In this document: piece by piece, positions 1-64,000 of the stretch
Layout: each line of letters begins with the position of its first letter
Numbering within the stretch: position 1 is the first letter of the stretch
Assembly (NCBI RefSeq): GCF_900095265.1
Contig: NZ_LT607651.1
Location: 327,528-391,527 of the forward strand
Source: Janthinobacterium sp. UMAB-56
Lineage (GTDB): Bacteria > Pseudomonadota > Gammaproteobacteria > Burkholderiales > Burkholderiaceae_D
Direction of reading: 5' to 3'
DNA length: 64,000 nucleotides
Position numbers and translations under genes: made by a program
Notes under the pieces: model-generated
Seen by the model: the letters and a program-made list of their open reading frames with translations, nothing else
What the model was told of the DNA's origin: nothing
Database searches by the model: none

Positions 1-1
1 C

Positions 2-616
2 ACACAGACGGTCAACGTGGCCGAAGTCCACCTGGATACCCCCTCGGGCACGGCCGACGCCTCCGGACGCAATGGCTCGACCACCGGCTTTTCCGTCAAC
101 TTCGTGGTCGGCTCGCCCACGGCGACGCTGAGCTTTGACTTCCTGGCGTCGCCGTTCATGCAGGTTTTCTTGCAAAGCAATGTCGGCATCTTGTCCGCGG
201 CGACAGCCAACCTGGTGGTCACCTTCACCATCACCGATGCAAGCGGCGCAACGGTGTTCAACTGGACGCCAGATGGCGTCATCGGCTCCGGTATCTTTGG
301 CGGCTCAGAGAACGCCGATGGCGCCAACCTGAACACCAGCCTGGCGACCACTTTCCTCACGCGCGGCAATCTATTCACCTACGACCCATCCGGCTGCGGC
401 ACGCCCACCGGCACCGGGGTGGGCACCGCTTGCGGCAGCAACTTCAGCGCCGTCAGCAATGCCTTAACGGCAGGCAACTACACCCTGACTTTGAACGCCG
501 TGGAAAGCGTAGACCTGGTGAAACAGGCCGCGACACCGGAACCGGGTACCCTGGCACTGCTGGGCCTGGGCTTGGCCGGCCTGGGCTATGCCCGCCGCCG
601 CAAGGTCGCCGGCTGA
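2..616 (+). CDS. PEP-CTERM surface protein, 5' end outside window
   Basis: Exported protein predicted to be sorted by an exosortase. The frame is open from base 2 and aligns with the middle of the next gene (TVNVAEV against AVNAAET), so the true start and signal peptide lie upstream of the window; the GTG at 17 is not the start. The last 30 residues show the sorting tail: a PEPGT motif, a hydrophobic LLGLGLAGLGY stretch and the basic end RRRK. The body is rich in Gly, Ala, Ser, Thr and Asn and has VNFVVG, FNW.PDG and SGCGTPTGTG blocks shared with the downstream paralogue. The ligand or function of the mature domain is not known to me. No exosortase gene is in the window. Confidence 0.85.
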   Translation, partial: TQTVNVAEVHLDTPSGTADASGRNGSTTGFSVNFVVGSPTATLSFDFLASPFMQVFLQSNVGILSAATANLVVTFTITDASGATVFNWTPDGVIGSGIFGGSENADGANLNTSLATTFLTRGNLFTYDPSGCGTPTGTGVGTACGSNFSAVSNALTAGNYTLTLNAVESVDLVKQAATPEPGTLALLGLGLAGLGYARRRKVAG

Positions 617-638
617 ACCTGGCAACAGGGGGATGCAC

Positions 639-664
639 AGGCGAGGGCTTTCCTCGCCTTTTTT
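639..664 (+). terminator. Intrinsic terminator after first PEP-CTERM gene
   Basis: Perfect 8-bp stem AGGCGAGG / CCTCGCCT (639-646 with 652-659), a 5-nt loop, then six T. It ends the first PEP-CTERM transcript about 25 nt after the stop, so the paralogue at 764 probably has its own promoter. Confidence 0.85.
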
Positions 665-763
665 ATGCCGCGCCCTGTCGGTTTTCCTTACAGCGCAGCG
701 GCCATATAGCAAGCTGCCGCTGCGCCACCGCCTGAGCAGGAAAGGGATGGCCAAAGGATTTCC

Positions 764-1756
764 ATGCATAGTTCTTCTCGCACCCGACTCGCCGCTGCCC
801 TGCTGGCCCTGCTAATGCTGGCATGGCACGCCGGCGCCAGCGCAGCTGCCTATGCTTATTCATACATGAGTGTGTTTGGCCTGGTCATCAGAAACCCCAC
901 CGGCGCCACCTCGCTCATCAGTAATATCGACCTGTCGCGCACCACCGCCACGCTCAACGGCAGCAGCATCATCAATGGCGGCAGCAATGAGATCGACGCG
1001 CCGCAAGCGGCACGCGGCGCCGTCACCAAGGGACAAAACGACTTTAGCCAGCAAGGCATGGGCAGCGCCGCGTATGCGCGCGGCGAGGCGCAAATCGTCA
1101 GCTCGCAAATCCCCCCTTTTCCACCGGGCTCGACCAGCACGCAGGCCGTGAATGCGGCGGAAACTTTCCTGGCGGGCAGCGGCAGCGCCGATGCCTCAGG
1201 CAGCAACGGTTCCAGCACGGCGATGGCCGTCAATTTCGTCGTCGGCCAGCCGGGCGCCACCCTGGCCTTCGACTTCCGGGCCCTGCCGTTCATGCAGCTC
1301 TACCTGGATGCTGCGGCCGGCGCGGGCTCGGCGGCCACCACCAACATGGCGCTGACCTTTACCATCATCGATGAAAATGGCCAGATCGTCTTCAACTGGG
1401 CGCCCGACGGTAAGCTCGGTTCAGGCATCCTGGGCGGCAGCGAACTGGCCGATGCGGCCAGCCTCAATACCGGCTACACGCAAACGCCGCTGACCAGCGG
1501 CAGCATGTTTAGCTACGACCCCGGCGGCTGCGGCACGCCCACGGGCACGGGCATCGGCACGACGTGCGGCGGTCAGTATGGCGCCGTCACGGACAATCTC
1601 ATCGCCGGCAGCTACACCCTGGTGTTGCACATACTTAACAGTTCCGAGCTGGCCTATGTGCCGCGCACCACGCCGATACCGCTACCGGGCACATTGCCGC
1701 TGCTGGCGGCTGGCCTGGCAGCGCTGGCCAGCCTGGCGCCACGGCGCCACCGCTGA
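764..1756 (+). CDS. PEP-CTERM-type exported protein, paralogue of preceding gene
   Basis: A 330-residue exported protein. Residues 1-28 form a signal peptide (basic start, then LAAALLALLMLAWHAGASA). Residues about 125-295 repeat the domain of the preceding gene, including VNFVVG, PFMQ, FNWAPDG, GSGILGGSE and GCGTPTGTGIGT. The C-terminal tail is a PEP-CTERM variant: PLPGTLPLL in place of PEP, a hydrophobic Ala/Leu helix, then RRHR. AAGGA lies 6 nt before the ATG. The two genes look like an old tandem duplication. The changed sorting motif (E to L) may alter recognition by the exosortase; that is inference. Confidence 0.85.
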   Translation: MHSSSRTRLAAALLALLMLAWHAGASAAAYAYSYMSVFGLVIRNPTGATSLISNIDLSRTTATLNGSSIINGGSNEIDAPQAARGAVTKGQNDFSQQGMGSAAYARGEAQIVSSQIPPFPPGSTSTQAVNAAETFLAGSGSADASGSNGSSTAMAVNFVVGQPGATLAFDFRALPFMQLYLDAAAGAGSAATTNMALTFTIIDENGQIVFNWAPDGKLGSGILGGSELADAASLNTGYTQTPLTSGSMFSYDPGGCGTPTGTGIGTTCGGQYGAVTDNLIAGSYTLVLHILNSSELAYVPRTTPIPLPGTLPLLAAGLAALASLAPRRHR

Positions 1757-1786
1757 CACTGGCGCCCGCATGGCGTCACGCGCACC

Positions 1787-2884
1787 TCACTGCACCGTCG
1801 TCGCCACCAGCAAGTCTTTTAGCGGACGGCGCAGCGAGCGCGCACTGGCCGCCGGGCCGGCACCGATGCGCCCGAGAAACACAGCCCGCTCAAACGCCAC
1901 CGCCCCCAGCACCACCTGGCATTGCACGGCCAATGCCTGCGCCATTTCCTGCATGCCATCGGTACGCGAAAAGGTGCGCCGTTCACGCACATAGCGGGCA
2001 AAGATCAGCGGCGTCAGTTCCGGCTGCAACTGCAGGCCCAGCTGCGTGGCCGTCAGCCAGAAACGCTGCATGGCGCGGCCGGCCGCCACGTAATCGTCAA
2101 TGTGGCGCGGTGACGTCTCGGCCAGCAGCACGAAATGCGCGCCGCAATACAGGCCGGGCAGCAAGTCCATCTGCAGCCGCGGGGCAATGGTGCCAGCCAG
2201 CCAGGTATTGAAAAAATCCACGCGGCGCCAGCTATGCATGACCCAGCGCATCAGGCGCGCCGTCATCGCGTCGACACCGAGCGCCAGCTCCGGGATGCGG
2301 TCACTGCTGTAGCGCGCACCCCATTCGATCACGTCGCGGTGCACCTTGTGCGCTTCGGGCATGGTCAGGCGCAGCTTCGCATTGTCGAACATCAGGCGCG
2401 CGCAGGCCAGGCGCGCGCGCCAGCCCTCGAACCACTGCACGGCGTAGCCGGGCGGCAAGCTGGCCGCCAGCACCGCCTTTTCGCTGGCGCGCAAGCTGCG
2501 CGTGCTGAGCCGGCGCCGCTGCACGCTGCGCTGCGGCAGGAAGGCCGCCAGCGGATCAGGCAACATGCCGGGGCTGTCGAGCAGGCGCACATCGAAGGTG
2601 GGCAGCGTGTCGGGCACGGACAGACGCCGACGCGCCTCCAGGCACAAGCCATGGCTGCTGGCCGCCAGTGCCATGCTTTCGAGCAAGGCGCCCAGCGACA
2701 GCTGGCTGGGATGGCCGTCGAGGTCGTACACGCAGTGGCTGCGCGTATCGAAACCATGCACGACCACGTGGCGCGGGTCCACAACTTCAAAACGCCATGG
2801 CTGCGTGTTGTCGCCGCTGGGCGCCCAACGCGCCTGCTCGAGGATGTCTTCCAGTACGGGATCGATCTGCGGTGCTTGCGCCAT
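1787..2884 (-). CDS. Nitroreductase-like FMN protein paired with ThiF homologue
   Basis: A 365-residue protein of the nitroreductase fold. The N-terminal ARWAPSGDNTQPWRF block (residues 18-32) is the phosphate/flavin-binding signature seen in nitroreductase-like and Acg-like proteins. It is longer than typical 200-220-residue nitroreductases, consistent with a two-repeat Acg-type arrangement. No TM segment or signal peptide is seen, so it should be cytoplasmic. Its ATG follows the upstream ThiF-like stop codon with no intervening base, so the two are almost certainly co-translated. Substrate unknown. Family call is solid; the sub-family is not certain. Confidence 0.75.
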   Translation of the reverse strand: MAQAPQIDPVLEDILEQARWAPSGDNTQPWRFEVVDPRHVVVHGFDTRSHCVYDLDGHPSQLSLGALLESMALAASSHGLCLEARRRLSVPDTLPTFDVRLLDSPGMLPDPLAAFLPQRSVQRRRLSTRSLRASEKAVLAASLPPGYAVQWFEGWRARLACARLMFDNAKLRLTMPEAHKVHRDVIEWGARYSSDRIPELALGVDAMTARLMRWVMHSWRRVDFFNTWLAGTIAPRLQMDLLPGLYCGAHFVLLAETSPRHIDDYVAAGRAMQRFWLTATQLGLQLQPELTPLIFARYVRERRTFSRTDGMQEMAQALAVQCQVVLGAVAFERAVFLGRIGAGPAASARSLRRPLKDLLVATTVQ

Positions 2885-3754
2885 CTACCCTCCCTGCGCT
2901 GCGCGGCGCCGCTTGATGATGGCCATCGCCAGGCGCTGCAGCGGATGACGGTTGCCGCCGGGACGCCAGGTATGCACGAGCTTGTTGCGGTAGGCGTCGA
3001 AATGCATGCCGTGCGGCGCCGCCATCACCTTGCCCCGTCTTAACAAAATCTTCAACGCTTCCGTGGCGGCCGCCCCTGCGCACAGCTGGCAACCCATGAT
3101 CGTCGACGGTCCGCGCCGCTCCTTCAGGTTGATGGCGGACGGATCGACCAGGTAGGGGCCGTGCAAGCCGGCCGGCGCCAGCCCGACGAGAAAGCGCAGG
3201 GCTTTTTCCTCTTCCGGCAAGTCGCCCCAGCCAAAATACTCTTCGAACGTCATGCCGCCCGGCATAAAGCTGAGCACGGCCGTGCCCATGCCCAGCGGCG
3301 CCGCCGTGATGGCAGGGATGCCCAGGCGCGCGCAAGTGGCGAAGGTGGCCTGGCGCGCGGCAAAGGCGAAGAAATCCAGGCCGTCCACGTACAGGTCGAC
3401 ACCGGCAAAAAACGCGGCCAGGTTGCTGTCGTGTACACCCTCGGGAAATGGTGTGATCTCCAGTTCGGGATTGATATCACACGCCATCCGCGCCAGCACT
3501 GCGGCCTTGGGCTGGCCCAGGGTGGACATCATGGCGCCGGCCTGGCGGTTGAAGTTGGCGATATCGAAGGTGTCGAAATCGGCGATGTGAAATGCGCCGA
3601 TGCCCAGCCGCGCCAGGGTCAGCAAGTGCACGCCGCCCACGCCACCCATGCCGGCAATGGCCACGCGCTTGCCGCGCAAGCTGTCTTGCTCCGCCCGCGT
3701 GACCCAGCCCAGGTTACGGGAAAATGCCGTGTGATAGGAAAAACCGTCTGTCAT
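2885..3754 (-). CDS. ThiF/E1-like adenylyltransferase
   Basis: A 289-residue ThiF/MoeB/E1-superfamily protein, expected to adenylate a C-terminal carboxylate or a small acid with ATP. The nucleotide motif GMGGVGG is at residues 35-41, followed by an acidic strand end (ADFDTFD, 59-64) and the conserved NRQ with its arginine at 70. Only one CxxC is present (C222-x2-C225), so the paired CxxC zinc site of MoeB/ThiF is incomplete, and no obvious conjugating cysteine stands out. The start at 3754 was chosen over 3778 because AAGGGG lies about 6 nt before it. No ubiquitin-like or ThiS-like partner is adjacent; the only partner is the nitroreductase-like gene. Confidence 0.8.
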   Translation of the reverse strand: MTDGFSYHTAFSRNLGWVTRAEQDSLRGKRVAIAGMGGVGGVHLLTLARLGIGAFHIADFDTFDIANFNRQAGAMMSTLGQPKAAVLARMACDINPELEITPFPEGVHDSNLAAFFAGVDLYVDGLDFFAFAARQATFATCARLGIPAITAAPLGMGTAVLSFMPGGMTFEEYFGWGDLPEEEKALRFLVGLAPAGLHGPYLVDPSAINLKERRGPSTIMGCQLCAGAAATEALKILLRRGKVMAAPHGMHFDAYRNKLVHTWRPGGNRHPLQRLAMAIIKRRRAAQGG

Positions 3755-3837
3755 GCCCCACCCCTTCTCTTCGTCCACTAAGGGCCAAGAAAGGTTAGAC
3801 AGACGGTCAGGCGCTAAGTTCCCGCCAGGACGACAGC

Positions 3838-5424
3838 CTAGCGCGCCAGGCGGCGCTGGGCCGCCGGTCCCGTGCGCGGGGGCGGCGCTGCGTGCCGCGC
3901 CACGGCGCCCACTTTGAACACGCTGACGATCTGCGCCAGCCCCGCCGCCTGCTCGTTCATGGCTTGCGCCGCCGCCGAAGCCTGCTCGACCAGGGCCGAG
4001 TTTTGCTGCGTCATGTTATCCATCTCGACGATGGCCTGGTTGATCTGCTCGATGCCGGCGCTCTGCTCGGCGCTGGCCGAAGAAATCTCGGCCACGATAT
4101 CGGTCACATGCTGCACGCTGGAAACGACTTTTTCCATCGTCTCGCCCGCCAGCGCCACCAGTTTTTCACCGGCACCCACTTGCTCGGCGGAACTGTCGAT
4201 CAATTGCTTGATCTCCTTGGCTGCGGCAGCCGAGCGTTGCGCCAGGTTGCGTACTTCACTGGCGACGACGGCGAAGCCACGGCCCTGCTCGCCCGCGCGC
4301 GCCGCTTCCACGGCCGCGTTCAAGGCCAGGATATTCGTCTGGAAGGCGATACCGTCGATGACGGCGATGATGTCGCCGATCTTTTTCGACGAGGCATTGA
4401 TGACGCCCATGGTGTCGACCACCTGGCTCACCACGCCGCCCGCCTGCGTCGCCACTTGCGAGGCAGAAATAGCCAGCTGGTTGGCCTGGCGCGCATTATC
4501 CGCATTCTGGCGCACGGTCGAGGTCATCTCTTCCATGGTCGAAGCCGTCTCTTCCAATGATCCCGCCTGCTGTTCCGTGCGCGCCGACAGGTCGTGGTTG
4601 CCCGAAGCAATCTCGCCCGACGCCGTGGAAATGGCATCGGCATCGTTGCGCACCTGGCTCACCAGATGCGCCAGGTTGTCGCGCATGGCCTTGATGGCCA
4701 TCAACAGGCTGGACGTATCGCCGGGACGCGTGTCGATCTGCGTGGTGAGGTCGCCCTGGGCGATTTGTGCCACGATGGACGCTGCATAATCGGGTTCGCC
4801 ACCGAGCTGGCCCAGGATACGGCGCAGCATCAGGGTCGCCAGGGCGCCCACCACCAGCATCAGCGCACCGCCGATGGCCAGCAGCACGCCCGCCTGGGCC
4901 CAGAATTTGTGGTTGATGTCATCGATATACGTGCCTGTGCCGATGAGCCAGTCCCACGGCGCAAATTTCACCACGGCATACATCTTTGCCACCGGGTCCT
5001 TCACGCCGGGACGCGTGCCATCGGCCTGCACCAGGCCGATGCGGCTGCTGGCCAGGGCCGCGCGGTAGCGGTCGCCCGACTGCTGCATATTCTTTTGCGG
5101 CACGCCGATGCGCGAGGCATTCGGGTGTACGTACAGCAAGTCGGTGCTGAAATCGCGCACAAAATAATACATCTCGTCCTTGACGAAGCTGCCGATGGCC
5201 AGCTTGGCCTGCTGCTGTGCCTGCTCACGCGTGAGCTTGCCCGACTGTTCCAGCGCATACGCCTTTTCCACCGAGGCATTGGCCAATTCCACCAGCACCG
5301 TCAATTGCTCGACCCTTTCCGCCATCATGGTCTGGCGCAAGGAATACAGCGAGAATGAAGCGATCAGGACGATGCCCAGCAAGGTGCTGAAACACAGGAG
5401 GAGAATGCGCGAACGGAGAGTCAT
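3838..5424 (-). CDS. Methyl-accepting chemotaxis protein with Cache sensor
   Basis: A 528-residue chemoreceptor. TM1 is at about 7-27. The periplasmic sensor at 28-172 resembles a single Cache domain ([27 protein letters not shown]). TM2 is at 176-200, HAMP at about 201-262, and the methyl-accepting signalling domain follows, with the conserved hairpin tip around [19 protein letters not shown]. The C-terminus is a short Pro/Arg tail with no CheR-docking pentapeptide. It should signal through CheA/CheW to the flagellar motor; a cheW-like gene lies about 50 kb away at 54855, and no cheA is in the window. The ligand cannot be read from the sequence. Confidence 0.93.
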
Positions 5425-5453
5425 GGGTGCCTGGGTAGAAAATAAAGCGTGGA

Positions 5454-5479
5454 ATTATAAACAATTTCCAGGTGGAAAT
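5454..5479 (-). promoter_or_regulatory. Promoter -10 and operator-like palindrome ahead of chemoreceptor
   Basis: Reading on the minus strand, TATAAT (5459-5454) is preceded by a perfect inverted repeat ATTTCCA-CC-TGGAAAT (5479-5464), located where a repressor or activator would contact the -35/spacer region. The chemoreceptor ATG is about 30 nt downstream of the -10. Confidence 0.5.
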
Positions 5480-5484
5480 CTTTT

Positions 5485-5540
5485 TAAAAAAGCAAAGCGG
5501 GCGGCGCTACCAGGCTGATGCCCGGCAGGCACCGCCCGCT
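5485..5540 (-). terminator. Terminator after 66-residue gene
   Basis: On the minus strand, AGCGGGCGG (5540-5532) pairs with CCGCCCGCT (5504-5496). The loop holds a smaller hairpin, and TTTGCTTTTTT follows. It closes the gene at 5569-5766 and separates it from the chemoreceptor promoter. Confidence 0.65.
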
Positions 5541-5568
5541 GTGTTGTTACTTGCTTGTTACTGGAGGA

Positions 5569-5766
5569 TCACGCCAGCGCTTCCTTGGCCGCCTCTTCCG
5601 GTGTCAAGCCGTCGTAGAACTGGTCGGTAAACCACTCGACCTGCTCTTCAATATGGTCCTGCGCCTGCGCCACAGTGGCGCCGCCGGCCACGAGGAAACC
5701 TTCGACCTCGATGCACCAGTTGATCAACTCCAGAGTTTCCGGATCGAGCTCTTCTTTCTTAGCCAT
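5569..5766 (-). CDS. Small acidic conserved protein, unknown function
   Basis: A 65-residue protein beginning MAKKEELDPETLELINW. It is acidic (many E and D), predicted mostly helical, and has no TM segment. The start at 5766 is chosen because AAGGAAA sits 6-7 nt upstream; an in-frame ATG at 5799 lacks this. It has its own terminator and lies between the chemoreceptor and the M16 peptidase, all on the minus strand. I do not recognise a family. Confidence 0.7.
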   Translation of the reverse strand: MAKKEELDPETLELINWCIEVEGFLVAGGATVAQAQDHIEEQVEWFTDQFYDGLTPEEAAKEALA

Positions 5767-5861
5767 CGTATTTCCTTGCCTGTTAATTTTCAGTATCACA
5801 TCAATAAGCGACAGTTTAACAGCTTCGCCACGCTGCCGCCCCTGCCGTTCAACAATGAAGG

Positions 5862-8696
5862 TTACTTTACTGCAACGTTTTTACGTTCCGGATACAGCAC
5901 CACCTGTACATAATTGTGCATGTCCAGATAGCGCTGCGCCGCCAGTTTGACGGCTTGCGGCGTGATGGCGCGCACGCGCTGCGCGTAGCGCAGGATGTGC
6001 GCGGGGTCGCGCCCCTGGGTTACTGACGCCATCAATTGGTTCATCCAGTAGCGGTTTTCGCGCAGCGACTTTTGCTGGCGCGTGATCCAGTTCAGCTTAA
6101 CCTTTTCCAGGTCCGCCGCGGACGGCCCCTCCGCCTTCATCTTGTTGATTTCGGCAAAGGCAGCGGCGATCACCTTGTCGACGTTTTCCGGTCCCGTCGG
6201 CAAGTTCAATGCCACGGAATAATGGCCATACGGATGCTGGCCCATCGAGGTTTCGAAGCCGCCGCCATAGATCATGCTCATCTTTTCACGCAGCACTTCG
6301 ATGACTTTCAGGTTCAGCACCTCGCCCAGTGCCTGCAGGGTCAGCTTTTGCTCGTCCGAGTACGCAACGTCGCCATTGAAGGTGATGGAAATCGTGCTTT
6401 TGGGCTCACTGCCCATGTAGATATCCTTCTTAACGACACCGGTCACGGGCCGCATGCCCACGTCGCGGTAGGCGTGCGAAACGTCGGCCACGGGCAAGGT
6501 GCCCAGGTAGCTGGCGATCAGCGGTTTGATCTTGTCGAGCTCGAAGCTGCCCGTAAAGATGAAGGTCATGTCGCGCGCGCTGGAAAAACGCTGGCGGAAG
6601 ATGTCCAGCGCGCGGTCCAGGCTCACCTTATCGAAGTCGGCCGCGCGCGGCACGCCATCGACGCGGGGGTTGTCGCCAAACATGGCGTGCTGGACGGCAT
6701 CGTAAAACACGGCTTCCGGCTGCGCCATGCTGTTTTTCGCCAGGTCTTGCTGCTTGCCGATAAAGGATTGATACAGGCCCGTGTCCTTGCGTACGTCATG
6801 GAAATACAGATACACCAGCTGCAACATGGCTTCCACGTCGGCGCTGCTGGCCGAACCGCCAAAGCCTTCGCTCAGTTCGCCCAGCGAAGCGCCCACATTG
6901 ACCGTTTTTCCTGCCAACACCTTTTGCAAGTCCAGCGGCGCGAGGTCTTTCAGCCCCATGCTGCCGACCACGGCGCTGGCGTAGCGGGCGCTATAGATAT
7001 CGGCATCGCCAAACAGGGACTGGCCGCCGAAGCGGGTCGAGCCCATCAGCACCTGGTCATTCTTGAAGTCCGTCGGCTTGAGCAGCACGCGCACGCCATT
7101 GCCCAGGGTCAGTTCCGTCACGCCGATGGCGCTATTGAACTTCTCCGAGACGATGCTGCCGCCGGCCGGCGGCCCTTCCATCAATTTGCTGGCAAGCACT
7201 TTTTCCATGCGCGGTTCGACCTTTTGCTGCTCGGCTTGCGCCACCGCATCGAGCAATTGCTGCTGCGTCGGCACGCTGGCGCCCGCTTTCGGCTCGGCGC
7301 CCATGAAGACCACCAGTTTCTTTTGCTGATCGGGAATGACCTTGGCCACCGTCTCATTGATTTCCTGCAAGGTCACCTGCGGCAAGAGTTCCTGCGCGTA
7401 CAGCAATTCATTGGCGATGCCGGGGATGGGTTCCTGCTCCAGGAAGTTGCGCGAATACTCGGCCACGAAACCGGCCGAATCGGATTTGTCGCGTTCGCTG
7501 TACGCGCGCTCGTAATTGCGCAGCATGTTCTTGCGCGCACGGTCCAGCTCATCCTGGCTGAAACCGAAGCGGCGCGCCCGTTCATCTTCTTGCACCAGCG
7601 CATCGACGGCCGGCCGCACGCCCCCCTTGCCCAGCAAGGCATACGCGCTGAACGATTCATAACCGCGCACCAGCTTGCCCATGCTGCTGCCACCCTGAAT
7701 GAAGGGCGGGTTCGCCTGCTGCGTCAATTCCTGCATGCGCGCACTGAGCATTTGCCCATACAGGTTCTCGATCATCTGGCCACGGTAATCGGCAATGGTG
7801 GCGGGTTCCTGCGCGGCACGGATCGGGTAGCGGATGAAGACGGTGTCGTCGGGCGCTTCCTTGTCCGTGATCACCAGCGCTTCCGTTTGCGAACGCTGCG
7901 GCACTTCCGCATACAGGCGCGGGCGCGGTTTCGCGGGGTTTTTCAGCTTGCCGAAATGCTGGCGTATCATCGCTTCAGCTTGTTTCGGCTCCACATCGCC
8001 CACCACCATCACGGCCATCAGGTCGGGACGATACCAATCCTTGTAGAAACGCTTGATGGCTTCCGGCTTGAACGTTTTCAAGACGGATTCCTTGCCGATC
8101 GGCATGCGTTCCGCATAGCGCGAACCGTTCAGCAGCTTCGGATACAAGACCTTGTTCATGCGGTCGCTGGCGCCCTTGCCCAGGCGCGCCTCTTCCAGCA
8201 CGATGCCGCGCTCGCTGTTGATGTCGGCCGGATTGAATTTCAAGCCATGCGCCCAGTCTTCCAGCACGAGAAAACCCTTTTCCAGGTTTTCCTTCTTGTT
8301 CGTCGGAATCGGCAGCACGTACACGGTTTCATCGAAACTCGTGTAGGCATTCAAGTCGGCGCCGAATTTCACGCCGATCGATTGCAAATAGGAAATGAGC
8401 TCATTGCGCTTGAAATGCGTGGAGCCATTGAAGGCCATGTGTTCCGTAAAATGCGCCAGTCCTTGCTGGTCGTCATCTTCCAGGATGGAACCGGCTTTCA
8501 CCACCAGGCGCAATTCCACTTTCTGCGCGGGACGGGCATTTTTCTTGATGTAATAGGTCAAGCCGTTCGGCAGTTTCCCGACGGTCACTTCTGGTGCCAG
8601 CGGCAGGGGATCGCTCAAACGGATTTCCGCCTGGGCCATGCAGGCGCACGCCAGCAAGACGGCGCCCGAGATCAGGCGTAATTTACTCAGCTTCAT
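5862..8696 (-). CDS. M16 family zinc metallopeptidase (pitrilysin/insulinase type)
   Basis: A 944-residue exported peptidase. Residues 1-23 are a signal peptide (LISGAVLLACACMAQA). The inverted zinc motif HFTEH (residues 82-86) is intact in the first M16 domain, with the downstream glutamate region around ERGIVLEE. The protein has the full four-domain length (two M16 halves, residues about 35-480 and 520-930); the second half lacks HxxEH as usual for this family. It should act in the periplasm on peptides. It is monocistronic, convergent to nothing close, and divergent from the FMN riboswitch/ribB unit. Confidence 0.93.
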   Translation of the reverse strand: MKLSKLRLISGAVLLACACMAQAEIRLSDPLPLAPEVTVGKLPNGLTYYIKKNARPAQKVELRLVVKAGSILEDDDQQGLAHFTEHMAFNGSTHFKRNELISYLQSIGVKFGADLNAYTSFDETVYVLPIPTNKKENLEKGFLVLEDWAHGLKFNPADINSERGIVLEEARLGKGASDRMNKVLYPKLLNGSRYAERMPIGKESVLKTFKPEAIKRFYKDWYRPDLMAVMVVGDVEPKQAEAMIRQHFGKLKNPAKPRPRLYAEVPQRSQTEALVITDKEAPDDTVFIRYPIRAAQEPATIADYRGQMIENLYGQMLSARMQELTQQANPPFIQGGSSMGKLVRGYESFSAYALLGKGGVRPAVDALVQEDERARRFGFSQDELDRARKNMLRNYERAYSERDKSDSAGFVAEYSRNFLEQEPIPGIANELLYAQELLPQVTLQEINETVAKVIPDQQKKLVVFMGAEPKAGASVPTQQQLLDAVAQAEQQKVEPRMEKVLASKLMEGPPAGGSIVSEKFNSAIGVTELTLGNGVRVLLKPTDFKNDQVLMGSTRFGGQSLFGDADIYSARYASAVVGSMGLKDLAPLDLQKVLAGKTVNVGASLGELSEGFGGSASSADVEAMLQLVYLYFHDVRKDTGLYQSFIGKQQDLAKNSMAQPEAVFYDAVQHAMFGDNPRVDGVPRAADFDKVSLDRALDIFRQRFSSARDMTFIFTGSFELDKIKPLIASYLGTLPVADVSHAYRDVGMRPVTGVVKKDIYMGSEPKSTISITFNGDVAYSDEQKLTLQALGEVLNLKVIEVLREKMSMIYGGGFETSMGQHPYGHYSVALNLPTGPENVDKVIAAAFAEINKMKAEGPSAADLEKVKLNWITRQQKSLRENRYWMNQLMASVTQGRDPAHILRYAQRVRAITPQAVKLAAQRYLDMHNYVQVVLYPERKNVAVK

Positions 8697-8885
8697 GTAT
8701 TCTCAACGGTAAAATTCAGTAAGCGTACCTTACACTGAAATCGTCTTTCCGCCATTAAAAACAGCTTAGGAAAACCTGCGTTCCCGAGGCAACTTTGCCG
8801 AATGACAAACGCAACCTTGCCCCGCCACGCTTTTCATCTGTGCTAAAGTATTGTCGCCGGTCATGTGGACCGGCACAACAATACG

Positions 8886-9026
8886 TCTTCGGGGCGGGGT
8901 GCGATTCCCCACCGGCGGTAAGACCGGCAACGGTCAAGCCCGCGAGCGCTTTCCAGGCACCGCCTGGTGAGGTCAGCAGATCTGGTGTGATGCCAGAGCC
9001 GACGGTATAGTCCGGATGAAAGAAGA
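8886..9026 (+). promoter_or_regulatory. FMN riboswitch (RFN element)
   Basis: The conserved RFN core is clear: CTTCGGGGCGGGGTG at the 5' side, then the ATTCCCCACCGGCGGT and AGACCGGCAACGG stems, the CAGCAGATCTGGTG and CAGAGCCGACGG stems, and the closing TATAGTCCGGATGAAAGAAG. It lies 100 nt before ribB and should lower ribB expression when FMN is plentiful. No clear T-tract terminator is seen between it and the ribB ribosome site, so control at translation is more likely. Confidence 0.95.
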
Positions 9027-9126
9027 TGTGCAGTAAACGCGATGTCCCATCGACCTGTCGATGCGGCCAGTTGCGTCTATTCGCTTGCCCTGCAGCGTTT
9101 TTCGCCTATGCGAGGAGCGTTTCACC

Positions 9127-9774
9127 ATGTTAGTCAACAGCTATACCCTGCTTTCCAACGATCTGGAAGGTCGCATCCAGTCCGCCCTGGCCGCCATGCG
9201 TGCCGGCATTCCCGTTATCCTGCTCGACGATTTCGACCGTGAAAACGAAGCCGACCTGATCCTGTCGGCCGAGAAAATCACGCACGAAACCATGGCGTTG
9301 CTGATCCGCGAATGCAGCGGCATCGTTTGCCTGTGCCTGCCGACGGATGTCGTCAGCGCGCTGGCATTGCCGCCCATGTCGTCCGACAATGGCAGCCGCT
9401 ACGGCACGCCGTTCACCGTGTCCATCGAGGCGCGCGACGGCGTCACGACGGGTGTGTCGGCCGCCGACCGCGTCACCACCATCCGCGCCGCCATCGCCAA
9501 GGACGCCAAGCCAGCCGACCTGGTGCGCCCTGGCCACGTATTCCCCTTGCGCGCCGCGCCCGGTGGGGTGCTCGAGCGCCGTGGCCATACGGAAGGCTCC
9601 GTCGACCTGTCGCGCATGGCGGGCCTGAACCCGGCCGCCGTGCTGTGCGAGCTGATGAATCCGGACGGCAGCATGATGCGCGGCGACGCGATCGAACGCT
9701 TTGCCGAACTGCATGGCATGCCGATTCTCACCATCGAAGAACTGGTGGAGTGGCGCAGCACGCGCGAGCAATAA
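9127..9774 (+). CDS. ribB: 3,4-dihydroxy-2-butanone-4-phosphate synthase
   Basis: A 215-residue RibB that converts ribulose 5-phosphate to 3,4-dihydroxy-2-butanone 4-phosphate plus formate, the four-carbon branch of riboflavin synthesis. The acidic metal/substrate loop [11 protein letters not shown] is at residues 34-44, and the [13 protein letters not shown] block carries the conserved histidine. There is no GTP cyclohydrolase II domain, so it is stand-alone rather than RibBA. The ATG at 9127 has GAGGAG about 9 nt upstream and is preferred over the in-frame ATG at 9061, which lies between riboswitch and ribosome site. Controlled by the FMN riboswitch. Confidence 0.96.
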
Positions 9775-9778
9775 AGCG

Positions 9779-11149
9779 TCAGGCGGTCACGGCCTTCGGC
9801 AGATGCACATGCCGATACACGAGACCGGCCGCCAGGCCATACGCGACGACAATCGTCGCGTATGCCAGCGGCAGGCGCAGCGACCATTCCTGTACCATGT
9901 GCAGGATGCTGCCGATCAGCGCCACGCCCACCAGCGCGCCAATTTGGCGGTTCGCATTCAGGGCCGCTGCCGCGCTATTCGCATGCTGCTTGCCGGCCAC
10001 CCGCATCACGGTGGCCGTCATGGCGGGAATGGCGATGCCGATGGCCACGTTCATGACGGCCGTGCCCAGCGCCAGCCATGCGTACGGCGTTCCCGGACGC
10101 AAGCCCATCAGCAACAGCGCCATCGCGGCCCCCACCAGCAAGCTAGCCAGCATGGGCAAGCGCGTGCCATGGCGCGCCGCGATATTTCCCGCCATGAAGT
10201 TCCCCACCGTATAGGCCGCCATCATGGGCAGCAGGCGCAAGCCCGACTGCAAGGCATCGGCGCCGCCAGACTGCTGCAAGAACAGGCTCAATAGAAAAAG
10301 CTGGCCGAAGACGCAGAAATTGATCAAGAAACCCACGCCATTGGCCGCACCGAAGCTACTGCTATGAAACAGTTCGCGCGGCAACAGCGGATGGCTGCCG
10401 CTGCGTTCGCGCCGCAGCAATTGCCCGGCCGACAGTAGCATCAAGGCCGCCGCCGCCAGCACGCCCGGCGACAACCAGCCCAGCACGGGGCCTTCGATCA
10501 GCACGAAACTCAGGCCCGCCAGCGCCGCCACGCCCAGCGCATGGCTGAACAGCGACAAATCGCGCGGCTGGCGCGCCGGCGCAAGCAGCAACAGTTGTGC
10601 CATGACGATGGCCAGCACGCCCAGCGGCACATTCACCCAGAACACGCTGCGCCAGCCGAACTGGTGCACGAGAATGCCGCCGATCAGGGGGCCGGATGCG
10701 CCCGCCACACCCACCAGCGCCGACCAGGCACCCAGCATGCGCGTGCGTTCGCGCTCCTCTTCAAAGCTGTGGGTCAGCAAGCTCAGCGAACTGGGCATGA
10801 ACAGGGCCGCGCCCGCGCCCTGCAGCAAGCGCGCCACCGTCAGGAAATGCCCGTCGGGCGCGGCACCGCACAACACAGAACCGAGGATGAAGACGCCCAG
10901 GCCGCACTGGTACACGGCTTTCGGCCCGTAGCGGTCGGCCAGCGCGCCGCCAGCCAGCAGCAGCGCGGCAAACGTCAAAGTGTAGCCATCGACCACCCAG
11001 ACCAGGCCCGGCAGCGGTATGGCCAGGTCGAGTGCGATATCGGACAGGGCCACGTTGACGGCCGTGACGTCGAGCATGGCCATGACGAAGCCGAAGGCCA
11101 GGGTCAGCAGAATCAAGCCGCTGGCGCGGCGCGGTGTGGAGGCATACAT
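9779..11149 (-). CDS. MFS drug efflux transporter, DHA2 (14-TM) type
   Basis: A 456-residue inner-membrane proton-coupled exporter. TM1 carries LDVTAVNVALSDIA, followed by the GGALADRYGPKAVY loop (motif A type) and the GPLIGGILVHQFGWRSVFWVNVPLG block typical of the DHA2/EmrB-QacA branch. The start at 11149 (MYASTP) follows the hydrophobic pattern; upstream in-frame codons run into the divergent regulator gene. Its stop is 4 nt from the convergent ribB stop. A LysR-type regulator is transcribed divergently and probably controls it. The substrate is unknown. Confidence 0.9.
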   Translation of the reverse strand: MYASTPRRASGLILLTLAFGFVMAMLDVTAVNVALSDIALDLAIPLPGLVWVVDGYTLTFAALLLAGGALADRYGPKAVYQCGLGVFILGSVLCGAAPDGHFLTVARLLQGAGAALFMPSSLSLLTHSFEEERERTRMLGAWSALVGVAGASGPLIGGILVHQFGWRSVFWVNVPLGVLAIVMAQLLLLAPARQPRDLSLFSHALGVAALAGLSFVLIEGPVLGWLSPGVLAAAALMLLSAGQLLRRERSGSHPLLPRELFHSSSFGAANGVGFLINFCVFGQLFLLSLFLQQSGGADALQSGLRLLPMMAAYTVGNFMAGNIAARHGTRLPMLASLLVGAAMALLLMGLRPGTPYAWLALGTAVMNVAIGIAIPAMTATVMRVAGKQHANSAAAALNANRQIGALVGVALIGSILHMVQEWSLRLPLAYATIVVAYGLAAGLVYRHVHLPKAVTA

Positions 11150-11228
11150 GCTATTCCTTGCAGTGACGACGGGGCAGCCATTATGGGAGCGTTGCGCAAT
11201 GCAGTAAACAGGCATAAAATCGGCATCG

Positions 11229-11246
11229 TGATGCAAAAATGCATCA
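11229..11246. promoter_or_regulatory. Perfect inverted repeat between efflux gene and LysR regulator
   Basis: TGATGCA-AAAA-TGCATCA is a perfect 7-bp dyad with a 4-bp spacer, in the 130-bp divergent intergenic region. It fits the T-N11-A LysR operator pattern and sits 35 nt before the regulator ATG and about 80 nt before the efflux gene start. Confidence 0.6.
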
Positions 11247-11281
11247 TGAACAGCATCAGGAATATCCAATGGAAATCGCTC

Positions 11282-12154
11282 ATGGACTGGGATAACGCGC
11301 GCATCTTTCTCGCCATCGGCCGGGCCGGCACCCTGCGCGGCGCGGCCGCCCTGCTGCGCATCGATCAGGCCACCTGCGGGCGCCGCCTGGCCGCCCTGGA
11401 GGCGTCCCTGGGCGCCACCCTGTTCCTGCGCACGCCATCGGGCTATGTGCCAACGCCGGCAGGCGAATTGGCGCTCACGGCCGCCGAAGCGATGGAACGG
11501 GCGGCCGACAAGCTGCAGCGGGAGATGCAGGGCGTCGACAACCGCCTGTCCGGCCTGGTGCGCGTGGCCACCACGGACACCATGGCCAGCCATTTCGTCA
11601 TTCGCGCCATGCAGCGGCTGCACGCGGCCCACCCCGACATCCGCATCGTGCTCAACGTGGCGCCCGCGCTGGCCAGCCTGACGCGGCGCGAAGCGGACCT
11701 GGCCGTGCGCGGCGTGCGCCCCACCGACCCGGACCTGATCTCGCGTCACCTGGTCAAGCGCAGCCTGGGCCTGTATGCCTCGAAAGCTTATCTGGCGGAA
11801 CGGGGCGAACCCGTGCGCGGCACGGCGCTGGCCGGCCACGACATCGTCATTTACCACCATTCCGTGACGCCGCGACACGGGGAAAAACTTGCCGGCGAAT
11901 CCGTCGCCAACGCCCGGGTCGCCATGGAAGTGAACTCGGCGGCGATGCTGCAGGACGCCACGCGGGCCGGCCTGGGCGTAGCCGAGCTGGCCACCCACCT
12001 TGGCGACATCGACCCGCAGCTGGTGCGCATCTGGCCCGAGCGGATGGAACCGTACGACGTGTGGCTGGTCATGCATGCCGACCTGAACCGTTCAGCCCGC
12101 GTGCGGGCGGCGGCCGATGCGATTATCGCCAGTGTGGGCAGTCCGGCAGCCTAG
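11282..12154 (+). CDS. LysR family transcriptional regulator
   Basis: A 290-residue LysR regulator. The N-terminal winged HTH (residues 1-60) reads MDWDNARIFLAIGRAGTLRGAAALLRIDQATCGRRLAALE, and the effector-binding domain covers about 88-288. The ATG at 11282 gives the standard LysR beginning; upstream in-frame ATGs would add a non-family tail. It is divergent from the DHA2 exporter and is the likely controller of that gene through the dyad at 11229-11246. The inducer is unknown. Confidence 0.93.
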   Translation: MDWDNARIFLAIGRAGTLRGAAALLRIDQATCGRRLAALEASLGATLFLRTPSGYVPTPAGELALTAAEAMERAADKLQREMQGVDNRLSGLVRVATTDTMASHFVIRAMQRLHAAHPDIRIVLNVAPALASLTRREADLAVRGVRPTDPDLISRHLVKRSLGLYASKAYLAERGEPVRGTALAGHDIVIYHHSVTPRHGEKLAGESVANARVAMEVNSAAMLQDATRAGLGVAELATHLGDIDPQLVRIWPERMEPYDVWLVMHADLNRSARVRAAADAIIASVGSPAA

Positions 12155-12276
12155 CGGCACACAATCATTCTCAAAAGAAACTTTATTGCTCATGAGTCTG
12201 ATAAAATTCGCAACCCCGTCGCGCACAGCCGCCGCCAAGACGCCGCGGGATCCCTCAATCCTCATGGAGAATTTTT

Positions 12277-12600
12277 ATGCTTATCTGGCAAGGCTTCGGC
12301 ATACTCGGCCCCCTAATCTGTTTTATCGTCGTACTGGCCGCGCAAGCGCTGTTTGGCGCTACCCTGGGCGAGGCCTACACGAAGAGCCACGCATGGACCA
12401 TGGCCCTGGCCTTCCTGCTGGCAGCGGCCGCCAGCTGGTATGCAGGCGTGCGCCTGAACAGCGCGCCCGGACGCGAACTGATCGACCCGGCCACGCAGGA
12501 ACGCGTGATCCTGCGCCAGCGCCACACCCTGTTCTGGATCCCGATGCAATACATCGCCGTGCTGATGGTCGTGATGGCCGGCTTCGCCCTGTTCGAATAG
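12277..12600 (+). CDS. Small integral membrane protein, unknown function
   Basis: A 107-residue protein with three hydrophobic segments: about 3-26 (GFGILGPLICFIVVLAAQAL), 41-58 (MALAFLLAAAASWYAGV) and 88-106 (IPMQYIAVLMVVMAGFAL). Between the second and third is a charged segment with RELIDPATQERVILRQRHTLFWIP. GGAG lies about 9 nt before the ATG. It lies 47 nt ahead of the MlaE-like permease gene and may be in the same transcript. I do not recognise a named family. Confidence 0.75.
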   Translation: MLIWQGFGILGPLICFIVVLAAQALFGATLGEAYTKSHAWTMALAFLLAAAASWYAGVRLNSAPGRELIDPATQERVILRQRHTLFWIPMQYIAVLMVVMAGFALFE

Positions 12601-12647
12601 GCGCGCACGCCAGACGTGCCCGGCGGACAGACGGATGCTAAGATGCC

Positions 12648-13466
12648 ATGATGACCCCCTTCGTCCCCCTCCTCATCAGCCTGCGCCGCCTGCACCGGAC
12701 CACCATGGCCTGGCTGGTCAGCTGGTGGCGCATGCTGCATTTCGCCATCCTGGTGTTTTCGCTGGCCCTGTCGCCATCGAGCTATAACCGCGACAACCGC
12801 CCCATCCTCGCACACCGCCTGGTCTCGAACACGGCGCCCAACCTGGTGTGGTTCAGCGTCGCCAGTGCACTGGTCAGCCTGGTGCTGATACGCATCGTCG
12901 TCGTCAGCGCGCAAAGCTACGGCCTGTCGCGCTACGCGCTGGAAATGGTGGTGCGCGTGCTGGTGCTGGAACTGATACCGCTGACGGCCGCCCTCTTCGT
13001 GGCGCTGCGCCTGAGCCTGCCCGACGGCATTGCGTTCGCACAAATGCGCTCTTCCGGCATGCTCGATACCATGCAGCGCCAGGGCGTCGACCTGCTGCGC
13101 CGCGAGTACTTTCCGCGCGTCATGTCCGGCATCTTCGCCGTGTGGATGCTGGCCATCGTCAGCTGCGTCACGTCACTGATCCTCGCCTACCTCACCATCT
13201 ACGGTTTCACGCCGTGGGCGCTGCAAGGCTACACGCGCGTGGTGGGACAGATCTTCAATCCCGCCGTGGCCCTGATCCTGATGCTCAAGGTGATTTTCTT
13301 CAGCTTTGCCGTGGCCCTGATCCCGCTTGCCTCCTCGTACTACCCGGACGCGCCGCATGGCAGGCGCAGCGGCCTGTGGGCCGCGCACGGCCTGTCCGAA
13401 ATGCTGCGCCTGTTTTCCGTCATCCTGCTGATCGAAGTGGCTTCGCTGATGGGCAATTATTACTGA
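12648..13466 (+). CDS. MlaE-like ABC transporter permease
   Basis: A 272-residue permease of the MlaE/Ttg2B family, which moves phospholipids or other hydrophobic compounds between inner and outer membranes together with an MCE-domain protein. Five to six hydrophobic segments are visible. The central region DGIAFAQMRSSGMLDTMQRQGVDLLRREYFPRVMSG corresponds to the MlaE family core (usually EI..MR.....DAL..MGVDP...L..PR). It is followed after 55 nt by the MCE gene. No MlaF-type ATPase lies next to it, which is unusual. Confidence 0.82.
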   Translation: MMTPFVPLLISLRRLHRTTMAWLVSWWRMLHFAILVFSLALSPSSYNRDNRPILAHRLVSNTAPNLVWFSVASALVSLVLIRIVVVSAQSYGLSRYALEMVVRVLVLELIPLTAALFVALRLSLPDGIAFAQMRSSGMLDTMQRQGVDLLRREYFPRVMSGIFAVWMLAIVSCVTSLILAYLTIYGFTPWALQGYTRVVGQIFNPAVALILMLKVIFFSFAVALIPLASSYYPDAPHGRRSGLWAAHGLSEMLRLFSVILLIEVASLMGNYY

Positions 13467-13521
13467 TGCCCCGCCGCCACCGCCAGCGATCCCCGAACCA
13501 TCCATACGAGAGCCAGAAGCC

Positions 13522-14553
13522 ATGAGCCAGAGCCAGCCCCCCAATCCCGACCAGGTCGACGTCACGGCGCCCGCCGGTCTCACGCAAGATGCCATCCTGC
13601 CCGCGCCGCCGCCCGTGCGCCACGCCGAACTGAAGGCAGCCATCCTGCTGGTCTTCATGTTCGTGCTGATGGTCGGCTCGGTCGTCTACCTGATGTATGC
13701 GCGCGGCGCCTTCGAAGCCACGCAAACGCTGGTGCTGACGGCCGACGATTCCGACGGCGTCGGCGTGGGCGCCGACCTGACCTTTTCCGGCTTTCCCATC
13801 GGCCGCGTGCAGCGCATCGAGCTGGCGCCCGACGGCCGCGCGCGCGTCATCATCGATGTGCCGAGAAAAGACGCGCACTGGCTGCGCAGCAGCTCCATCT
13901 TCACGCTGGAACGGGGCATCGTCGGCGGCGCCAAGCTGCGTGCCTACAGTGGCATCCTGACGGACCCGCCGCTGCCAGACGACGCCACGCGCGACTTGCT
14001 GGTGGGCGACATGGCGGCGGAAATCCCGCGCCTGCTGGCCGCCGCCAAGGATCTGCTCAACAATGTGGCCAACCTGACGGGCAGCGACTCCGCACTCGAC
14101 GGCACCTTGCGCAATGTGCAGGCCGTGACGGGCAAGCTGAGCGGCCCGGGCGGCGCCATGGGCTTGCTGACGGGCGACGACAAACAGTCGCGCCTGCTGG
14201 TCGAGCGGGCCAACGCCCTGCTGATGACGGCGGACCAGCTGGCGCGCCGCACGGATGGCCTGGTGGCCCATGCCGATACGCGCGTCTTTGGCGACAAGGG
14301 CGTCATGACGGATGCGCAGGCGACTATCGTGCAGCTGAACGCCCTCTTGGCTGACACGCGCGCCAGCCTGAAAAAGGTCGATGCAGTGCTGGTCGAAGCG
14401 CAAGCCGTGGGCGCCAACGCCAGGGCCGCGACTGCCGATCTGGGCCCGCTGCGCGCCGACGTGGAAAGCAATCTGCGCAAGGTCGAGCAACTGGTCAATG
14501 ACATCAACCGCAAATGGCCATTCAAGCGCAATCCGGAGATCACACTGCCATGA
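13522..14553 (+). CDS. MlaD/MCE family substrate-binding protein
   Basis: A 343-residue membrane-anchored protein. A Pro-rich cytosolic tail (1-33) is followed by one TM helix (about 38-60) and an MCE domain (about 68-150) with the family phrase DGVGVGADLTFSGFPIGRVQRIEL. The rest is a long helical region (about 165-335) with heptad-like Leu/Val spacing, which in MCE proteins can form a tunnel or bridge. It should sit in the inner membrane with the MCE ring in the periplasm, working with the upstream permease. Its stop overlaps the start of the lipoprotein gene by ATGA. Confidence 0.88.
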   Translation: MSQSQPPNPDQVDVTAPAGLTQDAILPAPPPVRHAELKAAILLVFMFVLMVGSVVYLMYARGAFEATQTLVLTADDSDGVGVGADLTFSGFPIGRVQRIELAPDGRARVIIDVPRKDAHWLRSSSIFTLERGIVGGAKLRAYSGILTDPPLPDDATRDLLVGDMAAEIPRLLAAAKDLLNNVANLTGSDSALDGTLRNVQAVTGKLSGPGGAMGLLTGDDKQSRLLVERANALLMTADQLARRTDGLVAHADTRVFGDKGVMTDAQATIVQLNALLADTRASLKKVDAVLVEAQAVGANARAATADLGPLRADVESNLRKVEQLVNDINRKWPFKRNPEITLP

Positions 14554-15230
14554 GAAAACGCAATGTCACCTTGTCCTCCCTGGCCGCATTGTTGTGCACT
14601 GCGCTCGCCGCCTGCTCCAGCGGCCCGCCCGTGCCGGACTGGAAAATGAACGCGCATAGCGCGGTCGAACGCTACCAGGCCGCCTACCTGGGCGGCAATA
14701 CCCTGGTCGAGCAGACGGAATTCCGGCGCGCCCGCAGCCAGGTGGCCGGCACGGGCAAGCTCGAACTGGTGGCGCGCATCGAGCTGCTGCGCTGCGCCGC
14801 GCGCGTGGCCAGCCTGGCCTTCGAAGACTGCACCGGTTTTGACGCCCTGCGGGCCGACGCGAATGACGCCGACCGCGCGTATGCGGCCTGGCTGGCCGGC
14901 AAGGCGCAGGCGGCCGACGTCGCCCTGCTGCCAGAAGCGCAGCGGGCGGCAGCCGGCGCCGGCACGGACACGGCCGCCGCAAGCGCCGTGGCGGCCATCA
15001 AGGAGCCGCTGTCGCAACTGGTGGCGGCTGGCGTGCTGCTGCGTTCGGGCCGTGCCACGCCGGCGCTGCTCGATACGGCCGTCGCCACCGCCTCGGACCA
15101 AGGCTGGCGCCGTCCGCTGCTGGCCTGGCTGGGCGTGCAGCGCCTGCGCGCCGAACAGGCGGGCGATACGCAAGCGGCGCAGCACATCGCGCGACGCATG
15201 GCGATCGTGGAGCAGCCGCTGGCCCCTTGA
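14550..15230 (+). CDS. Lipoprotein of the MCE/Mla-like operon
   Basis: A 226-residue lipoprotein: signal peptide MRKRNVTLSSLAALLCTALA with lipobox LAAC, Cys22 being the lipidation site. The mature part is Ala-rich and helical with no family I can name. It overlaps the MCE gene by four bases (ATGA), so it is translationally coupled. By position it could be the outer-membrane lipoprotein partner of the transport system, comparable to MlaA or PqiC in role but not in visible sequence; this is inference from context. Confidence 0.8.
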   Translation: MRKRNVTLSSLAALLCTALAACSSGPPVPDWKMNAHSAVERYQAAYLGGNTLVEQTEFRRARSQVAGTGKLELVARIELLRCAARVASLAFEDCTGFDALRADANDADRAYAAWLAGKAQAADVALLPEAQRAAAGAGTDTAAASAVAAIKEPLSQLVAAGVLLRSGRATPALLDTAVATASDQGWRRPLLAWLGVQRLRAEQAGDTQAAQHIARRMAIVEQPLAP

Positions 15231-15318
15231 GCGCACCGATGACCGGCCCAAGGCAGGCAGAATCAGGCATAATCGAGCCAGGATGACAGCTATGCCGTGC
15301 AGGCAGCGAGGTGTGACG

Positions 15319-16644
15319 ATGCAGTTCGAGGATTTCGACCTTTCCATTCCCGATACCGGCCGGCATGCCGGAGCGGTGCCTGGCGAAGATGCGTCGGCGG
15401 CGACGGCCGTGCGCCTGCAATACCTGCTCGACAATACGCCCTCCATCATCTATTGCACCGTGCCCAGCGGCGACTTCAAGATGACCTTTGTCAGCAACAA
15501 TGCCTTGAATGTACTGGGCTACCAGCCCGAGGAGATGGTGGCCGATCCCAACTTCTGGTTCGACCACATCCACCCCGACGACGCGCCCGGCATCTTTTCC
15601 AGCCTGGCGCAGATCTTCGTCGAAGGCGCGCGCGCCTACGAGTACCGCTTCCGCGTGCGCGACGGCAGCTATCTGTGGATGCACGACAGCCTGCGCCTGG
15701 TGCGCGACGAGCATGGCGTGCCGTTCGAGGTGATCGGTTCGCTGACGGACATCACGGAACGCAAGGGCATGGAAGCGATGCTGCAGGCACGCGGCGAGGA
15801 GCAGCAACTACTGATCAGCAAGCTGCAGGAAGCGCACAACCAATTGCTGCAGTCGGAGAAAATGGCCTCCATCGGCCAGCTGGCGGCCGGCATCGCGCAT
15901 GAAATCAACAATCCGATCGGCTTCGTCAACTCCAACATGAGTTCGCTGCAAGGCTATGTCGGCACCCTGTTCGACGTCATCGCCCAATACGAAACGGCGA
16001 TGCAAGAGCCGCTCGATGGCCCGGCCCTGGCCGCGCACGTGGCACAGGTGCGTGCGCAGGCCGACCTGGGCTTCCTGCAGGACGACATGGTAGACCTGGT
16101 GCGCGAATCGATGGATGGCTTGAAGCGCGTGCGCGACATCGTGCAGGCGCTGAAGGATTTTTCCCACGTGGGCGAGACGGACTGGCAAGTGGCCAGCCTG
16201 CATGCGGGCCTGGACAGCACCCTCAATATCGTGGCCAACGAATTGAAATACAAGGCGCGCATCGAAAAACAGTATGGCGAGCTGCCGCCGATACTGTGCC
16301 TAGCCTCGCAGCTGAACCAGGTCTTCATGAACCTGCTCGTCAACGCGGGCCATGCCATCAGCGGCGAAGGCGTGATCAGCATCCGCACGGGCCACGCGGG
16401 CGACTGGGTGTGGGTGGAAATCGGCGACACGGGCGCCGGCATCGCGCCCGAGCACTTGAACCGCGTCTTCGAGCCATTCTTTACCACCAAGGCCGTGGGC
16501 AGTGGCACGGGCCTGGGCCTGTCGCTCTCGTACGGCATCGTCAACAAGCACGGCGGGCGCATCGAGGTGGCGTCCGAAGTGGGCCAGGGCACGCGTTTTA
16601 CCGTACACCTGCCGCTGCAGCCTCCTGCGGCGCTGAAGGTCTAG
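15319..16644 (+). CDS. PAS-domain sensor histidine kinase
   Basis: A 441-residue kinase without TM segments, so a cytoplasmic sensor. PAS with PAC is at about 35-150 (FVSNNALNVLGYQPEEM, FRVRDGSYLWMHDSLRLV, SLTDITERKG). A short coiled coil follows, then the phosphoacceptor block with His194 in [11 protein letters not shown], and a HATPase with NLLVNAGHA (N box), GDTGAGIAPEH (G1), FEPFFTTK (F box) and GTGLGLSL (G2). The start at 15319 has GAGGTG upstream; ATG 15283 is possible. Its stop overlaps, tail to tail, the stop of the HD-GYP-like regulator. It is a sister of the kinase at 17969. Confidence 0.92.
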   Translation: MQFEDFDLSIPDTGRHAGAVPGEDASAATAVRLQYLLDNTPSIIYCTVPSGDFKMTFVSNNALNVLGYQPEEMVADPNFWFDHIHPDDAPGIFSSLAQIFVEGARAYEYRFRVRDGSYLWMHDSLRLVRDEHGVPFEVIGSLTDITERKGMEAMLQARGEEQQLLISKLQEAHNQLLQSEKMASIGQLAAGIAHEINNPIGFVNSNMSSLQGYVGTLFDVIAQYETAMQEPLDGPALAAHVAQVRAQADLGFLQDDMVDLVRESMDGLKRVRDIVQALKDFSHVGETDWQVASLHAGLDSTLNIVANELKYKARIEKQYGELPPILCLASQLNQVFMNLLVNAGHAISGEGVISIRTGHAGDWVWVEIGDTGAGIAPEHLNRVFEPFFTTKAVGSGTGLGLSLSYGIVNKHGGRIEVASEVGQGTRFTVHLPLQPPAALKV

Positions 16645-17972
16645 GCATCCTTCAGGGGCGCATACACGCGAATGCTGAGACGGCCGCCATTCTTGCCTTC
16701 GAAGTCGAGCAGCTGGGCAATCACGCGGGCTGTCAGCACGTGTTCGGCGGCCAGCAGCATCAGGCCATCGCGGCTGATCAGGTCGCGCGACAGCACCATG
16801 CCCGGTTCCAGCTGGCCAGACAGTACGGTCAGGTCGCGCGCCGGCGGCTCCGTCTCCTCCATGATGCTGCGGAAAGCGGCCACCACGGCCGGATCATAGC
16901 GCTTGCCGACGCTGTCGTAGATCAGGCTGCGGGCCTCCTCGGCGCGCAGGCTGCGCTGCACCATGGCGCCGATCTGCAAACCGTCATAGTCCGATGCCAG
17001 CGCCAGGATGCGCGCGCCCAGCGGTATCGCCAGGCCCACCATGCCATCGGGAAAGCCGCCGCCATCGTAGCGTTCCAGTTGCGAGCGCAGGATCACGGAG
17101 ACGGCGCGCAATTCATCGAGCGCCATCAGCAGCTGTTCGGCGCGCAGCGGGTGCTTGCGGAACGCGGCCAGTTGCTCGCCCGTCCAGGCGCTGGCGGGCA
17201 GTTCCAGCACATCGTCGCTCAGGCTGAGCTTGCCGATATCCTTGAGCAGGGCCGCGATGAGCACGTCGCGCGCCTCCTGCCCTTCCAGGCCCAGCGCCTG
17301 CGCCAGCTTGCGCGCCAGCTCCGCCACCCGCCGCGCATGGCCGACCAGCTTGCCGCCGCGCATCTCGATCAGGTTGGAAAACACCTTGATGGTCGTCACG
17401 AACGTGGCCTTCAGGCGCTCATTGGCCGCCTGCACCTCGTCGTGCGAGTGTTTCAGCTGCTGCGTGCGGGTGGCCACCTTCGCTTCCAGGCTGGCGTTGA
17501 GCGCCTGCAGCTGCACGTTCTGGCTGGCCGTCAGCGCTTCCAGGCGCAATTTTTCCTGCTCCAGCGCGCGCCGTTCCAGCGCGTGGCGCACCACCAGCAC
17601 GATATCGTTCTCGTCCCAGGGCTTGGTCACGTAGCGGTAGATTTCGCCCTGGTTGATGGCGTCGAGGATGGACTGGATGTCGGCATAGCCGGTCAGCAGC
17701 AAACGCATGGTGCCGGGCCAGCGCTGGCGCACCTGGGCCAGGAATTGCGCGCCATCCATGTGCGGCATGCGCATGTCGGAGATGACCAGGTCCACCGTTT
17801 CGCTCTCGAGCAGCGCCAGGCCGGCTGCGCCGCCGTCGGCCGTCAGCACGCGATAGCCGTGCGGGCGGAACAAGCGCCGCAGCGACGACAGGATATTCGG
17901 TTCGTCGTCGACGCAGAGGATGGTGGGCGGCGGCGCCGCAGTGCTGGTATGCATGCTGTCCTGTTCAGTCAT
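16641..17972 (-). CDS. Response regulator with degenerate HD-GYP domain
   Basis: A 443-residue protein in four parts. The REC domain (17-135) keeps D22-D23, phospho-acceptor D66, T94 and K118. A coiled coil spans 136-190, and an HD-GYP-like domain 195-365. A C-terminal module at 386-440 contains LEPGMVLSRDL. In the HD-GYP part His212 and His274 are kept, but the HD dyad is K244-D245, the HHE triad is Q298-L299-E300, GYP is GFP (306-308), and the later metal aspartate aligns with Ser327. Cyclic-di-GMP hydrolysis is therefore unlikely; a binding or allosteric role is more plausible. Last gene of the five-gene operon; ATGA overlap with the kinase before it. Confidence 0.85.
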   Translation of the reverse strand: MTEQDSMHTSTAAPPPTILCVDDEPNILSSLRRLFRPHGYRVLTADGGAAGLALLESETVDLVISDMRMPHMDGAQFLAQVRQRWPGTMRLLLTGYADIQSILDAINQGEIYRYVTKPWDENDIVLVVRHALERRALEQEKLRLEALTASQNVQLQALNASLEAKVATRTQQLKHSHDEVQAANERLKATFVTTIKVFSNLIEMRGGKLVGHARRVAELARKLAQALGLEGQEARDVLIAALLKDIGKLSLSDDVLELPASAWTGEQLAAFRKHPLRAEQLLMALDELRAVSVILRSQLERYDGGGFPDGMVGLAIPLGARILALASDYDGLQIGAMVQRSLRAEEARSLIYDSVGKRYDPAVVAAFRSIMEETEPPARDLTVLSGQLEPGMVLSRDLISRDGLMLLAAEHVLTARVIAQLLDFEGKNGGRLSIRVYAPLKDA

Positions 17973-19450
17973 GGTGCGACGGCCTGCGCCTGGCGCACGG
18001 GCAAGGTGATGCGGAAGGTGGTGCCGCGGCCGATGACGCTGCGCACGTCGATGCGGCCATGGTGCTTCTGCACCGTGGTGTAGGCCAGCGACAGGCCCAG
18101 CCCCGTGCCCTTGCCGACAGCCTTGGTGGTAAAGAAGGGATCGAAGATGCGCGACAGGTGTTCGGGCGCGATGCCGCCGCCCGTGTCCTCGACCTCGATC
18201 CACACTTCCGTCGCATTGTCGCTGCCCGTGCGCAGGGTGATGCGTCCGCGCGCCTCGCCCATGGCGTGGGCCGCATTGACGACCAGGTTCATGATCACCT
18301 GGTTCAGTTCGGAAGGCTGGCATTCGATATCGGGAATGTCGCCATACTCGCGCAGCACATCGGCCTTGTACTTGACCTCGTTATTCACGATATTGAGCGT
18401 GGTATCGATGCCCAGGCGCAGGTCGGCCCAGACCCACTCCTGCTGCGCATCCGTGCGCGAAAAATCCTTCAAGTCCTGCACGATGCGGCGCACGCGCGAA
18501 ATGCCTTCCTTCGACTCGCCCATCAGCAACGGTATGTCGCTGCGCAGGAAGTCCAGGTCGATCTGTTCGCGCAGCGCGCGCAGGCGCGCCGCCACCACGG
18601 TGTCGGCGACGGCCGGCTCGGCTTCCTCGTAGGCGTCGAGCATGCTGAACAGATCGTCCAGATAGCCTTCCAGGGTGCCGACATTCGAAAACACATAGCC
18701 GATGGGGTTGTTGATCTCGTGCGCCACGCCGGCGGCCAGCTGGCCGATCGAGGCCAGCTTTTCCGACTGCAACAGCTTTTGCTGGGCCACCGACAGCTTG
18801 CTGTTCAGTTCCGTCAGGGCCAGGTTGCGTTCGCGTAATTCACGGTCGGCAATCTGGCGCTGGCGGATATCGTCGGCCAGGCGCCCGTTCATTTCGGCCA
18901 GCTGGGCCGTGCGCTCGGCCACCAGGTGTTCCAGGTTGTCGTGCGCCTTGCGCAGCGCCAGTTCCGCAAGGCGCCGCTCGCTCACGTCGCGCAGGGTTTC
19001 GATGGCGCCCACCAGGCGCCCTTGGCGGTCGCGCAGGGGCGCCGCCGTGAAATGCAGCCAGTGGCCGTCGCGGCCGATATCGGCAAAGAAATCCTCGGCC
19101 TCGTAGGCGCCGGGAATCACGGGCGAGCGCTGCAGCTTGCCGATATACAGTTCATTTTCGCCCAACGCGATATCGTCGGCCACCAGCAGGTCGGCCAGGC
19201 AGGCGCGCGGCTGCGGATAGAAGGCCTTCCAGTGATCGCGCGTGCCGACCATCTCGGCGGCCGTAAAACCCAGCAACTGTTCGCAGGCACTGTTCCAGTG
19301 CGTCACCACATGGTCCGTATTGATGGCGAAGGTGGCCACGGGATGGCCATCGAAGAAGGCCGACAGCGCGATGGAATCGGTGTGGCGGCGTTCCGGCGTG
19401 GCGGGCAGCGCCTGCCCTGCGTCTGTTTCCATGGCCTCTATCCTGTTCAT
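17969..19450 (-). CDS. PAS-domain sensor histidine kinase (sister of 15319 gene)
   Basis: A 493-residue cytoplasmic kinase. PAS/PAC is at about 28-160 ([35 protein letters not shown]). A coiled coil spans 165-225, and His244 lies in [12 protein letters not shown]. The HATPase has [28 protein letters not shown] and GTGLGLSL. From the coiled coil onward it closely parallels the kinase at 15319 ([24 protein letters not shown]), so the two arose by duplication; their PAS domains differ, suggesting different inputs. ATGA overlaps join it to the HDOD gene before it and the HD-GYP-like regulator after it. Confidence 0.92.
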
Positions 19451-20286
19451 GCCAGCATGATCCGCGACATTTCATCGAAGGTGTGTTCGGTCTGACGCAA
19501 CAGCGCAAACCAGGCTTGCTCGTCCAGGACCAGGCTGCGCCAACCCGCAAGCGACAGGGGCGGCACCAGCGCATCGTCGGCACCGGCCAGGTCGAGCGCC
19601 AGGGCGACGGCATTGGCCATATGCACGACCAGGGGCAAGCCGCCCGCCTCCAGCCGGTCGATGGCGTGGTGGTCGGCCACCGCCTGCTGTATCGCTGCGG
19701 GGAACTTCCAGTAGGCGGCCAGGGCACTGCCCACTTGCGCATGATCAATGCCGATGACGGCCAGTTCCGCCTCGGCCATCTGGCAGTCGTGCGCCTGGCG
19801 GTAGTTGCGCACCAGCGCATGCTCGGCGGGGAAGCGCGTCACCAGCACCAGCGTGCCCAGGTCGTGCAGCAGGCCGGCCGTAAAAGCGGTCTCGGGATTG
19901 ATGTGCAAATGCGGTGCCAGCAGGCGCGCGGCGATGGCCGTGGCCAGCGAATGGCGCCAGAAGGCCTGGAAATCGAAGCCGCCGTTCACCGGCGCGAAAC
20001 TGCCCGTCAGGGCACAGGCCGTGACGACGGTGCGGATGCTGTGAAAGCCCAGCACGGAAACGGCTTGCGGAATGCTGGTGACCTTCGATTGCATGCCGTA
20101 GAACGAAGAATTGGCGATGCGCAAGGTCTTTGCCGCCAAGGCCTGGTCCAGTTCGATCTTTTGCGCCAGCACATGCACGTCCGTATCATCCTGGTCCATG
20201 CTCGACAGCAGTTCCAGCACGACCACCGGCAGCGAGGGCAATTCCTGTATCTGGCGGATGATGTGTTCAAAACTGAGCCGTGTCAT
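19447..20286 (-). CDS. HDOD domain signalling protein
   Basis: A 279-residue protein made almost wholly of an HDOD domain (about 8-210), with LPSLPVVVLELLSSM near the start, KTLRIANSSFYG at 54-64 and an intact HD pair at His141-Asp142 in GLLHDLG. HDOD proteins are usually non-enzymatic or of unknown activity and work next to two-component or cyclic-di-GMP circuits. There is no TM segment. It sits in the middle of the five-gene overlap chain, between the small module protein and a histidine kinase. Confidence 0.9.
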   Translation of the reverse strand: MTRLSFEHIIRQIQELPSLPVVVLELLSSMDQDDTDVHVLAQKIELDQALAAKTLRIANSSFYGMQSKVTSIPQAVSVLGFHSIRTVVTACALTGSFAPVNGGFDFQAFWRHSLATAIAARLLAPHLHINPETAFTAGLLHDLGTLVLVTRFPAEHALVRNYRQAHDCQMAEAELAVIGIDHAQVGSALAAYWKFPAAIQQAVADHHAIDRLEAGGLPLVVHMANAVALALDLAGADDALVPPLSLAGWRSLVLDEQAWFALLRQTEHTFDEMSRIMLA

Positions 20287-20615
20287 GCCCCGCTCCCTTG
20301 CCGGTAGCGCTGCAGCAGCGCCAGCAGTTCCGCCCCCGCGGAGTCGGGAGGCGTGGCGCGGAACAGCACGGCCAGCCGTGCCAGGCGGTGCAAGCGTTCC
20401 TGCTCGGCATGCGCCTGCGCGGCCGGGTCAGTCACTTCTTCGGCGACGATGTGGCAGCGCTCCACATTGCGCCTGCGCAAGGCAGTCAGATTGGCTGCCG
20501 TCAGGATGGCGCCCTGGGCCAGCAGCACGGCGCCGCCGGCGTCGCTCAGCACCCGCGCCAGCACCATGCCTTCCTGTGCCTCTTCCATGGAAATTTCGCG
20601 TCCGCTTTCACTCAT
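20283..20615 (-). CDS. Small stand-alone module protein of the signalling operon
   Basis: A 110-residue protein. Residues 9-60 read like the C-terminal module of the HD-GYP-like regulator in the same operon: EEAQEGMVLARVL, then a Gly turn, VLLAQGAILTAANLTAL and a closing basic/hydrophobic strand. The rest is a His/Arg-rich helix. I take it as a free copy of a module often found beside HD-GYP domains; biochemical function unknown. The start at 20615 overlaps the stop of the REC-PAS gene by ATGA, and its own stop overlaps the HDOD start the same way. Confidence 0.75.
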   Translation of the reverse strand: MSESGREISMEEAQEGMVLARVLSDAGGAVLLAQGAILTAANLTALRRRNVERCHIVAEEVTDPAAQAHAEQERLHRLARLAVLFRATPPDSAGAELLALLQRYRQGSGA

Positions 20616-21454
20616 GTGTCCGCCCCATGACGGCTCAGCGTGACCAGGCTGCCGCGCGAGCGCGAATGCAAGCCCATGGGATGGACCGCCACGGCATAGG
20701 GCTGGCCATCGATGGCAGCCAGGCAAGGTGCGCCCTGCCCGTCGAACAATTGCGGCAGGACCAGCACCGCCTCGTTGCCCAGCAGGGCCGCGCCGCGCTC
20801 GAAGAGGTTTTCCGCCGCCGCGTTGATGAAGGCGATCATGCCGTCCTCGTCGAGTCCGATCACGGGCAGCGGCAGAAATTGTAGTAATTCGCGCGCAATG
20901 CCGAGGCTGACTTCGTCGCGGCTGATCTGATGCTGCTGCTGGCGCAGCAGCGCCTGCATGGCGGCATTGGCGGCCGCCAGCGCATGGTTGGCATCGCGCA
21001 GCTGTGCATTCAGGCGCACATTGTCATCGTCGATACCCTTCAGACGGAAGGCTTCGGCGATATGCTCGCGCAGCTGATGGTCTTCCCAGGGCTTGGTAAG
21101 GAACTTGAAGATGGCGCCCTCGTTGACGGCGTCCGTGACGGCCTGCAACTCGGTATAGCCCGACAGCATGATGCGTATGGTTTGCGGATACAGCAGCTTG
21201 GCCTTGCGCAGGAAGTCGGCACCCAGCATGCCGGGCATGCGCTGGTCCGACACGATCACGTCGACCGCATGGCCGGCCAGCACGTCCAGCCCTTCCTGGC
21301 CGCTGTTGGCCGTGAGGATATGGTAGGCATCGCGCCGCAGCAGGCGCTTGAGGGAAGCGAGGATATTCGGCTCGTCATCGACCAGCAGCAAGGTACGCGG
21401 CTGCGTCGCCGGCACCACAGTGCCTGGCATACCATGCTCATCGTGCACGTCCAT
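20612..21454 (-). CDS. Response regulator with C-terminal PAS domain
   Basis: A 280-residue protein and the first gene of the five-gene operon. REC (about 20-140) has D26-D27, phospho-acceptor D70, the LSGYTE switch region and K in FLTKPW. A helical linker follows at 145-180, and a PAS-like domain at about 185-270 (LPLPVIGLDEDGMIAFINAAAENLFERG). There is no DNA-binding or enzymatic output domain, so output must be through protein contact. Both regulators in this island share the REC subtype VDDEPNIL.SL...P....TKPW. Confidence 0.88.
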   Translation of the reverse strand: MDVHDEHGMPGTVVPATQPRTLLLVDDEPNILASLKRLLRRDAYHILTANSGQEGLDVLAGHAVDVIVSDQRMPGMLGADFLRKAKLLYPQTIRIMLSGYTELQAVTDAVNEGAIFKFLTKPWEDHQLREHIAEAFRLKGIDDDNVRLNAQLRDANHALAAANAAMQALLRQQQHQISRDEVSLGIARELLQFLPLPVIGLDEDGMIAFINAAAENLFERGAALLGNEAVLVLPQLFDGQGAPCLAAIDGQPYAVAVHPMGLHSRSRGSLVTLSRHGADT

Positions 21455-21592
21455 CGGACCATCCTCTCATCGCCACGGCGATACGGGAGCTTGCCTGGAG
21501 CGGGAATCTGCGGCGCGAGAGATTCTTGCGCGGCAGCCAGCTTGCGTAGAAATTATACGACTAAATATTCCTGTATGGCATTTATCCGGCAC

Positions 21593-22057
21593 TTATCCGC
21601 GCCGCGCCGGGCAAGGCGTGTCGCGGTAAAACACAAAGCCGCCCAGGCCAATGGCTTGCGTGTCGTCCTTCACAGCGTACACCAGCGTGTTCCTGGCCGC
21701 CTCGACCCTCAGCAGATTCTTGTGCAACACCGTTTGCGCGTGCGCCAGTTCCAACGATGGGGTAGGCGCCAGTTGCAGGCGCAGTTCGGACGTGGCCGCA
21801 TCATACGACCAGCGGCCCGGGTTGAAAAAGGCGAAGCCGCCGTCGAAACGCAGGCTGCCATCCTTGAACTGGGTCAGGCAAATACCGGGAAATTCGCTGG
21901 GCGGGTTATACCAGGTGGCGGCCACGGCCGCATCGGCAGAGGTTTTGCCCGGCATCTGCATGCCGGTGCTGTCGCTCTTGCCGCCCATGCCGGCGCAACC
22001 GGCCAGCGCCAGCGCGCAAGCGAGCGCGCCCGCGCGTTTGATGAATGTCATGTGCAT
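21593..22057 (-). CDS. Predicted lipoprotein, unknown function
   Basis: A 154-residue lipoprotein: signal peptide with AGALACALALAGC, so the lipidated cysteine is Cys21, followed by GMGGKSDSTGMQMPGK. The mature region has two cysteines (one in GICLTQF, one in DTPCPARRG) and a beta-rich pattern with WSYDAATSELRLQL. AGGGG lies 6 nt before the chosen ATG; a second ATG two codons on is possible. It stands alone between the signalling operon and the helicase gene. No family recognised. Confidence 0.75.
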   Translation of the reverse strand: MHMTFIKRAGALACALALAGCAGMGGKSDSTGMQMPGKTSADAAVAATWYNPPSEFPGICLTQFKDGSLRFDGGFAFFNPGRWSYDAATSELRLQLAPTPSLELAHAQTVLHKNLLRVEAARNTLVYAVKDDTQAIGLGGFVFYRDTPCPARRG

Positions 22058-22138
22058 TGCCGTCCCCTTGCCTTATAGAAGCACGATCTTAAAGCGGGAT
22101 GGCTGTCCGTTCAAGCGGCCAGCGCACATAAGACGGAT

Positions 22139-23401
22139 TTAATTGCTCTCGTCCGCCCTGGCGGCCATGGCTGCAGCCTCGCGCAATTTGTCTTTCTTGC
22201 TTTTGCGCGCGCCCTTTACGCCGCCATGCACCGTGTCGGTGACGGAGTTCACCGGCGCGGGCAGTTCCGTCGGCTCGAAACCGGCCACCACTTCGCGCAC
22301 GATGCGCAAGTCGTTGCGGTTCTCGATCAGGCGGAAATGCGCTTCCGTGTCGGCCGTCACGAAACTGATGGCCGTGCCGCTTTCGCCGGCGCGGCCCGTG
22401 CGGCCGATGCGGTGCGTGTAGTCGACGGCCGAGCGGGGCAAGTCATAGTTGACGACGGCCGGCAAGCCGGCGATATCGATGCCGCGCGCGGCCACGTCGG
22501 TGGCCACCAGCACCTGCAAGCGTCCCGCCTTGAAGTCGGCCAGCAGCTGGCTGCGCGTGCCCTGGCTGAATTCACCATGGAAGGCACCCACGTGCAGGCC
22601 CGCGCGCTGCAGCTTGTCGGCCACGTGTTCGGCCGCGTACTTGGTGGCGACGAATACCAGCACCCTGTCCCACTGCTGCTGCAGGATCAAATAGCGCAGC
22701 AGCTGCGTGCGGCGCGGCACGTCGACCGTGATGGCGCGCTGCACGATGTCAGGCTGGTCCTGCGGTTCGGACGCCACCTCGATGCGTACAGGCTGCGTCA
22801 GCAGGCTGTCGGCCAGCGCCTGCACGCTGTCGGGGAAGGTGGCGGAAAAGAACAGGTTTTGCCGCTGCTTGGGCAGCAGCGCAAGGATGGCGTTGACTTC
22901 CTCGCTAAAGCCCATGTCGAGCAGGCGGTCGGCCTCGTCGAGTACGCACAGCGACACGCCGCCCAGTTTCACGGCGTTCTGGCGCAGCAGGTCCAGCAAA
23001 CGGCCCGGCGTGGCGACGACGATATCGGCGCCGCCGCGCAAGTCCATCATCTGCGGATTGATCGACACGCCACCGAACAGCACGGAAATTTTCAGTTTGA
23101 CGGGCAGCGGCTTGGCCAGCGCGTGCACGGTCTGCCCCACTTGCGCCGCCAGCTCGCGCGTAGGCACGAGGATCAGCGCGCGCACCTGGCGCGGGCCGGA
23201 AACGGGCGCCATCAGCGCCTGCAGCAGCGGCAGCGCGTAGGCGGCCGTCTTGCCGGAACCCGTCTGGGCAGCGCCCAGCACGTCGCTGCCGCGCAGGATG
23301 GCGGGAATGGCGGCCGCCTGGATGGCCGTCGGCGCGGCATAGCCGGCCTTGTCAACGGCGCGGACCAGGGCGGGAATCAGACCCAGTGAGGAAAATGGCA
23401 T
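22139..23401 (-). CDS. rhlE: DEAD-box ATP-dependent RNA helicase, RhlE type
   Basis: A 420-residue RNA helicase that unwinds short RNA duplexes, typically in ribosome assembly and RNA turnover. Present in order: Q-motif region (FSSLGL.P.L...GY..PT.IQ), Walker A AAQTGSGKT (44-52), PTRELA, TPGR, DEAD in VLDEADRLLDMGF, SAT in FFSATFPD, and HRIGRTGRAG in domain 2. The C-terminus is a short basic tail (KGARKSKKDKL), as in RhlE. The start at 23401 gives the canonical MPFSSLGL beginning. Its leader contains a strong hairpin at 23432-23456. Confidence 0.93.
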   Translation of the reverse strand: MPFSSLGLIPALVRAVDKAGYAAPTAIQAAAIPAILRGSDVLGAAQTGSGKTAAYALPLLQALMAPVSGPRQVRALILVPTRELAAQVGQTVHALAKPLPVKLKISVLFGGVSINPQMMDLRGGADIVVATPGRLLDLLRQNAVKLGGVSLCVLDEADRLLDMGFSEEVNAILALLPKQRQNLFFSATFPDSVQALADSLLTQPVRIEVASEPQDQPDIVQRAITVDVPRRTQLLRYLILQQQWDRVLVFVATKYAAEHVADKLQRAGLHVGAFHGEFSQGTRSQLLADFKAGRLQVLVATDVAARGIDIAGLPAVVNYDLPRSAVDYTHRIGRTGRAGESGTAISFVTADTEAHFRLIENRNDLRIVREVVAGFEPTELPAPVNSVTDTVHGGVKGARKSKKDKLREAAAMAARADESN

Positions 23402-23431
23402 AGCGGGCCTTCTTGTATATTCGTAAAGTGA

Positions 23432-23456
23432 GACCGGCCGCGAATGGCGGCCGGTC
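23432..23456 (-). promoter_or_regulatory. Strong hairpin in the helicase mRNA leader
   Basis: Perfect 10-bp stem GACCGGCCGC / GCGGCCGGTC with a 5-nt loop, 31 nt upstream of the rhlE ATG. No T-run follows, so it is not a normal terminator for rhlE-strand transcription; it may control helicase translation or mRNA stability. Confidence 0.6.
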
Positions 23457-23537
23457 GGAATAGCGACAGTATAAGGCAATGACCGTTAACACCCAACCAA
23501 ACCTACTGCGCGTCGGCATAGGCGGGCTGCGATGCTC

Positions 23538-23556
23538 ACTGTACTATTCGTACAGT
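23538..23556. repeat. Inverted repeat in rhlE / DUF4105 intergenic region
   Basis: ACTGTAC-TATTC-GTACAGT is a perfect 7-bp dyad with a 5-bp spacer, 136 nt upstream of rhlE. It may be an operator or part of a dispersed intergenic element. No other gene signal is seen in the 220-bp gap. Confidence 0.45.
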
Positions 23557-23622
23557 TCCGCTTCTCGGCCACCTCTTCCTTCCGCTCGCTACGGTTTGAT
23601 TGGGCGTCGTTGCGACAATAGA

Positions 23623-24681
23623 TCATTGCTTGGGCAGTTGCAGCTTGGGATAGCCATTCTCATCATAGCCCGGCATGCCGCGGCGGATGGCGTGCGAAAA
23701 GTCCGCATCGTCATTCGCGGCCCGCGCGCGCGCCGTGATATGGCCGCCATCGCGCAACTGCTGGAAGCTCAAGCCGGGCACCAGGCCCTTGACGTCGAAC
23801 AGATAACGATCCAGATAGCCCGAGGCCAGCAGGCGATAGTCGAACGGCAGGCCGGGCACGATGCGGCGCACCATCTCGAAGACGATGGTGGTGCAATTGG
23901 CCGTCAGGGTGTTGTAGAACTGCGGCTTGGTCTTCAGCGCTTGCGCTTCGTCCAGGTAAGCGCGGAACAGCGAGCGCATGGCCGCTTTCGGCATCATCAC
24001 GCGGTACAGATGCATGTCCTCGCCCCGCGCATTCGTACGCACGCGCAGGATGTCACGCTCGTCGGCAGCGATCAGGCTCATCTCGAAATGCTTGAAGAAG
24101 CCGCCGATGGCGGAAAAACTCTCGCCCTTTTCCTTGCGGATCTCGATGGAAAACGTCAGGAAGCGCCCGTCCGCAAAGCCGAAGGAGATCAGGGTATGCG
24201 CAATATACGGCCCCGTCCAGTACGACAGCGCCGCGTCCACCGTGCGCAATTCGTCGAGGTCGTAGCTGCGCTGCTCCCACCTGACCGTGTAGTCGGTATC
24301 GCTGCGCCAGTCGAAATTTCGCACATTGTCCAGGGTGACGCGATTGCCCGCCACCGTGCCCGTGACATTGCGCGCCACGTCGTCGGCCCACACGCGCTGC
24401 TGTTTCGGCGCGATCAGGCTCCACCATAGCAGCAGTAGCACGAATCCAGCCGCATACGGCAGCAGCATGCGCGCATCGCCGCGCGTCCACCACAGCACCA
24501 CGCTGGCCACACCCAGCGCGCCCCATAGCAGCGCGCCGATGCCCTGCGCCGCCGTGCCGCCGGAAAGCTGGTACCACAGCGCCAGTGCGCCCCACAATGC
24601 AGTCAACAGGAAAATCAGGGAAACGGCCATTTTGCCGATACAGCCCAGCACGCAGCGGGCACGATGTGATAAGAAAGTCAT
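23623..24681 (-). CDS. DUF4105 domain membrane protein
   Basis: A 352-residue protein. Three hydrophobic segments lie in the first 100 residues (SLIFLLTALWGALALWY, GALLWGALGVASVVLWW, AAGFVLLLLWWSLIAP). A soluble domain of about 250 residues follows, with the DUF4105 signature FYNTLTANCTTIVFEMVRRI and GYLDRYLFDVKGL. DUF4105 proteins are thought to be membrane-associated with a papain-like Cys/His pattern, but activity is unproven; the Cys in NCTT is the obvious candidate. The start at 24681 (MTFLSHRAR) is chosen over 24738 because the earlier codons read as a Cys-rich non-family tail. Confidence 0.82.
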   Translation of the reverse strand: MTFLSHRARCVLGCIGKMAVSLIFLLTALWGALALWYQLSGGTAAQGIGALLWGALGVASVVLWWTRGDARMLLPYAAGFVLLLLWWSLIAPKQQRVWADDVARNVTGTVAGNRVTLDNVRNFDWRSDTDYTVRWEQRSYDLDELRTVDAALSYWTGPYIAHTLISFGFADGRFLTFSIEIRKEKGESFSAIGGFFKHFEMSLIAADERDILRVRTNARGEDMHLYRVMMPKAAMRSLFRAYLDEAQALKTKPQFYNTLTANCTTIVFEMVRRIVPGLPFDYRLLASGYLDRYLFDVKGLVPGLSFQQLRDGGHITARARAANDDADFSHAIRRGMPGYDENGYPKLQLPKQ

Positions 24682-24864
24682 GCCCTGATTATAAGGGCAA
24701 GCGCAACAACAGGTGCGTCCGGACAAGCACTGCCGCAACAGGCCAGGGCGGCAAAATCATTGCTTGCCTGCTAATTTGTTTCATGAGAGCATGTCGCCAG
24801 AATTAAATGTATAGACAAGGCATACTGTCACGGCAGCGATGCTCTGGCCGTTCCAGGAGATAGC

Positions 24865-25569
24865 TTGCAGCCCCCTTCCCTCTACGCCCTCGCCGGCAGC
24901 CTCAATTCCGTCTTCATCGTCGTCAGCCTGCTTGGCTTGTGGTCGCAGCTGCAAAAAATCTGGCGGCGCAAGCGCGATGCCGGCCTGGGCGGGGGCAAGA
25001 CGACGGACATCCTGTCGCTCAACCAGTTCACCGTCAGCTTCCTCGCGTATTGCGCGTTCTTTGTGTATGGCTATTCGATCACGCCATTCAACCACTACAT
25101 CGCCTGGCCCCGTCTGGTCGCGTCCTTGATCGCGCTGGCCATCCTGTATGAAATCGACCGCGACCGCCGCAGCCTGGCATCGCGCAATGCGCTGCTGGCC
25201 TGCGCGCTGCTGCTGTGCGCGGGCGTGGCAGGTTTGCTATTTGGCCCCACCTTCACGGATGAAAAACGCGTGCTGTCGCAAAGCCTGATCGTCGCTGTTA
25301 CCGTGCTGCTGGCGCAGGGCTATGCGCACCAGATCCGCCTGATCTGGCGCTCGGGCAAGACGGGTGCCGTCGCGTTGACAATGAGCCAGTTCATCCTGGC
25401 GATGGATATCAGCACCATCATCTTTGCCTGCGTCATGGGCTTGAAGACAGGCTGGCCCCTGCTGCTGCTCGCCTGCGTCAGCGCCACGACCAAGCTGATC
25501 ATCATGTGGCTGTTCCGCTGGGAGAAAAACAGCCCCGCCGCGCGCATCAAACGGCAGGCGCTGGCTTGA
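24865..25569 (+). CDS. PQ-loop-like multi-pass membrane protein
   Basis: A 234-residue membrane protein with about seven hydrophobic segments. Two internal repeats are visible: LGLWSQLQKIWRRKRDAGLGGGKTTDILSLNQF (residues about 22-56) and GYAHQIRLIWRSGKTGAVALTMSQF (about 152-176). Each joins a polar/basic loop to a helix beginning with a small-residue-rich segment, as in PQ-loop/SWEET-like bundles. The TTG start has AGGAGA about 6 nt upstream. A transport role is inferred from this architecture only; no substrate can be assigned. Confidence 0.7.
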   Translation: MQPPSLYALAGSLNSVFIVVSLLGLWSQLQKIWRRKRDAGLGGGKTTDILSLNQFTVSFLAYCAFFVYGYSITPFNHYIAWPRLVASLIALAILYEIDRDRRSLASRNALLACALLLCAGVAGLLFGPTFTDEKRVLSQSLIVAVTVLLAQGYAHQIRLIWRSGKTGAVALTMSQFILAMDISTIIFACVMGLKTGWPLLLLACVSATTKLIIMWLFRWEKNSPAARIKRQALA

Positions 25570-25611
25570 CGCTGGAATAGGAATCTTGCTACCTTTGTTG
25601 AAAGGACCGCC

Positions 25612-25974
25612 ATGCAGCTGTCCCCCGCCATCCCCATCCTGCGCAGCTTCTCCGAAGCCAAGGCGCGCGAGTTCTACCTAGATTTTCTCGGTTTTACCCT
25701 GGACTGGGAACATCGCTTCGAGCCCACGGCGCCGCTGTACCTGCAGGTGGCGCGGGGCGAGCTGGTGCTGCACCTGAGTGAGCACCACGGCGACGCCACG
25801 CCCGGTGCGGCGCTGCTGATCCCCGTCGATGACATCGCCGCCCTGCACGCGGAACTGCAGGCGAAGGATTACCCGTATGCGCGGCCCGGCATCCGCGACG
25901 AGGACTGGGGCCGCATCCTGGAAGTGGCGGACCCGTTTGGCAACAAGCTGCGCTTCTGGCAAACGACGCAATAA
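25612..25974 (+). CDS. VOC/glyoxalase superfamily protein
   Basis: A 120-residue single vicinal-oxygen-chelate module: AIPILRSFSEAKAREFYLDFLGFTLDWEHRF, then LVLHLSEHHGDA and the closing GRILEVADPFGNKLRFW. Candidate metal residues are His in LHLSEHHG and Glu in LEVADPFGN. The length and SEHHGD resemble the bleomycin-resistance-like branch, but binding of such drugs is not shown. It is followed by a decayed LysR gene. Confidence 0.88.
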   Translation: MQLSPAIPILRSFSEAKAREFYLDFLGFTLDWEHRFEPTAPLYLQVARGELVLHLSEHHGDATPGAALLIPVDDIAALHAELQAKDYPYARPGIRDEDWGRILEVADPFGNKLRFWQTTQ

Positions 25975-26015
25975 CGCTTACTCCCCGCTCAGTACGCCCA
26001 TCTCCGCATGCAGGT

Positions 26016-26296
26016 TCGCCAGCATACCTGCAGGCGCACGGCACGCCCGACGAGCTTGAACGCCAACGCTGCATCTTGCAAAGGAAAAATGACGACGCCT
26101 ACGGCATCTGGCGCTTGAGCCGTGGCCGCGCCCCCCACACGGTGAAGGTGTGCTGGACGACTATGCGCTGGCGCCGGCCGACCTGTACGCCTACTGCCCG
26201 AGCCGCCACCAGTTGCCTGCCAAAGTGCGCGCTTTTGTCAATTTTCTCGGCCAGCAGTTGCAGCCGGAAGCGGCCACGGCGACGGAATCAGGTTAA
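26016..26296 (+). pseudogene. Decayed LysR-type regulator fragment (internal deletion and frameshift)
   Basis: Two pieces of a LysR effector domain in different frames. The first (frame of 26016) reads SPAYLQAHGTPDEL, then RQRCILQRKNDDAYGIWRL, matching the usual LysR strand-helix around residues 200-230. After GTGAAGGTG (about 26142-26150) the frame changes, and from 26147 it reads GVLDDYALAPADLYAYCP, then SRHQLPAKVRAFVNFLG, the usual LysR C-terminus, to a TAA at 26294. The HTH and about 30 middle residues are missing. The junction lies at a GGTG-aa-GGTG repeat, as expected for a slippage or recombination deletion. Confidence 0.8.
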
Positions 26297-26301
26297 ACTA
26301 C

Positions 26302-26323
26302 AATATTGCGATATGGCAATATT
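26302..26323. promoter_or_regulatory. Operator-like palindrome upstream of motA
   Basis: AATATTGC (26302-26309) and GCAATATT (26316-26323) form a perfect 8-bp dyad around GATATG. The dyad ends 3 nt before the AAGGAG ribosome site of motA, so bound protein would block transcription or the RNA hairpin could influence translation. Confidence 0.55.
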
Positions 26324-26338
26324 ATGAAGGAGTAGGTT

Positions 26339-27202
26339 TTGCTAGTCATACTCGGATTTCTCGTCGTGCTGTTTTCCGTCTTTGGCGGCTTCGCCATGCA
26401 AGGCGGCCACCTGGGCGCCCTGTTCCAGCCGCTGGAGCTGCTGATGATAGGCGGCGCCGCGCTGGGCACCTTCTTTGTCGGCAACGACGCCAAGGCCATT
26501 CGCGCCACGTTCGCCGCCCTGCCCACCCTGTTCCACGGTTCGCAATACACGAAGGCGCGCTATATGGAACTGATGGGGCTGATGTATGAAATCCTCAGCA
26601 AGATCCGCAAGGAAGGCTTGATGGCGGTCGAGGACGATATCGACGACCCTTACCGCAGCGCCATCTTCGTAAAATACCCGTACACGCTGGGTGACGAGCA
26701 TATCCTGGAATTCATCACCGATTATTTGCGCCTGATGGTGTCGGGCAATATGGACGCTTACCAGATCGAAAACCTGATGGATAACGAGATCGAGACGCAC
26801 CATGAAGATGCGGAAATGCCGATCCAGACGATTTCCCAGCTGGCCGACGCCATGCCCGCCTTCGGCATCGTGGCCGCCGTCATGGGCGTGGTGCATACCA
26901 TGGCCTCCGTCGGCTTGCCGCCGGCCGAGCTGGGCGTACTGATCGCGCAGGCGCTGGTGGGCACCTTCATCGGAATTTTGCTTGCCTACGGCTTCATCGC
27001 GCCGCTGGCCAGCTTGCTACGCCGCAAGCACCATGAAACGGCGAAGATGTACCAGTGCGTGAAAGTCACCCTGCTGGCCAGCCTGAACGGCTATGCGCCG
27101 GCGCTGGCCGTGGAATTCGGCCGCAAGGTCATTTCCGCCACCGAACGCCCCTCGTTCAGCGAACTGGAAAACCACGTGCGCCAGGTCCGCACGAAGAACT
27201 GA
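26339..27202 (+). CDS. motA: Flagellar motor stator protein MotA
   Basis: A 287-residue stator subunit, length normal for MotA, that conducts protons with MotB to drive the flagellar rotor. TM segments are at about 1-20, 30-50, 170-190 and 200-222. The cytoplasmic loop (50-168) holds RKEGLMAVEDDIDDPYRS and the charged rotor-contact region. The conserved ADAMPAFGIVAAVMGVVHTMASVG block begins TM3, with its prolines, and TM4 follows. The TTG start has AAGGAG 7 nt before it. No motB follows; the next gene is convergent and unrelated, so the partner must be elsewhere. Confidence 0.93.
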   Translation: MLVILGFLVVLFSVFGGFAMQGGHLGALFQPLELLMIGGAALGTFFVGNDAKAIRATFAALPTLFHGSQYTKARYMELMGLMYEILSKIRKEGLMAVEDDIDDPYRSAIFVKYPYTLGDEHILEFITDYLRLMVSGNMDAYQIENLMDNEIETHHEDAEMPIQTISQLADAMPAFGIVAAVMGVVHTMASVGLPPAELGVLIAQALVGTFIGILLAYGFIAPLASLLRRKHHETAKMYQCVKVTLLASLNGYAPALAVEFGRKVISATERPSFSELENHVRQVRTKN

Positions 27203-27238
27203 TCCGGCCTGTTTCGCTTGTTCGGCTTGTCCGGCGCC

Positions 27239-27637
27239 TCAGGCTTCAGGCGCCGTCCAGACCAGGTTCCACAAGTGGCCATCGATATCCTCGAAGCCCT
27301 GGTCATACATGAAACCATGGTCTTCGGGCGGATGCGGTATGCGGCCACCTGCGGCAACAGCCTTGGCGATCAGGCTGTCCACCTCTTGCCGGCTTTCGCA
27401 ACTGAGGCAAATGACGACTTCATTGGCCTCTCTGGCATTCGCGACCGGTTTATCGATCAGCGACTGGAAAAAGGCTTCGGTCGTCAGCATGGCCTCGATG
27501 GCGCCGTCGACGATGCTCATGAACGCCGCGTTCTCGCCGCTAAAGCGGGGATTGAAGGCAAAGCCGAGAGCGGAAAAGAAGGCCTTGGATTTGTCCAGGT
27601 CCTTCACTGGCAGGTTGAGGATGATCTGTTTGTTCAT
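27239..27637 (-). CDS. VOC family protein
   Basis: A 132-residue protein of the glyoxalase/bleomycin-resistance superfamily, PhnB-like or DUF-type branch: MNKQIILNLPVKDLDKSKAFFSALGFAFNPRFSGENAAFM at the start and the closing DQGFEDIDGHLWNLVW. The start at 27637 was chosen because upstream codons read as non-family sequence. It converges on motA. Function beyond the fold is not assignable. Confidence 0.88.
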   Translation of the reverse strand: MNKQIILNLPVKDLDKSKAFFSALGFAFNPRFSGENAAFMSIVDGAIEAMLTTEAFFQSLIDKPVANAREANEVVICLSCESRQEVDSLIAKAVAAGGRIPHPPEDHGFMYDQGFEDIDGHLWNLVWTAPEA

Positions 27638-27976
27638 GGCGCTTCCTGGCTTCCCTGGTGAAGGTGGAATGGGCAAGCGGTGCCTCATCCCTGCGAGGGG
27701 TGACGGCATACAAAATCGACACGCTGGCGAACAAATATTCTCCTCCAGAGTGGCAATAAATGAAAGCGTAAAAAGTGACGGGCAAAAGACAGCGTCTGTC
27801 AGCTCAAGTCTGAATGACTGCACCGGATACGCCAGTGCGCTTTCGGCCGACTGCTGTCCTTGGCTGCTTCCACCCCGAAGCAGTCGCTGCCGCAACGAAA
27901 AATGTTGAGCTCTCCGGCGTCTCTCGTCCAACAATGCCTGAACTGCCTCGCGCGATGACCTTGCAACGTTTCGCGA
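27638..27976. other. Gene-free 339-bp stretch with composition unlike neighbours
   Basis: No credible gene, tRNA or terminator is seen. Part of it is AT-richer than the surroundings (AACAAATATTCTCC, AATAAATGAAAGCG). It contains a GGCCGAAAGCGCACTGG stretch (on the minus strand) resembling GGCCGAAAGCGAGCGGCC at about 30090, on the far side of the TetR/MFS module. It probably carries the promoter of the VOC gene and one boundary of an acquired module. Confidence 0.4.
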
Positions 27977-28564
27977 TTAGCCTTTGAGCAACAGCCCGCG
28001 TAGTAGTAATTCCAAGGCAGCAACTCCCTCGCTCAATCGCGCCGTGCCTTCGTCACCGTCTGCGATCCAGAACGCCGCTTCTGCCAGACTGCCGTAAATC
28101 AGCGAAGCCAGTGCTCGCGGGCTAGCGTCGGCCACGATGCCTCGATGCATCAGCTCCTGGATAATCCCTTGCATCGACTCGACGCAATGGCGCTGCGAGT
28201 CTGGTGAGGCACCACCCAGGACCGCCCTGGCATCGCGTAAAACGATGCGCTGAATTTCCGGCTCCAGGGCCATCTCCAGATAGGCACGGCAGCGACTGCG
28301 AAAACCCTCCCACAGATCGTCGGCGCGTTCGGAGATGGTTTGCAGGCGGTCGTCCATTTCCGTGTCGATCTGTTCTACCACCGCAAGCAACAAGCCCTTC
28401 TTGTCGCCAAAGTGGTGATACAGCGCACCACGCGTTAGCCCTGCCTGCGCGGTGAGGTCATCCATTGATGTGTCGGCATAACCGCGCTCGCTGAACACTT
28501 TGCGCGCAGTAGCCAGCAACGATGCACGGGTTTCTTCCATTTCGGCACGGGTGCGGCGAACCAT
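27977..28564 (-). CDS. TetR family transcriptional repressor
   Basis: A 195-residue TetR/AcrR repressor. The N-terminal HTH (residues 13-60) reads LLATARKVFSERGYADTSMDDLTAQAGLTRGALYHHFGDKKGLL; the rest is the helical ligand-binding domain. It is divergent from an MFS exporter, and three matching palindromes fill the intergenic space, so it very likely represses both genes. Codon choice is less GC-biased than in neighbouring core genes, a hint of acquisition with the exporter. Confidence 0.93.
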   Translation of the reverse strand: MVRRTRAEMEETRASLLATARKVFSERGYADTSMDDLTAQAGLTRGALYHHFGDKKGLLLAVVEQIDTEMDDRLQTISERADDLWEGFRSRCRAYLEMALEPEIQRIVLRDARAVLGGASPDSQRHCVESMQGIIQELMHRGIVADASPRALASLIYGSLAEAAFWIADGDEGTARLSEGVAALELLLRGLLLKG

Positions 28565-28577
28565 TGCTTCCTCCTTA

Positions 28578-28645
28578 CATACGTAGCGTATGAATGTTTA
28601 CATACAGTGCGTATGAATATATAATTTATTCATACGTGATGTATG
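28578..28645. promoter_or_regulatory. Three CATAC-N5-GTATG operators of the TetR/MFS pair
   Basis: Palindromes at 28578-28592 (spacer GTAGC), 28601-28615 (AGTGC) and 28631-28645 (GTGAT) share the arms CATAC and GTATG exactly, with start-to-start spacing of 23 and 30 bp. The first ends 14 nt upstream of the tetR start codon. They are the obvious binding sites of the TetR protein and would cover both divergent promoters. Confidence 0.88.
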
Positions 28646-28764
28646 TATTATCACTGCGACGTGTCTCCATTGCAAGCAGGGCATGCCATTGCATAACAGC
28701 GACCCGACGCCGCCTGATGCCGGCACAAGCCAATAATCCACTGATCAAATGAAGGATATGAACC

Positions 28765-29988
28765 ATGAGTACCTCTCCCTACGCCGCAACAGCAACCGCT
28801 GTCCGTCACCCGTGGCTGGCGGTCACCGCGATAGGCATGGCCACCTTCTCGGTCGTGACGACGGAAATGCTCCCGGTCGGCCTGTTGACGCCGATTGGCG
28901 ACACCCTGGCGGCCTCTACCGGCACCGCCGGACTGATGATCTCGCTGCCAGCCTTACTGGCGGCCTTGTTCGCTCCGCTGCTGGTGATCGCTTCGGGCAG
29001 CCTGGACAGACGCAAAATTCTATGCGGTTTGCTGAGTCTATTAGTGATCGCGAACATTGCCTCGGCATTGGCACACACCATGGCGTGGATGCTGGCTGCA
29101 CGTGTACTCGTCGGTTTTTGCATGGGCGGCATCTGGGCCATTGCCGGCGGCCTCGCTTCCCGCCTTGTTCCTGCTCCCTCAATCGGCCTGGCAACGTCGA
29201 TTATCTTCGGAGGCGTAGCGATCGCTTCCGTGCTGGGCGTGCCGCTTGGTGCACAAATCGGCGACTTTGCAGGATGGCGCTGGGCCTTTGCCGTCATGGC
29301 GCTGTTTAGCGGCCTGGTACTGGCGCTGCATCTGGCCGTCATGCCCGCGCTGCCCGCTGCCAGTTCGGCGACCTTGCGCCAATTCGGCAAGCAGTTGCGT
29401 AACCGGCAATTGCAAGCGGGGCTGCTTCTGACCCTGTTGCTGGTGACGAGCCATTTCGTGGCCTTCACTTTTGTGCGCCCGCTGTTGCTGTCAGTGTCGG
29501 GGTTTGATGCGCAATGGCTGGGCGCACTGCTGTTTTTCTATGGCTTGGCTGGCATCATGGGAAACTTCCTGGCCGGTGTCCTTGCGGTGCGGCGCACGGC
29601 ACCGACCATCAGCGCTATCGCGGGTGGCTTGCTGCTCACGCCACTACTATTCCTGGCAGTCGGCGACTCCAGCATCGGTGGCGGCGTGGTGTTGCTGGCT
29701 TGGGGATTAGCTTACGGTGGTGTATCGGTCGGCCTGATGACCTTGATGATGAAGGCGGCGCCCACAGCCGTGGAGATCGTCGCCGCGCTGTATGTGGGTG
29801 TCTTCAATGTCGCCATTGCGCTCGGGGCATGGGCCGGTGGACAGGCCGTGGACAGACTGGGCCTCTCCGCCAACCTCTGGCTCGCCGCAGGATGCGCCGC
29901 TGCGGCTTTGCTGCTGTCGCTGAGTATCACCGTTGTCGAACACAGAAGGAAGGCTGCCGACAAGGCGCTTTGCTCTGCAACGGACTGA
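28765..29988 (+). CDS. MFS exporter, DHA1 (12-TM) type
   Basis: A 407-residue inner-membrane transporter with twelve hydrophobic segments. VVTTEMLPVGLLTPIGDTLAAS in TM1 is typical of the sugar/drug-efflux DHA1 branch (AraJ/NepI/YdhP-like). ASGSLDRRKILCGLL is the motif A loop, and ASVLGVPLGAQIGDFAGWRWAF the motif C region. It is controlled by the divergent TetR gene through three operators. The codon mix includes several CTA and TTA leucines, rare in core genes here. Substrate unknown. Confidence 0.92.
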   Translation: MSTSPYAATATAVRHPWLAVTAIGMATFSVVTTEMLPVGLLTPIGDTLAASTGTAGLMISLPALLAALFAPLLVIASGSLDRRKILCGLLSLLVIANIASALAHTMAWMLAARVLVGFCMGGIWAIAGGLASRLVPAPSIGLATSIIFGGVAIASVLGVPLGAQIGDFAGWRWAFAVMALFSGLVLALHLAVMPALPAASSATLRQFGKQLRNRQLQAGLLLTLLLVTSHFVAFTFVRPLLLSVSGFDAQWLGALLFFYGLAGIMGNFLAGVLAVRRTAPTISAIAGGLLLTPLLFLAVGDSSIGGGVVLLAWGLAYGGVSVGLMTLMMKAAPTAVEIVAALYVGVFNVAIALGAWAGGQAVDRLGLSANLWLAAGCAAAALLLSLSITVVEHRRKAADKALCSATD

Positions 29989-30188
29989 AGCAATACTCAG
30001 GGATTTGTGTGCCGGAGCTTTTCCAGTTCTTCAAGCGCGTGGCGATTGCCTGGATAACAGCGCCCCAAGAAATCTACATGTCTGCTGCTGGCCGAAAGCG
30101 AGCGGCCAGCATAGCTCAGCGTACAAACTTGCTGCTTTCATCGCACGCAAGACGTTGTTTCCGTTGCCACAATTCCTTGCGCCGCCAT

Positions 30189-32039
30189 TTACGGACTCGG
30201 CGCCGTTTCATCCGGGCAGCTGACCTCGTCCTCTGGCGTGTATAAAGTCATCGGCACGCGCTGGCCGTCGACTTCGAGTTCGCGCACTTTCGGCGGCACC
30301 AGCTGGAACTCGCCCGCCTGCAGCTTCTCGCGCAGGGGCTTGCAGCGCAGCGCATCCGTGGGGAGTTGCCCGCGCGCGGTCCAGCTGCCGTCTTCCTTTT
30401 CCGCCAGCAAGACCGACGAGGCACGCGGGTCGTTGCTGATCAACAGCACGTCCTGCTTGCCATCGCCATCGAAATCAAGCAGGTAGGCGTCACACTGTGG
30501 CCCTGCCCGCTTCAAGCAGGCGGGCAAACGCCAGGCCGGGCCCACTTGCGTCCAGTCCTGGCGCAGGAAACTCTCCGGCAACTTCGCCGTCGCCGGGCGC
30601 AGGGTCAGGTTGATCGATACGTCACTCAGCGCGCCCGTCTCGTCGAGACGGTTCTGGCGCTTGAGCATAGCCTCGGCGCGGGCCCGTACGATGGCCGCAT
30701 CCGGCCCCGTCGTGCGTTTCGTCAATTCCTGCAGGGCCACCTGGCCATAACGGGCGCCCTGGAAGCGCAGGTATTCGAAATCGAACTTGTCCACGCCAAC
30801 CTTGCCGCTGTCGAGGCGCGCCATCTGGCTGGCCACGGAGATACGGGCCGGATCGGCCAGCGGCGAGAACAGGGCGAACAGCACCAGCAAGCTGACAAAG
30901 GCGGTGGCCACGTTGACGTTGGCGATCAGGTGCAGCCAGTCGCCATACTTGCCGGCCGCCCAGGCATAGCCGACGGCATAGCAGGTGGCGACCAACAGGC
31001 AGGCGGCAGCGATCAGGCGGTCGGCCGTCCAGCCATGCGACATCACGCGCAGGGTCAGCGCATAGATGGCGATGCCCACCACCCACGGCAGCAGCAGACA
31101 GGCCAGACGCGTGCCCAGGCGGATGCCGCGCGCCACGCCATGGCCCACTTCGCCGTTCTGGAAGGCGGCATTGATCAGCACCACCAGCACGCCGGCCATG
31201 CCCAGCAGCACGGACGCCGCATGGCGCGTGGCCCACAGGCGCTCGAAGCCGATGAAAGGCAAGGTCAGCAGGAAACCGGAAACCAGCACGGCGGCGATCG
31301 GCATCAGCCACGACAGCAGCACCAGCAACAAGGTGCGGATGCCGCGCACGATCGATGGGCGCACGTCCGTGATGTGGATGGCGAACGAAAAGGCGAAGCA
31401 GATGACGGGAATCACGAACCAGGCCTGGCCCAGCAGTTTTTTCAGGAAGCTGAGCTTGATCAGCAGGAACAACTGCCCGCCCAGCCACAGCACCAGCCAC
31501 AGGCCCAGCACGAACAGCAGGGAAAACAGCAGCTGGATGCCCAGCTTCCAGGCGATTTCAAAGTAGGTCGGATAGCGGGCGATGCGCTGGCCATCCTGGG
31601 CGCTGGCTAGCACCAGGGCGTGGGCGATATAAATGCCCACCACGCAAAAACCGAACAGCTGGGCCGAAATCACGCGCAGCGGCGCGCCCGGCTTGTAGTT
31701 ACCCCAGATGACGTGCTCGGCGCCGCGCGCCACGTCATGCCAGGCCAGCACGGCCAGCACGGCGGCAGCACCCGCCATCCACAAGGCGATGCGCTTCACC
31801 GACATGTGGCCCAGGCTGGACACCAGCAAGATGGGCAGCAGCAAGCTGACCACCATCAACGGCGCCAGCAGATAGGCTTCCGTGGCTGGCCACACCTTGT
31901 CTTGCGCCGTGCTGTACAGCCAGTACAGCAGCAAGCCTTGCAGCAGGCCCGTCACCAAGCGGGTCAGCGCGATGCGCGGCGCTACCACCGGATCGAGCAA
32001 GGCCATGTTTTTTCCAGCGGCATTTTGCTGCATAGTCAT
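30189..32039 (-). CDS. DUF4153 multi-pass membrane protein with C-terminal soluble domain
   Basis: A 616-residue protein. About ten to twelve TM helices fill residues 20-415, after which a soluble, probably periplasmic, domain follows. That domain has a calcium-loop-like DFDGDGKQDVLLISND segment (FG-GAP/EF-hand-like, about residue 525) and six or more charged blocks. The membrane part fits DUF4153 proteins, whose role is unknown. It is monocistronic. Weak ribosome site; a second ATG at codon 3 or 12 is possible. Confidence 0.75.
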   Translation of the reverse strand: MTMQQNAAGKNMALLDPVVAPRIALTRLVTGLLQGLLLYWLYSTAQDKVWPATEAYLLAPLMVVSLLLPILLVSSLGHMSVKRIALWMAGAAAVLAVLAWHDVARGAEHVIWGNYKPGAPLRVISAQLFGFCVVGIYIAHALVLASAQDGQRIARYPTYFEIAWKLGIQLLFSLLFVLGLWLVLWLGGQLFLLIKLSFLKKLLGQAWFVIPVICFAFSFAIHITDVRPSIVRGIRTLLLVLLSWLMPIAAVLVSGFLLTLPFIGFERLWATRHAASVLLGMAGVLVVLINAAFQNGEVGHGVARGIRLGTRLACLLLPWVVGIAIYALTLRVMSHGWTADRLIAAACLLVATCYAVGYAWAAGKYGDWLHLIANVNVATAFVSLLVLFALFSPLADPARISVASQMARLDSGKVGVDKFDFEYLRFQGARYGQVALQELTKRTTGPDAAIVRARAEAMLKRQNRLDETGALSDVSINLTLRPATAKLPESFLRQDWTQVGPAWRLPACLKRAGPQCDAYLLDFDGDGKQDVLLISNDPRASSVLLAEKEDGSWTARGQLPTDALRCKPLREKLQAGEFQLVPPKVRELEVDGQRVPMTLYTPEDEVSCPDETAPSP

Positions 32040-32111
32040 TCCCTTAATATTCGTTTATTGCTGAAAAGCACGGCCATTATTACATTTCATTATAATCATC
32101 TCAACGACGAT

Positions 32112-32531
32112 TCACGCCCGCGCCCCTTCCCTAACTGCGGCGCGGCGCAATGGAAGGCTTTGCGCCAGGCCCCAGGCCAGTTCCGGCACGATGAACAGCC
32201 ACAGCACGGGCTGGCCAGTCACCAGCAGCGCCCAGGCCATCCAGGTGGAAAACAGGACGCGCGCCGCCGCGTCATAGCGGCCGAAGCGCGGCTGCGGGTC
32301 AAGAATGCGCAGCACCGACCAGACCATCACGACGCTGCCCAGCAAGCTGCTGATGAGCAAGTGAAACGGTTCGAAGACTGGCAGTGGCACGCCGCCCAGG
32401 CCCACGTTGATGGCGCTCAGTTGCTCGCGCATGAGCAGAAACGTCCACGGCGTGGCAAATGCGGCCGTCATGAGCACATCATAAATGGCGCTGGCACGCA
32501 CCAGGCGGCGGAAAGTAAAAACAGACAACAT
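32112..32531 (-). CDS. Small membrane protein divergent from MerR regulator
   Basis: A 139-residue protein with four hydrophobic segments (about 14-34, 46-66, 80-97 and 103-120). The start at 32531 (MLSVFTFRR) has AGGAG 6 nt upstream and is preferred over longer in-frame starts that run over the operator. No family is recognised. The MerR-type operator at 32570-32583 lies directly upstream, so this is the probable target gene of the divergent regulator. Confidence 0.75.
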   Translation of the reverse strand: MLSVFTFRRLVRASAIYDVLMTAAFATPWTFLLMREQLSAINVGLGGVPLPVFEPFHLLISSLLGSVVMVWSVLRILDPQPRFGRYDAAARVLFSTWMAWALLVTGQPVLWLFIVPELAWGLAQSLPLRRAAVREGARA

Positions 32532-32569
32532 GGGAACTCCTGTCATTGGAAAGCGCCCATGATCAAGGC

Positions 32570-32583
32570 TGGAGTACACTCCA
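32570..32583. promoter_or_regulatory. MerR-type operator in divergent promoter
   Basis: TGGAGT-AC-ACTCCA is a perfect 6-bp dyad. On the minus strand it lies between TAGACC and TGATCAT with about 19-bp spacing, the stretched promoter layout that MerR-family activators untwist. It faces the small membrane protein gene. Confidence 0.7.
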
Positions 32584-32613
32584 TGGTCTAGCATTTTCTG
32601 AAAGAAAAACACC

Positions 32614-32997
32614 ATGCAGATCGGACAGATGGCGCAGGCGACGGGCTTGAGCCGCGATACCCTGCGCTTTTATGAAAAGCGGGGCTTGCTGCGTGCCCGG
32701 CGCGGCACGAACGGCTACCGCGACTACCCGCCCGAGGCGGCTGACTGGCTGCGCTACCTGCGCACGGCGCAGCAACTGGGCTTTACGCTGGCGGAAATCG
32801 AGGCGGACATGCCGCTGCTGGCCAGCGCCGATGAACCCGCCACGGCCGCACTGCTGCGCGCGGCGCTGGCACGCAAGCTGGGCGACATCGATGCGCGCAT
32901 CGCAGGACTGACGCAGTTGCGCAGCGAACTGGCGCGGCGGCTGGAGCCGCAGGCGGCCGCGTGTCCGTTGCGGGGAGATACCGATGCGAATCACTAA
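32614..32997 (+). CDS. MerR family transcriptional regulator
   Basis: A 127-residue regulator: winged HTH at residues 1-70 (MQIGQMAQATGLSRDTLRFYEKRGLL, then YRDYPPEA) and a C-terminal dimerisation helix. Only one Cys occurs near the end (AACPLRG), so the paired metal-binding cysteines of CueR/ZntR types are missing and a non-metal signal is likelier. It is divergent from a small membrane protein, with a dyad operator between them. Its end overlaps the next gene by 14 nt. Confidence 0.9.
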   Translation: MQIGQMAQATGLSRDTLRFYEKRGLLRARRGTNGYRDYPPEAADWLRYLRTAQQLGFTLAEIEADMPLLASADEPATAALLRAALARKLGDIDARIAGLTQLRSELARRLEPQAAACPLRGDTDANH

Positions 32998-33403
32998 ACT
33001 GCTGCCGTGGCTCTTCCTGCTGGGCGCGGGCGGCGCGCAGGGCGCCGAACTGGCCTGCGGCGACTTCCTGTCCCAGTTGGGAAAAAAGCCCGCGTATCTT
33101 GTCTACCAGGGTTGCCAGCAAAATATGGAACGCCAGGACCAGCCGTTCGAGGCCCGCTACCAGGTCGATGGCAAGCATGCGCAGCAGGCGGAAGCATACC
33201 TGCGGCGCACCTATGGCTTGCCTCCGCTCAAGCGCTATTGCTGCATGTGGGACAGTACACCCCACTCCTGGCGCGACCGCCGCACGGGCATCGGCTATCT
33301 GCTGCTCATGGCGACGGGCGAAACGCTGGTCAGGACGCGCGACGCCTGGCCCGAAATCGATATTTTTTATGTCAATGTCGATGGCTACGCGCAAGACCCC
33401 TGA
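32984..33403 (+). CDS. Small exported protein, unknown function
   Basis: A 139-residue protein with a signal peptide (MRITKLLPWLFLLGAGGAQGA) and a mature domain with five cysteines (in ACGDF, QGCQQN and RYCCMW, among others). Repeated short motifs include AYLVYQGC, YLRRTYGLPPLKRYCC and GYLLLMATGETLVRT. The start overlaps the end of the MerR gene, so it is probably co-transcribed. The same layout is known from small periplasmic proteins of unclear role (a DUF4952-like family is possible but not verified). Confidence 0.7.
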   Translation: MRITKLLPWLFLLGAGGAQGAELACGDFLSQLGKKPAYLVYQGCQQNMERQDQPFEARYQVDGKHAQQAEAYLRRTYGLPPLKRYCCMWDSTPHSWRDRRTGIGYLLLMATGETLVRTRDAWPEIDIFYVNVDGYAQDP

Positions 33404-33409
33404 CGTAAA

Positions 33410-33441
33410 AAAACCGCCTGTGCAGCGCAGCAGGCGGTTTT
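33410..33441. terminator. Bidirectional terminator between convergent genes
   Basis: AAAACCGCCTG (33410-33420) and CAGGCGGTTTT (33431-33441) form an 11-bp stem with a 10-nt loop. A-run and T-run on either side allow termination in both directions, serving the exported protein gene and the convergent PEP-CTERM gene. Confidence 0.88.
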
Positions 33442-33461
33442 GATGTGGGACAGGACCGTGA

Positions 33462-34103
33462 TTACTTGGCGGCCTTGCGGCGGCGCAGGAAACCCATCAG
33501 GCCCAGGCCAGCCAGCAGCATGGCGTAGGTTTCCGGTTCCGGCACGGCGGCCAGCACGGACACGTTGTCGATCACGGCGCCCGAGTAATTGTCGAACGGC
33601 GTGCCGGCCTTGGCGGCGCTGGCAAACGACAGGGTCGCCAGGCCGGTGGTGGCGGCCGTGAAGCTCAGGGTATTGCTGTACAAGGTGTTCGAGGCGGCAG
33701 CCGTCGAGTAGAAATCGCCTGCCACGCCACCGAAACTGACGCTCACGCCCTGGCCTGCGGGGCCGCCGGAATTGCGCGCCATGTCGAAGCTCAGATTATA
33801 CGTCTGGCCGGCAACGACGCTGAAATTTTGCGACAGGAAACCCGGACCAGGCGTACCCAGCATGTCGATGCTGTAGCCATCGATGGCATTGTAGGCATTG
33901 CGGATCAGGTCGACGGAACTGGCGCCCACGGTCCAGCCCGTAATGGCCGACGAACCGCTGTTGACGACTTTAAAACCGCTATTGAAGGTGTAGCCGGAAG
34001 CGACCGTTTCAAAATTGCCATTCGTGATCAGGTTGACGGGGCTGGCGCTGGCGGTGCCTGCAGCAAACAGGGCGACAAGGGCTGCGATGGTGGCGATTTT
34101 CAT
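33462..34103 (-). CDS. PEP-CTERM surface protein with NLITNGNFE-type domain
   Basis: A 213-residue exported protein. The signal peptide is MKIATIAALVALFAAGTASA. The mature domain begins PVNLITNGNFETV and continues beta-rich with FLSQNFSVVAGQTYNLSFDMARN, a carbohydrate-binding-like jelly-roll pattern seen in choice-of-anchor/DUF642-like proteins. The C-terminal sorting tail has VPEPETYAMLLAGLGLMGFLRRRKAAK. The start at 34103 has AGGAAA about 8 nt upstream. It is the third PEP-CTERM protein in the window but unrelated to the tandem pair at the left edge outside the tail. Confidence 0.93.
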   Translation of the reverse strand: MKIATIAALVALFAAGTASASPVNLITNGNFETVASGYTFNSGFKVVNSGSSAITGWTVGASSVDLIRNAYNAIDGYSIDMLGTPGPGFLSQNFSVVAGQTYNLSFDMARNSGGPAGQGVSVSFGGVAGDFYSTAAASNTLYSNTLSFTAATTGLATLSFASAAKAGTPFDNYSGAVIDNVSVLAAVPEPETYAMLLAGLGLMGFLRRRKAAK

Positions 34104-34249
34104 GGTCTGATTTCCTTGCTTTGTTGACATTAAAGTTACCTTAAGTGAAATCATACCTCAGCCATGACGAAAATCAAAGAACTTTACAAAACCATATTTA
34201 ATGTGAACAATTTGCAACGCCTCGGGAAGCCGATGCGTCGCCTGTGCCG

Positions 34250-34744
34250 TCAATCGAGTTCCTCGCGCGCCACCAGGATGCCGTCCGCATCGGCGTAGAT
34301 CCAGTCGCCCGGATGCACGGCCACGCCGCTGAGCTGCACGCGCACGTCGCGCTGGCCGGCGCCTGTCTTGCCGCTCTTGCGCGGATGCGTGGCCAGGGCG
34401 CGCACGCCGATCTGGCAGACATTGATTTCCTCGCTGTCGCGGATGCAGCCATCGACGACGATGCCGGCCCAGCCATTGCTTTGCGCCAGCACGCCCAACT
34501 GGCCGCCCACCAGCGCGCGGCGCAGGCTGCCGCCGCCATCGATCACCAGCACACGGCCCTGGCCTGGCGTTTCCAGGGTGCTACGCACCAGGGCATTGTC
34601 TTCAAACACTTGCAAGGTGGCGGCGGGCCCGCTGAAACGCAGGTGCTGGCCGAAGACGCGGTACACGGGCGGCAGCACGGCCAGGGTGCCATCGTCCAGC
34701 ATGGCAGCATAGTCGTCGCACAGGTCGGTGGTGGCAAAGGTCAT
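34250..34744 (-). CDS. rraA: RraA family protein (RNase E regulator / HMG aldolase fold)
   Basis: A 164-residue protein of the RraA/class II HMG-CHA aldolase family. The loop [20 protein letters not shown] and, 20 residues on, the metal motif R-D-S-E-E (in CIRDSEEI) are both present, the G-x20-R-D-x2-E/D pattern of the aldolase branch. It could therefore be a 4-hydroxy-4-methyl-2-oxoglutarate aldolase rather than, or as well as, an RNase E inhibitor. It shares its strand with the MFS gene 33 nt upstream, so the two may be co-transcribed. Confidence 0.9.
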
Positions 34745-34776
34745 GGGGACTCCATTCGTAGCGGATGGAAACTATT

Positions 34777-36027
34777 CTATGCCTTTTGCAGCGCAGCGGC
34801 ACGTGTTTTACCGCCCACGCCCACGGCCGTGGCAATCGCCAGCGCCTGGAACACGCCGATGAAGACGAACAACAGGGCCGGATGGTCGCCATCCATCAGC
34901 GCGCCAAAGAACAGGGGCCCGACGGCCAGGCCGCTGTCGAGGCCCGAATACACGACGCCATACACGCGCCCCGTGGCATTCTTCGGTGCTGCCGCACGTA
35001 TCATCAGGTCGCGCGACGGCCCCGCCACGCCCGACGTCAGGCCGATGGCGCCCATCAGCACCACCGCGCCCCAGGCCGGCACGACGGCCATGGACAGCAG
35101 CACGGCCAGTAAGGCAGCGGCGGAAAAGGCGATCGCCACGTTGCGGTCCGGCTGCTTGCTGCGCGCGCCCACCACGCCGCCGGCCAGCATGCCCACGGCC
35201 GAAGCCAGCATATACGCCGTGTAGGCGCTGGTGGCCAGCGCCAGGCTCATGCCGTACAACTTGACCAGGGCTACGCTGGCGAAACTCTGGATGCCGCCCA
35301 GGGCGATGGCGGTAATGAAGAAGAAGGCAAAGCACATCCATACGGCCGGCAGGCGCAGGAAATCCAGCGTGCCTTCGCCGCCGGACGGCTGGCCCGGCAC
35401 CGCCCTCTTGACAGGCTGGGGACGGATGGCATGGCGATTCAGGAACAGGATCAGCAGCACGCCGAACGGCAGCACGGCCGCGCATTGCAGCGCGACTCGC
35501 CAGTCATACTGGGTAGCGACATAGGTCATGAACAGGGGTGCCAGGGCCCAGCCGATGTTGCCGCTGATGCCATGCACGGAAAAACCGTAAGCCACGCGGG
35601 CCGCCGAGACGCGCTGATTGAGTATGGTGTAGTCGGCCGGGTGGAACACGCTGTTGCCCATGCCGGCCAGCATGGCGCCCAGCATCAGCGCCGCATAGCT
35701 GTGCGCGGTGGACAGGGCCAGCGCCGATACGCCCAGCAGAAAGACACCGCCAAACAGCACGGCGCGCGCGCCGAAGCGGTCGACGACAAAGCCGGCCAGC
35801 GCCTGTCCCACGCCCGAGATGATGAAGAACACCGTCATCAGCAAGCCCAGTTCCGCATAGGACAGGTCGAAGGCCGGTTTCAGCCAGACGAACAGGGCCG
35901 CGAGTATCAGATGGTAGAAGTGCGACACGCCATGCGCCAGCCCCACCAGGGCGATGACGCGCGCATCGCTGCGCAAGGTTGGCGGTGACTGCGGTGGCAA
36001 GTGCCTTGCCGAGTTAGTTGTTATCAT
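34777..36027 (-). CDS. MFS transporter, fosmidomycin-resistance-like
   Basis: A 416-residue transporter with twelve hydrophobic segments. LVGLAHGVSHFYHLILAALFVWLKPAFDLSYAELGLLM in TM1-2 resembles the Fsr (fosmidomycin resistance) branch of MFS, with the GFVVDRFGARAVLFGG motif A loop. The start at 36027 (MITTNSARH) avoids a non-hydrophobic tail of 25 codons. It is divergent from an AraC-type regulator with a dyad in the gap. Substrate is inferred only as a small drug-like or anionic compound. Confidence 0.87.
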   Translation of the reverse strand: MITTNSARHLPPQSPPTLRSDARVIALVGLAHGVSHFYHLILAALFVWLKPAFDLSYAELGLLMTVFFIISGVGQALAGFVVDRFGARAVLFGGVFLLGVSALALSTAHSYAALMLGAMLAGMGNSVFHPADYTILNQRVSAARVAYGFSVHGISGNIGWALAPLFMTYVATQYDWRVALQCAAVLPFGVLLILFLNRHAIRPQPVKRAVPGQPSGGEGTLDFLRLPAVWMCFAFFFITAIALGGIQSFASVALVKLYGMSLALATSAYTAYMLASAVGMLAGGVVGARSKQPDRNVAIAFSAAALLAVLLSMAVVPAWGAVVLMGAIGLTSGVAGPSRDLMIRAAAPKNATGRVYGVVYSGLDSGLAVGPLFFGALMDGDHPALLFVFIGVFQALAIATAVGVGGKTRAAALQKA

Positions 36028-36079
36028 GTCATACCCTGTCTTATACTGGCAAAGCTCAAGTGTATGCAAAATACCATCG

Positions 36080-36095
36080 TCTGTTTTCCGACAGA
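36080..36095. promoter_or_regulatory. Inverted repeat between MFS and AraC genes
   Basis: TCTGT-TTTCCG-ACAGA (36080-36095) is a 5-bp dyad with a 6-bp spacer in the 100-bp divergent gap; a candidate AraC-type or autoregulatory site. Confidence 0.4.
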
Positions 36096-36127
36096 ACGAC
36101 ATAATTTATCGAATTAAGGCCAAGCTG

Positions 36128-36928
36128 ATGGGTGTACCTATCCTCCACCATACCCGCATGTGTCCGCCACGGGAAGCGCCCAGCGCGACCATTCCCGTGA
36201 CCATGATCGCGCGCGATCTGCAACCCGATGAATTTCTCTCGCCGCACAGCCACCCCTGGGGCCAGGTCACGATGGCGCTCGAAGGGGTGCTGCGCATCAC
36301 CGCCAACAACAGCAGCTGGGTGCTGCCGCCCATGCGCGCCATCTGGATCGCGCCCAACGTGGAACATGCGGTCTCGATACTGGAAAAAACCCGCTTGCGC
36401 CCCCTGTGCATCCATGCGGCGCGCGCGCCATTTGCCGGTCACGACTGCAAAGTGCTGGAAGTATCGAACCTGCTGCGCCAGCTGATCATGGCGCTGGAAC
36501 AGCTGGACCCGGGCCAGGAACCGGCGCGCGAAGCGCTGCTGGCCGAACTGATACTCGATGAATTGAAACGCTCGGCCACGCGCCCCATCCGCGTCCCCTT
36601 GCCTGCCGACAAACGCTTGAAGACCCTGTGCGACAGCCTGATCGACAAGCCGGGCTCGAACCAGACCCTGGAACACTGGGCGCAGCAGGTCGGTGCCTCG
36701 GAGCGGACCCTGGCGCGGCTGTTCGAACGGGAATTGGGCATGAGTTTTGGCCAGTGGCGCCAGCAAGTGCGTCTGGCGCACGCGGCGCCCCTGATCGCGC
36801 GCGGCGTGCCGCTGTCGCAGGTGGCCGAAGAACTGGGCTACGCCAGCCAGTCGGCCTTTTCCGCCATGTTCAAAAAGACGTTCGGCAGCTCGCCATCGGC
36901 CTTCTTCGCGCAGGGCGACAGAAGGTAG
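36128..36928 (+). CDS. AraC family regulator with cupin sensor domain
   Basis: A 266-residue regulator. The N-terminal cupin domain holds SPHSHPWGQVTMALEGVLRI (residues about 37-56) and WVLPPMRAIWIAPNVEH. The C-terminal double HTH holds TLEHWAQQVGASERTLARLFERELGMSFGQWRQQVRL and LSQVAEELGYASQSAFSAMFKKTFGSSPS. It is divergent from the Fsr-like transporter and probably its regulator, since this AraC/MFS arrangement recurs in proteobacteria. The ATG at 36128 gives the normal family length. Confidence 0.93.
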   Translation: MGVPILHHTRMCPPREAPSATIPVTMIARDLQPDEFLSPHSHPWGQVTMALEGVLRITANNSSWVLPPMRAIWIAPNVEHAVSILEKTRLRPLCIHAARAPFAGHDCKVLEVSNLLRQLIMALEQLDPGQEPAREALLAELILDELKRSATRPIRVPLPADKRLKTLCDSLIDKPGSNQTLEHWAQQVGASERTLARLFERELGMSFGQWRQQVRLAHAAPLIARGVPLSQVAEELGYASQSAFSAMFKKTFGSSPSAFFAQGDRR

Positions 36929-36946
36929 CCACAAGCGCGCCGCGCT

Positions 36947-38332
36947 TCAGGCCATGAAGTCGAAGAGGGAATTCTTGCCGGTATAGCCTGGCAAGGCCGA
37001 GTTCGTTCCCATCTGCTCCTGTGCCGAATACGCCTTCACCAGCGCCTGCGCCTGCGCTGTCAGGGCCTTGGCCAGCACGGCTTTCTTGTTGGTCAGGGTG
37101 GTGATGTCCTTGCCGACCGTCTGCCCTTCCTTGCGGATGATGCTCGTTTCGCCCGTCAACTCGCCGATCTTGCTGACGAACTGGTCCGCCACGCCTTTGC
37201 CGTTATTGGTGAACATCTTGCTGACGGCATCCGGATCGGCAGCGATGGCCGCCTTGAGTTTTTTATCGTCGAGCACCAGCTCGCCGCTCTTGCCCAGGGT
37301 TACGCCGGCACTGCCCAGTATGGAAGCGGGCACGCCCGTGCTGGCCGTGCGCAGCACTTGCTCCATCTGCGAACGCACCTGGCCCAGGGCCGTGTCGGAC
37401 TTCAAATCGCCCTGTTGCAGGCTTTGCAGCTTGCTGTTGAGTTCATTGTAGGCCGTGACGAAGCTGGCCACGTTGCTGGCAATCTGGCTGCTGTCCTTGG
37501 CGATGACGAGGTCGGTCGTGCCTTTTTTCTTCAATTCGATGGTGGCCCCCTCGACGGCCGTCGTCAGGGTATTCGTGGCGCTCTTGATTTCCTTGCCGTC
37601 GACCGTCAGCAGCGCATCCTGCGCGGCAGCCGTCTGCTGCATGCCCTTGCCGGCGCCAGGCGCATAGCTGAGCAGATTGCTGACAGCCGCGTCGCCGGAC
37701 ACGCTGATACGCATGCTGCTGTCGGCGCCGCTCTTGCCGTTCAGGGCCAGCGAATAGCCATCGGCGCCCTTCACCACGCTGGCGTCGATGCCTTGCTGCT
37801 TGAGCGCGGCGGCGATGCCGTCAAGGCTATTGTTGCTGCTGTCTATCGTCAGCGAAATCATCTTGCCGCTGCCGGGCGTAAATTGCTTGCCGTCAGCCGT
37901 GCCCAGTTCGATCTTCAGCAGCGCCGGCGCCCCCGTGCCGATGGCCGAGCTCGATGATTTCTGCGCGCCGCTGAGCAGGGTCTGCCCCTGCGCCAGTTGC
38001 TTGACGTTCAGTTCATGGCTACCGCTCACAGCCTTGTCGGTGGTGGTGGCGCTCAGCACATCCTTGGCGCTGGACGTGGCCGAGGTAGCCAGGCCGCTGC
38101 CGGCCATGTTCTTGGCCACGGTCTGGAATTTTGCCAGCGCCGATTGCAACTGTCCCAGGCCCGAGAATTTGGCCTGGTCGCGCGCCAGGCTGGCATTGAG
38201 CTTGACGACGCCCGTGTTCTGCGACTGCATCTGGCGCTCCACCTTCGCATACACATCGGCCGAGATATTGCCCTGCGTCGTCTGCTGCGTGTTGTTGGTG
38301 TAAGCCCTGCTGTTGATGGTCGAATTAAACAT
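36947..38332 (-). CDS. FliD-like flagellar filament cap protein
   Basis: A 461-residue protein. The FliD N-terminal domain (about 30-125) has GLGQLQSALAKFQTVAKNM and GSHELNVKQLAQGQTLLS. The middle has NSLDGIAAALKQQGIDASVVKGADGYSLALNGKSGA. The FliD C-terminal domain (about 265-455) has DLVIAKDSSQIASNVASFVTAYNELNSKLQSL. It should form the cap that folds flagellin at the filament tip. No other flagellar genes are next to it, the N-terminus has a Gln/Asn/Thr-rich leader, and the usual FliD C-terminal coiled-coil ending is replaced by SALPGYTGKNSLFDFMA, so it may be a second, divergent cap. Confidence 0.82.
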   Translation of the reverse strand: MFNSTINSRAYTNNTQQTTQGNISADVYAKVERQMQSQNTGVVKLNASLARDQAKFSGLGQLQSALAKFQTVAKNMAGSGLATSATSSAKDVLSATTTDKAVSGSHELNVKQLAQGQTLLSGAQKSSSSAIGTGAPALLKIELGTADGKQFTPGSGKMISLTIDSSNNSLDGIAAALKQQGIDASVVKGADGYSLALNGKSGADSSMRISVSGDAAVSNLLSYAPGAGKGMQQTAAAQDALLTVDGKEIKSATNTLTTAVEGATIELKKKGTTDLVIAKDSSQIASNVASFVTAYNELNSKLQSLQQGDLKSDTALGQVRSQMEQVLRTASTGVPASILGSAGVTLGKSGELVLDDKKLKAAIAADPDAVSKMFTNNGKGVADQFVSKIGELTGETSIIRKEGQTVGKDITTLTNKKAVLAKALTAQAQALVKAYSAQEQMGTNSALPGYTGKNSLFDFMA

Positions 38333-38563
38333 GGTAGGCGTTCCCGTCAGGTGTAAGGTGATGGCACACGGTTCAGGTCCTGACCGCGCGCGGCGCAAGA
38401 AAAGAAACGCCTGGCGCGCGTGGTGCGGCAAGCTCCCTCTTCTGGTTGATAATTATGCAGCATTGCTGGAATATCAAAACAGCGAACAGAACAGGTTTTT
38501 CCTGACTGCAAACCCATATGCACCATTTTAGCGCAATCATTTGCAAGGCGTGTCGGGTTTGCC

Positions 38564-38884
38564 TCAGCGCATGAATTTCGAGATGGCGCTGCTGACGGCC
38601 ATGTCCAGCTGCAGGAAAGTGAGTCCCACCTTGAAACCGGCACTGCTGAAAATACAGTGCGAGACGGACGCGCGCGCCTCGATGATGTGCGCCGAGCCAT
38701 CATAAAACAATTCGAACAGCACCTTGCCCTGCTTGCCTGTTGGCACCGGTTCGGCGATGACGGCCGCCATGCCGCCCGGCCCCACATCGAGGGTGCGCGC
38801 CGCCACGGGGCCTGCGCCATCCATTACCAACATTGCCTTGGCACGCAATATCTTGCGTGCGCCCTGCCTTTGTTCAACTGACAC
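38564..38884 (-). CDS. PilZ domain protein
   Basis: A 106-residue single-domain protein that should bind cyclic di-GMP. The N-terminal RQGAR gives the RxxxR motif (residues 6-10), and LDVGPGGMA corresponds to the D/NxSxxG motif with Gly in place of Ser, which could weaken binding. The strand-rich body ends FKVGLTFLQLDMAVSSAISKFMR. It is monocistronic, between radA and the fliD-like gene; a role in motility or pilus control is inferred from the family. Confidence 0.85.
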   Translation of the reverse strand: MSVEQRQGARKILRAKAMLVMDGAGPVAARTLDVGPGGMAAVIAEPVPTGKQGKVLFELFYDGSAHIIEARASVSHCIFSSAGFKVGLTFLQLDMAVSSAISKFMR

Positions 38885-39014
38885 TGTATTCCGCTTCTCT
38901 ATCTATGCATTGTCGATGCGGATTCACGTGGGAATCCATCGGACAAATATTATAGTTCCAAACGGAAATTTTGTTTGACTTGTCTCAAGCTTGGCATTTT
39001 TACCATACCAACTT

Positions 39015-40391
39015 TTACTCGTGATCGCGCAACTTGTTGAACGCTTCATCGATACGCTCGACACCGATGACCTTGATGCCTTCGATGGCTTGCTTAGGCA
39101 AGTTGGACTTGGGTACCACGGCCAGGGTAAAGCCCAGCTTGGCAGCTTCGCGCAAGCGCTCCTGGCCCCGTGGCGCGGGGCGGATCTCACCGGCCAACCC
39201 CACTTCGCCAAACACCACGAGGCCCCGTGGCAGCGGCTTGTTGCGCATCGACGAGTTAATCGCCAGCAACACGGCCAAGTCGGCCGCCGGCTCCGTAATC
39301 TTGACGCCGCCGACCGCGTTGATGAAGACATCCTGGTCGAAGGCGGCGATGCCCGCGTGGCGGTGCGCCACGGCCAGCAGCATGGCCAGGCGGTTCTGCT
39401 CCAGGCCGACGGACAGCCGGCGCGCATTCGGCAAGTGGCTGGTATCGACCAGGGCCTGGATTTCCACCAGCAAGGGGCGCGTGCCTTCCTGCGTCACCAT
39501 CACGCACGAGCCCGGCACCTGGTTGTCGTGCTGCGACAGGAACAGCGCGGACGGGTTCGACACCCCCTTCAAGCCCTTTTCCGTCATGGCAAACACGCCC
39601 AGCTCATTGACGGCGCCGAAACGGTTCTTGATGGCGCGCACCAGGCGGAAGCTGGAATGGGCGTCGCCCTCGAAATACAGCACCGTGTCGACGATGTGTT
39701 CGAGCACGCGGGGGCCGGCCAGCGCGCCCTCTTTCGTCACGTGGCCCACCAAGATGATGGTCACGCCCGTCTGCTTGGCCGCCCGCGTCAGCTGCGCCGC
39801 ACATTCGCGCACTTGCGCCACGGAACCGGGCGCCGAGCTGAGGGCGTCCGAATACACGGTCTGGATCGAGTCGATGACCACCACTTCCGGTTTCAGGTCG
39901 TTCAAGGTCGACAAGATCTTTTCCAGCTGGATCTCCGCCTGCAATTTCAGTTCCTTGGCATCGATGACGAGGCGCTTGGCGCGCAGGGCGATTTGCGCGC
40001 CCGATTCCTCGCCGCTGACATACAGCACGCGCTTGTGGTGCGACATGTTCGCCAGCGCCTGCAGCAGCAGGGTCGACTTGCCGATGCCGGGGTCGCCGCC
40101 GATCAGCACCACGCCGCCCGCCACCATGCCACCACCCAGCACGCGGTCGAATTCCTCGATGCCCGTACCGAAGCGGGGCACGTCGATGGCGTCGATATCG
40201 TCCAGGGACAGCACGGGCGCCGTCTGCGCCAGCGACATATGCTGCGGGTTCGAATAACGGTTGTTGCCGCCCGTCTCGGGCAGGCTTTCCACCATGGTGT
40301 TCCACTGGTTGCACGAGGTGCATTGCCCCATCCATTTATTACTGATGGCGCCGCAATCGCTGCAGGTGTAGATGGTCTTGACTTTTGCCAT
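39015..40391 (-). CDS. radA: DNA repair protein RadA
   Basis: A 458-residue RadA/Sms, a hexameric DnaB-like/RecA-like helicase that processes recombination intermediates. The N-terminal zinc finger has C10, C13, C24 and C27. Walker A is GGDPGIGKST (about residue 97), Walker B lies in VVVIDSIQT, and the RadA signature KNRFG is in AIKNRFGAVNELG. The C-terminal Lon-like domain has VGLAGEIRPAPRGQERLREA. It lies downstream of alr on the same strand with an 80-nt gap holding a LexA-like site. Confidence 0.96.
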   Translation of the reverse strand: MAKVKTIYTCSDCGAISNKWMGQCTSCNQWNTMVESLPETGGNNRYSNPQHMSLAQTAPVLSLDDIDAIDVPRFGTGIEEFDRVLGGGMVAGGVVLIGGDPGIGKSTLLLQALANMSHHKRVLYVSGEESGAQIALRAKRLVIDAKELKLQAEIQLEKILSTLNDLKPEVVVIDSIQTVYSDALSSAPGSVAQVRECAAQLTRAAKQTGVTIILVGHVTKEGALAGPRVLEHIVDTVLYFEGDAHSSFRLVRAIKNRFGAVNELGVFAMTEKGLKGVSNPSALFLSQHDNQVPGSCVMVTQEGTRPLLVEIQALVDTSHLPNARRLSVGLEQNRLAMLLAVAHRHAGIAAFDQDVFINAVGGVKITEPAADLAVLLAINSSMRNKPLPRGLVVFGEVGLAGEIRPAPRGQERLREAAKLGFTLAVVPKSNLPKQAIEGIKVIGVERIDEAFNKLRDHE

Positions 40392-40421
40392 GGTGTACTT
40401 TGCTCGTGAAAAGTGAAACTG

Positions 40422-40437
40422 CTGGTTATATATACAG
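40422..40437 (-). promoter_or_regulatory. LexA-box-like site upstream of radA
   Basis: On the minus strand the sequence is CTGTATATATAACCAG, matching the proteobacterial LexA pattern CTGT-N8-ACAG except for one base (CCAG). It lies 31 nt before the radA ATG with an AT-rich core where a promoter is expected. Confidence 0.5.
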
Positions 40438-40471
40438 TAGAATCACAGTATATACAATTCGCCGCTCGCGG

Positions 40472-41563
40472 TCACGCCTCGTTCACGGGCACGCGCGGCG
40501 CCAGCGCGCACATCAGCTCGTAGCCTATGGTGCCGGCGGCCAGGGCCACCTCGTCGATCGGCATGCCCTGGCCCCACAAGGTGACGGAACTGCCGACTTT
40601 TGCAGCCGCCACGTGGGTCAGATCGACCATCAGCATGTCCATCGAGACCCGGCCGATGAGTCCCGTGCGCACGCCATCGACCAGCACGGGCGTGCCTTCG
40701 GGCGCGTGGCGCGGGTAGCCGTCCGCGTAGCCGCAAGCGACCACGCCCACCTTGATATTGCCGGCCGCTTCGTAGCGGCTGCCATAGCCCACCACTTCTC
40801 CGGCGGCGATCTCCTGGATGCCGATAATACTGCTGCGCAAGGTCATCGTGGGCAGCAAGCCGAACGCTTGCGCGGACGTGCCGCCGGTGGCGCCGCTGGG
40901 CGTGCCGCCATACAGCATGATGCCGGGGCGCACCCAGTCACTGTCGAGCTGGTGCAGCAGCAAGGCGGCCGAATTGCACAGGCTGCGCGGCAAGCTTGTG
41001 CCGATGCTGGCCTCCCCGGCCACGAAGCGCAGCATCTGTTGTTCCAGGGGCAAGCGCGTGGGTGCCGCTTCATCCGCATTGGCAAAATGCGTCATCAGGG
41101 TGATCGTGCCGACACAGGGAATGGCGCGCAGGCGCGCATACGCGGCGGCCACGGCTTGCGGCGTGAAACCCAGGCGATTCATGCCCGTGTTCATCTTCAG
41201 GTGGACATCGATGGCGTGCGGCAGGCGTGCCGCTGCCAGCATGGCAATCTGTTCTTCACAATGCACGCTGCCGTTCAAGCCGTACTGCGCCATCACGGAC
41301 AGATCGCTGGCATCGAAAAAACCTTCCAGCAGCAAGATGGGCTTGGTCCAGCCCAGCTCGCGCAAGCGCACGGCATAGTCGACCTCGACCAGCGCCAGGC
41401 CATCGGCGGCGGCAAAGCCCCGCATGGCCCGCTCCAGGCCGTGGCCATAGGCATTCGCCTTGACGACGGCCCACACCCTGGCACCGCGGGCGCAGGCACG
41501 GGCGCGCGCCAAATTCTGTTGCATGGCATCGAGATGGATGGTGGCGATGAGGGGCCTGGGCAT
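40472..41563 (-). CDS. alr: Alanine racemase
   Basis: A 363-residue PLP enzyme interconverting L- and D-alanine for peptidoglycan. The PLP lysine is K35 in VVKANAYGHG, and the catalytic tyrosine lies in VVGYGSRYEA in the C-terminal beta domain. HLKMNTGMNRLGF and MLYGGTPSGATGG are the usual substrate-site blocks. It is divergent from lplT and upstream of radA. The length is normal for biosynthetic Alr. Confidence 0.96.
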   Translation of the reverse strand: MPRPLIATIHLDAMQQNLARARACARGARVWAVVKANAYGHGLERAMRGFAAADGLALVEVDYAVRLRELGWTKPILLLEGFFDASDLSVMAQYGLNGSVHCEEQIAMLAAARLPHAIDVHLKMNTGMNRLGFTPQAVAAAYARLRAIPCVGTITLMTHFANADEAAPTRLPLEQQMLRFVAGEASIGTSLPRSLCNSAALLLHQLDSDWVRPGIMLYGGTPSGATGGTSAQAFGLLPTMTLRSSIIGIQEIAAGEVVGYGSRYEAAGNIKVGVVACGYADGYPRHAPEGTPVLVDGVRTGLIGRVSMDMLMVDLTHVAAAKVGSSVTLWGQGMPIDEVALAAGTIGYELMCALAPRVPVNEA

Positions 41564-41743
41564 ATGCGTCGTTCACGGCAGGTGGGAAAGTCGTATTTTA
41601 CCGGATGGGCTCGATGCGGGGCGGCCAGCCAGCGAGGTGGACCGGCACGATGGCCGCCCACGACAGTATGTATAAAATGCTCACATATATGTGTATTTTT
41701 CTACGGCAGAATAATTAAAGTTCACTTAGACAAGACTATACAA

Positions 41744-41779
41744 GGCAGCCCCTGCCAAACTTGGGGTTTGCCGTTTTTT
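41744..41779 (+). terminator. Terminator-like hairpin in lplT leader
   Basis: GGCA-g-CCCC (41744-41752) pairs with GGGG-tt-TGCC (41763-41772), followed by GTTTTTT. An alternative 5-bp hairpin GGCAG/CTGCC (41744-41756) would exclude it. It is 43 nt ahead of lplT, and the upstream AT-rich stretch has promoter-like TTAGAC and TATACA elements, so it may be an attenuator or the end of a short RNA. Confidence 0.6.
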
Positions 41780-41821
41780 CGTGGTATAAAGCAAGCCAGA
41801 TATGATTTCAGGCATTCCAGA

Positions 41822-43084
41822 ATGAATCGTGGTTTTTATACCATCATGGCGGCGCAGTTCTTTTCTTCGCTGGCCGATAACGCCCTCTTTTTTGTCGCCG
41901 TCGATTTATTGGTGTCCATGAAATCCCCGGCGTGGATCACGCCGCTACTGAAACTGTCGTTCGTCCTGTTTTACGTGCTGTTGGCCGCTTTTGTCGGCGC
42001 CTTCGCAGATGCATTGCCGAAAGGCAAGGTGATGTTCATCGCCAACCTGGTCAAGATCTTCGGCTGCGCCCTCGTCTTCTTCCACGTACACCCGCTGCTG
42101 GCCTACGCCGTCGTCGGTTTTGGCGCGGCCGTGTACTCGCCCGCCAAATATGGCATCCTGACGGAACTGCTGCCGCCGGAAAAACTGGTCGCGGCGAATG
42201 GCTGGATCGAAGGCTTGACCGTCACCTCCATCATCCTCGGCACCGTCATGGGCGGCGCACTCGTCAGCGGCCACGTGTCCGACCTGCTGCTATCGATCGA
42301 CATTCCCCTGATCGATACGGGCATCACCAGCAAGACGGAAGCGGCCTTGTGCGTGGTAGTCGGCATCTATGTGCTGGCGACCCTGGCCAACCTGAAGATT
42401 CCCGACACGGGCTGCGTGTATCCGCACCAGGAACGCAATCCTATCAAACTGATTACCGATTTTGCCAATTGCTATTCCATCCTGTGGAAAGACAAGCTGG
42501 GCCAGATCACCCTGGCCGTGACGACCCTGTTCTGGGGCGCTGGCGCCACCTTGCAACTGATCGTGCTGGAATGGGCCAAGCAATCGCTGAACATGCCGTT
42601 CGACAAGGCGACCAGCCTGGTGGGCGTGGTGGCCATCGGCGTGGCCGCCGGCGCCGTGCTGTCGGCGCGCTTCATTCCGCTGCGCAAGTCGCTGACCGTC
42701 ATTCCGCTGGGCATCGCCATGGGCGTGATCGTCATGATGATGACGCAAGTACACTCCGTGTGGATCGCCTACCCGCTGCTGATCTTGATCGGCGCCCTGT
42801 CCGGCTTCTTCGTCGTGCCGATGAACGCCCTGCTGCAACATCGCGGCCACGTCCTGATGAGCGCAGGCCATTCCATCGCCGTGCAGAACTTCAATGAAAA
42901 CCTGTCGATTCTGACGATGCTGGCCGTGTATTCGATCATGATCCGTTTGCACCTGCCGCTCAATATCATCATCACGCTGTTCGGCCTCTTCGTTGCCGGC
43001 ACCATGTACATGATCATGCGCAGGCACAAACTGAACCAGGCGGAGCACGACAATTTGTCGCTAATAGGCGAGCAAAAACACTAA
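41822..43084 (+). CDS. lplT: Lysophospholipid transporter LplT
   Basis: A 420-residue MFS flippase that carries lysophospholipids inward for re-acylation. The N-terminus MNRGFYTIMAAQFFSSLADNALFFVAV matches LplT, with GAFADALPKGKVMFIANLVK as the motif A loop and GAAVYSPAKYGILTELLPPEKLVAANG as the family-specific block. Twelve hydrophobic segments are visible. It starts at 41822; the open frame before it has no family sequence. Divergent from alr, an order common in this group. The acyltransferase partner Aas is not fused or adjacent. Confidence 0.95.
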   Translation: MNRGFYTIMAAQFFSSLADNALFFVAVDLLVSMKSPAWITPLLKLSFVLFYVLLAAFVGAFADALPKGKVMFIANLVKIFGCALVFFHVHPLLAYAVVGFGAAVYSPAKYGILTELLPPEKLVAANGWIEGLTVTSIILGTVMGGALVSGHVSDLLLSIDIPLIDTGITSKTEAALCVVVGIYVLATLANLKIPDTGCVYPHQERNPIKLITDFANCYSILWKDKLGQITLAVTTLFWGAGATLQLIVLEWAKQSLNMPFDKATSLVGVVAIGVAAGAVLSARFIPLRKSLTVIPLGIAMGVIVMMMTQVHSVWIAYPLLILIGALSGFFVVPMNALLQHRGHVLMSAGHSIAVQNFNENLSILTMLAVYSIMIRLHLPLNIIITLFGLFVAGTMYMIMRRHKLNQAEHDNLSLIGEQKH

Positions 43085-43099
43085 ACCCAAGCAAGGGCT

Positions 43100-43126
43100 G
43101 GGGTCGGCCCCTGAGGGTCTGACCCC
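43100..43126. repeat. GGGGTC...GACCCC palindromic element
   Basis: GGGGTC (43100-43105) and GACCCC (43121-43126) form a dyad around a GC-rich 15-nt core, directly after lplT. The pattern resembles short REP-like elements dispersed in intergenic regions of this bacterial family. No T-run follows, so it is not a standard terminator. Confidence 0.45.
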
Positions 43127-43150
43127 GGATGTCGTTTTGGGTTGAGAAGT

Positions 43151-44089
43151 TTAAATCGGTAAAGTACCAGCCAGCCGCCGCGCAGCAGCCTGTTCCGTCC
43201 AGTCAGTGGGCACGACAAAACCACGCGTGCGTTCCACTTCCCAGCCTTCGACATTGTCCACCGTGGCCACCATCACCGCCTGCGTCAAATCAAACAACTG
43301 CACGCGCAAGGCCTCAACATCCAGCACTTCCACGTCGCGCCCCTTGAACGGCGCCAGCCATTGCAAGCGCGGCAGCACGACATAACGCTGCTGCGGCAAT
43401 TGTGGTGGCGTGCACCAGAAGCCGTGCCCATGTACCTGAGAAATACCGTCCATGCCGGGCAGCGCGCCTGCCGCATAAAACAGCCAGCCCTTGACCAGCG
43501 CCTGCGCCGTACGCACGGGCTGCGCCAGCAGACTTTGCGCGGCCGGATGGCGCGACAAGGCCAATTGCTTGTCGAGAATCTTGCGCATCTTCAAGCCCAG
43601 GGTATCGGCCAGGTTCGGGCCGATCAAGTGGTTGAACACGCCGGGATCGGGCGCACCCTCCAGCAGATAAAACTTGGTGGCGAATTCCCAGTGCAACAAG
43701 TCGCTGCCTTCATGCAGCAGGAAATCGAACTCGCCCACCGTGTCGTTGCGGTTGACTTGCACTTGCAAGCCATGCGCTTGCAGCAGCCCATGCTGCTCAA
43801 AATAAAAGGCCAGCAGCTTTTCAGCATACAGGCCCAGGCGGGAATAGAATTTCGGCCCCAAGGCCGCATCAAGCGGCGATGGATCATCTTGCAGCGCACC
43901 CAGCCACGCGGCGACAGCAGGCGTGACGGGCGCGAGGCTGCCGATGCGCCCGCCCCAGTGGGGACTGGACGGGTCCAGCAAATCGGGCGAATCGAGCAGC
44001 CAGGCCAGCGCACGCACGCGGGGGTGCGTCAGATGGCCCCAGCGCTGTTCGAAGCGGGCCTGGAAGGTGCCGACGGCGGTATCAACCAC
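43151..44089 (-). CDS. DUF1853 family protein
   Basis: A 312-residue protein. Blocks typical of DUF1853 are seen: VRALAWLLDSPDLL near the start, LGLYAEKLLAFYFEQH, VGEFDFLL..GSDLLHWEFATKFYL, NLADTLGLKMRKILDKQLALS and GFWCTPPQLPQQRYVVLPRLQWLAP. The E-x-D plus HWE-x-K pattern suggests a PD-(D/E)XK-like nuclease fold, but this is inference. The GTG start at 44089 overlaps the end of the uracil glycosylase gene. It is the last gene of the tsaB operon. Confidence 0.8.
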   Translation of the reverse strand: MVDTAVGTFQARFEQRWGHLTHPRVRALAWLLDSPDLLDPSSPHWGGRIGSLAPVTPAVAAWLGALQDDPSPLDAALGPKFYSRLGLYAEKLLAFYFEQHGLLQAHGLQVQVNRNDTVGEFDFLLHEGSDLLHWEFATKFYLLEGAPDPGVFNHLIGPNLADTLGLKMRKILDKQLALSRHPAAQSLLAQPVRTAQALVKGWLFYAAGALPGMDGISQVHGHGFWCTPPQLPQQRYVVLPRLQWLAPFKGRDVEVLDVEALRVQLFDLTQAVMVATVDNVEGWEVERTRGFVVPTDWTEQAAARRLAGTLPI

Positions 44090-44969
44090 CGTGCGTGCTT
44101 TTCGCCAGGCATAGATCGGCCCAGGCACGGGCCTTGACCTTGCCCGTCTCGTCCTGCAACAACATTTCCGGATGGAAGGTGGCGACAAGCGAGGCATTGC
44201 CCAGCTGGCGCACCTTGCCGCGCACGGGTTTTTCGCCAGGATGGATGCCGGCGGCGGCCATCGACCCCAGGGTGAGGATGGTGCGCGGCTGCAGCAGGGC
44301 CAGTTCGCGCTCGAAATACGGGCGGCAGGCGGCGGACTCCGATTCAGTGGGCAAACGTTCCTGGCCCGCCTCGTCGAGCGGACGGCATTTCAGCAAGTGG
44401 CTAATGTACACATCGCTGTCCGCATCGACAGCGATAGCTTTCAGCATATTGTCGAGCAACTTGCCCTGTTCGCCCGGCAAGGCGCGCCCTTCGCGTTCTT
44501 CCGCGCGCGACGGGCTGCTGGCCAGCATCAACCAGGTAGCCTGGCGCCCGCCACGCCCCATGACGACGCCCTTGCGCGTCTTGCACAAGTCGCAGCGCGC
44601 GCACTTGGCGACGGCGGCCGTCAAGCCTTCCCAGTCGAGTGCGGCGATGTCGGCGTCGCTCAGCTGTTTGGCCGGCGGCGGTGGCGGCGCATCGTCGAAC
44701 CAGGCCGTGTCGCCAGGCGCAGCGACGGGAAGCGGCGTAGCGGCAACGGTGACGGGCGCTTCGGCCTGCACCTCGACAACCACGTTGGCAACCACCTCGG
44801 TGGGCACCTCAATCACGGCGTCGTCGGCGGCGGCCACCGGCGCCGCCACGGCGACGTCCATTTCCACGGCTGCGACAAGGACATCAGCCGCCTCCGGCAC
44901 GGCGCCCTGGCGCAAGCGCCACAGGGGGCCGACGCCCATTTCATCGAGGAAAACGGCGCTGCGGCTCAT
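44082..44969 (-). CDS. Uracil-DNA glycosylase family 4/5-like, altered active-site motif
   Basis: A 295-residue protein with a family-specific N-terminus (residues 1-20), an Ala/Val-rich low-complexity linker (25-85), and the UDG domain (about 110-290). All four iron-sulphur cysteines appear present (C-x2-C in KCARCDLCK, then LKCRP and SAACRPY), and the HPEMLL motif is kept. The first catalytic motif, normally GEAPGxxED, reads SSPSRAEE here, while the following GKLLDNML is normal. Base-excision activity is therefore uncertain. ATGA overlap with rimI upstream. Confidence 0.8.
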   Translation of the reverse strand: MSRSAVFLDEMGVGPLWRLRQGAVPEAADVLVAAVEMDVAVAAPVAAADDAVIEVPTEVVANVVVEVQAEAPVTVAATPLPVAAPGDTAWFDDAPPPPPAKQLSDADIAALDWEGLTAAVAKCARCDLCKTRKGVVMGRGGRQATWLMLASSPSRAEEREGRALPGEQGKLLDNMLKAIAVDADSDVYISHLLKCRPLDEAGQERLPTESESAACRPYFERELALLQPRTILTLGSMAAAGIHPGEKPVRGKVRQLGNASLVATFHPEMLLQDETGKVKARAWADLCLAKSTHGG

Positions 44970-45463
44970 AAGGTATAACGCATCACGATGGCGTCCTCAC
45001 GTTGCGAGTTGCTGGCCGGATAGTATCCCTTGCGCCGGCCTATCTGTGCAAATCCGTAGCGCTGGTAAATATCGAGCGCGCGCACATTCGACGGGCGCAC
45101 TTCCAGCAGCATCGATTCCATGCCCAGCTGGCGCGCGCAGGCGCAGGACTGGTTCAGCAGGAAACGGCCCAGTCCCTGGCCCTGGATGGCGCCCTCGACG
45201 GCCACGTTGAGCAAGTGCGCCTCGTCGACGACCAGCATCAGCAAAAAATAGCCGAGCAAAGTGCCGTCCACATCCCGCAGCACCCAGGCCGGGTAACCGC
45301 TCTTGAGGGAATCGATGAAGTTGCCGTGCGTCCAGGGATGCGGATACACACGCTGCTCCAGCGCCAGCACCTCGGCCAGGTCCGCCTCCCGCATCGGCTG
45401 ATAGTCGAGGCGCAGCACGTCCCAGCCTGCCGCACTATTCGTATCCTGGCCCGCTACGCTCAT
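44966..45463 (-). CDS. rimI: Ribosomal protein S18 alanine N-acetyltransferase RimI
   Basis: A 165-residue GNAT acetyltransferase for the N-terminal alanine of ribosomal protein S18. It begins with MREADLAEVLALEQRVYPHPWT and shows the acetyl-CoA loop VEGAIQGQGLGRFLL (Q-x-x-G-x-G/A), LEVRPSNVRALDIYQRYGF and RKGYYP. ATGA overlaps join it to tsaB upstream and the uracil glycosylase downstream. Confidence 0.95.
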   Translation of the reverse strand: MSVAGQDTNSAAGWDVLRLDYQPMREADLAEVLALEQRVYPHPWTHGNFIDSLKSGYPAWVLRDVDGTLLGYFLLMLVVDEAHLLNVAVEGAIQGQGLGRFLLNQSCACARQLGMESMLLEVRPSNVRALDIYQRYGFAQIGRRKGYYPASNSQREDAIVMRYTL

Positions 45464-46185
45464 CGTGCCGACTCCGCAGCGGCCTTCGCTGCCTGCATGT
45501 CCTGGCGTTCCGCACTCGTGTAGGCGATCTTGTTGCGCAAGTACAAAGGTTGCGCCTCGGCCGCCGTTACAAACTGGCCTGCCGCAAAGGCGATGCGCGC
45601 CAGCTGCGCCACCTGCTCGGCATGCGGCATGATGGCGGCGTCGGCCGTGGCGGCGCACGGCAGCATGGCCAAGGCGTCGGCATAGGCCGCGAAACCATTG
45701 CCGCAACCGACGACAGCGCCTTGCGGCGCCACGCCGGCCGGCGCGCTCAGGGCCGGCGGCGCAACGATCTGCAAGCCATCCTGGTAATCGTATTGCGCCC
45801 AGTACACTTCGCCCATGCGGGCGTCGAGCACGGTCACGATGCGCTGCGCGCCATGCTGCTGGTGGCACGCCAGGGCCATGGCGTCGAGGGTCACGACGGG
45901 CACGACGGGCAAGTTGGCGCCGTAGGCCAAGCCTTGCGCGATGCCGCAAGCCGTGCGCACGCCCGTAAACGAGCCGGGGCCGGAGCCGTAGGCGATGGCA
46001 TCCACGTCGGCCAGGGTCACGCCCGCTTCGGCCAGCAATTCCTGCACCATCGGCAGGATGGACTGGGAATGGGTACGCACGCCCGACGAGGCGCGGGACA
46101 GGACGACATCGCCGCGCAGCAAAGCGCAAGAGGCGAGTTCGGACGATGTTTCAATAGCAAGCAGGGTGGGAAGTAAGGTAGACAT
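45460..46185 (-). CDS. tsaB: tRNA threonylcarbamoyladenosine protein TsaB
   Basis: A 241-residue TsaB, the scaffold partner of TsaD in the universal t6A37 modification of tRNA. The ASKHA-fold start reads LAIETSSELASCALL, followed by GSGPGSFTGVRTACGIAQGLA and ARMGEVYWAQYDY. The start at 46185 is chosen because the upstream open codons are not family-like. First gene of the tsaB-rimI-UDG-DUF1853 operon. Confidence 0.95.
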   Translation of the reverse strand: MSTLLPTLLAIETSSELASCALLRGDVVLSRASSGVRTHSQSILPMVQELLAEAGVTLADVDAIAYGSGPGSFTGVRTACGIAQGLAYGANLPVVPVVTLDAMALACHQQHGAQRIVTVLDARMGEVYWAQYDYQDGLQIVAPPALSAPAGVAPQGAVVGCGNGFAAYADALAMLPCAATADAAIMPHAEQVAQLARIAFAAGQFVTAAEAQPLYLRNKIAYTSAERQDMQAAKAAAESAR

Positions 46186-46308
46186 AGCGTATTTTACCTT
46201 GCCGCGCCATGGCGCGGCACTCCCCGCTGCGGCAAGCCGTGACCAGCCGTGCAGCAATCAGGCGGATGCGGCTTGAGGCGGCTTGCACTGCGGGCCCGCG
46301 AGGACGGC

Positions 46309-46314
46309 TATAAT
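46309..46314 (+). promoter_or_regulatory. Consensus -10 box upstream of dapC
   Basis: TATAAT preceded by GGC, 95 nt upstream of the dapC start. A TTGCAC lies about 20 bp before it, a longer than ideal spacing. Confidence 0.45.
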
Positions 46315-46409
46315 GAAAGACGCAGCTTATTATTTGACCGGCATCAAGTCTGCCGCGCCAGGTAGTCGCTTAGCAACATCGTCTTTCCACTCTTGCCCTG
46401 GTCCGTTCC

Positions 46410-47642
46410 GTGAATCCACTTCTTGCTAAACTGCAACCATATCCATTCGAAAAGCTGCGCCAGCTGTTTGCCGGCGTGACGGTCAATCCCGAGTATGCTC
46501 CCATCAGCCTGGGCATGGGCGAACCCAAGCACCCGACGCCGTCCTTCATCGAGCAAGCGCTGGTTGACAATATCCATGGCCTGGCCAGCTATCCGACCAC
46601 CATCGGTTCGGAAGCCTTGCGTAGCGCCATCGCCGCTTGGCTCGAGCGCCGTTATGGCATCCCCAAGCTCAATCCTGCCACGCAAATCCTGCCCGTGAAC
46701 GGTTCGCGCGAAGCGTTGTTTGCGCTGGCGCAAACGGTAATCGATCCGTCCGCCGGTTCGTTGGTGATTAGCCCGAATCCGTTTTATCAGATCTATGAAG
46801 GTGCGGCCTACCTGGCAGGCGCCGAACCGTATTTTGTCAATTCCGACCCCACGCGCAATTTCGGCTGCGACTACGACGCGGTGCCCACTGCCGTGTGGGA
46901 AAAGGTCAAGCTGCTGTTCCTGTGTTCGCCGGGCAACCCGACGGGCGCCGTGCTCACCCTGACGGACTGGGAGCATTTGTTCGCCCTGTCCGAGCGCTAC
47001 GATTTCGTCATCGCCGCCGACGAGTGCTATTCCGAGATTTACCACGGCGACACGCCCCCGCTGGGCGCGCTGCAGGCGGCGCACATGCTGGGCCTGTCCA
47101 CAGTCGAGCGCCCGTATGCGCGCCTGGTGGTGTTTTCCAGCCTGTCGAAGCGCTCGAACGTACCGGGCATGCGCTCGGGCTTCGTCGCCGGCGACGCGGA
47201 AGTATTGAAAAAATTCCTGCTCTACCGAACCTACCACGGCGGCGCCATGAGCCCTGCCGTGCAGGCGGCCTCCGTCGCGGCCTGGAACGACGAAACCCAT
47301 GTCGAGGAAAATCGCGCCAAGTACCGCGCCAAGTTCGACGCCATCACGCCGCTGCTGCAAGCGGTGATGGACGTGCAATTGCCGGACGCCGGCTTCTACC
47401 TGTGGGCCGACGTCAGCCGCACGGGACTGTCCGACACCGAATTCGCGCAACGCCTGTACGCCGAATATAATGTGACGGTATTGCCTGGCAGCTACCTGGC
47501 GCGCGACGCGCACGGCATCAATCCGGGCCGCAACCGCATCCGCATGGCCCTGGTGGCCGAAACGGCCGAAGGGCTGGAAGCGGCACTGCGCATAGTAAAA
47601 TTCTGCCAGCAGCTTTCCGCATCCGCATCAACTCCGCATTAA
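46410..47642 (+). CDS. dapC: Succinyldiaminopimelate transaminase
   Basis: A 410-residue class I/II aminotransferase acting at the succinylated branch of lysine/diaminopimelate synthesis. PLP-fold markers: CSPGNPTGAVL, DECYSEIYHGDTPP and the PLP lysine in SSLSKRSNVPGMRSGFVAG, with closing NRIRMALV. The GTG start at 46410 reads MNPLLAKLQPYPFEKL, the normal DapC beginning. It is the first gene of a lysine cluster (dapC, dapD, arsC-like, dapE). Confidence 0.92.
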   Translation: MNPLLAKLQPYPFEKLRQLFAGVTVNPEYAPISLGMGEPKHPTPSFIEQALVDNIHGLASYPTTIGSEALRSAIAAWLERRYGIPKLNPATQILPVNGSREALFALAQTVIDPSAGSLVISPNPFYQIYEGAAYLAGAEPYFVNSDPTRNFGCDYDAVPTAVWEKVKLLFLCSPGNPTGAVLTLTDWEHLFALSERYDFVIAADECYSEIYHGDTPPLGALQAAHMLGLSTVERPYARLVVFSSLSKRSNVPGMRSGFVAGDAEVLKKFLLYRTYHGGAMSPAVQAASVAAWNDETHVEENRAKYRAKFDAITPLLQAVMDVQLPDAGFYLWADVSRTGLSDTEFAQRLYAEYNVTVLPGSYLARDAHGINPGRNRIRMALVAETAEGLEAALRIVKFCQQLSASASTPH

Positions 47643-47662
47643 CCAATACATAAGACATCATC

Positions 47663-48490
47663 ATGAGCCAACAACTGCAAAACATCATCGACCAGGCCTG
47701 GGAAAACCGTGCCGAGATCAATCCGGGCAACGGCACGGCCGAACTGCGCGACGCCGTCTCACACGTCATCAATGGCCTGGACAACGGCAGCATCCGCGTG
47801 GCGGAAAAAACCACGGGCGACTGGGTTGTCAACCAGTGGGTCAAGAAAGCCGTGCTGCTGTCGTTCCGCCTGGAAGACAACGTCGTGCTGCCATCGGATG
47901 GCACGATGCAGTTCTACGACAAGGTGCCGACCAAGTTCGCCAACTACACCGCCGCAGACTTCGCCAAGGGCGGTTTCCGCGTAGTGCCGCCTGCCGTCGC
48001 CCGCCGTGGCAGCTTCATCGCCAGGAACGTCGTGCTGATGCCGTCCTATGTCAACATCGGCGCCTACGTCGATGAAGGCGCCATGGTCGACACCTGGGCC
48101 ACCGTCGGCTCCTGCGCCCAGATCGGCAAGAACGTCCACCTGTCCGGCGGCGTCGGCATCGGCGGCGTGCTGGAACCGATGCAAGCGAACCCGACCATCA
48201 TCGAAGACAATTGCTTCATCGGCGCCCGTTCGGAAATCGTCGAAGGCGTGATCGTCGAAGAAAACTCGGTCATCTCGATGGGCGTGTACATCGGCCAGTC
48301 GACCAAGATCTACGACCGCGCCACCGGCGAAGTGACCTACGGCCGCGTGCCAGCCGGTTCCGTCGTGGTCTCGGGCAACCTGCCTTCGGAAGACGGCAAG
48401 TACTCGCTGTACTGCGCCGTGATCGTCAAGCGCGTGGATGCAAAAACCCGCGCCAAGACCGGCATCAACGAGTTGCTGCGCGGTATTTGA
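47663..48490 (+). CDS. dapD: Tetrahydrodipicolinate N-succinyltransferase
   Basis: A 275-residue left-handed beta-helix enzyme that succinylates tetrahydrodipicolinate. Hexapeptide repeats run through about 100-235 ([45 protein letters not shown]). [24 protein letters not shown] and [19 protein letters not shown] are family-specific. It is 20 nt after dapC and ends at a clear terminator hairpin at 48524. Confidence 0.97.
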
Positions 48491-48523
48491 TGACTGCGCC
48501 GCAAGGCGCACGTCATACCCTGG

Positions 48524-48545
48524 ATGTCCCGCCTGGTCGGGACAT
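48524..48545 (+). terminator. Terminator after dapD
   Basis: ATGTCCCG / CGGGACAT, 8-bp stem with a 6-nt loop, followed by TTTTCATTT; 34 nt after the dapD stop. Confidence 0.8.
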
Positions 48546-48612
48546 TTTCATTTCCGGCTAGCCACTTCAATCGTCCCGCTGCCCTCTTCCATCCTGTCCT
48601 ATACTGGATGGC

Positions 48613-50169
48613 ATGCATACTCCTCGCGTCTTGATCGTCGGCGCCGGTCCTACCGGCCTCATGCTTGCCTTGCGCCTGGCGCGCCATGGCGTCGATTGCC
48701 GCATCATCGACAGCAATAGCGGTCCGGGCCAGGCGTCGCGGGCCATGGCCGTGCATGCGCGCACGCTGGAGTTTTACCAGCAGCTGGGCTTTGCCGATGA
48801 ACTCGTCAACCTTGGCATCAAGATTAATGCCATGCACATCCATGAAGGGGGCGAGGAACTGGTGAAACTGGCGCTGGGCGAGATCGGCGAAGGGCTGAGT
48901 CCCTACCCTTTCGTGCTGAGCCTGCCACAGGACGAGCATGAACGCTTTCTCATCAGCAAGCTGGCGGCGGCCGGCGTGCATGTGGAATGGAACGTTACCC
49001 TGGACCTGTGGACGCAGGACGATAGCGAAGTGCAAGCCATCCTGCTCAACAATGGCGAGCGACAATATTGCACGTTTGACTATATCTGCGGCTGCGACGG
49101 CGCCCGCAGCAAGGTCCGCGAAATCGCCGGTTTCGACTTTTCCGGCGGCACCTACGACCACCTGTACTACGTGGCCGATGCCCAAGTGGCCGGCAACAAT
49201 ACGGATTTGCACGCCCACCTGGGCGCGAACTCGTTTGCGCTGATGTTACCCGTGCGCACCAGCGGCATGCAGCGCCTGATCGGCATCCTGCCCGACCGCC
49301 CCGATGGCGCGCCGGCGCCCGTCTTCGACGATGTGCGCGAACAGGTGCAAGCCTTGCTGGGCATCCAGGTCGAGCATGTGAACTGGTTTTCCACGTATAA
49401 GGTGCACCACAGGGTGGCGGCGCAGTTTCGCGAACGGCGCTGCTTCATCCTCGGCGACGCGGCCCATTTGCACAGCCCCGTGGGCGGCCAGGGCATGAAT
49501 ACGGGCCTGGGCGACGCCGTCAATCTGGCGTGGAAACTGGCACAAAAACTGCACGGACTAAGCAACGACGCCTTGCTCGACACCTATGAAAGCGAGCGCA
49601 TCGTGTTTGCCCGCAAGCTCGTCGCCACCACCGACCGCGCCTTCCAGGCCATCGTCGCGCAAGGCTTGGCCGGGCAATTCCTGCGCCGCTGGCTGGTGCC
49701 CCATGCGCTGCCCTTCCTGTCCAGTTTCGGGCGGGCGCGCCGTTTGCTGTTCCAGACGGTGTCGCAAATCCAGATCAGCTATGAAGACAGCGCCCTTTCC
49801 GCAGGCCACGCGGAGTACCTGCGCGGCGGCGACCGCCTGCCATGGTTCTCGGACGGCACGCAAGACAATTTCACGGCCCTGCGCAGCATGGCGTGGCAAT
49901 TGCACATCTATGGCGAGCCGGCGCCAGCACTGCTGGCCGAGGCGCGCGTGCTGAAGCTGCCCGTGCATTGCTACACGTATAACGTGGCCGCCAAGCTGGC
50001 CGGCCTGGGCCGCGACGCGGCCTACCTCGTGCGCCCGGACGGCCATATCGCGCTGGCCCTGCACCAGCAGGAAAGCGGCGCCCTGCGCGCCCTGGCCCTG
50101 CGCCTTGGCCTGCATTTTGGTCCGGCAGAGATGCGCAAGGCGGCGCCACGGCCCGTGCAGGAAAAATAA
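48613..50169 (+). CDS. FAD-dependent aromatic monooxygenase
   Basis: A 518-residue flavoprotein of the PHBH/phenol-hydroxylase type. The N-terminal FAD dinucleotide motif is GAGPTGLMLALRLARHG (about 10-26). YICGCDGARSKVREIAG is the DG motif, and CFILGDAAHLHSPVGGQGMNTGLGDAVNLAWKLA the GD motif. The C-terminus resembles the thioredoxin-like domain of pentachlorophenol/2-polyprenyl-type hydroxylases. It sits between dapD and the arsC-like gene, with its own promoter region, as a probable insertion into the lysine cluster. The substrate is unknown. Confidence 0.88.
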   Translation: MHTPRVLIVGAGPTGLMLALRLARHGVDCRIIDSNSGPGQASRAMAVHARTLEFYQQLGFADELVNLGIKINAMHIHEGGEELVKLALGEIGEGLSPYPFVLSLPQDEHERFLISKLAAAGVHVEWNVTLDLWTQDDSEVQAILLNNGERQYCTFDYICGCDGARSKVREIAGFDFSGGTYDHLYYVADAQVAGNNTDLHAHLGANSFALMLPVRTSGMQRLIGILPDRPDGAPAPVFDDVREQVQALLGIQVEHVNWFSTYKVHHRVAAQFRERRCFILGDAAHLHSPVGGQGMNTGLGDAVNLAWKLAQKLHGLSNDALLDTYESERIVFARKLVATTDRAFQAIVAQGLAGQFLRRWLVPHALPFLSSFGRARRLLFQTVSQIQISYEDSALSAGHAEYLRGGDRLPWFSDGTQDNFTALRSMAWQLHIYGEPAPALLAEARVLKLPVHCYTYNVAAKLAGLGRDAAYLVRPDGHIALALHQQESGALRALALRLGLHFGPAEMRKAAPRPVQEK

Positions 50170-50293
50170 AGGGGGCATGCTGCACTGCCGCATCGACTGC
50201 GTATCGACTGTATAATATCGGCTACCATCGCATTCATCCCTGGCGCAAGCGCCGCGATCAAGCGAACCGCATTCATTCCCCTTAGCCCTGCCC

Positions 50294-51821
<1,528 letters not shown>

Positions 51822-51877
51822 ACCAGAATACCGAGGCCCGTCACGGCGGGCCAGAACACTGTCTTTTCGAGAATGCC

Positions 51878-52768
51878 ATGAGCCCGAACCCATTTTCCAC
51901 GCCACGCGACCTGCTGCGCTACGCCGTTACCCGTTTCAATACCGCCAAGCTGTTTTTCGGCCACGGCAGCGCCGAAGCGTTCGACGAAGCGGCCTATCTG
52001 ATCCTGCACACCTTGAAGTTGCCGCTCGACAAGCTCGAACCCTTCCTCGATGCCAAGTTGCTGCCGTCGGAAATCGCCAGCGTGATGACGGTCATCGACC
52101 GCCGCAGCATCGACCGCGTGCCAGCCGCCTACATCACCAAGGAAGGCTGGCTGGGCACGTACAATTTTTATGTGGACGAGCGCGTGATCGTGCCCCGCTC
52201 CTTCATCGCCGAGCTGATCCCTGAATACTTTTCGCCATGGGTGGCGGAACCGGAAGCCGTGGAAAACATCCTGGAACTGTGCACCGGTTCTGGCTGCCTA
52301 TCCATCATGATGGCCGATGCTTTCCCGAACGCCAGCGTCGATGCGGTGGACATTTCCGCCGATGCGCTGGCCGTGGCCAAGCGCAACGTCGACACCTACA
52401 AGCTGCAGGACAGGGTCAAGCTGATCGAGTCGGACCTGTACACCAACGTGCCGGCCAAGAAATATGACTTGATCATCAGCAACCCGCCGTACGTGAATTC
52501 CGCGTCGATGGGCGCCCTGCCCCAGGAATACCTGGCCGAACCGCAAATCGCCCTCGACGGCGGCAGCGACGGCATGGACCTGGTGCGCAAGATCATCGCA
52601 GGCGCGGCCGAGCGCCTGACGGACGACGGCATCCTGATGATTGAAATCGGCAACGAACGCGCATACGCGGAAGCGGCCTTCGGCGAGCTGGGCCTGACCT
52701 GGCTGACGACGAGCGCCGGCGACGACATGGTGTTCCTGCTGACGGCCGAACAGCTCAAGCTGGCATAA
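51878..52768 (+). CDS. prmB: 50S ribosomal protein L3 glutamine methyltransferase
   Basis: A 296-residue class I SAM methyltransferase that methylates a glutamine of ribosomal protein L3. SAM motif I is ILELCTGSGCLSIMMA, followed by DAVDISADALAVA and the NPPY motif in LIISNPPYVNSASM. ALDGGSDGMDLVRKI and IEIGNERAYAEAAF are the family closing blocks. It is co-directional with dapE and the ABC-F gene and is often found near dapE in this group. Confidence 0.95.
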   Translation: MSPNPFSTPRDLLRYAVTRFNTAKLFFGHGSAEAFDEAAYLILHTLKLPLDKLEPFLDAKLLPSEIASVMTVIDRRSIDRVPAAYITKEGWLGTYNFYVDERVIVPRSFIAELIPEYFSPWVAEPEAVENILELCTGSGCLSIMMADAFPNASVDAVDISADALAVAKRNVDTYKLQDRVKLIESDLYTNVPAKKYDLIISNPPYVNSASMGALPQEYLAEPQIALDGGSDGMDLVRKIIAGAAERLTDDGILMIEIGNERAYAEAAFGELGLTWLTTSAGDDMVFLLTAEQLKLA

Positions 52769-52816
52769 GCGCTGGCGTAAGCGCGCAGCGCCTTAATTTA
52801 CAACACAAAGAAAAAA

Positions 52817-54814
52817 ATGATACGTTTCCTACAAGTAAGCCTGATGCGCGGCATCAAACCGTTGCTCGAACAAGTCGATGTCACCCTCAATCCGGGCGAC
52901 AAGATCGGCCTGATCGGCGCCAATGGCGCGGGCAAATCGAGCCTGTTCGCCATGATGCGTGGCGAATTGCACCCTGACCAGGGCGAGATCGATTTCCCCG
53001 CCAAATGGCGCGTGGCTTACGTGGCGCAGGAAACACCGCCGCTGGACCGTGCCGCGCTCGACTATGCGATCGATGGCGACATCACCTTGCGCAAGCTGGA
53101 AGCAGAACTGGCGCGCCTGGAGTCCGAGCCGGCAACGTCGGAAAACGGCATCGCCATCGGTGAAATCTACAGTGCGATGGCCGATGCCGACGCCTACACC
53201 GTGCAGTCGCGCGGCGAGCAATTGCTGCTGGGCCTGGGCTTTACGCTGGACCAGATGCAGCAACCGGTGGCCAGCTTCTCCGGCGGCTGGCGCATGCGTT
53301 TGAACCTGGCGCAAGCGCTGATGTGCCCGTCCGACCTGCTGCTGCTCGATGAACCGACCAATCACCTGGATCTGGACGCCATCATCTGGCTGGAAGACTG
53401 GCTCAAGCGCTACGCCGGCACCTTGCTGATCATTTCCCATGACCGCGACTTCCTCGACGAAGTGGTCAACGTGGTCGTGCATATCGACGAGCGCAAGCTG
53501 AAGCGCTATTCGGGCAACTACTCGAGCTTCGAGCGCCAACGCGCGGCGCAGATGATACTGGCCGCCGGCGCGCTGGAAAAGCAGCAGCGCAAGCGTGCCC
53601 ATCTGGAATCGTTCGTGAACCGCTTCAAGGCGCAAGCCTCGAAGGCGCGCCAGGCGCAAAGCCGCATGAAGGCGCTGGCGAAGATGGAAGAACTGGCGCC
53701 CCTGCGCGCCGCTGCCGAATTCTCGTTCGAATTCCGCGAGCCTTTGAGCGCGCCGAACCCGCTGCTGGTGATGGAAGACGTCGATGCGGGCTACAAGATC
53801 GAGAACGAAGCGACGGGCGAAATCACGCATAAAACCATCGTCAACGGCATCAAGTTTTCGCTGCAGATCGGCCAGCGCATCGGCTTGCTGGGCCAGAACG
53901 GCGCCGGCAAATCGACCCTGATCAAGACCATCGCCGGCGAACTGATGCCTTTGAGCGGCGACGCCACCATGGGCAAGGGCTTGAACATCGGCTACTTCGC
54001 CCAGCACCAGGTGGAAATGCTGCGCCACGACGAATCGCCGCTGTGGCATCTGTCGAAGATCGCCCCGACCGTGCGCGAGCAGGAACTGCGCAACTTCCTG
54101 GGCGGCTTCAACTTCCCCGGCAACATGGTCACGGCCTCGATCGCGCCGTTCTCGGGCGGTGAAAAAGCCCGTTTGGCGCTGGCCCTGATCGTCTGGCAGC
54201 GGCCGAACCTGCTGCTGCTCGATGAACCGACCAATCACCTGGATCTGGAAACGCGCGAAGCGCTGACGGAAGCGCTGGCCCAGTTCGAAGGCACCCTGGT
54301 CGTCGTTTCCCATGATCGCCATTTGCTGCGCGCCACCACCGACGAATTCATCATCGTTGCCGACGGCAAGCTGCAACCGTTCGACGGCGACCTGGACGAC
54401 TACAAGGATTGGCTGTTCAAGACCAAGCTGGGTAAAGGCACGGACGTGCTGCCGGCCGCCGGCAAGGCCAACAAGACGGACTTCCCCGTGACTTCTTCCG
54501 TACCTTCGCCGGTAGCGGCCACCCCTGCCGCGCCCGTGCGCGACAAGCGCCAGGAAGCGGAAGATCGCCAGAAGGCCGCCGCCTTGCGCAAGCCGATCGA
54601 AAACAAGATCAAGCGCCAGGAAGAGCAGATCGCCAAGCGCAACGCGCAAAAGGCGGAAACGGAAGCCAAGCTGGGCGAACCGACCATCTACGACGCGGCA
54701 AACAAGGCCAAGCTGAAGCAATTGCTGGCTGACCAGACCTTCTTCACCAAGGACCTGGCGCAGCTGGAAGCGGAATGGCTGGACTTGCAAGACCAGCTGG
54801 AAAAGCTCGGTTAA
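52817..54814 (+). CDS. ABC-F family ATPase (YheS-like)
   Basis: A 665-residue soluble twin-ATPase protein. Walker A motifs are GANGAGKSS (about 33-41) and GQNGAGKST (about 353-361), signatures are FSGGWRMRL and FSGGEKARL, and Walker B LLLLDEPTNHLDLD occurs in each half. The interdomain linker is highly charged (RKRAHLESFVNRFKAQASKARQAQSRMKALAKMEEL). The C-terminal coiled coil (about 560-665) has the EDRQKAAALRKPIENKIKRQEEQI pattern. ABC-F proteins act on the ribosome (translation, antibiotic protection). This one is the housekeeping Uup/YheS type by length. Confidence 0.93.
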   Translation: MIRFLQVSLMRGIKPLLEQVDVTLNPGDKIGLIGANGAGKSSLFAMMRGELHPDQGEIDFPAKWRVAYVAQETPPLDRAALDYAIDGDITLRKLEAELARLESEPATSENGIAIGEIYSAMADADAYTVQSRGEQLLLGLGFTLDQMQQPVASFSGGWRMRLNLAQALMCPSDLLLLDEPTNHLDLDAIIWLEDWLKRYAGTLLIISHDRDFLDEVVNVVVHIDERKLKRYSGNYSSFERQRAAQMILAAGALEKQQRKRAHLESFVNRFKAQASKARQAQSRMKALAKMEELAPLRAAAEFSFEFREPLSAPNPLLVMEDVDAGYKIENEATGEITHKTIVNGIKFSLQIGQRIGLLGQNGAGKSTLIKTIAGELMPLSGDATMGKGLNIGYFAQHQVEMLRHDESPLWHLSKIAPTVREQELRNFLGGFNFPGNMVTASIAPFSGGEKARLALALIVWQRPNLLLLDEPTNHLDLETREALTEALAQFEGTLVVVSHDRHLLRATTDEFIIVADGKLQPFDGDLDDYKDWLFKTKLGKGTDVLPAAGKANKTDFPVTSSVPSPVAATPAAPVRDKRQEAEDRQKAAALRKPIENKIKRQEEQIAKRNAQKAETEAKLGEPTIYDAANKAKLKQLLADQTFFTKDLAQLEAEWLDLQDQLEKLG

Positions 54815-54826
54815 TCAAGTGACGAC

Positions 54827-54852
54827 AAAAGACGACCCACGGGTCGTCTTTT
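54827..54852. terminator. Bidirectional terminator between ABC-F and CheW genes
   Basis: AAAAGACGACCC (54827-54838) and GGGTCGTCTTTT (54841-54852) form a long stem with flanking A and T runs, serving both convergent genes. Confidence 0.9.
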
Positions 54853-54854
54853 TT

Positions 54855-55337
54855 CTAGGCCGCCTGCATGGGGCTGGGGCTGCGGATCGCCATCAGGCGG
54901 TCGATGTCGACGAGGATCAGCCGGCGCCCCGCCACCGTGCCCAGACCCAGCAAATAATCGGCTTCCGCCTCGCCCAGACCTGGCACGGCAGCAATGTCGC
55001 CGGACGCCAGGCTGACGATATCGGTAACGCCATCGACCACCATGCCCATCACGCCATTGCTCAACTGCAAGATGATCACGTCGCTGGCCGGGTCGGGTAC
55101 GGCGTGGGCGCTGCCGAACGCGGCGCGCATGTCGACGATGGGAATGATCACGCCGCGCGAGACAGCCACACTCTGCAGCACCTCCCCTTCCGAGGAAAAA
55201 CGTTCGAGTTCCTTGAACGGGCGCAATTCCCGCACGCAGCGGTAATCGAGGCCATACTCCAGGCCGCCCAGCCGGAAGCTCAAGTACTGCGTCAGGTATT
55301 GGGCCGCTGCGGCGCCCGGCCTAGTCGTGGGCTGCAT
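54855..55337 (-). CDS. cheW: CheW-like chemotaxis coupling protein
   Basis: A 160-residue CheW domain protein linking chemoreceptors to CheA. It shows YLSFRLGGLEYGLDYRCVRELRPF, then GVIIPIVDMRAAFG (the conserved hydrophobic strand with D), and DIVSLASGDIAAVPGLG with GRRLILVDIDRLM at the end. It is monocistronic, far from the receptor at 3838, and no cheA or cheY is in the window. It could serve a chemotaxis or twitching system. Confidence 0.9.
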   Translation of the reverse strand: MQPTTRPGAAAAQYLTQYLSFRLGGLEYGLDYRCVRELRPFKELERFSSEGEVLQSVAVSRGVIIPIVDMRAAFGSAHAVPDPASDVIILQLSNGVMGMVVDGVTDIVSLASGDIAAVPGLGEAEADYLLGLGTVAGRRLILVDIDRLMAIRSPSPMQAA

Positions 55338-55531
55338 GGTATTCCTTTCATCCGGTAAGCGCTGCCAGGATGCGCAGTGGCGCAACGTTGGCCCATGCTA
55401 ACGAGCATCCCCGCACCCGGCGTTGAGAAACATCAACTTTCCCGGGTGCATGCTCAGCCCCGGCGTCCAGCCTTGCGCCGGCGCAGCCATCTTCCCTTAC
55501 AATACCCCCATCGTTTCCCCACAGGCAGGCC

Positions 55532-55930
55532 ATGCAACACCTCGTCAACCCCGCTGAAGTTGAATTTTCTGCCATCCGCGCCCAGGGTCCGGGCGGGCAG
55601 AACGTCAACAAGGTGTCCAGCGCCATCCATTTGCGCTTCCCCATCGCCGCCTCGTCGCTGCCGCAAGCGTACAAGGAGCGGCTGCTGGCCTTGCGCGACA
55701 GCCGCATCAGCAAGGATGGCGTGCTGGTGCTCAAGGCGCAGCAGTCGCGCAGCCAGGAGCAGAACAAGGAAGAAGCCTTGCGGCGCTTGCAGGAAATCAT
55801 CGACAGCGTGACCTTCCTGCCCGCCGTGCGCCGCGCCACCAAGCCCACGCGCAGCTCGCAACGGCGGCGCCTCGACAGCAAGAGCACGCACAGCGTGCTG
55901 AAGCAGTCGCGCGGCAAGGTTATCGACTGA
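55532..55930 (+). CDS. arfB: Peptidyl-tRNA hydrolase ArfB (stalled ribosome rescue)
   Basis: A 132-residue release-factor-like hydrolase that frees ribosomes stalled without a stop codon. The catalytic GGQ is at residues 21-23 in QGPGGQNVNKVSSAIHLRF. A basic C-terminal tail (KPTRSSQRRRLDSKSTHSVLKQSRGK) enters the empty mRNA channel. Its stop touches the convergent FapA-like gene stop. Confidence 0.96.
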   Translation: MQHLVNPAEVEFSAIRAQGPGGQNVNKVSSAIHLRFPIAASSLPQAYKERLLALRDSRISKDGVLVLKAQQSRSQEQNKEEALRRLQEIIDSVTFLPAVRRATKPTRSSQRRRLDSKSTHSVLKQSRGKVID

Positions 55931-57790
55931 TTACGGCGGCGGCTGGTAAGTCCAGTCCAGGTTGCCTGTGCTGTCGGCAAACACGGGCTGCGTGGCCGGC
56001 GTGGCGCTGCGCAGCAGGGCCTTGATTTCTTTCGGCGGCCGGTCGTAGACCTTGGCCGGACCAGCCGGCACGACCATGGCGCGTACCGTCGTCTCGCCAT
56101 CGACCAGCCCCAGGGTGCAGCGCGACTGGCCGGCCGTCGCTTGCCGCTCCTGGCGCACTTGCGCCACCAGTGCCAGCATCTGCGCGTGCAGGATTTCCGA
56201 CTGTTTCACCTCCACGCGCAGGCGCGCCACTTCCTTCAGCACGGGCGCGATGCGCGCGGCCAGCTTGTCGTACTGCATTTGCTGCGCCGGTTGCAAATGC
56301 AGCTCGCCGCGCCGCAACTGGCCCGCCAGGGTCAAGTAGTTGCGCACCTCGGGCAATTGCGCAATGGCGTCGATTTCCTGCTGGCGCTTGTCCTGCATCT
56401 GCTGGTATTGCGCGGCGCGGGCCAGGCTGTCCGTGATCTTTTGCTCCAGGGCGCTCAGGTCGGGCACCAGCGGGAATAGCAGCATCTCCACCTGCTTGCG
56501 GGGACCGGCGCTGCCGATGCGAATGGTGCGCGCCGCCACGGCGCACCCTTCAGCCAGCTCAATGACGACCTCGTCGGCGATGATTTCGCAATTGCTGGCG
56601 CTGTCGATCACCACGCGCGTGCCGGCAATGACGCAGCTTTCGGCGCGGTGCAAATGCACTTCGCCGCTCAGCGCCTGCAGCACGGAACCGGAGGCCACAC
56701 CCTCGACGCGCACATCGCCATGCTCGTTGAAGGCCGTGCCGCCCACCAGGTTACGCTGCAGCCATATCAGCCCGCCATGCGAATGCAAATGGCCATACAC
56801 GTCGCCATGGATGGTGATGTCGCTGCCGTCGATCTGGCGCTGCTCCTGCACTTCGCCATACTCCTCATACGCGGCGCGCAGCTTCAAATTGCCCGTGGTG
56901 CGGCTGCTGACACCTTCGCGGCTGACGATCTTGTTTTCAATCGACATCTTGCCGTGCTCATCAACATTCACATAGCCATCCTGGGTGGCCACGATGAACT
57001 CGCCATCGCTGAAATGCTCGACCGCCGTGCCTGCCCCAGCCACCGTAGCCAGGTCCAGTTCCAGCGGCGCGGGTGGCGGCAGCAGCGTGCCGGCCAGGTC
57101 GTAGCCAGGCAAGCCGGGCATGCCCGGCAGCAGACGCAGCAGGCGCGCGTGTTTTTTGACTTGCGGGAAGCGGTTCTTGAAGCTGAGCAAATCGAGGCGG
57201 CCATCGGAGCGTTCGCGCGGCGCATCGTCGCGGTGCATGCCTTGCGACACTTCAAGCAGCTGGGCGTCGCGCCCAGGCTGCGGCGGCAGCACCCGCGCCA
57301 CCGTGATGCGCTCGGCCTTGCCGCTGGCGAGCATGGCGCGCACGGCCGCGCCATCGATGCCATAGTGCACGCCCTGGCACCACAGGTCGGCCACCAGCTC
57401 ATCAAACTCGCGGCGGGCCGGCACTTGCCCATCCGCCTCAAGAGGCAGCGCCTCAAAGTAAAAGTCGGCGCTGTCGCCACGGACCTTGAGCTGTTTATAC
57501 AGCGCACGGCGCTGGGGCGGGAATGGCGCCACGCGCGCGGCGATGCGCAGCAAGGCGTCGCCCTTGGGCGCAGCGCGGGGCGCGGGGGCATGGAACAGGG
57601 TCAGCAGGAACAAAGCGTAATCGAGGCCGGCCAGCAACTGCCCCGACTGGAACAGCTGGTCAACGGCGGCGCGCAGCTGCGCCGGCGCCAGCGACAGGTC
57701 CAGGAACACGCCCTCGTCGCGCCGGACGAGGCCATGCGGCAAGCCTGCCGCATGGCTAGCATCAGGAACGGGCGTATCGTCGTCGCTCAC
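55931..57790 (-). CDS. FapA-like DUF342 protein
   Basis: A 619-residue protein of the FapA family. The N-terminal part (about 95-235) holds ADFYFEALPLEADGQVPARREFDELVADLWCQGVHYGIDGAAVRAML. The beta-helix-like middle at about 265-430 has repeated hexapeptide-type Gly/Val/Asp turns (ITIHGDVYGHLHSHGGLIWLQ, NLVGGTAFNEHGDVRVEG). A coiled coil spans 440-560. The family is flagellar-assembly or cell-cycle related and not well defined. The GTG at 57790 is taken as start because GGAGG lies 6-7 nt before it; an ATG at 57805 is possible. Confidence 0.8.
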   Translation of the reverse strand: MSDDDTPVPDASHAAGLPHGLVRRDEGVFLDLSLAPAQLRAAVDQLFQSGQLLAGLDYALFLLTLFHAPAPRAAPKGDALLRIAARVAPFPPQRRALYKQLKVRGDSADFYFEALPLEADGQVPARREFDELVADLWCQGVHYGIDGAAVRAMLASGKAERITVARVLPPQPGRDAQLLEVSQGMHRDDAPRERSDGRLDLLSFKNRFPQVKKHARLLRLLPGMPGLPGYDLAGTLLPPPAPLELDLATVAGAGTAVEHFSDGEFIVATQDGYVNVDEHGKMSIENKIVSREGVSSRTTGNLKLRAAYEEYGEVQEQRQIDGSDITIHGDVYGHLHSHGGLIWLQRNLVGGTAFNEHGDVRVEGVASGSVLQALSGEVHLHRAESCVIAGTRVVIDSASNCEIIADEVVIELAEGCAVAARTIRIGSAGPRKQVEMLLFPLVPDLSALEQKITDSLARAAQYQQMQDKRQQEIDAIAQLPEVRNYLTLAGQLRRGELHLQPAQQMQYDKLAARIAPVLKEVARLRVEVKQSEILHAQMLALVAQVRQERQATAGQSRCTLGLVDGETTVRAMVVPAGPAKVYDRPPKEIKALLRSATPATQPVFADSTGNLDWTYQPPP

Positions 57791-57893
57791 CACTTGCCTC
57801 CACAACGTAGTGAATTGCTTGAGTGCACTGGAACAATATCACGGGCCGGGGCGGCGTGCCTAACTCGGCAAAAAAGCGGGCGGCCAGATGCAA

Positions 57894-57923
57894 ACAGGGC
57901 CATGTCTTGCGAGATGGCCCTGT
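57894..57923 (-). terminator. Hairpin after small periplasmic protein gene
   Basis: ACAGGGCCAT (57894-57903) pairs with ATGGCCCTGT (57914-57923), a perfect 10-bp stem with a 10-nt loop. A T-run (CGCTTTTTTGCC on the minus strand) follows about 15 nt later. It lies 20 nt after the stop of the gene at 57943. Confidence 0.55.
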
Positions 57924-57942
57924 CGGATGGGGTGTGCGATGC

Positions 57943-58338
57943 CTAGCGGCGCGGCGGATTCGAATAAATATCCTGGCCCACTTCATTGATCTGGCGGCGC
58001 AGGTCGCGCCGTTCGTCGGCCGTCATGCGGCCCGTGCGGCGCGAGGCGTCGGCGCCCTCATTGGCATGACGCTGCTCTTCGGCGCGCGTGTCGAAACTGC
58101 GTGCGTCACGCTGTTCGCGCAGTCGCGTATCATTGCTACTGGTGCGCTGTACCTGCTCATACCGCTGGGCCTGCATCTGCTGCTGGTCGTCACGCCGTGG
58201 CGGCGGCTGGTTTTGCGCTGACGCCAGGCTGGCGGCAAACACGGAGCAAACGGCAAACGCGGACATCACAAGCGAAGTTGTACGTGCGGCAATAGCTGCG
58301 CTGGGAGCGGCGTGAATTTTTTTAGTAAAGATATTCAT
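57943..58338 (-). CDS. Small periplasmic protein, unknown function
   Basis: A 131-residue exported protein. An N-terminal hydrophobic signal at about 15-42 follows a basic start (MNIFTKKIHAAPSAAIAARTTSLVMSAFAVCSVFAASLASA). The mature part is unusually charged and Gln/Arg-rich (RRDDQQQMQAQRYEQVQR, LREQRDARSFDTRAEEQRHANEG) and ends TADERRDLRRQINEVGQDIYSNPPRR. This is a predicted helical and partly disordered protein. It is divergent from ompR. No family recognised. Confidence 0.75.
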   Translation of the reverse strand: MNIFTKKIHAAPSAAIAARTTSLVMSAFAVCSVFAASLASAQNQPPPRRDDQQQMQAQRYEQVQRTSSNDTRLREQRDARSFDTRAEEQRHANEGADASRRTGRMTADERRDLRRQINEVGQDIYSNPPRR

Positions 58339-58533
58339 TGAGTTCCTCTTCCGCAATGCCGTATAAACTTAAAGCTGATTTCCACTGTGGCCCCAGTGTA
58401 TGATGCTTTACACGGTGCAGTAAGAGTAATTGGGTAAAGTTTGTAACACTTTGTAATGGGTCGCCACAGCCCCTTGCCGACGCCGCGCGAGGCGTTACTA
58501 TAGCAACTAATATACGATAACACGACACCTTAA

Positions 58534-59304
58534 ATGACCACAACCTCCACTTCCGGCAGCAATACCACAACGCAATCGATCCATGGCCATCAAGCAAAAA
58601 TCATGGTGGTCGATGATGATGTGCGCCTGCGCGACCTGCTGCGCCGCTACCTGACCGAACAGGGTTTCAATGTCTTTACGGCGGAGAGCGCGACGGCCAT
58701 GAACAAGCTGTGGCTACGCGAACGCTATGACTTGCTGGTGCTCGACCTGATGCTGCCCGGTGAAGACGGCCTGTCGATCTGCCGCCGCCTGCGCGGCGCG
58801 GGCGACCAGACGCCGATCATCATGCTGACAGCCAAGGGCGAGGACGTCGACCGCATCGTGGGCCTGGAAATGGGCGCCGACGACTACCTGCCGAAACCGT
58901 TCAACCCGCGCGAACTGGTGGCCCGCATCGGCGCCGTACTGCGCCGCAAGGGTCCCGACGAAATCCCCGGCGCGCCGTCGGAAACGCCGCAAACCTTTGA
59001 ATTCGGCGACTTCGTGCTGGACCTGGGCACGCGCACCCTGAAAAAGAATGGCGAAACGGTGCCCCTGACCACGGGCGAGTTTTCCGTGCTAAAAGTGTTT
59101 GCCCGCCATGCGCGCCAGCCCCTGTCGCGCGAGAAACTGATGGAACTGGCGCGCGGACGCGAATACGAAGTGTTCGACCGCAGCCTGGACGTGCAGATTT
59201 CGCGCCTGCGCAAGCTGATCGAACCCGATCCGTCGAGCCCGCTGTTCATCCAGACCGTGTGGGGCCTGGGCTACGTCTTCATCCCGGACGGACAGCCGCG
59301 CTGA
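58534..59304 (+). CDS. ompR: OmpR-family response regulator
   Basis: A 256-residue regulator with REC (about 22-135: D27-D28, phospho-acceptor D71, T98, K120 in LPKPF) and a C-terminal winged-helix DNA-binding domain (RTLKKNGETVPLTTGEFSVLKVFARHARQPLSREKL, then RSLDVQISRLRKLIEPDPSSPLFIQTVWGLGYVF). It pairs with the adjacent kinase 14 nt downstream. It has an extra Ser/Thr-rich N-terminus of about 20 residues. By phrase pattern it is closer to OmpR than to PhoB. Confidence 0.93.
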   Translation: MTTTSTSGSNTTTQSIHGHQAKIMVVDDDVRLRDLLRRYLTEQGFNVFTAESATAMNKLWLRERYDLLVLDLMLPGEDGLSICRRLRGAGDQTPIIMLTAKGEDVDRIVGLEMGADDYLPKPFNPRELVARIGAVLRRKGPDEIPGAPSETPQTFEFGDFVLDLGTRTLKKNGETVPLTTGEFSVLKVFARHARQPLSREKLMELARGREYEVFDRSLDVQISRLRKLIEPDPSSPLFIQTVWGLGYVFIPDGQPR

Positions 59305-59317
59305 TCGCAGGCGAGGC

Positions 59318-60676
59318 ATGATGAAGCTTGTTCCCGATATCAGCCTGGCACGGCTGAAAAGCGGCTTGTTCTGGCGCACCTTTTTGCTGCTCGGCACCTT
59401 GACCACGGTGAGCATGATCACCTGGATCGGCATGATTTCGGTCATCCAGCGCGAGCCGCAGGCGCAGCAGATTTCCGCCCAGATCATTTCCGTCGTCACC
59501 ATCACGCATGCGGCACTGACGCACTCGGCGCCCGAGCTGCGGCGCGAGCTGTTGTTCGACCTCGTCAGCAACGAAGGCATCCGTATCTTCTCGCTGGAAG
59601 AGGACGACCGCATCGAGCCGCCGTCCGACAATTACCTGATGCCCGACATCGAGGCGCTGGTGAAGGCCAAGCTGGGCAAGGACACGCGCTTTTCCGCGCG
59701 CGTCAACGGCGTGGCCGGCTTCTGGGTCAGCTTCAAGATCGACGACGACGAGTACTGGCTGATGCTGGACCGCGAGCGCCTGCGGGGCTTGACGGGCTTC
59801 CAGTGGCTGGGCTGGGCCAGCCTGGTGTCGCTGCTGTCCCTGCTGGGTGCGGCCATCATTTCCAGCCTGATCAATCTTCCCCTGTCGCGTCTGACGGTGG
59901 CCGCGCGTGCGATCGCCAAGGGCAAGCAGCCGGCGCCACTGCCGGAAAAGGGACCAATCGAAATCATCGAGGCGAACCGCAGCTTCAACCAGATGGTCGA
60001 TGATCTGAAACAAGTGGAATCGGATCGCGCCGTGATCCTGGCCGGCATTTCCCACGATTTGCGCACGCCGCTGGCGCGCATGCAGCTGGAAGTGGAAATG
60101 GCCAATCTGTCGGACGAGGCGCGCATAGGCATCCAGTCCGATATCGGGCAGATGGACGCCATCATCGGCCAGTTCCTCGACTACGCCAGGCCGACAGAAG
60201 CGTCGAGCTTTACGGATGTCGACCTGAGCGGCTTGCTCAGCGACATGACGCGTGAAGCCATGCGCCTGCCGGACGTGAAGATCAACGCCAATATCGAGGA
60301 AGGCGCGCATGCGATGGGCAACCCCATCGATCTGCGCCGCGTGCTGAACAACCTGATTGAAAATGCGCGCCGCTATGGCAAATCGCCGGACAGTGACGTG
60401 ACGGAAATCGACATCGCCTGCAATGTACGCACCAGCCACGGCGCGAAAAAGGTCATCATCGAGGTGCAAGACCATGGCACGGGCGTGCCGACGGACAAGA
60501 TCGAGCAGCTGATGAAACCGTTCACTCGCCTCGACACGGCGCGCGGGCAGGCAAATGGCGCCGGCCTCGGCCTGGCCATCGTCGAGCGCGTGCTGCTGCG
60601 CCATGACGCCGAACTGCAAGTGCGCAACCGCGAAGGCGGCGGCCTGGCGTTTCAGATCAGCTTGCCGGCGGTGTGA
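59318..60676 (+). CDS. envZ: EnvZ-type membrane sensor histidine kinase
   Basis: A 452-residue kinase: TM1 about 21-43, a periplasmic loop of about 115 residues (45-160), TM2 about 165-186, HAMP about 187-238, His246 in AGISHDLRTPLARMQ, and the HATPase with NNLIENARRYG, VQDHGTGVPTDK, FTRLDTARGQANGAGLGLAIV. It partners the OmpR-type regulator upstream. Its last 48 codons are followed immediately by a second, non-coding copy of that same tail (60677-60819). Confidence 0.93.
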   Translation: MMKLVPDISLARLKSGLFWRTFLLLGTLTTVSMITWIGMISVIQREPQAQQISAQIISVVTITHAALTHSAPELRRELLFDLVSNEGIRIFSLEEDDRIEPPSDNYLMPDIEALVKAKLGKDTRFSARVNGVAGFWVSFKIDDDEYWLMLDRERLRGLTGFQWLGWASLVSLLSLLGAAIISSLINLPLSRLTVAARAIAKGKQPAPLPEKGPIEIIEANRSFNQMVDDLKQVESDRAVILAGISHDLRTPLARMQLEVEMANLSDEARIGIQSDIGQMDAIIGQFLDYARPTEASSFTDVDLSGLLSDMTREAMRLPDVKINANIEEGAHAMGNPIDLRRVLNNLIENARRYGKSPDSDVTEIDIACNVRTSHGAKKVIIEVQDHGTGVPTDKIEQLMKPFTRLDTARGQANGAGLGLAIVERVLLRHDAELQVRNREGGGLAFQISLPAV

Positions 60677-60819
60677 GACACCCGGCGCAGGCAGAGGTGG
60701 ACGATAGCCTAGACCTGGCCATCGTCGAGCGCGTGCTGCTGCGCCATGACGCCGAACTGCAACTGCGCAACCGCGAAGGCGGCGGCCTGGCGTTTCAGAT
60801 CAGCTTGCCGGCCGTCTAA
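60677..60819 (+). pseudogene. Tandem second copy of the envZ 3' end
   Basis: Bases 60714-60819 repeat 60571-60676 with four differences in 106 bases. The translated copy reads LAIVERVLLRHDAELQLRNR...LPAV with its own TAA, a V-to-L change and silent substitutions. To its left (60677-60713) the similarity to the corresponding part of envZ (from about 60533) is weak but detectable. There is no start codon, so it is a leftover 3' tail, not a gene. Confidence 0.88.
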
Positions 60820-60849
60820 CATTGAACGGCACGAGCGTGCCGTTCAATG
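60820..60849. terminator. Perfect hairpin between envZ tail and Imm26-like gene
   Basis: CATTGAACGGCACG / CGTGCCGTTCAATG, perfect 14-bp arms with a 2-nt centre, between two convergent genes. There is no strong T-run, but it is a likely terminator for both. Confidence 0.65.
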
Positions 60850-60853
60850 ACTT

Positions 60854-61333
60854 TCAAGCCGACGCCTGCTCTTGCGCCAGCAATTTACTCATCAACAATT
60901 CCGTCGCCCCGTAGCCGTACAGGGAATCGCTTTCCATGCCCGGCGTATCGAAGGGGATCGATTCCTCGCGGTTCAGCTTGGCAGGGTCCGCGTCCGCATA
61001 GCTGGCGCGCCAGGCACGTTGCAAGGACTCGTTGCGGCGGATAAAGGCCGGCATGGGCCAGGCATCGCGCTCCCAGTCGCGGCTGTCGCCCAGCATGGGC
61101 CAGCGCTCGTTGAGCAGGGCCATGTCGCCCGTGCGCAGGCGGCGCACGGCCTGTTCCGGCCGCAAGCCTTCCAGCTCAGCGAGTGTCGGCAAGACATCGC
61201 GTCGTGGTCCGAACATATACGCCAGCATGATGCGCCCGGCAGGCGCCGTTCGCGCCACCACGCCGACGGCATAACCGCCGCCCGGCAAGGGCACGGCAAA
61301 CCAGCTGCCTTCTCGGTATGGTAATGATCTCAT
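60854..61333 (-). CDS. Imm26-like protein
   Basis: A 159-residue protein. The beginning YREGSWFAVPLPGGGYAVGVVARTAPAGRIMLAYMFGPRR resembles Imm26-type immunity proteins (beta-rich, with F.VPL..G.Y..G). No adjacent toxin gene is recognised, so it may be an orphan immunity-like or housekeeping member of that fold. The start at 61333 is chosen by the family pattern; upstream codons (MPRTRFWGEFAT) are less likely. It is convergent with the envZ tail. Confidence 0.6.
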   Translation of the reverse strand: MRSLPYREGSWFAVPLPGGGYAVGVVARTAPAGRIMLAYMFGPRRDVLPTLAELEGLRPEQAVRRLRTGDMALLNERWPMLGDSRDWERDAWPMPAFIRRNESLQRAWRASYADADPAKLNREESIPFDTPGMESDSLYGYGATELLMSKLLAQEQASA

Positions 61334-61427
61334 CGTTGCAAACTCCCCCCAAAATCGTGTTCGGGGCACAGTCTACGCGAAGCGATGCGAATGTGGCGCA
61401 TGGTACGTCACGGCAACAAACCAATAG

Positions 61428-61733
61428 TTACAATATTTTCTCGTCATAGTGATACTGGGCAACAATCGGCCCGGCCTTGAACAACGCTTCCTTCATGGCC
61501 GTGTCCAGGCGCGCATCGCGGCGGCGCATCCATTCGAGCAGCATGGCCGCTTCCTTGCGGCTCGTGTCGCCCGCATGCGCGAGCACGCGGCGCAGTTCCG
61601 GGTCCGTGCATGCCTCGAAGCGCTGGCTGTTCAAGTCCAGCGCCTGCAGCGCGGCGATGGTGGCGCCGATGGCGCGGTGCATGTCGAGCGCGGTGGCCGG
61701 CAAGCCGGATTCTTCCAGTGGGGCGGTGGTCAT
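61428..61733 (-). CDS. Encapsulated-ferritin-like protein lacking metal ligands
   Basis: A 101-residue helical protein. LDMHRAIGATIAALQALDLNSQRFEACTDPELRRVLAHAGD and the following MLLEWMRRRDARLDTAMKEALF align, by memory of the family, with encapsulated ferritin (EncFtn): MHRA.-SL.EELEA.DW..QR..A..D.EL..IL.HN.DEEKEH...LEW.RR. The ferroxidase residues are missing: MEELEA is IAALQA, and DEEKEH is DTSRKE. There is no encapsulin-targeting tail; it ends QYHYDEKIL. AAGGA lies 6 nt before the ATG. No encapsulin gene is in the window. It is divergent from yqhD. Confidence 0.65.
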   Translation of the reverse strand: MTTAPLEESGLPATALDMHRAIGATIAALQALDLNSQRFEACTDPELRRVLAHAGDTSRKEAAMLLEWMRRRDARLDTAMKEALFKAGPIVAQYHYDEKIL

Positions 61734-61875
61734 GCGCATTCCTTTTCGCGTGGTGGTGACATCGGCTGCATTCTCCACCGCGCGGACGAAAAGCTCAAGC
61801 GTCCACGACACGTTTTCCGCTGTTCGGCCATAATCATGGCTCAGCAACAGCCTAAACCTCAGCGGCAGGAGCCCC

Positions 61876-63033
61876 ATGTTCAATTTCGACTTTTACAATC
61901 CGACGCAAATCCTCTTCGGCCAGGGCCAGATCGCCGCCATCACGGCGCTGATCCCGCCGCAGGCCAGGGTGCTGATGACGTATGGCGGCGGCAGCATCAA
62001 GCAGAACGGCGTCTACGATGAAGTCAGGGCGGCGCTGGCCGGCCATACCTTGCTGGAATTTGCCGGCATCGAACCCAATCCCAGCTATGAAACCCTGATG
62101 CAGGCCGTGGCCATGGTGAAAAGCGAGCGCATCGATTTCCTGCTGGCCGTCGGCGGCGGTTCCGTGGTCGATGGCACCAAGTTCATCGCCGCCGCCGCCC
62201 TGCATGAAGGCGATGCCTGGGACATCCTGGCGAAAGGCGGCAAGATCGTCGAGGCCGCCCTGCCCTTCGGCACGGTATTGACCTTGCCTGCCACCGGCTC
62301 GGAAATGAATGGCTCGGCCGTGATCACGCGCAAGGCCACGCAGGAAAAACGCTCGTTCATGAGCCGCAAGGTGTATCCAAAGTTCTCCGTGCTGGACCCG
62401 TCGAAAACCTTTACCTTGCCGCTGCGCCAGGTGGGTAATGGCGTCGTCGATGCGTTTGCGCATGTCATGGAACAGTACCTGACCTACCCTGTGAACGCGT
62501 CCGTGCAAGACCGCTTCGCCGAAGGCATTTTACTCACCCTGATCGAGGAAGGCCCGAAGGCCCTGTCGCACCCGGACGACTACGATGTGCGCGCCAACGT
62601 GATGTGGAGCGCCACCCTGGCCTTGAACGGCCTGATCGGCGTGGGCGTGCCGCAGGACTGGTCCACGCACGCCATCGGACACGAATTGACGGCCCTGTAC
62701 GAGCTTGATCACGCGCAAACCCTGGCCATCATCCTGCCCAGCATGCTGCGCGTGCGCAAGCAAGCCAAGCGCGCCAAGCTGCTGCAATACGCGGCCCGCG
62801 TGTGGGGCCTGGACGGCGGCGACGAAGATGGCCGCATCGAGGCGGCCATCGCGCGCACGGAATTCTTCTTCCGCCACATGGGCGTCAAGACGCGCCTGGC
62901 CGACTACGGACTGAATCATGCCAGCGTGGATGCCGTCGTGGCTGCCCTGGAAGCGCACGGCATGACGGCCCTGGGCGAACAGCGCGACATCACGCCCGCC
63001 GTCAGCCGCAAGGTGCTGGAATTGAGTCTGTAG
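61876..63033 (+). CDS. yqhD: Iron-containing alcohol dehydrogenase, YqhD-like
   Basis: A 385-residue group III alcohol/aldehyde reductase using NADPH and a divalent metal. GGGSVVDGTKFIA is the cofactor motif, and metal ligands lie in DAFAHVMEQYL (Asp, His) and HAIGHELTALYELDHAQTLAI (two His). It begins MFNFDFYNPTQILFGQGQIA, the family start. It probably detoxifies short-chain aldehydes. Monocistronic; divergent from the EncFtn-like gene with 142 nt between starts. Confidence 0.93.
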   Translation: MFNFDFYNPTQILFGQGQIAAITALIPPQARVLMTYGGGSIKQNGVYDEVRAALAGHTLLEFAGIEPNPSYETLMQAVAMVKSERIDFLLAVGGGSVVDGTKFIAAAALHEGDAWDILAKGGKIVEAALPFGTVLTLPATGSEMNGSAVITRKATQEKRSFMSRKVYPKFSVLDPSKTFTLPLRQVGNGVVDAFAHVMEQYLTYPVNASVQDRFAEGILLTLIEEGPKALSHPDDYDVRANVMWSATLALNGLIGVGVPQDWSTHAIGHELTALYELDHAQTLAIILPSMLRVRKQAKRAKLLQYAARVWGLDGGDEDGRIEAAIARTEFFFRHMGVKTRLADYGLNHASVDAVVAALEAHGMTALGEQRDITPAVSRKVLELSL

Positions 63034-63114
63034 CTTAGTTTATAGAATCTGCCACACTGTTGTAAAACGGTCAGCCAGGTGGGACAGTTGGCCGTGCTTC
63101 ATGCTAAGCTATGA

Positions 63115-63197
63115 TTTCGCTAGGGGTCCTGGAGTCGTTATCCGGGTGAGAGATACCCTTCGTACCTGATCTGGATAATGCCAGCGAAGGAAAGCGC
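63115..63197 (+). promoter_or_regulatory. TPP riboswitch (THI element)
   Basis: The conserved core GTGAGA-gataccctt-cgta-CCTGATCTGGATAATGCCAGCG is present, with AAGGAAA and a closing stem CGCT/AGCG (63118-63121 with about 63193-63196). The first motif is GTGAGA rather than the usual CTGAGA. It is 100 nt before the TonB-dependent receptor start, so that receptor is predicted to be thiamine-regulated. Confidence 0.92.
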
Positions 63198-63296
63198 AAA
63201 GTACCTCCCTCCTTTGATAGCTCCTGCGTTGGCGCCAGCCGAACAAGCAGCCTGCCGTACTTCTTCCCAAGAGACGGCTTGAACCACGAGCAATCT

Positions 63297-64000
63297 ATGT
63301 CCACACCGAATTTATCCGTTTCTGTATTGACCCTGGCGATACTGCACGCGTTTGCCGCGCCCGCCTTTGCCTCCGACGCATCCGACCCGCAAGCCCAAAG
63401 CATGGCCGAAGTCGTCGTCACGGCCAGCAAGGCACCGGCCGCCAAACGCGCCTCGGTGGGCGGCTTTGCCGACGCGCCGCTGCTGCAGACGCCGGCGTCC
63501 GTCACCGTCATTTCGCAGAAAGACATGCAGGACTTGCAGATCCGCAATCTCAGCGATGCCGTCAAGCTCGACACCAGCATCAACGACGCCTACAACGCCG
63601 TCGGCTATGCGGAACAGTTTTCCATCCGCGGCTTCAAGCTCGACAACAATTCCAGCTACCGCAAGGATGGCGTGGCCATTCCCGGCGACACGCAAATTCC
63701 GCTGGAAAACAAGGAACGCATCGAAGTGCTGAAAGGCCTGGCCGGCTTGCAGGCGGGCGTCGCCGCGCCGGGCGGCGTGATCGACTTCATCGTCAAGCGC
63801 CCGACTAGCGCGCCGCTGCGCACCGTCACCGTGGAAACGCGCGAGCGGGGCACCCTGTACGGCGCCGTCGACCTGGGCGGCCGCCTGGAAGACACGCGCT
63901 TCGGCTACCGCGTCAACGTCGCGGCCGAGCGCCTGCGCTCCTACATCAAGGGCGCGGATGGCAATCGAAAATTCATTTCCGGTGCCTTCGACTGGCAAAT
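63297..64000 (+). CDS. TonB-dependent receptor, 3' end outside window, TPP-controlled
   Basis: The first 234 residues of an outer-membrane active transporter. The signal peptide (1-25) ends AFAAPAFASDA. The plug domain holds a TonB-box-like AEVVVTASK (about 35-43), LLQTPASVTVISQKDMQDLQIRNLSDAV, RGFKLDNN and the conserved IEVLKGLAGLQAG with AAPGGVIDFIVKRP. It resembles siderophore-type receptors in sequence, but the TPP riboswitch directly upstream points to thiamine or a thiamine precursor as ligand. The frame is cut at the window edge. Confidence 0.93.
   Translation, partial: MSTPNLSVSVLTLAILHAFAAPAFASDASDPQAQSMAEVVVTASKAPAAKRASVGGFADAPLLQTPASVTVISQKDMQDLQIRNLSDAVKLDTSINDAYNAVGYAEQFSIRGFKLDNNSSYRKDGVAIPGDTQIPLENKERIEVLKGLAGLQAGVAAPGGVIDFIVKRPTSAPLRTVTVETRERGTLYGAVDLGGRLEDTRFGYRVNVAAERLRSYIKGADGNRKFISGAFDWQ

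Follow-up and report, generated by a model that had tools for sequence, protein, structure and literature searches.

A conserved two-kinase, two-receiver signalling island in Janthinobacterium with a lost EAL part and a degenerate HD-GYP regulator

Janthinobacterium sp. UMAB-56 encodes a six-gene island (genes A-F, Table 1) whose signalling parts, judged from sequence, are kept under selection, with one enzyme part lost and a second one decayed. The presence of two kinases and two receivers suggests a branched two-component circuit. We give roughly even weight to the reading that this circuit descends from a c-di-GMP-controlling module and that A and E have become phosphorylation-switched binders, with the HDOD protein C as their likely target. 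The roles of HDOD and degenerate HD-GYP domains are mostly unexplained. Related bacteria provide a natural series of operons, some with a fused EAL and a degenerate HD-GYP, some with an altered EAL, and some with no EAL and a degenerate HD-GYP. This series permits asking what phosphorylated receivers do without an attached c-di-GMP enzyme. No description of an operon with this gene set was found in the open-access papers searched.

Gene order and domain content

The coordinates confirm that the five minus-strand genes A-E are joined by four consecutive ATGA overlaps and that a second PAS kinase gene, F, converges on E with overlapping stops. Elsewhere in the window (the whole stretch of 64,000 nucleotides that was analysed), four-base overlaps occur in 0 of 30 same-strand neighbour pairs of a rough gene set. 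This set holds 53 genes, some perhaps spurious, and 32 same-strand neighbour pairs; it missed the small gene B, and two of the four island overlaps are thus absent from it. In relatives, overlaps recur between neighbouring A/B (25 of 46), B/C (38 of 46), C/D (20 of 73) and D/E (49 of 69), as well as between A/C (8 of 59) and C/E (3 of 21) where these are scored as neighbours. The ATGA overlaps suggest translational coupling and no more, which falls short of the original prediction that the proteins are made in fixed proportion. A weak promoter match precedes A; the region holds two such matches against 1.2 expected, and the promoter and terminator scan is at about chance level.

Table 1. Genes and other features of the island, with positions in the window.
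Feature	Positions	Strand	Description
Gene A	20612..21454	minus	REC-PAS regulator, 280 aa (Pfam domains)
Gene B	20283..20615	minus	small module protein, 110 aa; free-standing relative of the gene E C-terminal module
Gene C	19447..20286	minus	HDOD protein, 279 aa; HD-type ligands H112, H141-D142, H182, H206-H207 present
Gene D	17969..19450	minus	PAS histidine kinase, 493 aa
Gene E	16641..17972	minus	REC + degenerate HD-GYP, 443 aa
Gene F	15319..16644	plus	another PAS histidine kinase, 441 aa; convergent paralogue of D
Overlap A/B	20612..20615	minus	ATGA
Overlap B/C	20283..20286	minus	ATGA
Overlap C/D	19447..19450	minus	ATGA
Overlap D/E	17969..17972	minus	ATGA
Overlap E/F	16641..16644		CTAG, in which the TAG stop of E (minus) overlaps that of F (plus)
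Promoter match	21552..21581	minus	sigma-70-like, 10/12, weak, ~100 bases upstream of A

Identity counts bear out the idea that the island is built from paralogues. The kinases D and F are identical at 147 of 265 positions in their catalytic halves and at 43 of 167 in their sensor halves, and the receivers of A and E at 52 of 118. The first DHp helix of D and F is similar (32/48), as is the receiver helix 1 region of A and E (14/22). D and F, PAS kinases with unlike sensors and related catalytic halves, are predicted to phosphorylate the receivers A and E. A phosphorelay, as first proposed, finds no support, as a Pfam scan detected neither an Hpt domain nor a hybrid kinase among the six proteins. 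A DNA-binding output is likewise missing, here in agreement with the prediction: a Pfam search of the six proteins at E up to 0.1 returned no DNA-binding domain. The small protein B resembles the C-terminal module of E (hhalign, 96.5% to this module versus 0.1-1.8% to five other E segments).

Conservation, selection and the two enzyme parts

Conservation of the neighbourhood in relatives had been set beforehand as the test on which the prediction could fail. Of 116 genomes in the GTDB family, 38 encode the REC-PAS protein A, and an HDOD gene, a kinase gene and a REC/HD-GYP gene all lie near it in 28 of 32 family loci with enough flank. By its recurrence the cluster is not one of chance; the prediction withstood this test, and the neighbourhood is not confined to Oxalobacteraceae. 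Counts were limited to loci with 3.5 kb or more downstream of A, and those for named loci come from the best 80 of at least 592 confirmed candidates, a sample by similarity. HDOD is found near A in 30/32 family-draw, 63/73 named and 14/19 class-draw loci, and was not seen there in 2, 10 and 5 loci, respectively. The corresponding counts are 30/32, 70/73 and 17/19 for a kinase and 30/32, 61/73 and 11/19 for E. Three pairs among the counted loci are identical over the A region (L063/L092, L065/L095 and L132/L174).

In many relatives, A is fused behind EAL or GGDEF-EAL as the C-terminal part of a longer protein. Such fusions occur in 30 of 38 family-draw loci, in 48 of 80 named loci (best 80 of at least 592) and in 0 of 19 class-draw loci, and were also checked by Pfam on ten loci. 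Hybrids exist in relatives too: in three of the named loci, L096-L098, the frame of A has a kinase match as well. EAL is absent from the island and from the seven other Janthinobacterium loci, that is, from all eight copies examined. The eight Janthinobacterium A sequences group together (SH-aLRT 100) and are nested in a 21-row clade (SH-aLRT 99) whose remaining 13 members are all EAL- or GGDEF-EAL-fused. On this phylogeny, the EAL part of A is a part that Janthinobacterium has dropped.

Relocation of the EAL part within the genome was considered and rejected. The best own-genome match to a relative's fused EAL reaches 47%, compared to 57-88% for the six best-scoring relatives. Some close relatives have diverged fused EALs themselves (L086, 53%; L045, L081 and L083-L085 are not among the 40 matches listed), so the 47% alone is no proof against displacement, and a strongly diverged displaced copy elsewhere in the genome is possible. 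A third small receiver, G, was not found at the locus, and its relocation was also rejected, with a best own-genome match of only 40%, inside a 996 aa EAL frame.

The second enzyme part, the HD-GYP domain of E, is degenerate, as had been predicted. Its ligand string reads HKDHQLD instead of the canonical HHDHHHD, with K at position 244 and Q/L at 298/299. The seven positions, which we take to be those of HD-GYP structures, were mapped onto E by alignment. E thus keeps four of the seven metal ligands of an active HD-GYP c-di-GMP phosphodiesterase, and the loss of three suggests that it is catalytically inactive. All eight Janthinobacterium E proteins carry HKDHQLD, and the ligands are intact in 11 of 11 scored class-draw loci. 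Where A is fused to EAL or GGDEF-EAL, E is degenerate in 36 loci, intact in 12, has lost the last ligand only in 10 and is gapped in 2; where A stands alone, 15 are degenerate, 21 intact and 2 have lost the last ligand. These raw counts are suggestive of an enzyme swap in which EAL fusion drives the decay of E. No association is left once ancestry is allowed for, with 0-2 informative of 6 independent pairs, mostly in the opposite direction (p 0.5-1, no power), and a co-evolved swap thus finds no support.

E matches the NCBIfam NosR model (NF053512) with 570.6 bits over 18-436, above the curated cut-off of 400, and is the sole one of 119 genome matches to exceed it. This would fit a circuit that signals nitric oxide in the way of NosP/NosR or H-NOX, which we nevertheless consider very improbable. 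Neither a FIST nor an H-NOX domain occurs in the six proteins (Pfam), the genome holds 0 HNOB matches (E <= 0.001), and its single FIST gene lies on another contig (C12), next to a REC-HD-GYP frame of its own that has HD, HHE and GYP motifs. Furthermore, the island kinases carry PAS domains, whereas NosK is described as having no recognised sensor domain (PMC12570481).

All six reading frames are intact. Compared to seven other Janthinobacterium, dN/dS is 0.08-0.23 for A, 0.27-0.40 for B, 0.09-0.21 for C, 0.11-0.21 for D, 0.07-0.21 for E (HD part 0.07-0.165) and 0.09-0.20 for F. These ratios show purifying selection on all six genes across the genus, the HD domain of E included. Loss of the EAL part, of the HD-GYP ligands and of receiver G could mark the island as a decaying remnant that has lost its function; the intact frames and the selection on them, which extends to the HD domain of E, make this highly unlikely.

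Candidate outputs

The output of the forerunner was probably c-di-GMP turnover, by analogy with the Hno network and in view of the EAL and GGDEF-EAL fusions of A and the intact HD-GYP of some E proteins. A with its EAL phosphodiesterase, as in many relatives, or E with an intact HD-GYP would have been the enzyme, and a degenerate E would have served as partner or brake, as HnoD does on HnoB. With A lacking its EAL and E lacking its ligands, both could act in Janthinobacterium as binding proteins switched by phosphorylation. Their likeliest target is predicted to be C, assisted by B, and the physiological output may be motility or biofilm.

A less likely possibility is that the island still controls c-di-GMP in trans, through A and/or E binding to phosphodiesterases or cyclases from other loci and inhibiting or activating them, much as HnoD inhibits HnoB. 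The genome holds two long frames that combine EAL with an A-like receiver, C3 (996 aa, 59%) and C5 (1212 aa, 45%), and degenerate HD-GYP regulators with such roles have been described (PMC12570481, PMC8846402, PMC6335343). Against this, the forerunner's own EAL part is missing from A.

In the reading that we favour, C may be the surviving output. It matches Pfam HDOD with 195.9 bits (gathering cut-off 22.9). HDOD proteins usually lack the full HD-type ligand set, a usual and not strictly defining trait, and C departs from it by retaining six such ligands. This H/HD/H/HH set is intact in 88 of 118 C orthologues (2 gapped), compared to 4 of 30 other HDODs used as controls (4 gapped). The six columns lie at the 86th-95th conservation percentile, whereas positions 244, 298 and 299 of E lie at the 45th-66th, and 27 of the 28 C orthologues scanned match an HDIG metalloprotein model. 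C could thus be the output enzyme, a catalytically active phosphohydrolase that depends on metal, and E its pseudoenzyme partner. We regard this as unlikely, as HDOD domains are considered non-catalytic (PMC6543031) and the ligands may bind a structural metal. Moreover, at a seventh position 56 orthologues have D and 44 have N, and all eight Janthinobacterium have N; H206 is lost in L043, and C lacks several ligands in four Duganella relatives (L081 and L083-L085). These four also show no E, and their EAL is altered or gapped; they count against the favoured reading as well, as do the loci without C near A.

Similarly doubtful is a full swap of roles, in which C would be the true output phosphohydrolase and E a pseudoenzyme regulating it by phosphorylation-dependent contact. 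If true, the REC-PAS/HDOD/kinase core would be a widespread chassis to which c-di-GMP enzymes were added and from which they were lost. The original prediction held that the output must be protein contact; this is unproven because C retains HD-type metal ligands and could be enzymatic. With these ligands in place, C opens HDOD catalysis to a test on a single purified protein.

Comparison with known systems

C shares its HDOD domain with SadB, which is reported to bind c-di-GMP (PMC6543031). SadB has a YbaK-like domain and, in that account, no receiver partner, whereas C keeps its HD ligands. By description, the island also resembles VC1080-VC1087 of Vibrio cholerae, a predicted eight-gene operon with an EAL regulator (VC1086) and an HD-GYP regulator lacking the HD dyad (VC1087; PMC4441509, PMC4212101). 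The Burkholderia NosP-NosK-NosR system is similar in that E exceeds the NosR cut-off and both HD-GYP domains are degenerate (PMC12570481). The island differs in lacking a FIST sensor and in its PAS-bearing kinases, and the nosRPK operon as described there contains no HDOD, REC-PAS or module gene.

The H-NOX network of Shewanella oneidensis (HnoK/HnoS, HnoB, HnoC, HnoD) was compared by description. In the published account, HnoK and HnoS are the kinases, HnoB is an EAL receiver and HnoD a degenerate HD-GYP receiver (PMC6335343). The island differs in that its genome has no H-NOX match, it encodes no DNA-binding receiver, it has additional HDOD and module proteins, and EAL is lost in Janthinobacterium. 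Both systems have two kinases that signal, in the Hno network, to several receivers, one of them a degenerate HD-GYP (PMC6335343, PMC8846402), and many relatives of the island also have an EAL receiver protein. The two kinases, the two receivers and the HKDHQLD string of E support the predicted resemblance to networks of the Hno type that include a degenerate HD-GYP regulator.

A conserved operon of paralogous signalling genes

Genes A to E lie on the minus strand, and F converges on them from the plus strand. Pfam assigns REC and PAS domains to the regulator A, an HDOD domain to C, PAS and kinase domains to both D and F, and REC and HD_5 domains to E. The small protein B has no Pfam domain. 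The same scan of the six proteins found no Hpt domain and, as originally predicted, no DNA-binding domain. The sequence confirms the gene positions, all four ATGA overlaps and the overlapping stops in CTAG. Outside the island, such an overlap occurs in 0/30 same-strand neighbour pairs in a rough gene set of the window. In relatives it is frequent at B/C (38/46), D/E (49/69) and A/B (25/46) and rarer at C/D (20/73), A/C (8/59) and C/E (3/21). The overlaps support translational coupling; synthesis in fixed proportion, also predicted, does not follow from them. F starts 88 bases past a plus-strand frame that is itself downstream of MlaE and MlaD genes, and might thus be transcribed by read-through from this lipid-transport operon.

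The kinases D and F are identical at 147/265 positions in the catalytic half and 43/167 in the sensor half, and the receivers of A and E at 52/118. E scores 570.6 bits against the NCBIfam NosR model (cut-off 400). The A receiver matches the beginning of this model (1-164 of 422) with 191.7 bits, and B matches its end with 20.6 bits (E-value 1.9e-4). Profile comparison matches B to the C-terminus of E at 96.5% probability, and to five other E segments at 0.1-1.8%. We conclude that the island is built of paralogues, as proposed from the sequence, with two inputs and outputs that are probably common to both.

A exceeds 200 bits in 38 of the 116 genomes of the GTDB family, at 39 places. Its neighbours were compared in three sets: the 38 of these 39 places that are not the window's own, the best 80 of 592 named loci, and 19 loci drawn class-wide (369 genomes, of which 28, the window's included, match A at E <= 1e-60). 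The nearest among the best 80 named loci are J. violaceinigrum (94% by A) and Janthinobacterium sp. 344 (82%), which puts the window in Janthinobacterium. Counts cover only loci whose sequence continues for 3.5 kb or more downstream of A, namely 32 family, 73 named (from the best 80 of 592) and 19 class loci. In that order, A is accompanied by an HDOD gene in 30/32, 63/73 and 14/19, by a kinase in 30/32, 70/73 and 17/19, by E in 30/32, 61/73 and 11/19, and by all three together in 28/32, 54/73 and 8/19. For scale, the 6.1 Mb genome itself holds 16 HDOD matches at E <= 0.001, of which one is E's HD domain and one falls below the family cut-off. Lack of conservation in relatives had been named as grounds for refuting the original prediction; as HDOD, kinase and E recur near A, it is not refuted on that count. 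The operon is real and conserved. Between the window and seven Janthinobacterium, dN/dS (Nei-Gojobori, own script) lies at 0.07-0.23 in A, C, D, E and F and at 0.27-0.40 in B; the degenerate HD domain of E has 0.07-0.165. The island is maintained rather than decaying.

Coordinates of features in the window, elsewhere in the genome and in relatives
Feature	Location	Strand	Content
Island	15319-21454 (window)		genes A to F
Region upstream of F	12277-15319 (window)		MlaE, MlaD genes
Frame preceding F	14514-15230 (window)	plus	
A frame, relative L054	L054:13771-17397		CHASE or protoglobin sensor ahead of GGDEF-EAL
A frame, relative L060	L060:2786-5500		CHASE or protoglobin sensor ahead of GGDEF-EAL
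EAL-receiver frame, own genome	C3:293735-296239		996 aa
C paralogue L001, own genome	C3:543740-544312		ligand set HHNHYL
FIST locus L077, own genome	C12:86547-87116		sole FIST match

Loss of the EAL domain and degeneration of E

An EAL or GGDEF-EAL part is joined to A in 30/38 family loci, 48/80 named loci (best 80 of 592) and 0/19 class loci; in the latter A is free-standing in all 19, one with a separate EAL gene nearby. Among ten relatives' A frames, Pfam places EAL ahead of REC in nine and finds none in locus L071. GGDEF exceeds the cut-off in four of the nine, and a CHASE or protoglobin sensor stands in front in two. The presence of such sensors on A at L054 and L060 indicates that the input side varies among relatives. 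In a tree of A built by a quick method, eight Janthinobacterium rows (SH-aLRT 100), five of them genomes of the same GTDB genus, nest in a 21-row group (99) whose remaining 13 rows all carry an EAL or GGDEF-EAL fusion. The EAL part was thus most likely lost within Janthinobacterium. It probably was not relocated, since no EAL in the genome exceeds 47% identity to a relative's EAL probe, versus 57-88% for the six best-scoring relatives; but L086 of the same clade reaches only 53%, and L045, L081 and L083-L085 are absent among the 40 matches listed.

Of 78 fused A proteins, 49 retain all ten EAL active-site positions that were compared, 25 have changes among them and 4 have gaps. Five Duganella/Rugamonas loci (L081, L083-L086) combine such an altered or gapped EAL with the absence of a recognisable E; they represent a further stripping of this circuit. 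G, a third small receiver, occurs in 21/32 family, 36/73 named (best 80 of 592) and 4/19 class loci; nothing in the genome resembles it closely, the best match being 40%.

The seven metal-ligand positions of HD-GYP structures, placed on E by alignment, read HKDHQLD in the window and seven other Janthinobacterium, versus the canonical HHDHHHD. In the class draw they are intact in 11/11 scored E proteins (the other eight of 19 loci are without a scored E). As A stands alone there, E may have been the enzyme in the older form of the circuit. Across all 106 scored rows, E with a fused A is degenerate in 36, intact in 12, deprived of only the last ligand in 10 and gapped in 2; with A alone, the counts are 15 degenerate, 21 intact and 2 with the last ligand lost. 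All four E beside a separate EAL gene have lost the last ligand, and the four remaining rows are truncated or otherwise arranged. A test that allowed for ancestry, and was without power, found no association between EAL fusion and E decay, so we make no causal claim. Four loci that are gammaproteobacterial by record title (L137, L139, L142, L143) combine A alone with a degenerate E, so forms in which neither A nor E bears an intact enzyme exist outside Janthinobacterium too; at L143 the opposite strand carries a GGDEF-EAL frame.

The HDOD protein C and a proposed circuit

C carries the ligands H112, H141, D142, H182, H206 and H207. The full set is retained by 88 of 118 orthologues (2 gapped), including 7/8 Janthinobacterium (L043 has Q at 206), compared with 4 of 30 control HDODs (4 gapped; 7 from the genome and 23 from an order-wide draw, 3 of 33 loci tried giving no aligned frame). 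The six columns fall at the 86th-95th percentile of conservation inside C. At a seventh position, 56 have D and 44 have N, Janthinobacterium being among the latter. The HDIG metalloprotein model matches 27/28 C orthologues, and in printed alignments the solved HDOD 3hc1 has like residues at the ligand sites and 3m1t does not. On the other side, four of the five Duganella/Rugamonas loci have ligand losses in C, and of the 22 loci where E is degenerate and A has no intact EAL, 21 have C, with 14 of these keeping it intact. On balance, metal binding by C is likely in Janthinobacterium. Were C an enzyme, the island would be of higher interest. A C paralogue elsewhere in the genome (L001), at 49% identity, has only part of the ligand set.

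We propose that D and F, with their unlike PAS sensors, phosphorylate A and E, as the operon, the paralogy and the similar interface helices (32/48 and 14/22 residues) suggest. In the forerunner, phosphorylated A may have governed its own EAL domain, with E as partner or brake, much as HnoD is described to act on HnoB (PMC8846402, PMC6335343). In Janthinobacterium, A and E would serve as binding switches. C, which by a narrow margin is A's most constant neighbour apart from the kinase, would be their best candidate target, and B, repeating the end module of E, may compete with that module or stand in for it. Alternatively, the island could govern EAL-REC proteins elsewhere in the genome in trans, for example on contigs C3 and C5. 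The 996 aa C3 frame, with an EAL match and receiver matches near both ends, is a possible partner, its last receiver being 59% identical to that of A; we consider such control rather unlikely.

Relation to known systems

The only FIST match in the genome (L077) has as its neighbour a REC-HD-GYP frame in which HD, HHE and GYP motifs are present; this is a separate NosP-like locus unlinked to the island. We found no published description of the operon in the open-access literature. The island seems to be a new form of multi-regulator c-di-GMP-type two-component circuit, and in Janthinobacterium no c-di-GMP enzyme domain of known type is left intact in it. Among described systems it comes closest to the Hno network, Burkholderia NosRPK and V. 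cholerae VC1080-VC1087 (PMC6335343, PMC8846402, PMC12570481, PMC4441509, PMC4212101). The island differs from the first in missing its H-NOX gene and from the second in missing its FIST gene, and E is by score a member of the NosR family.
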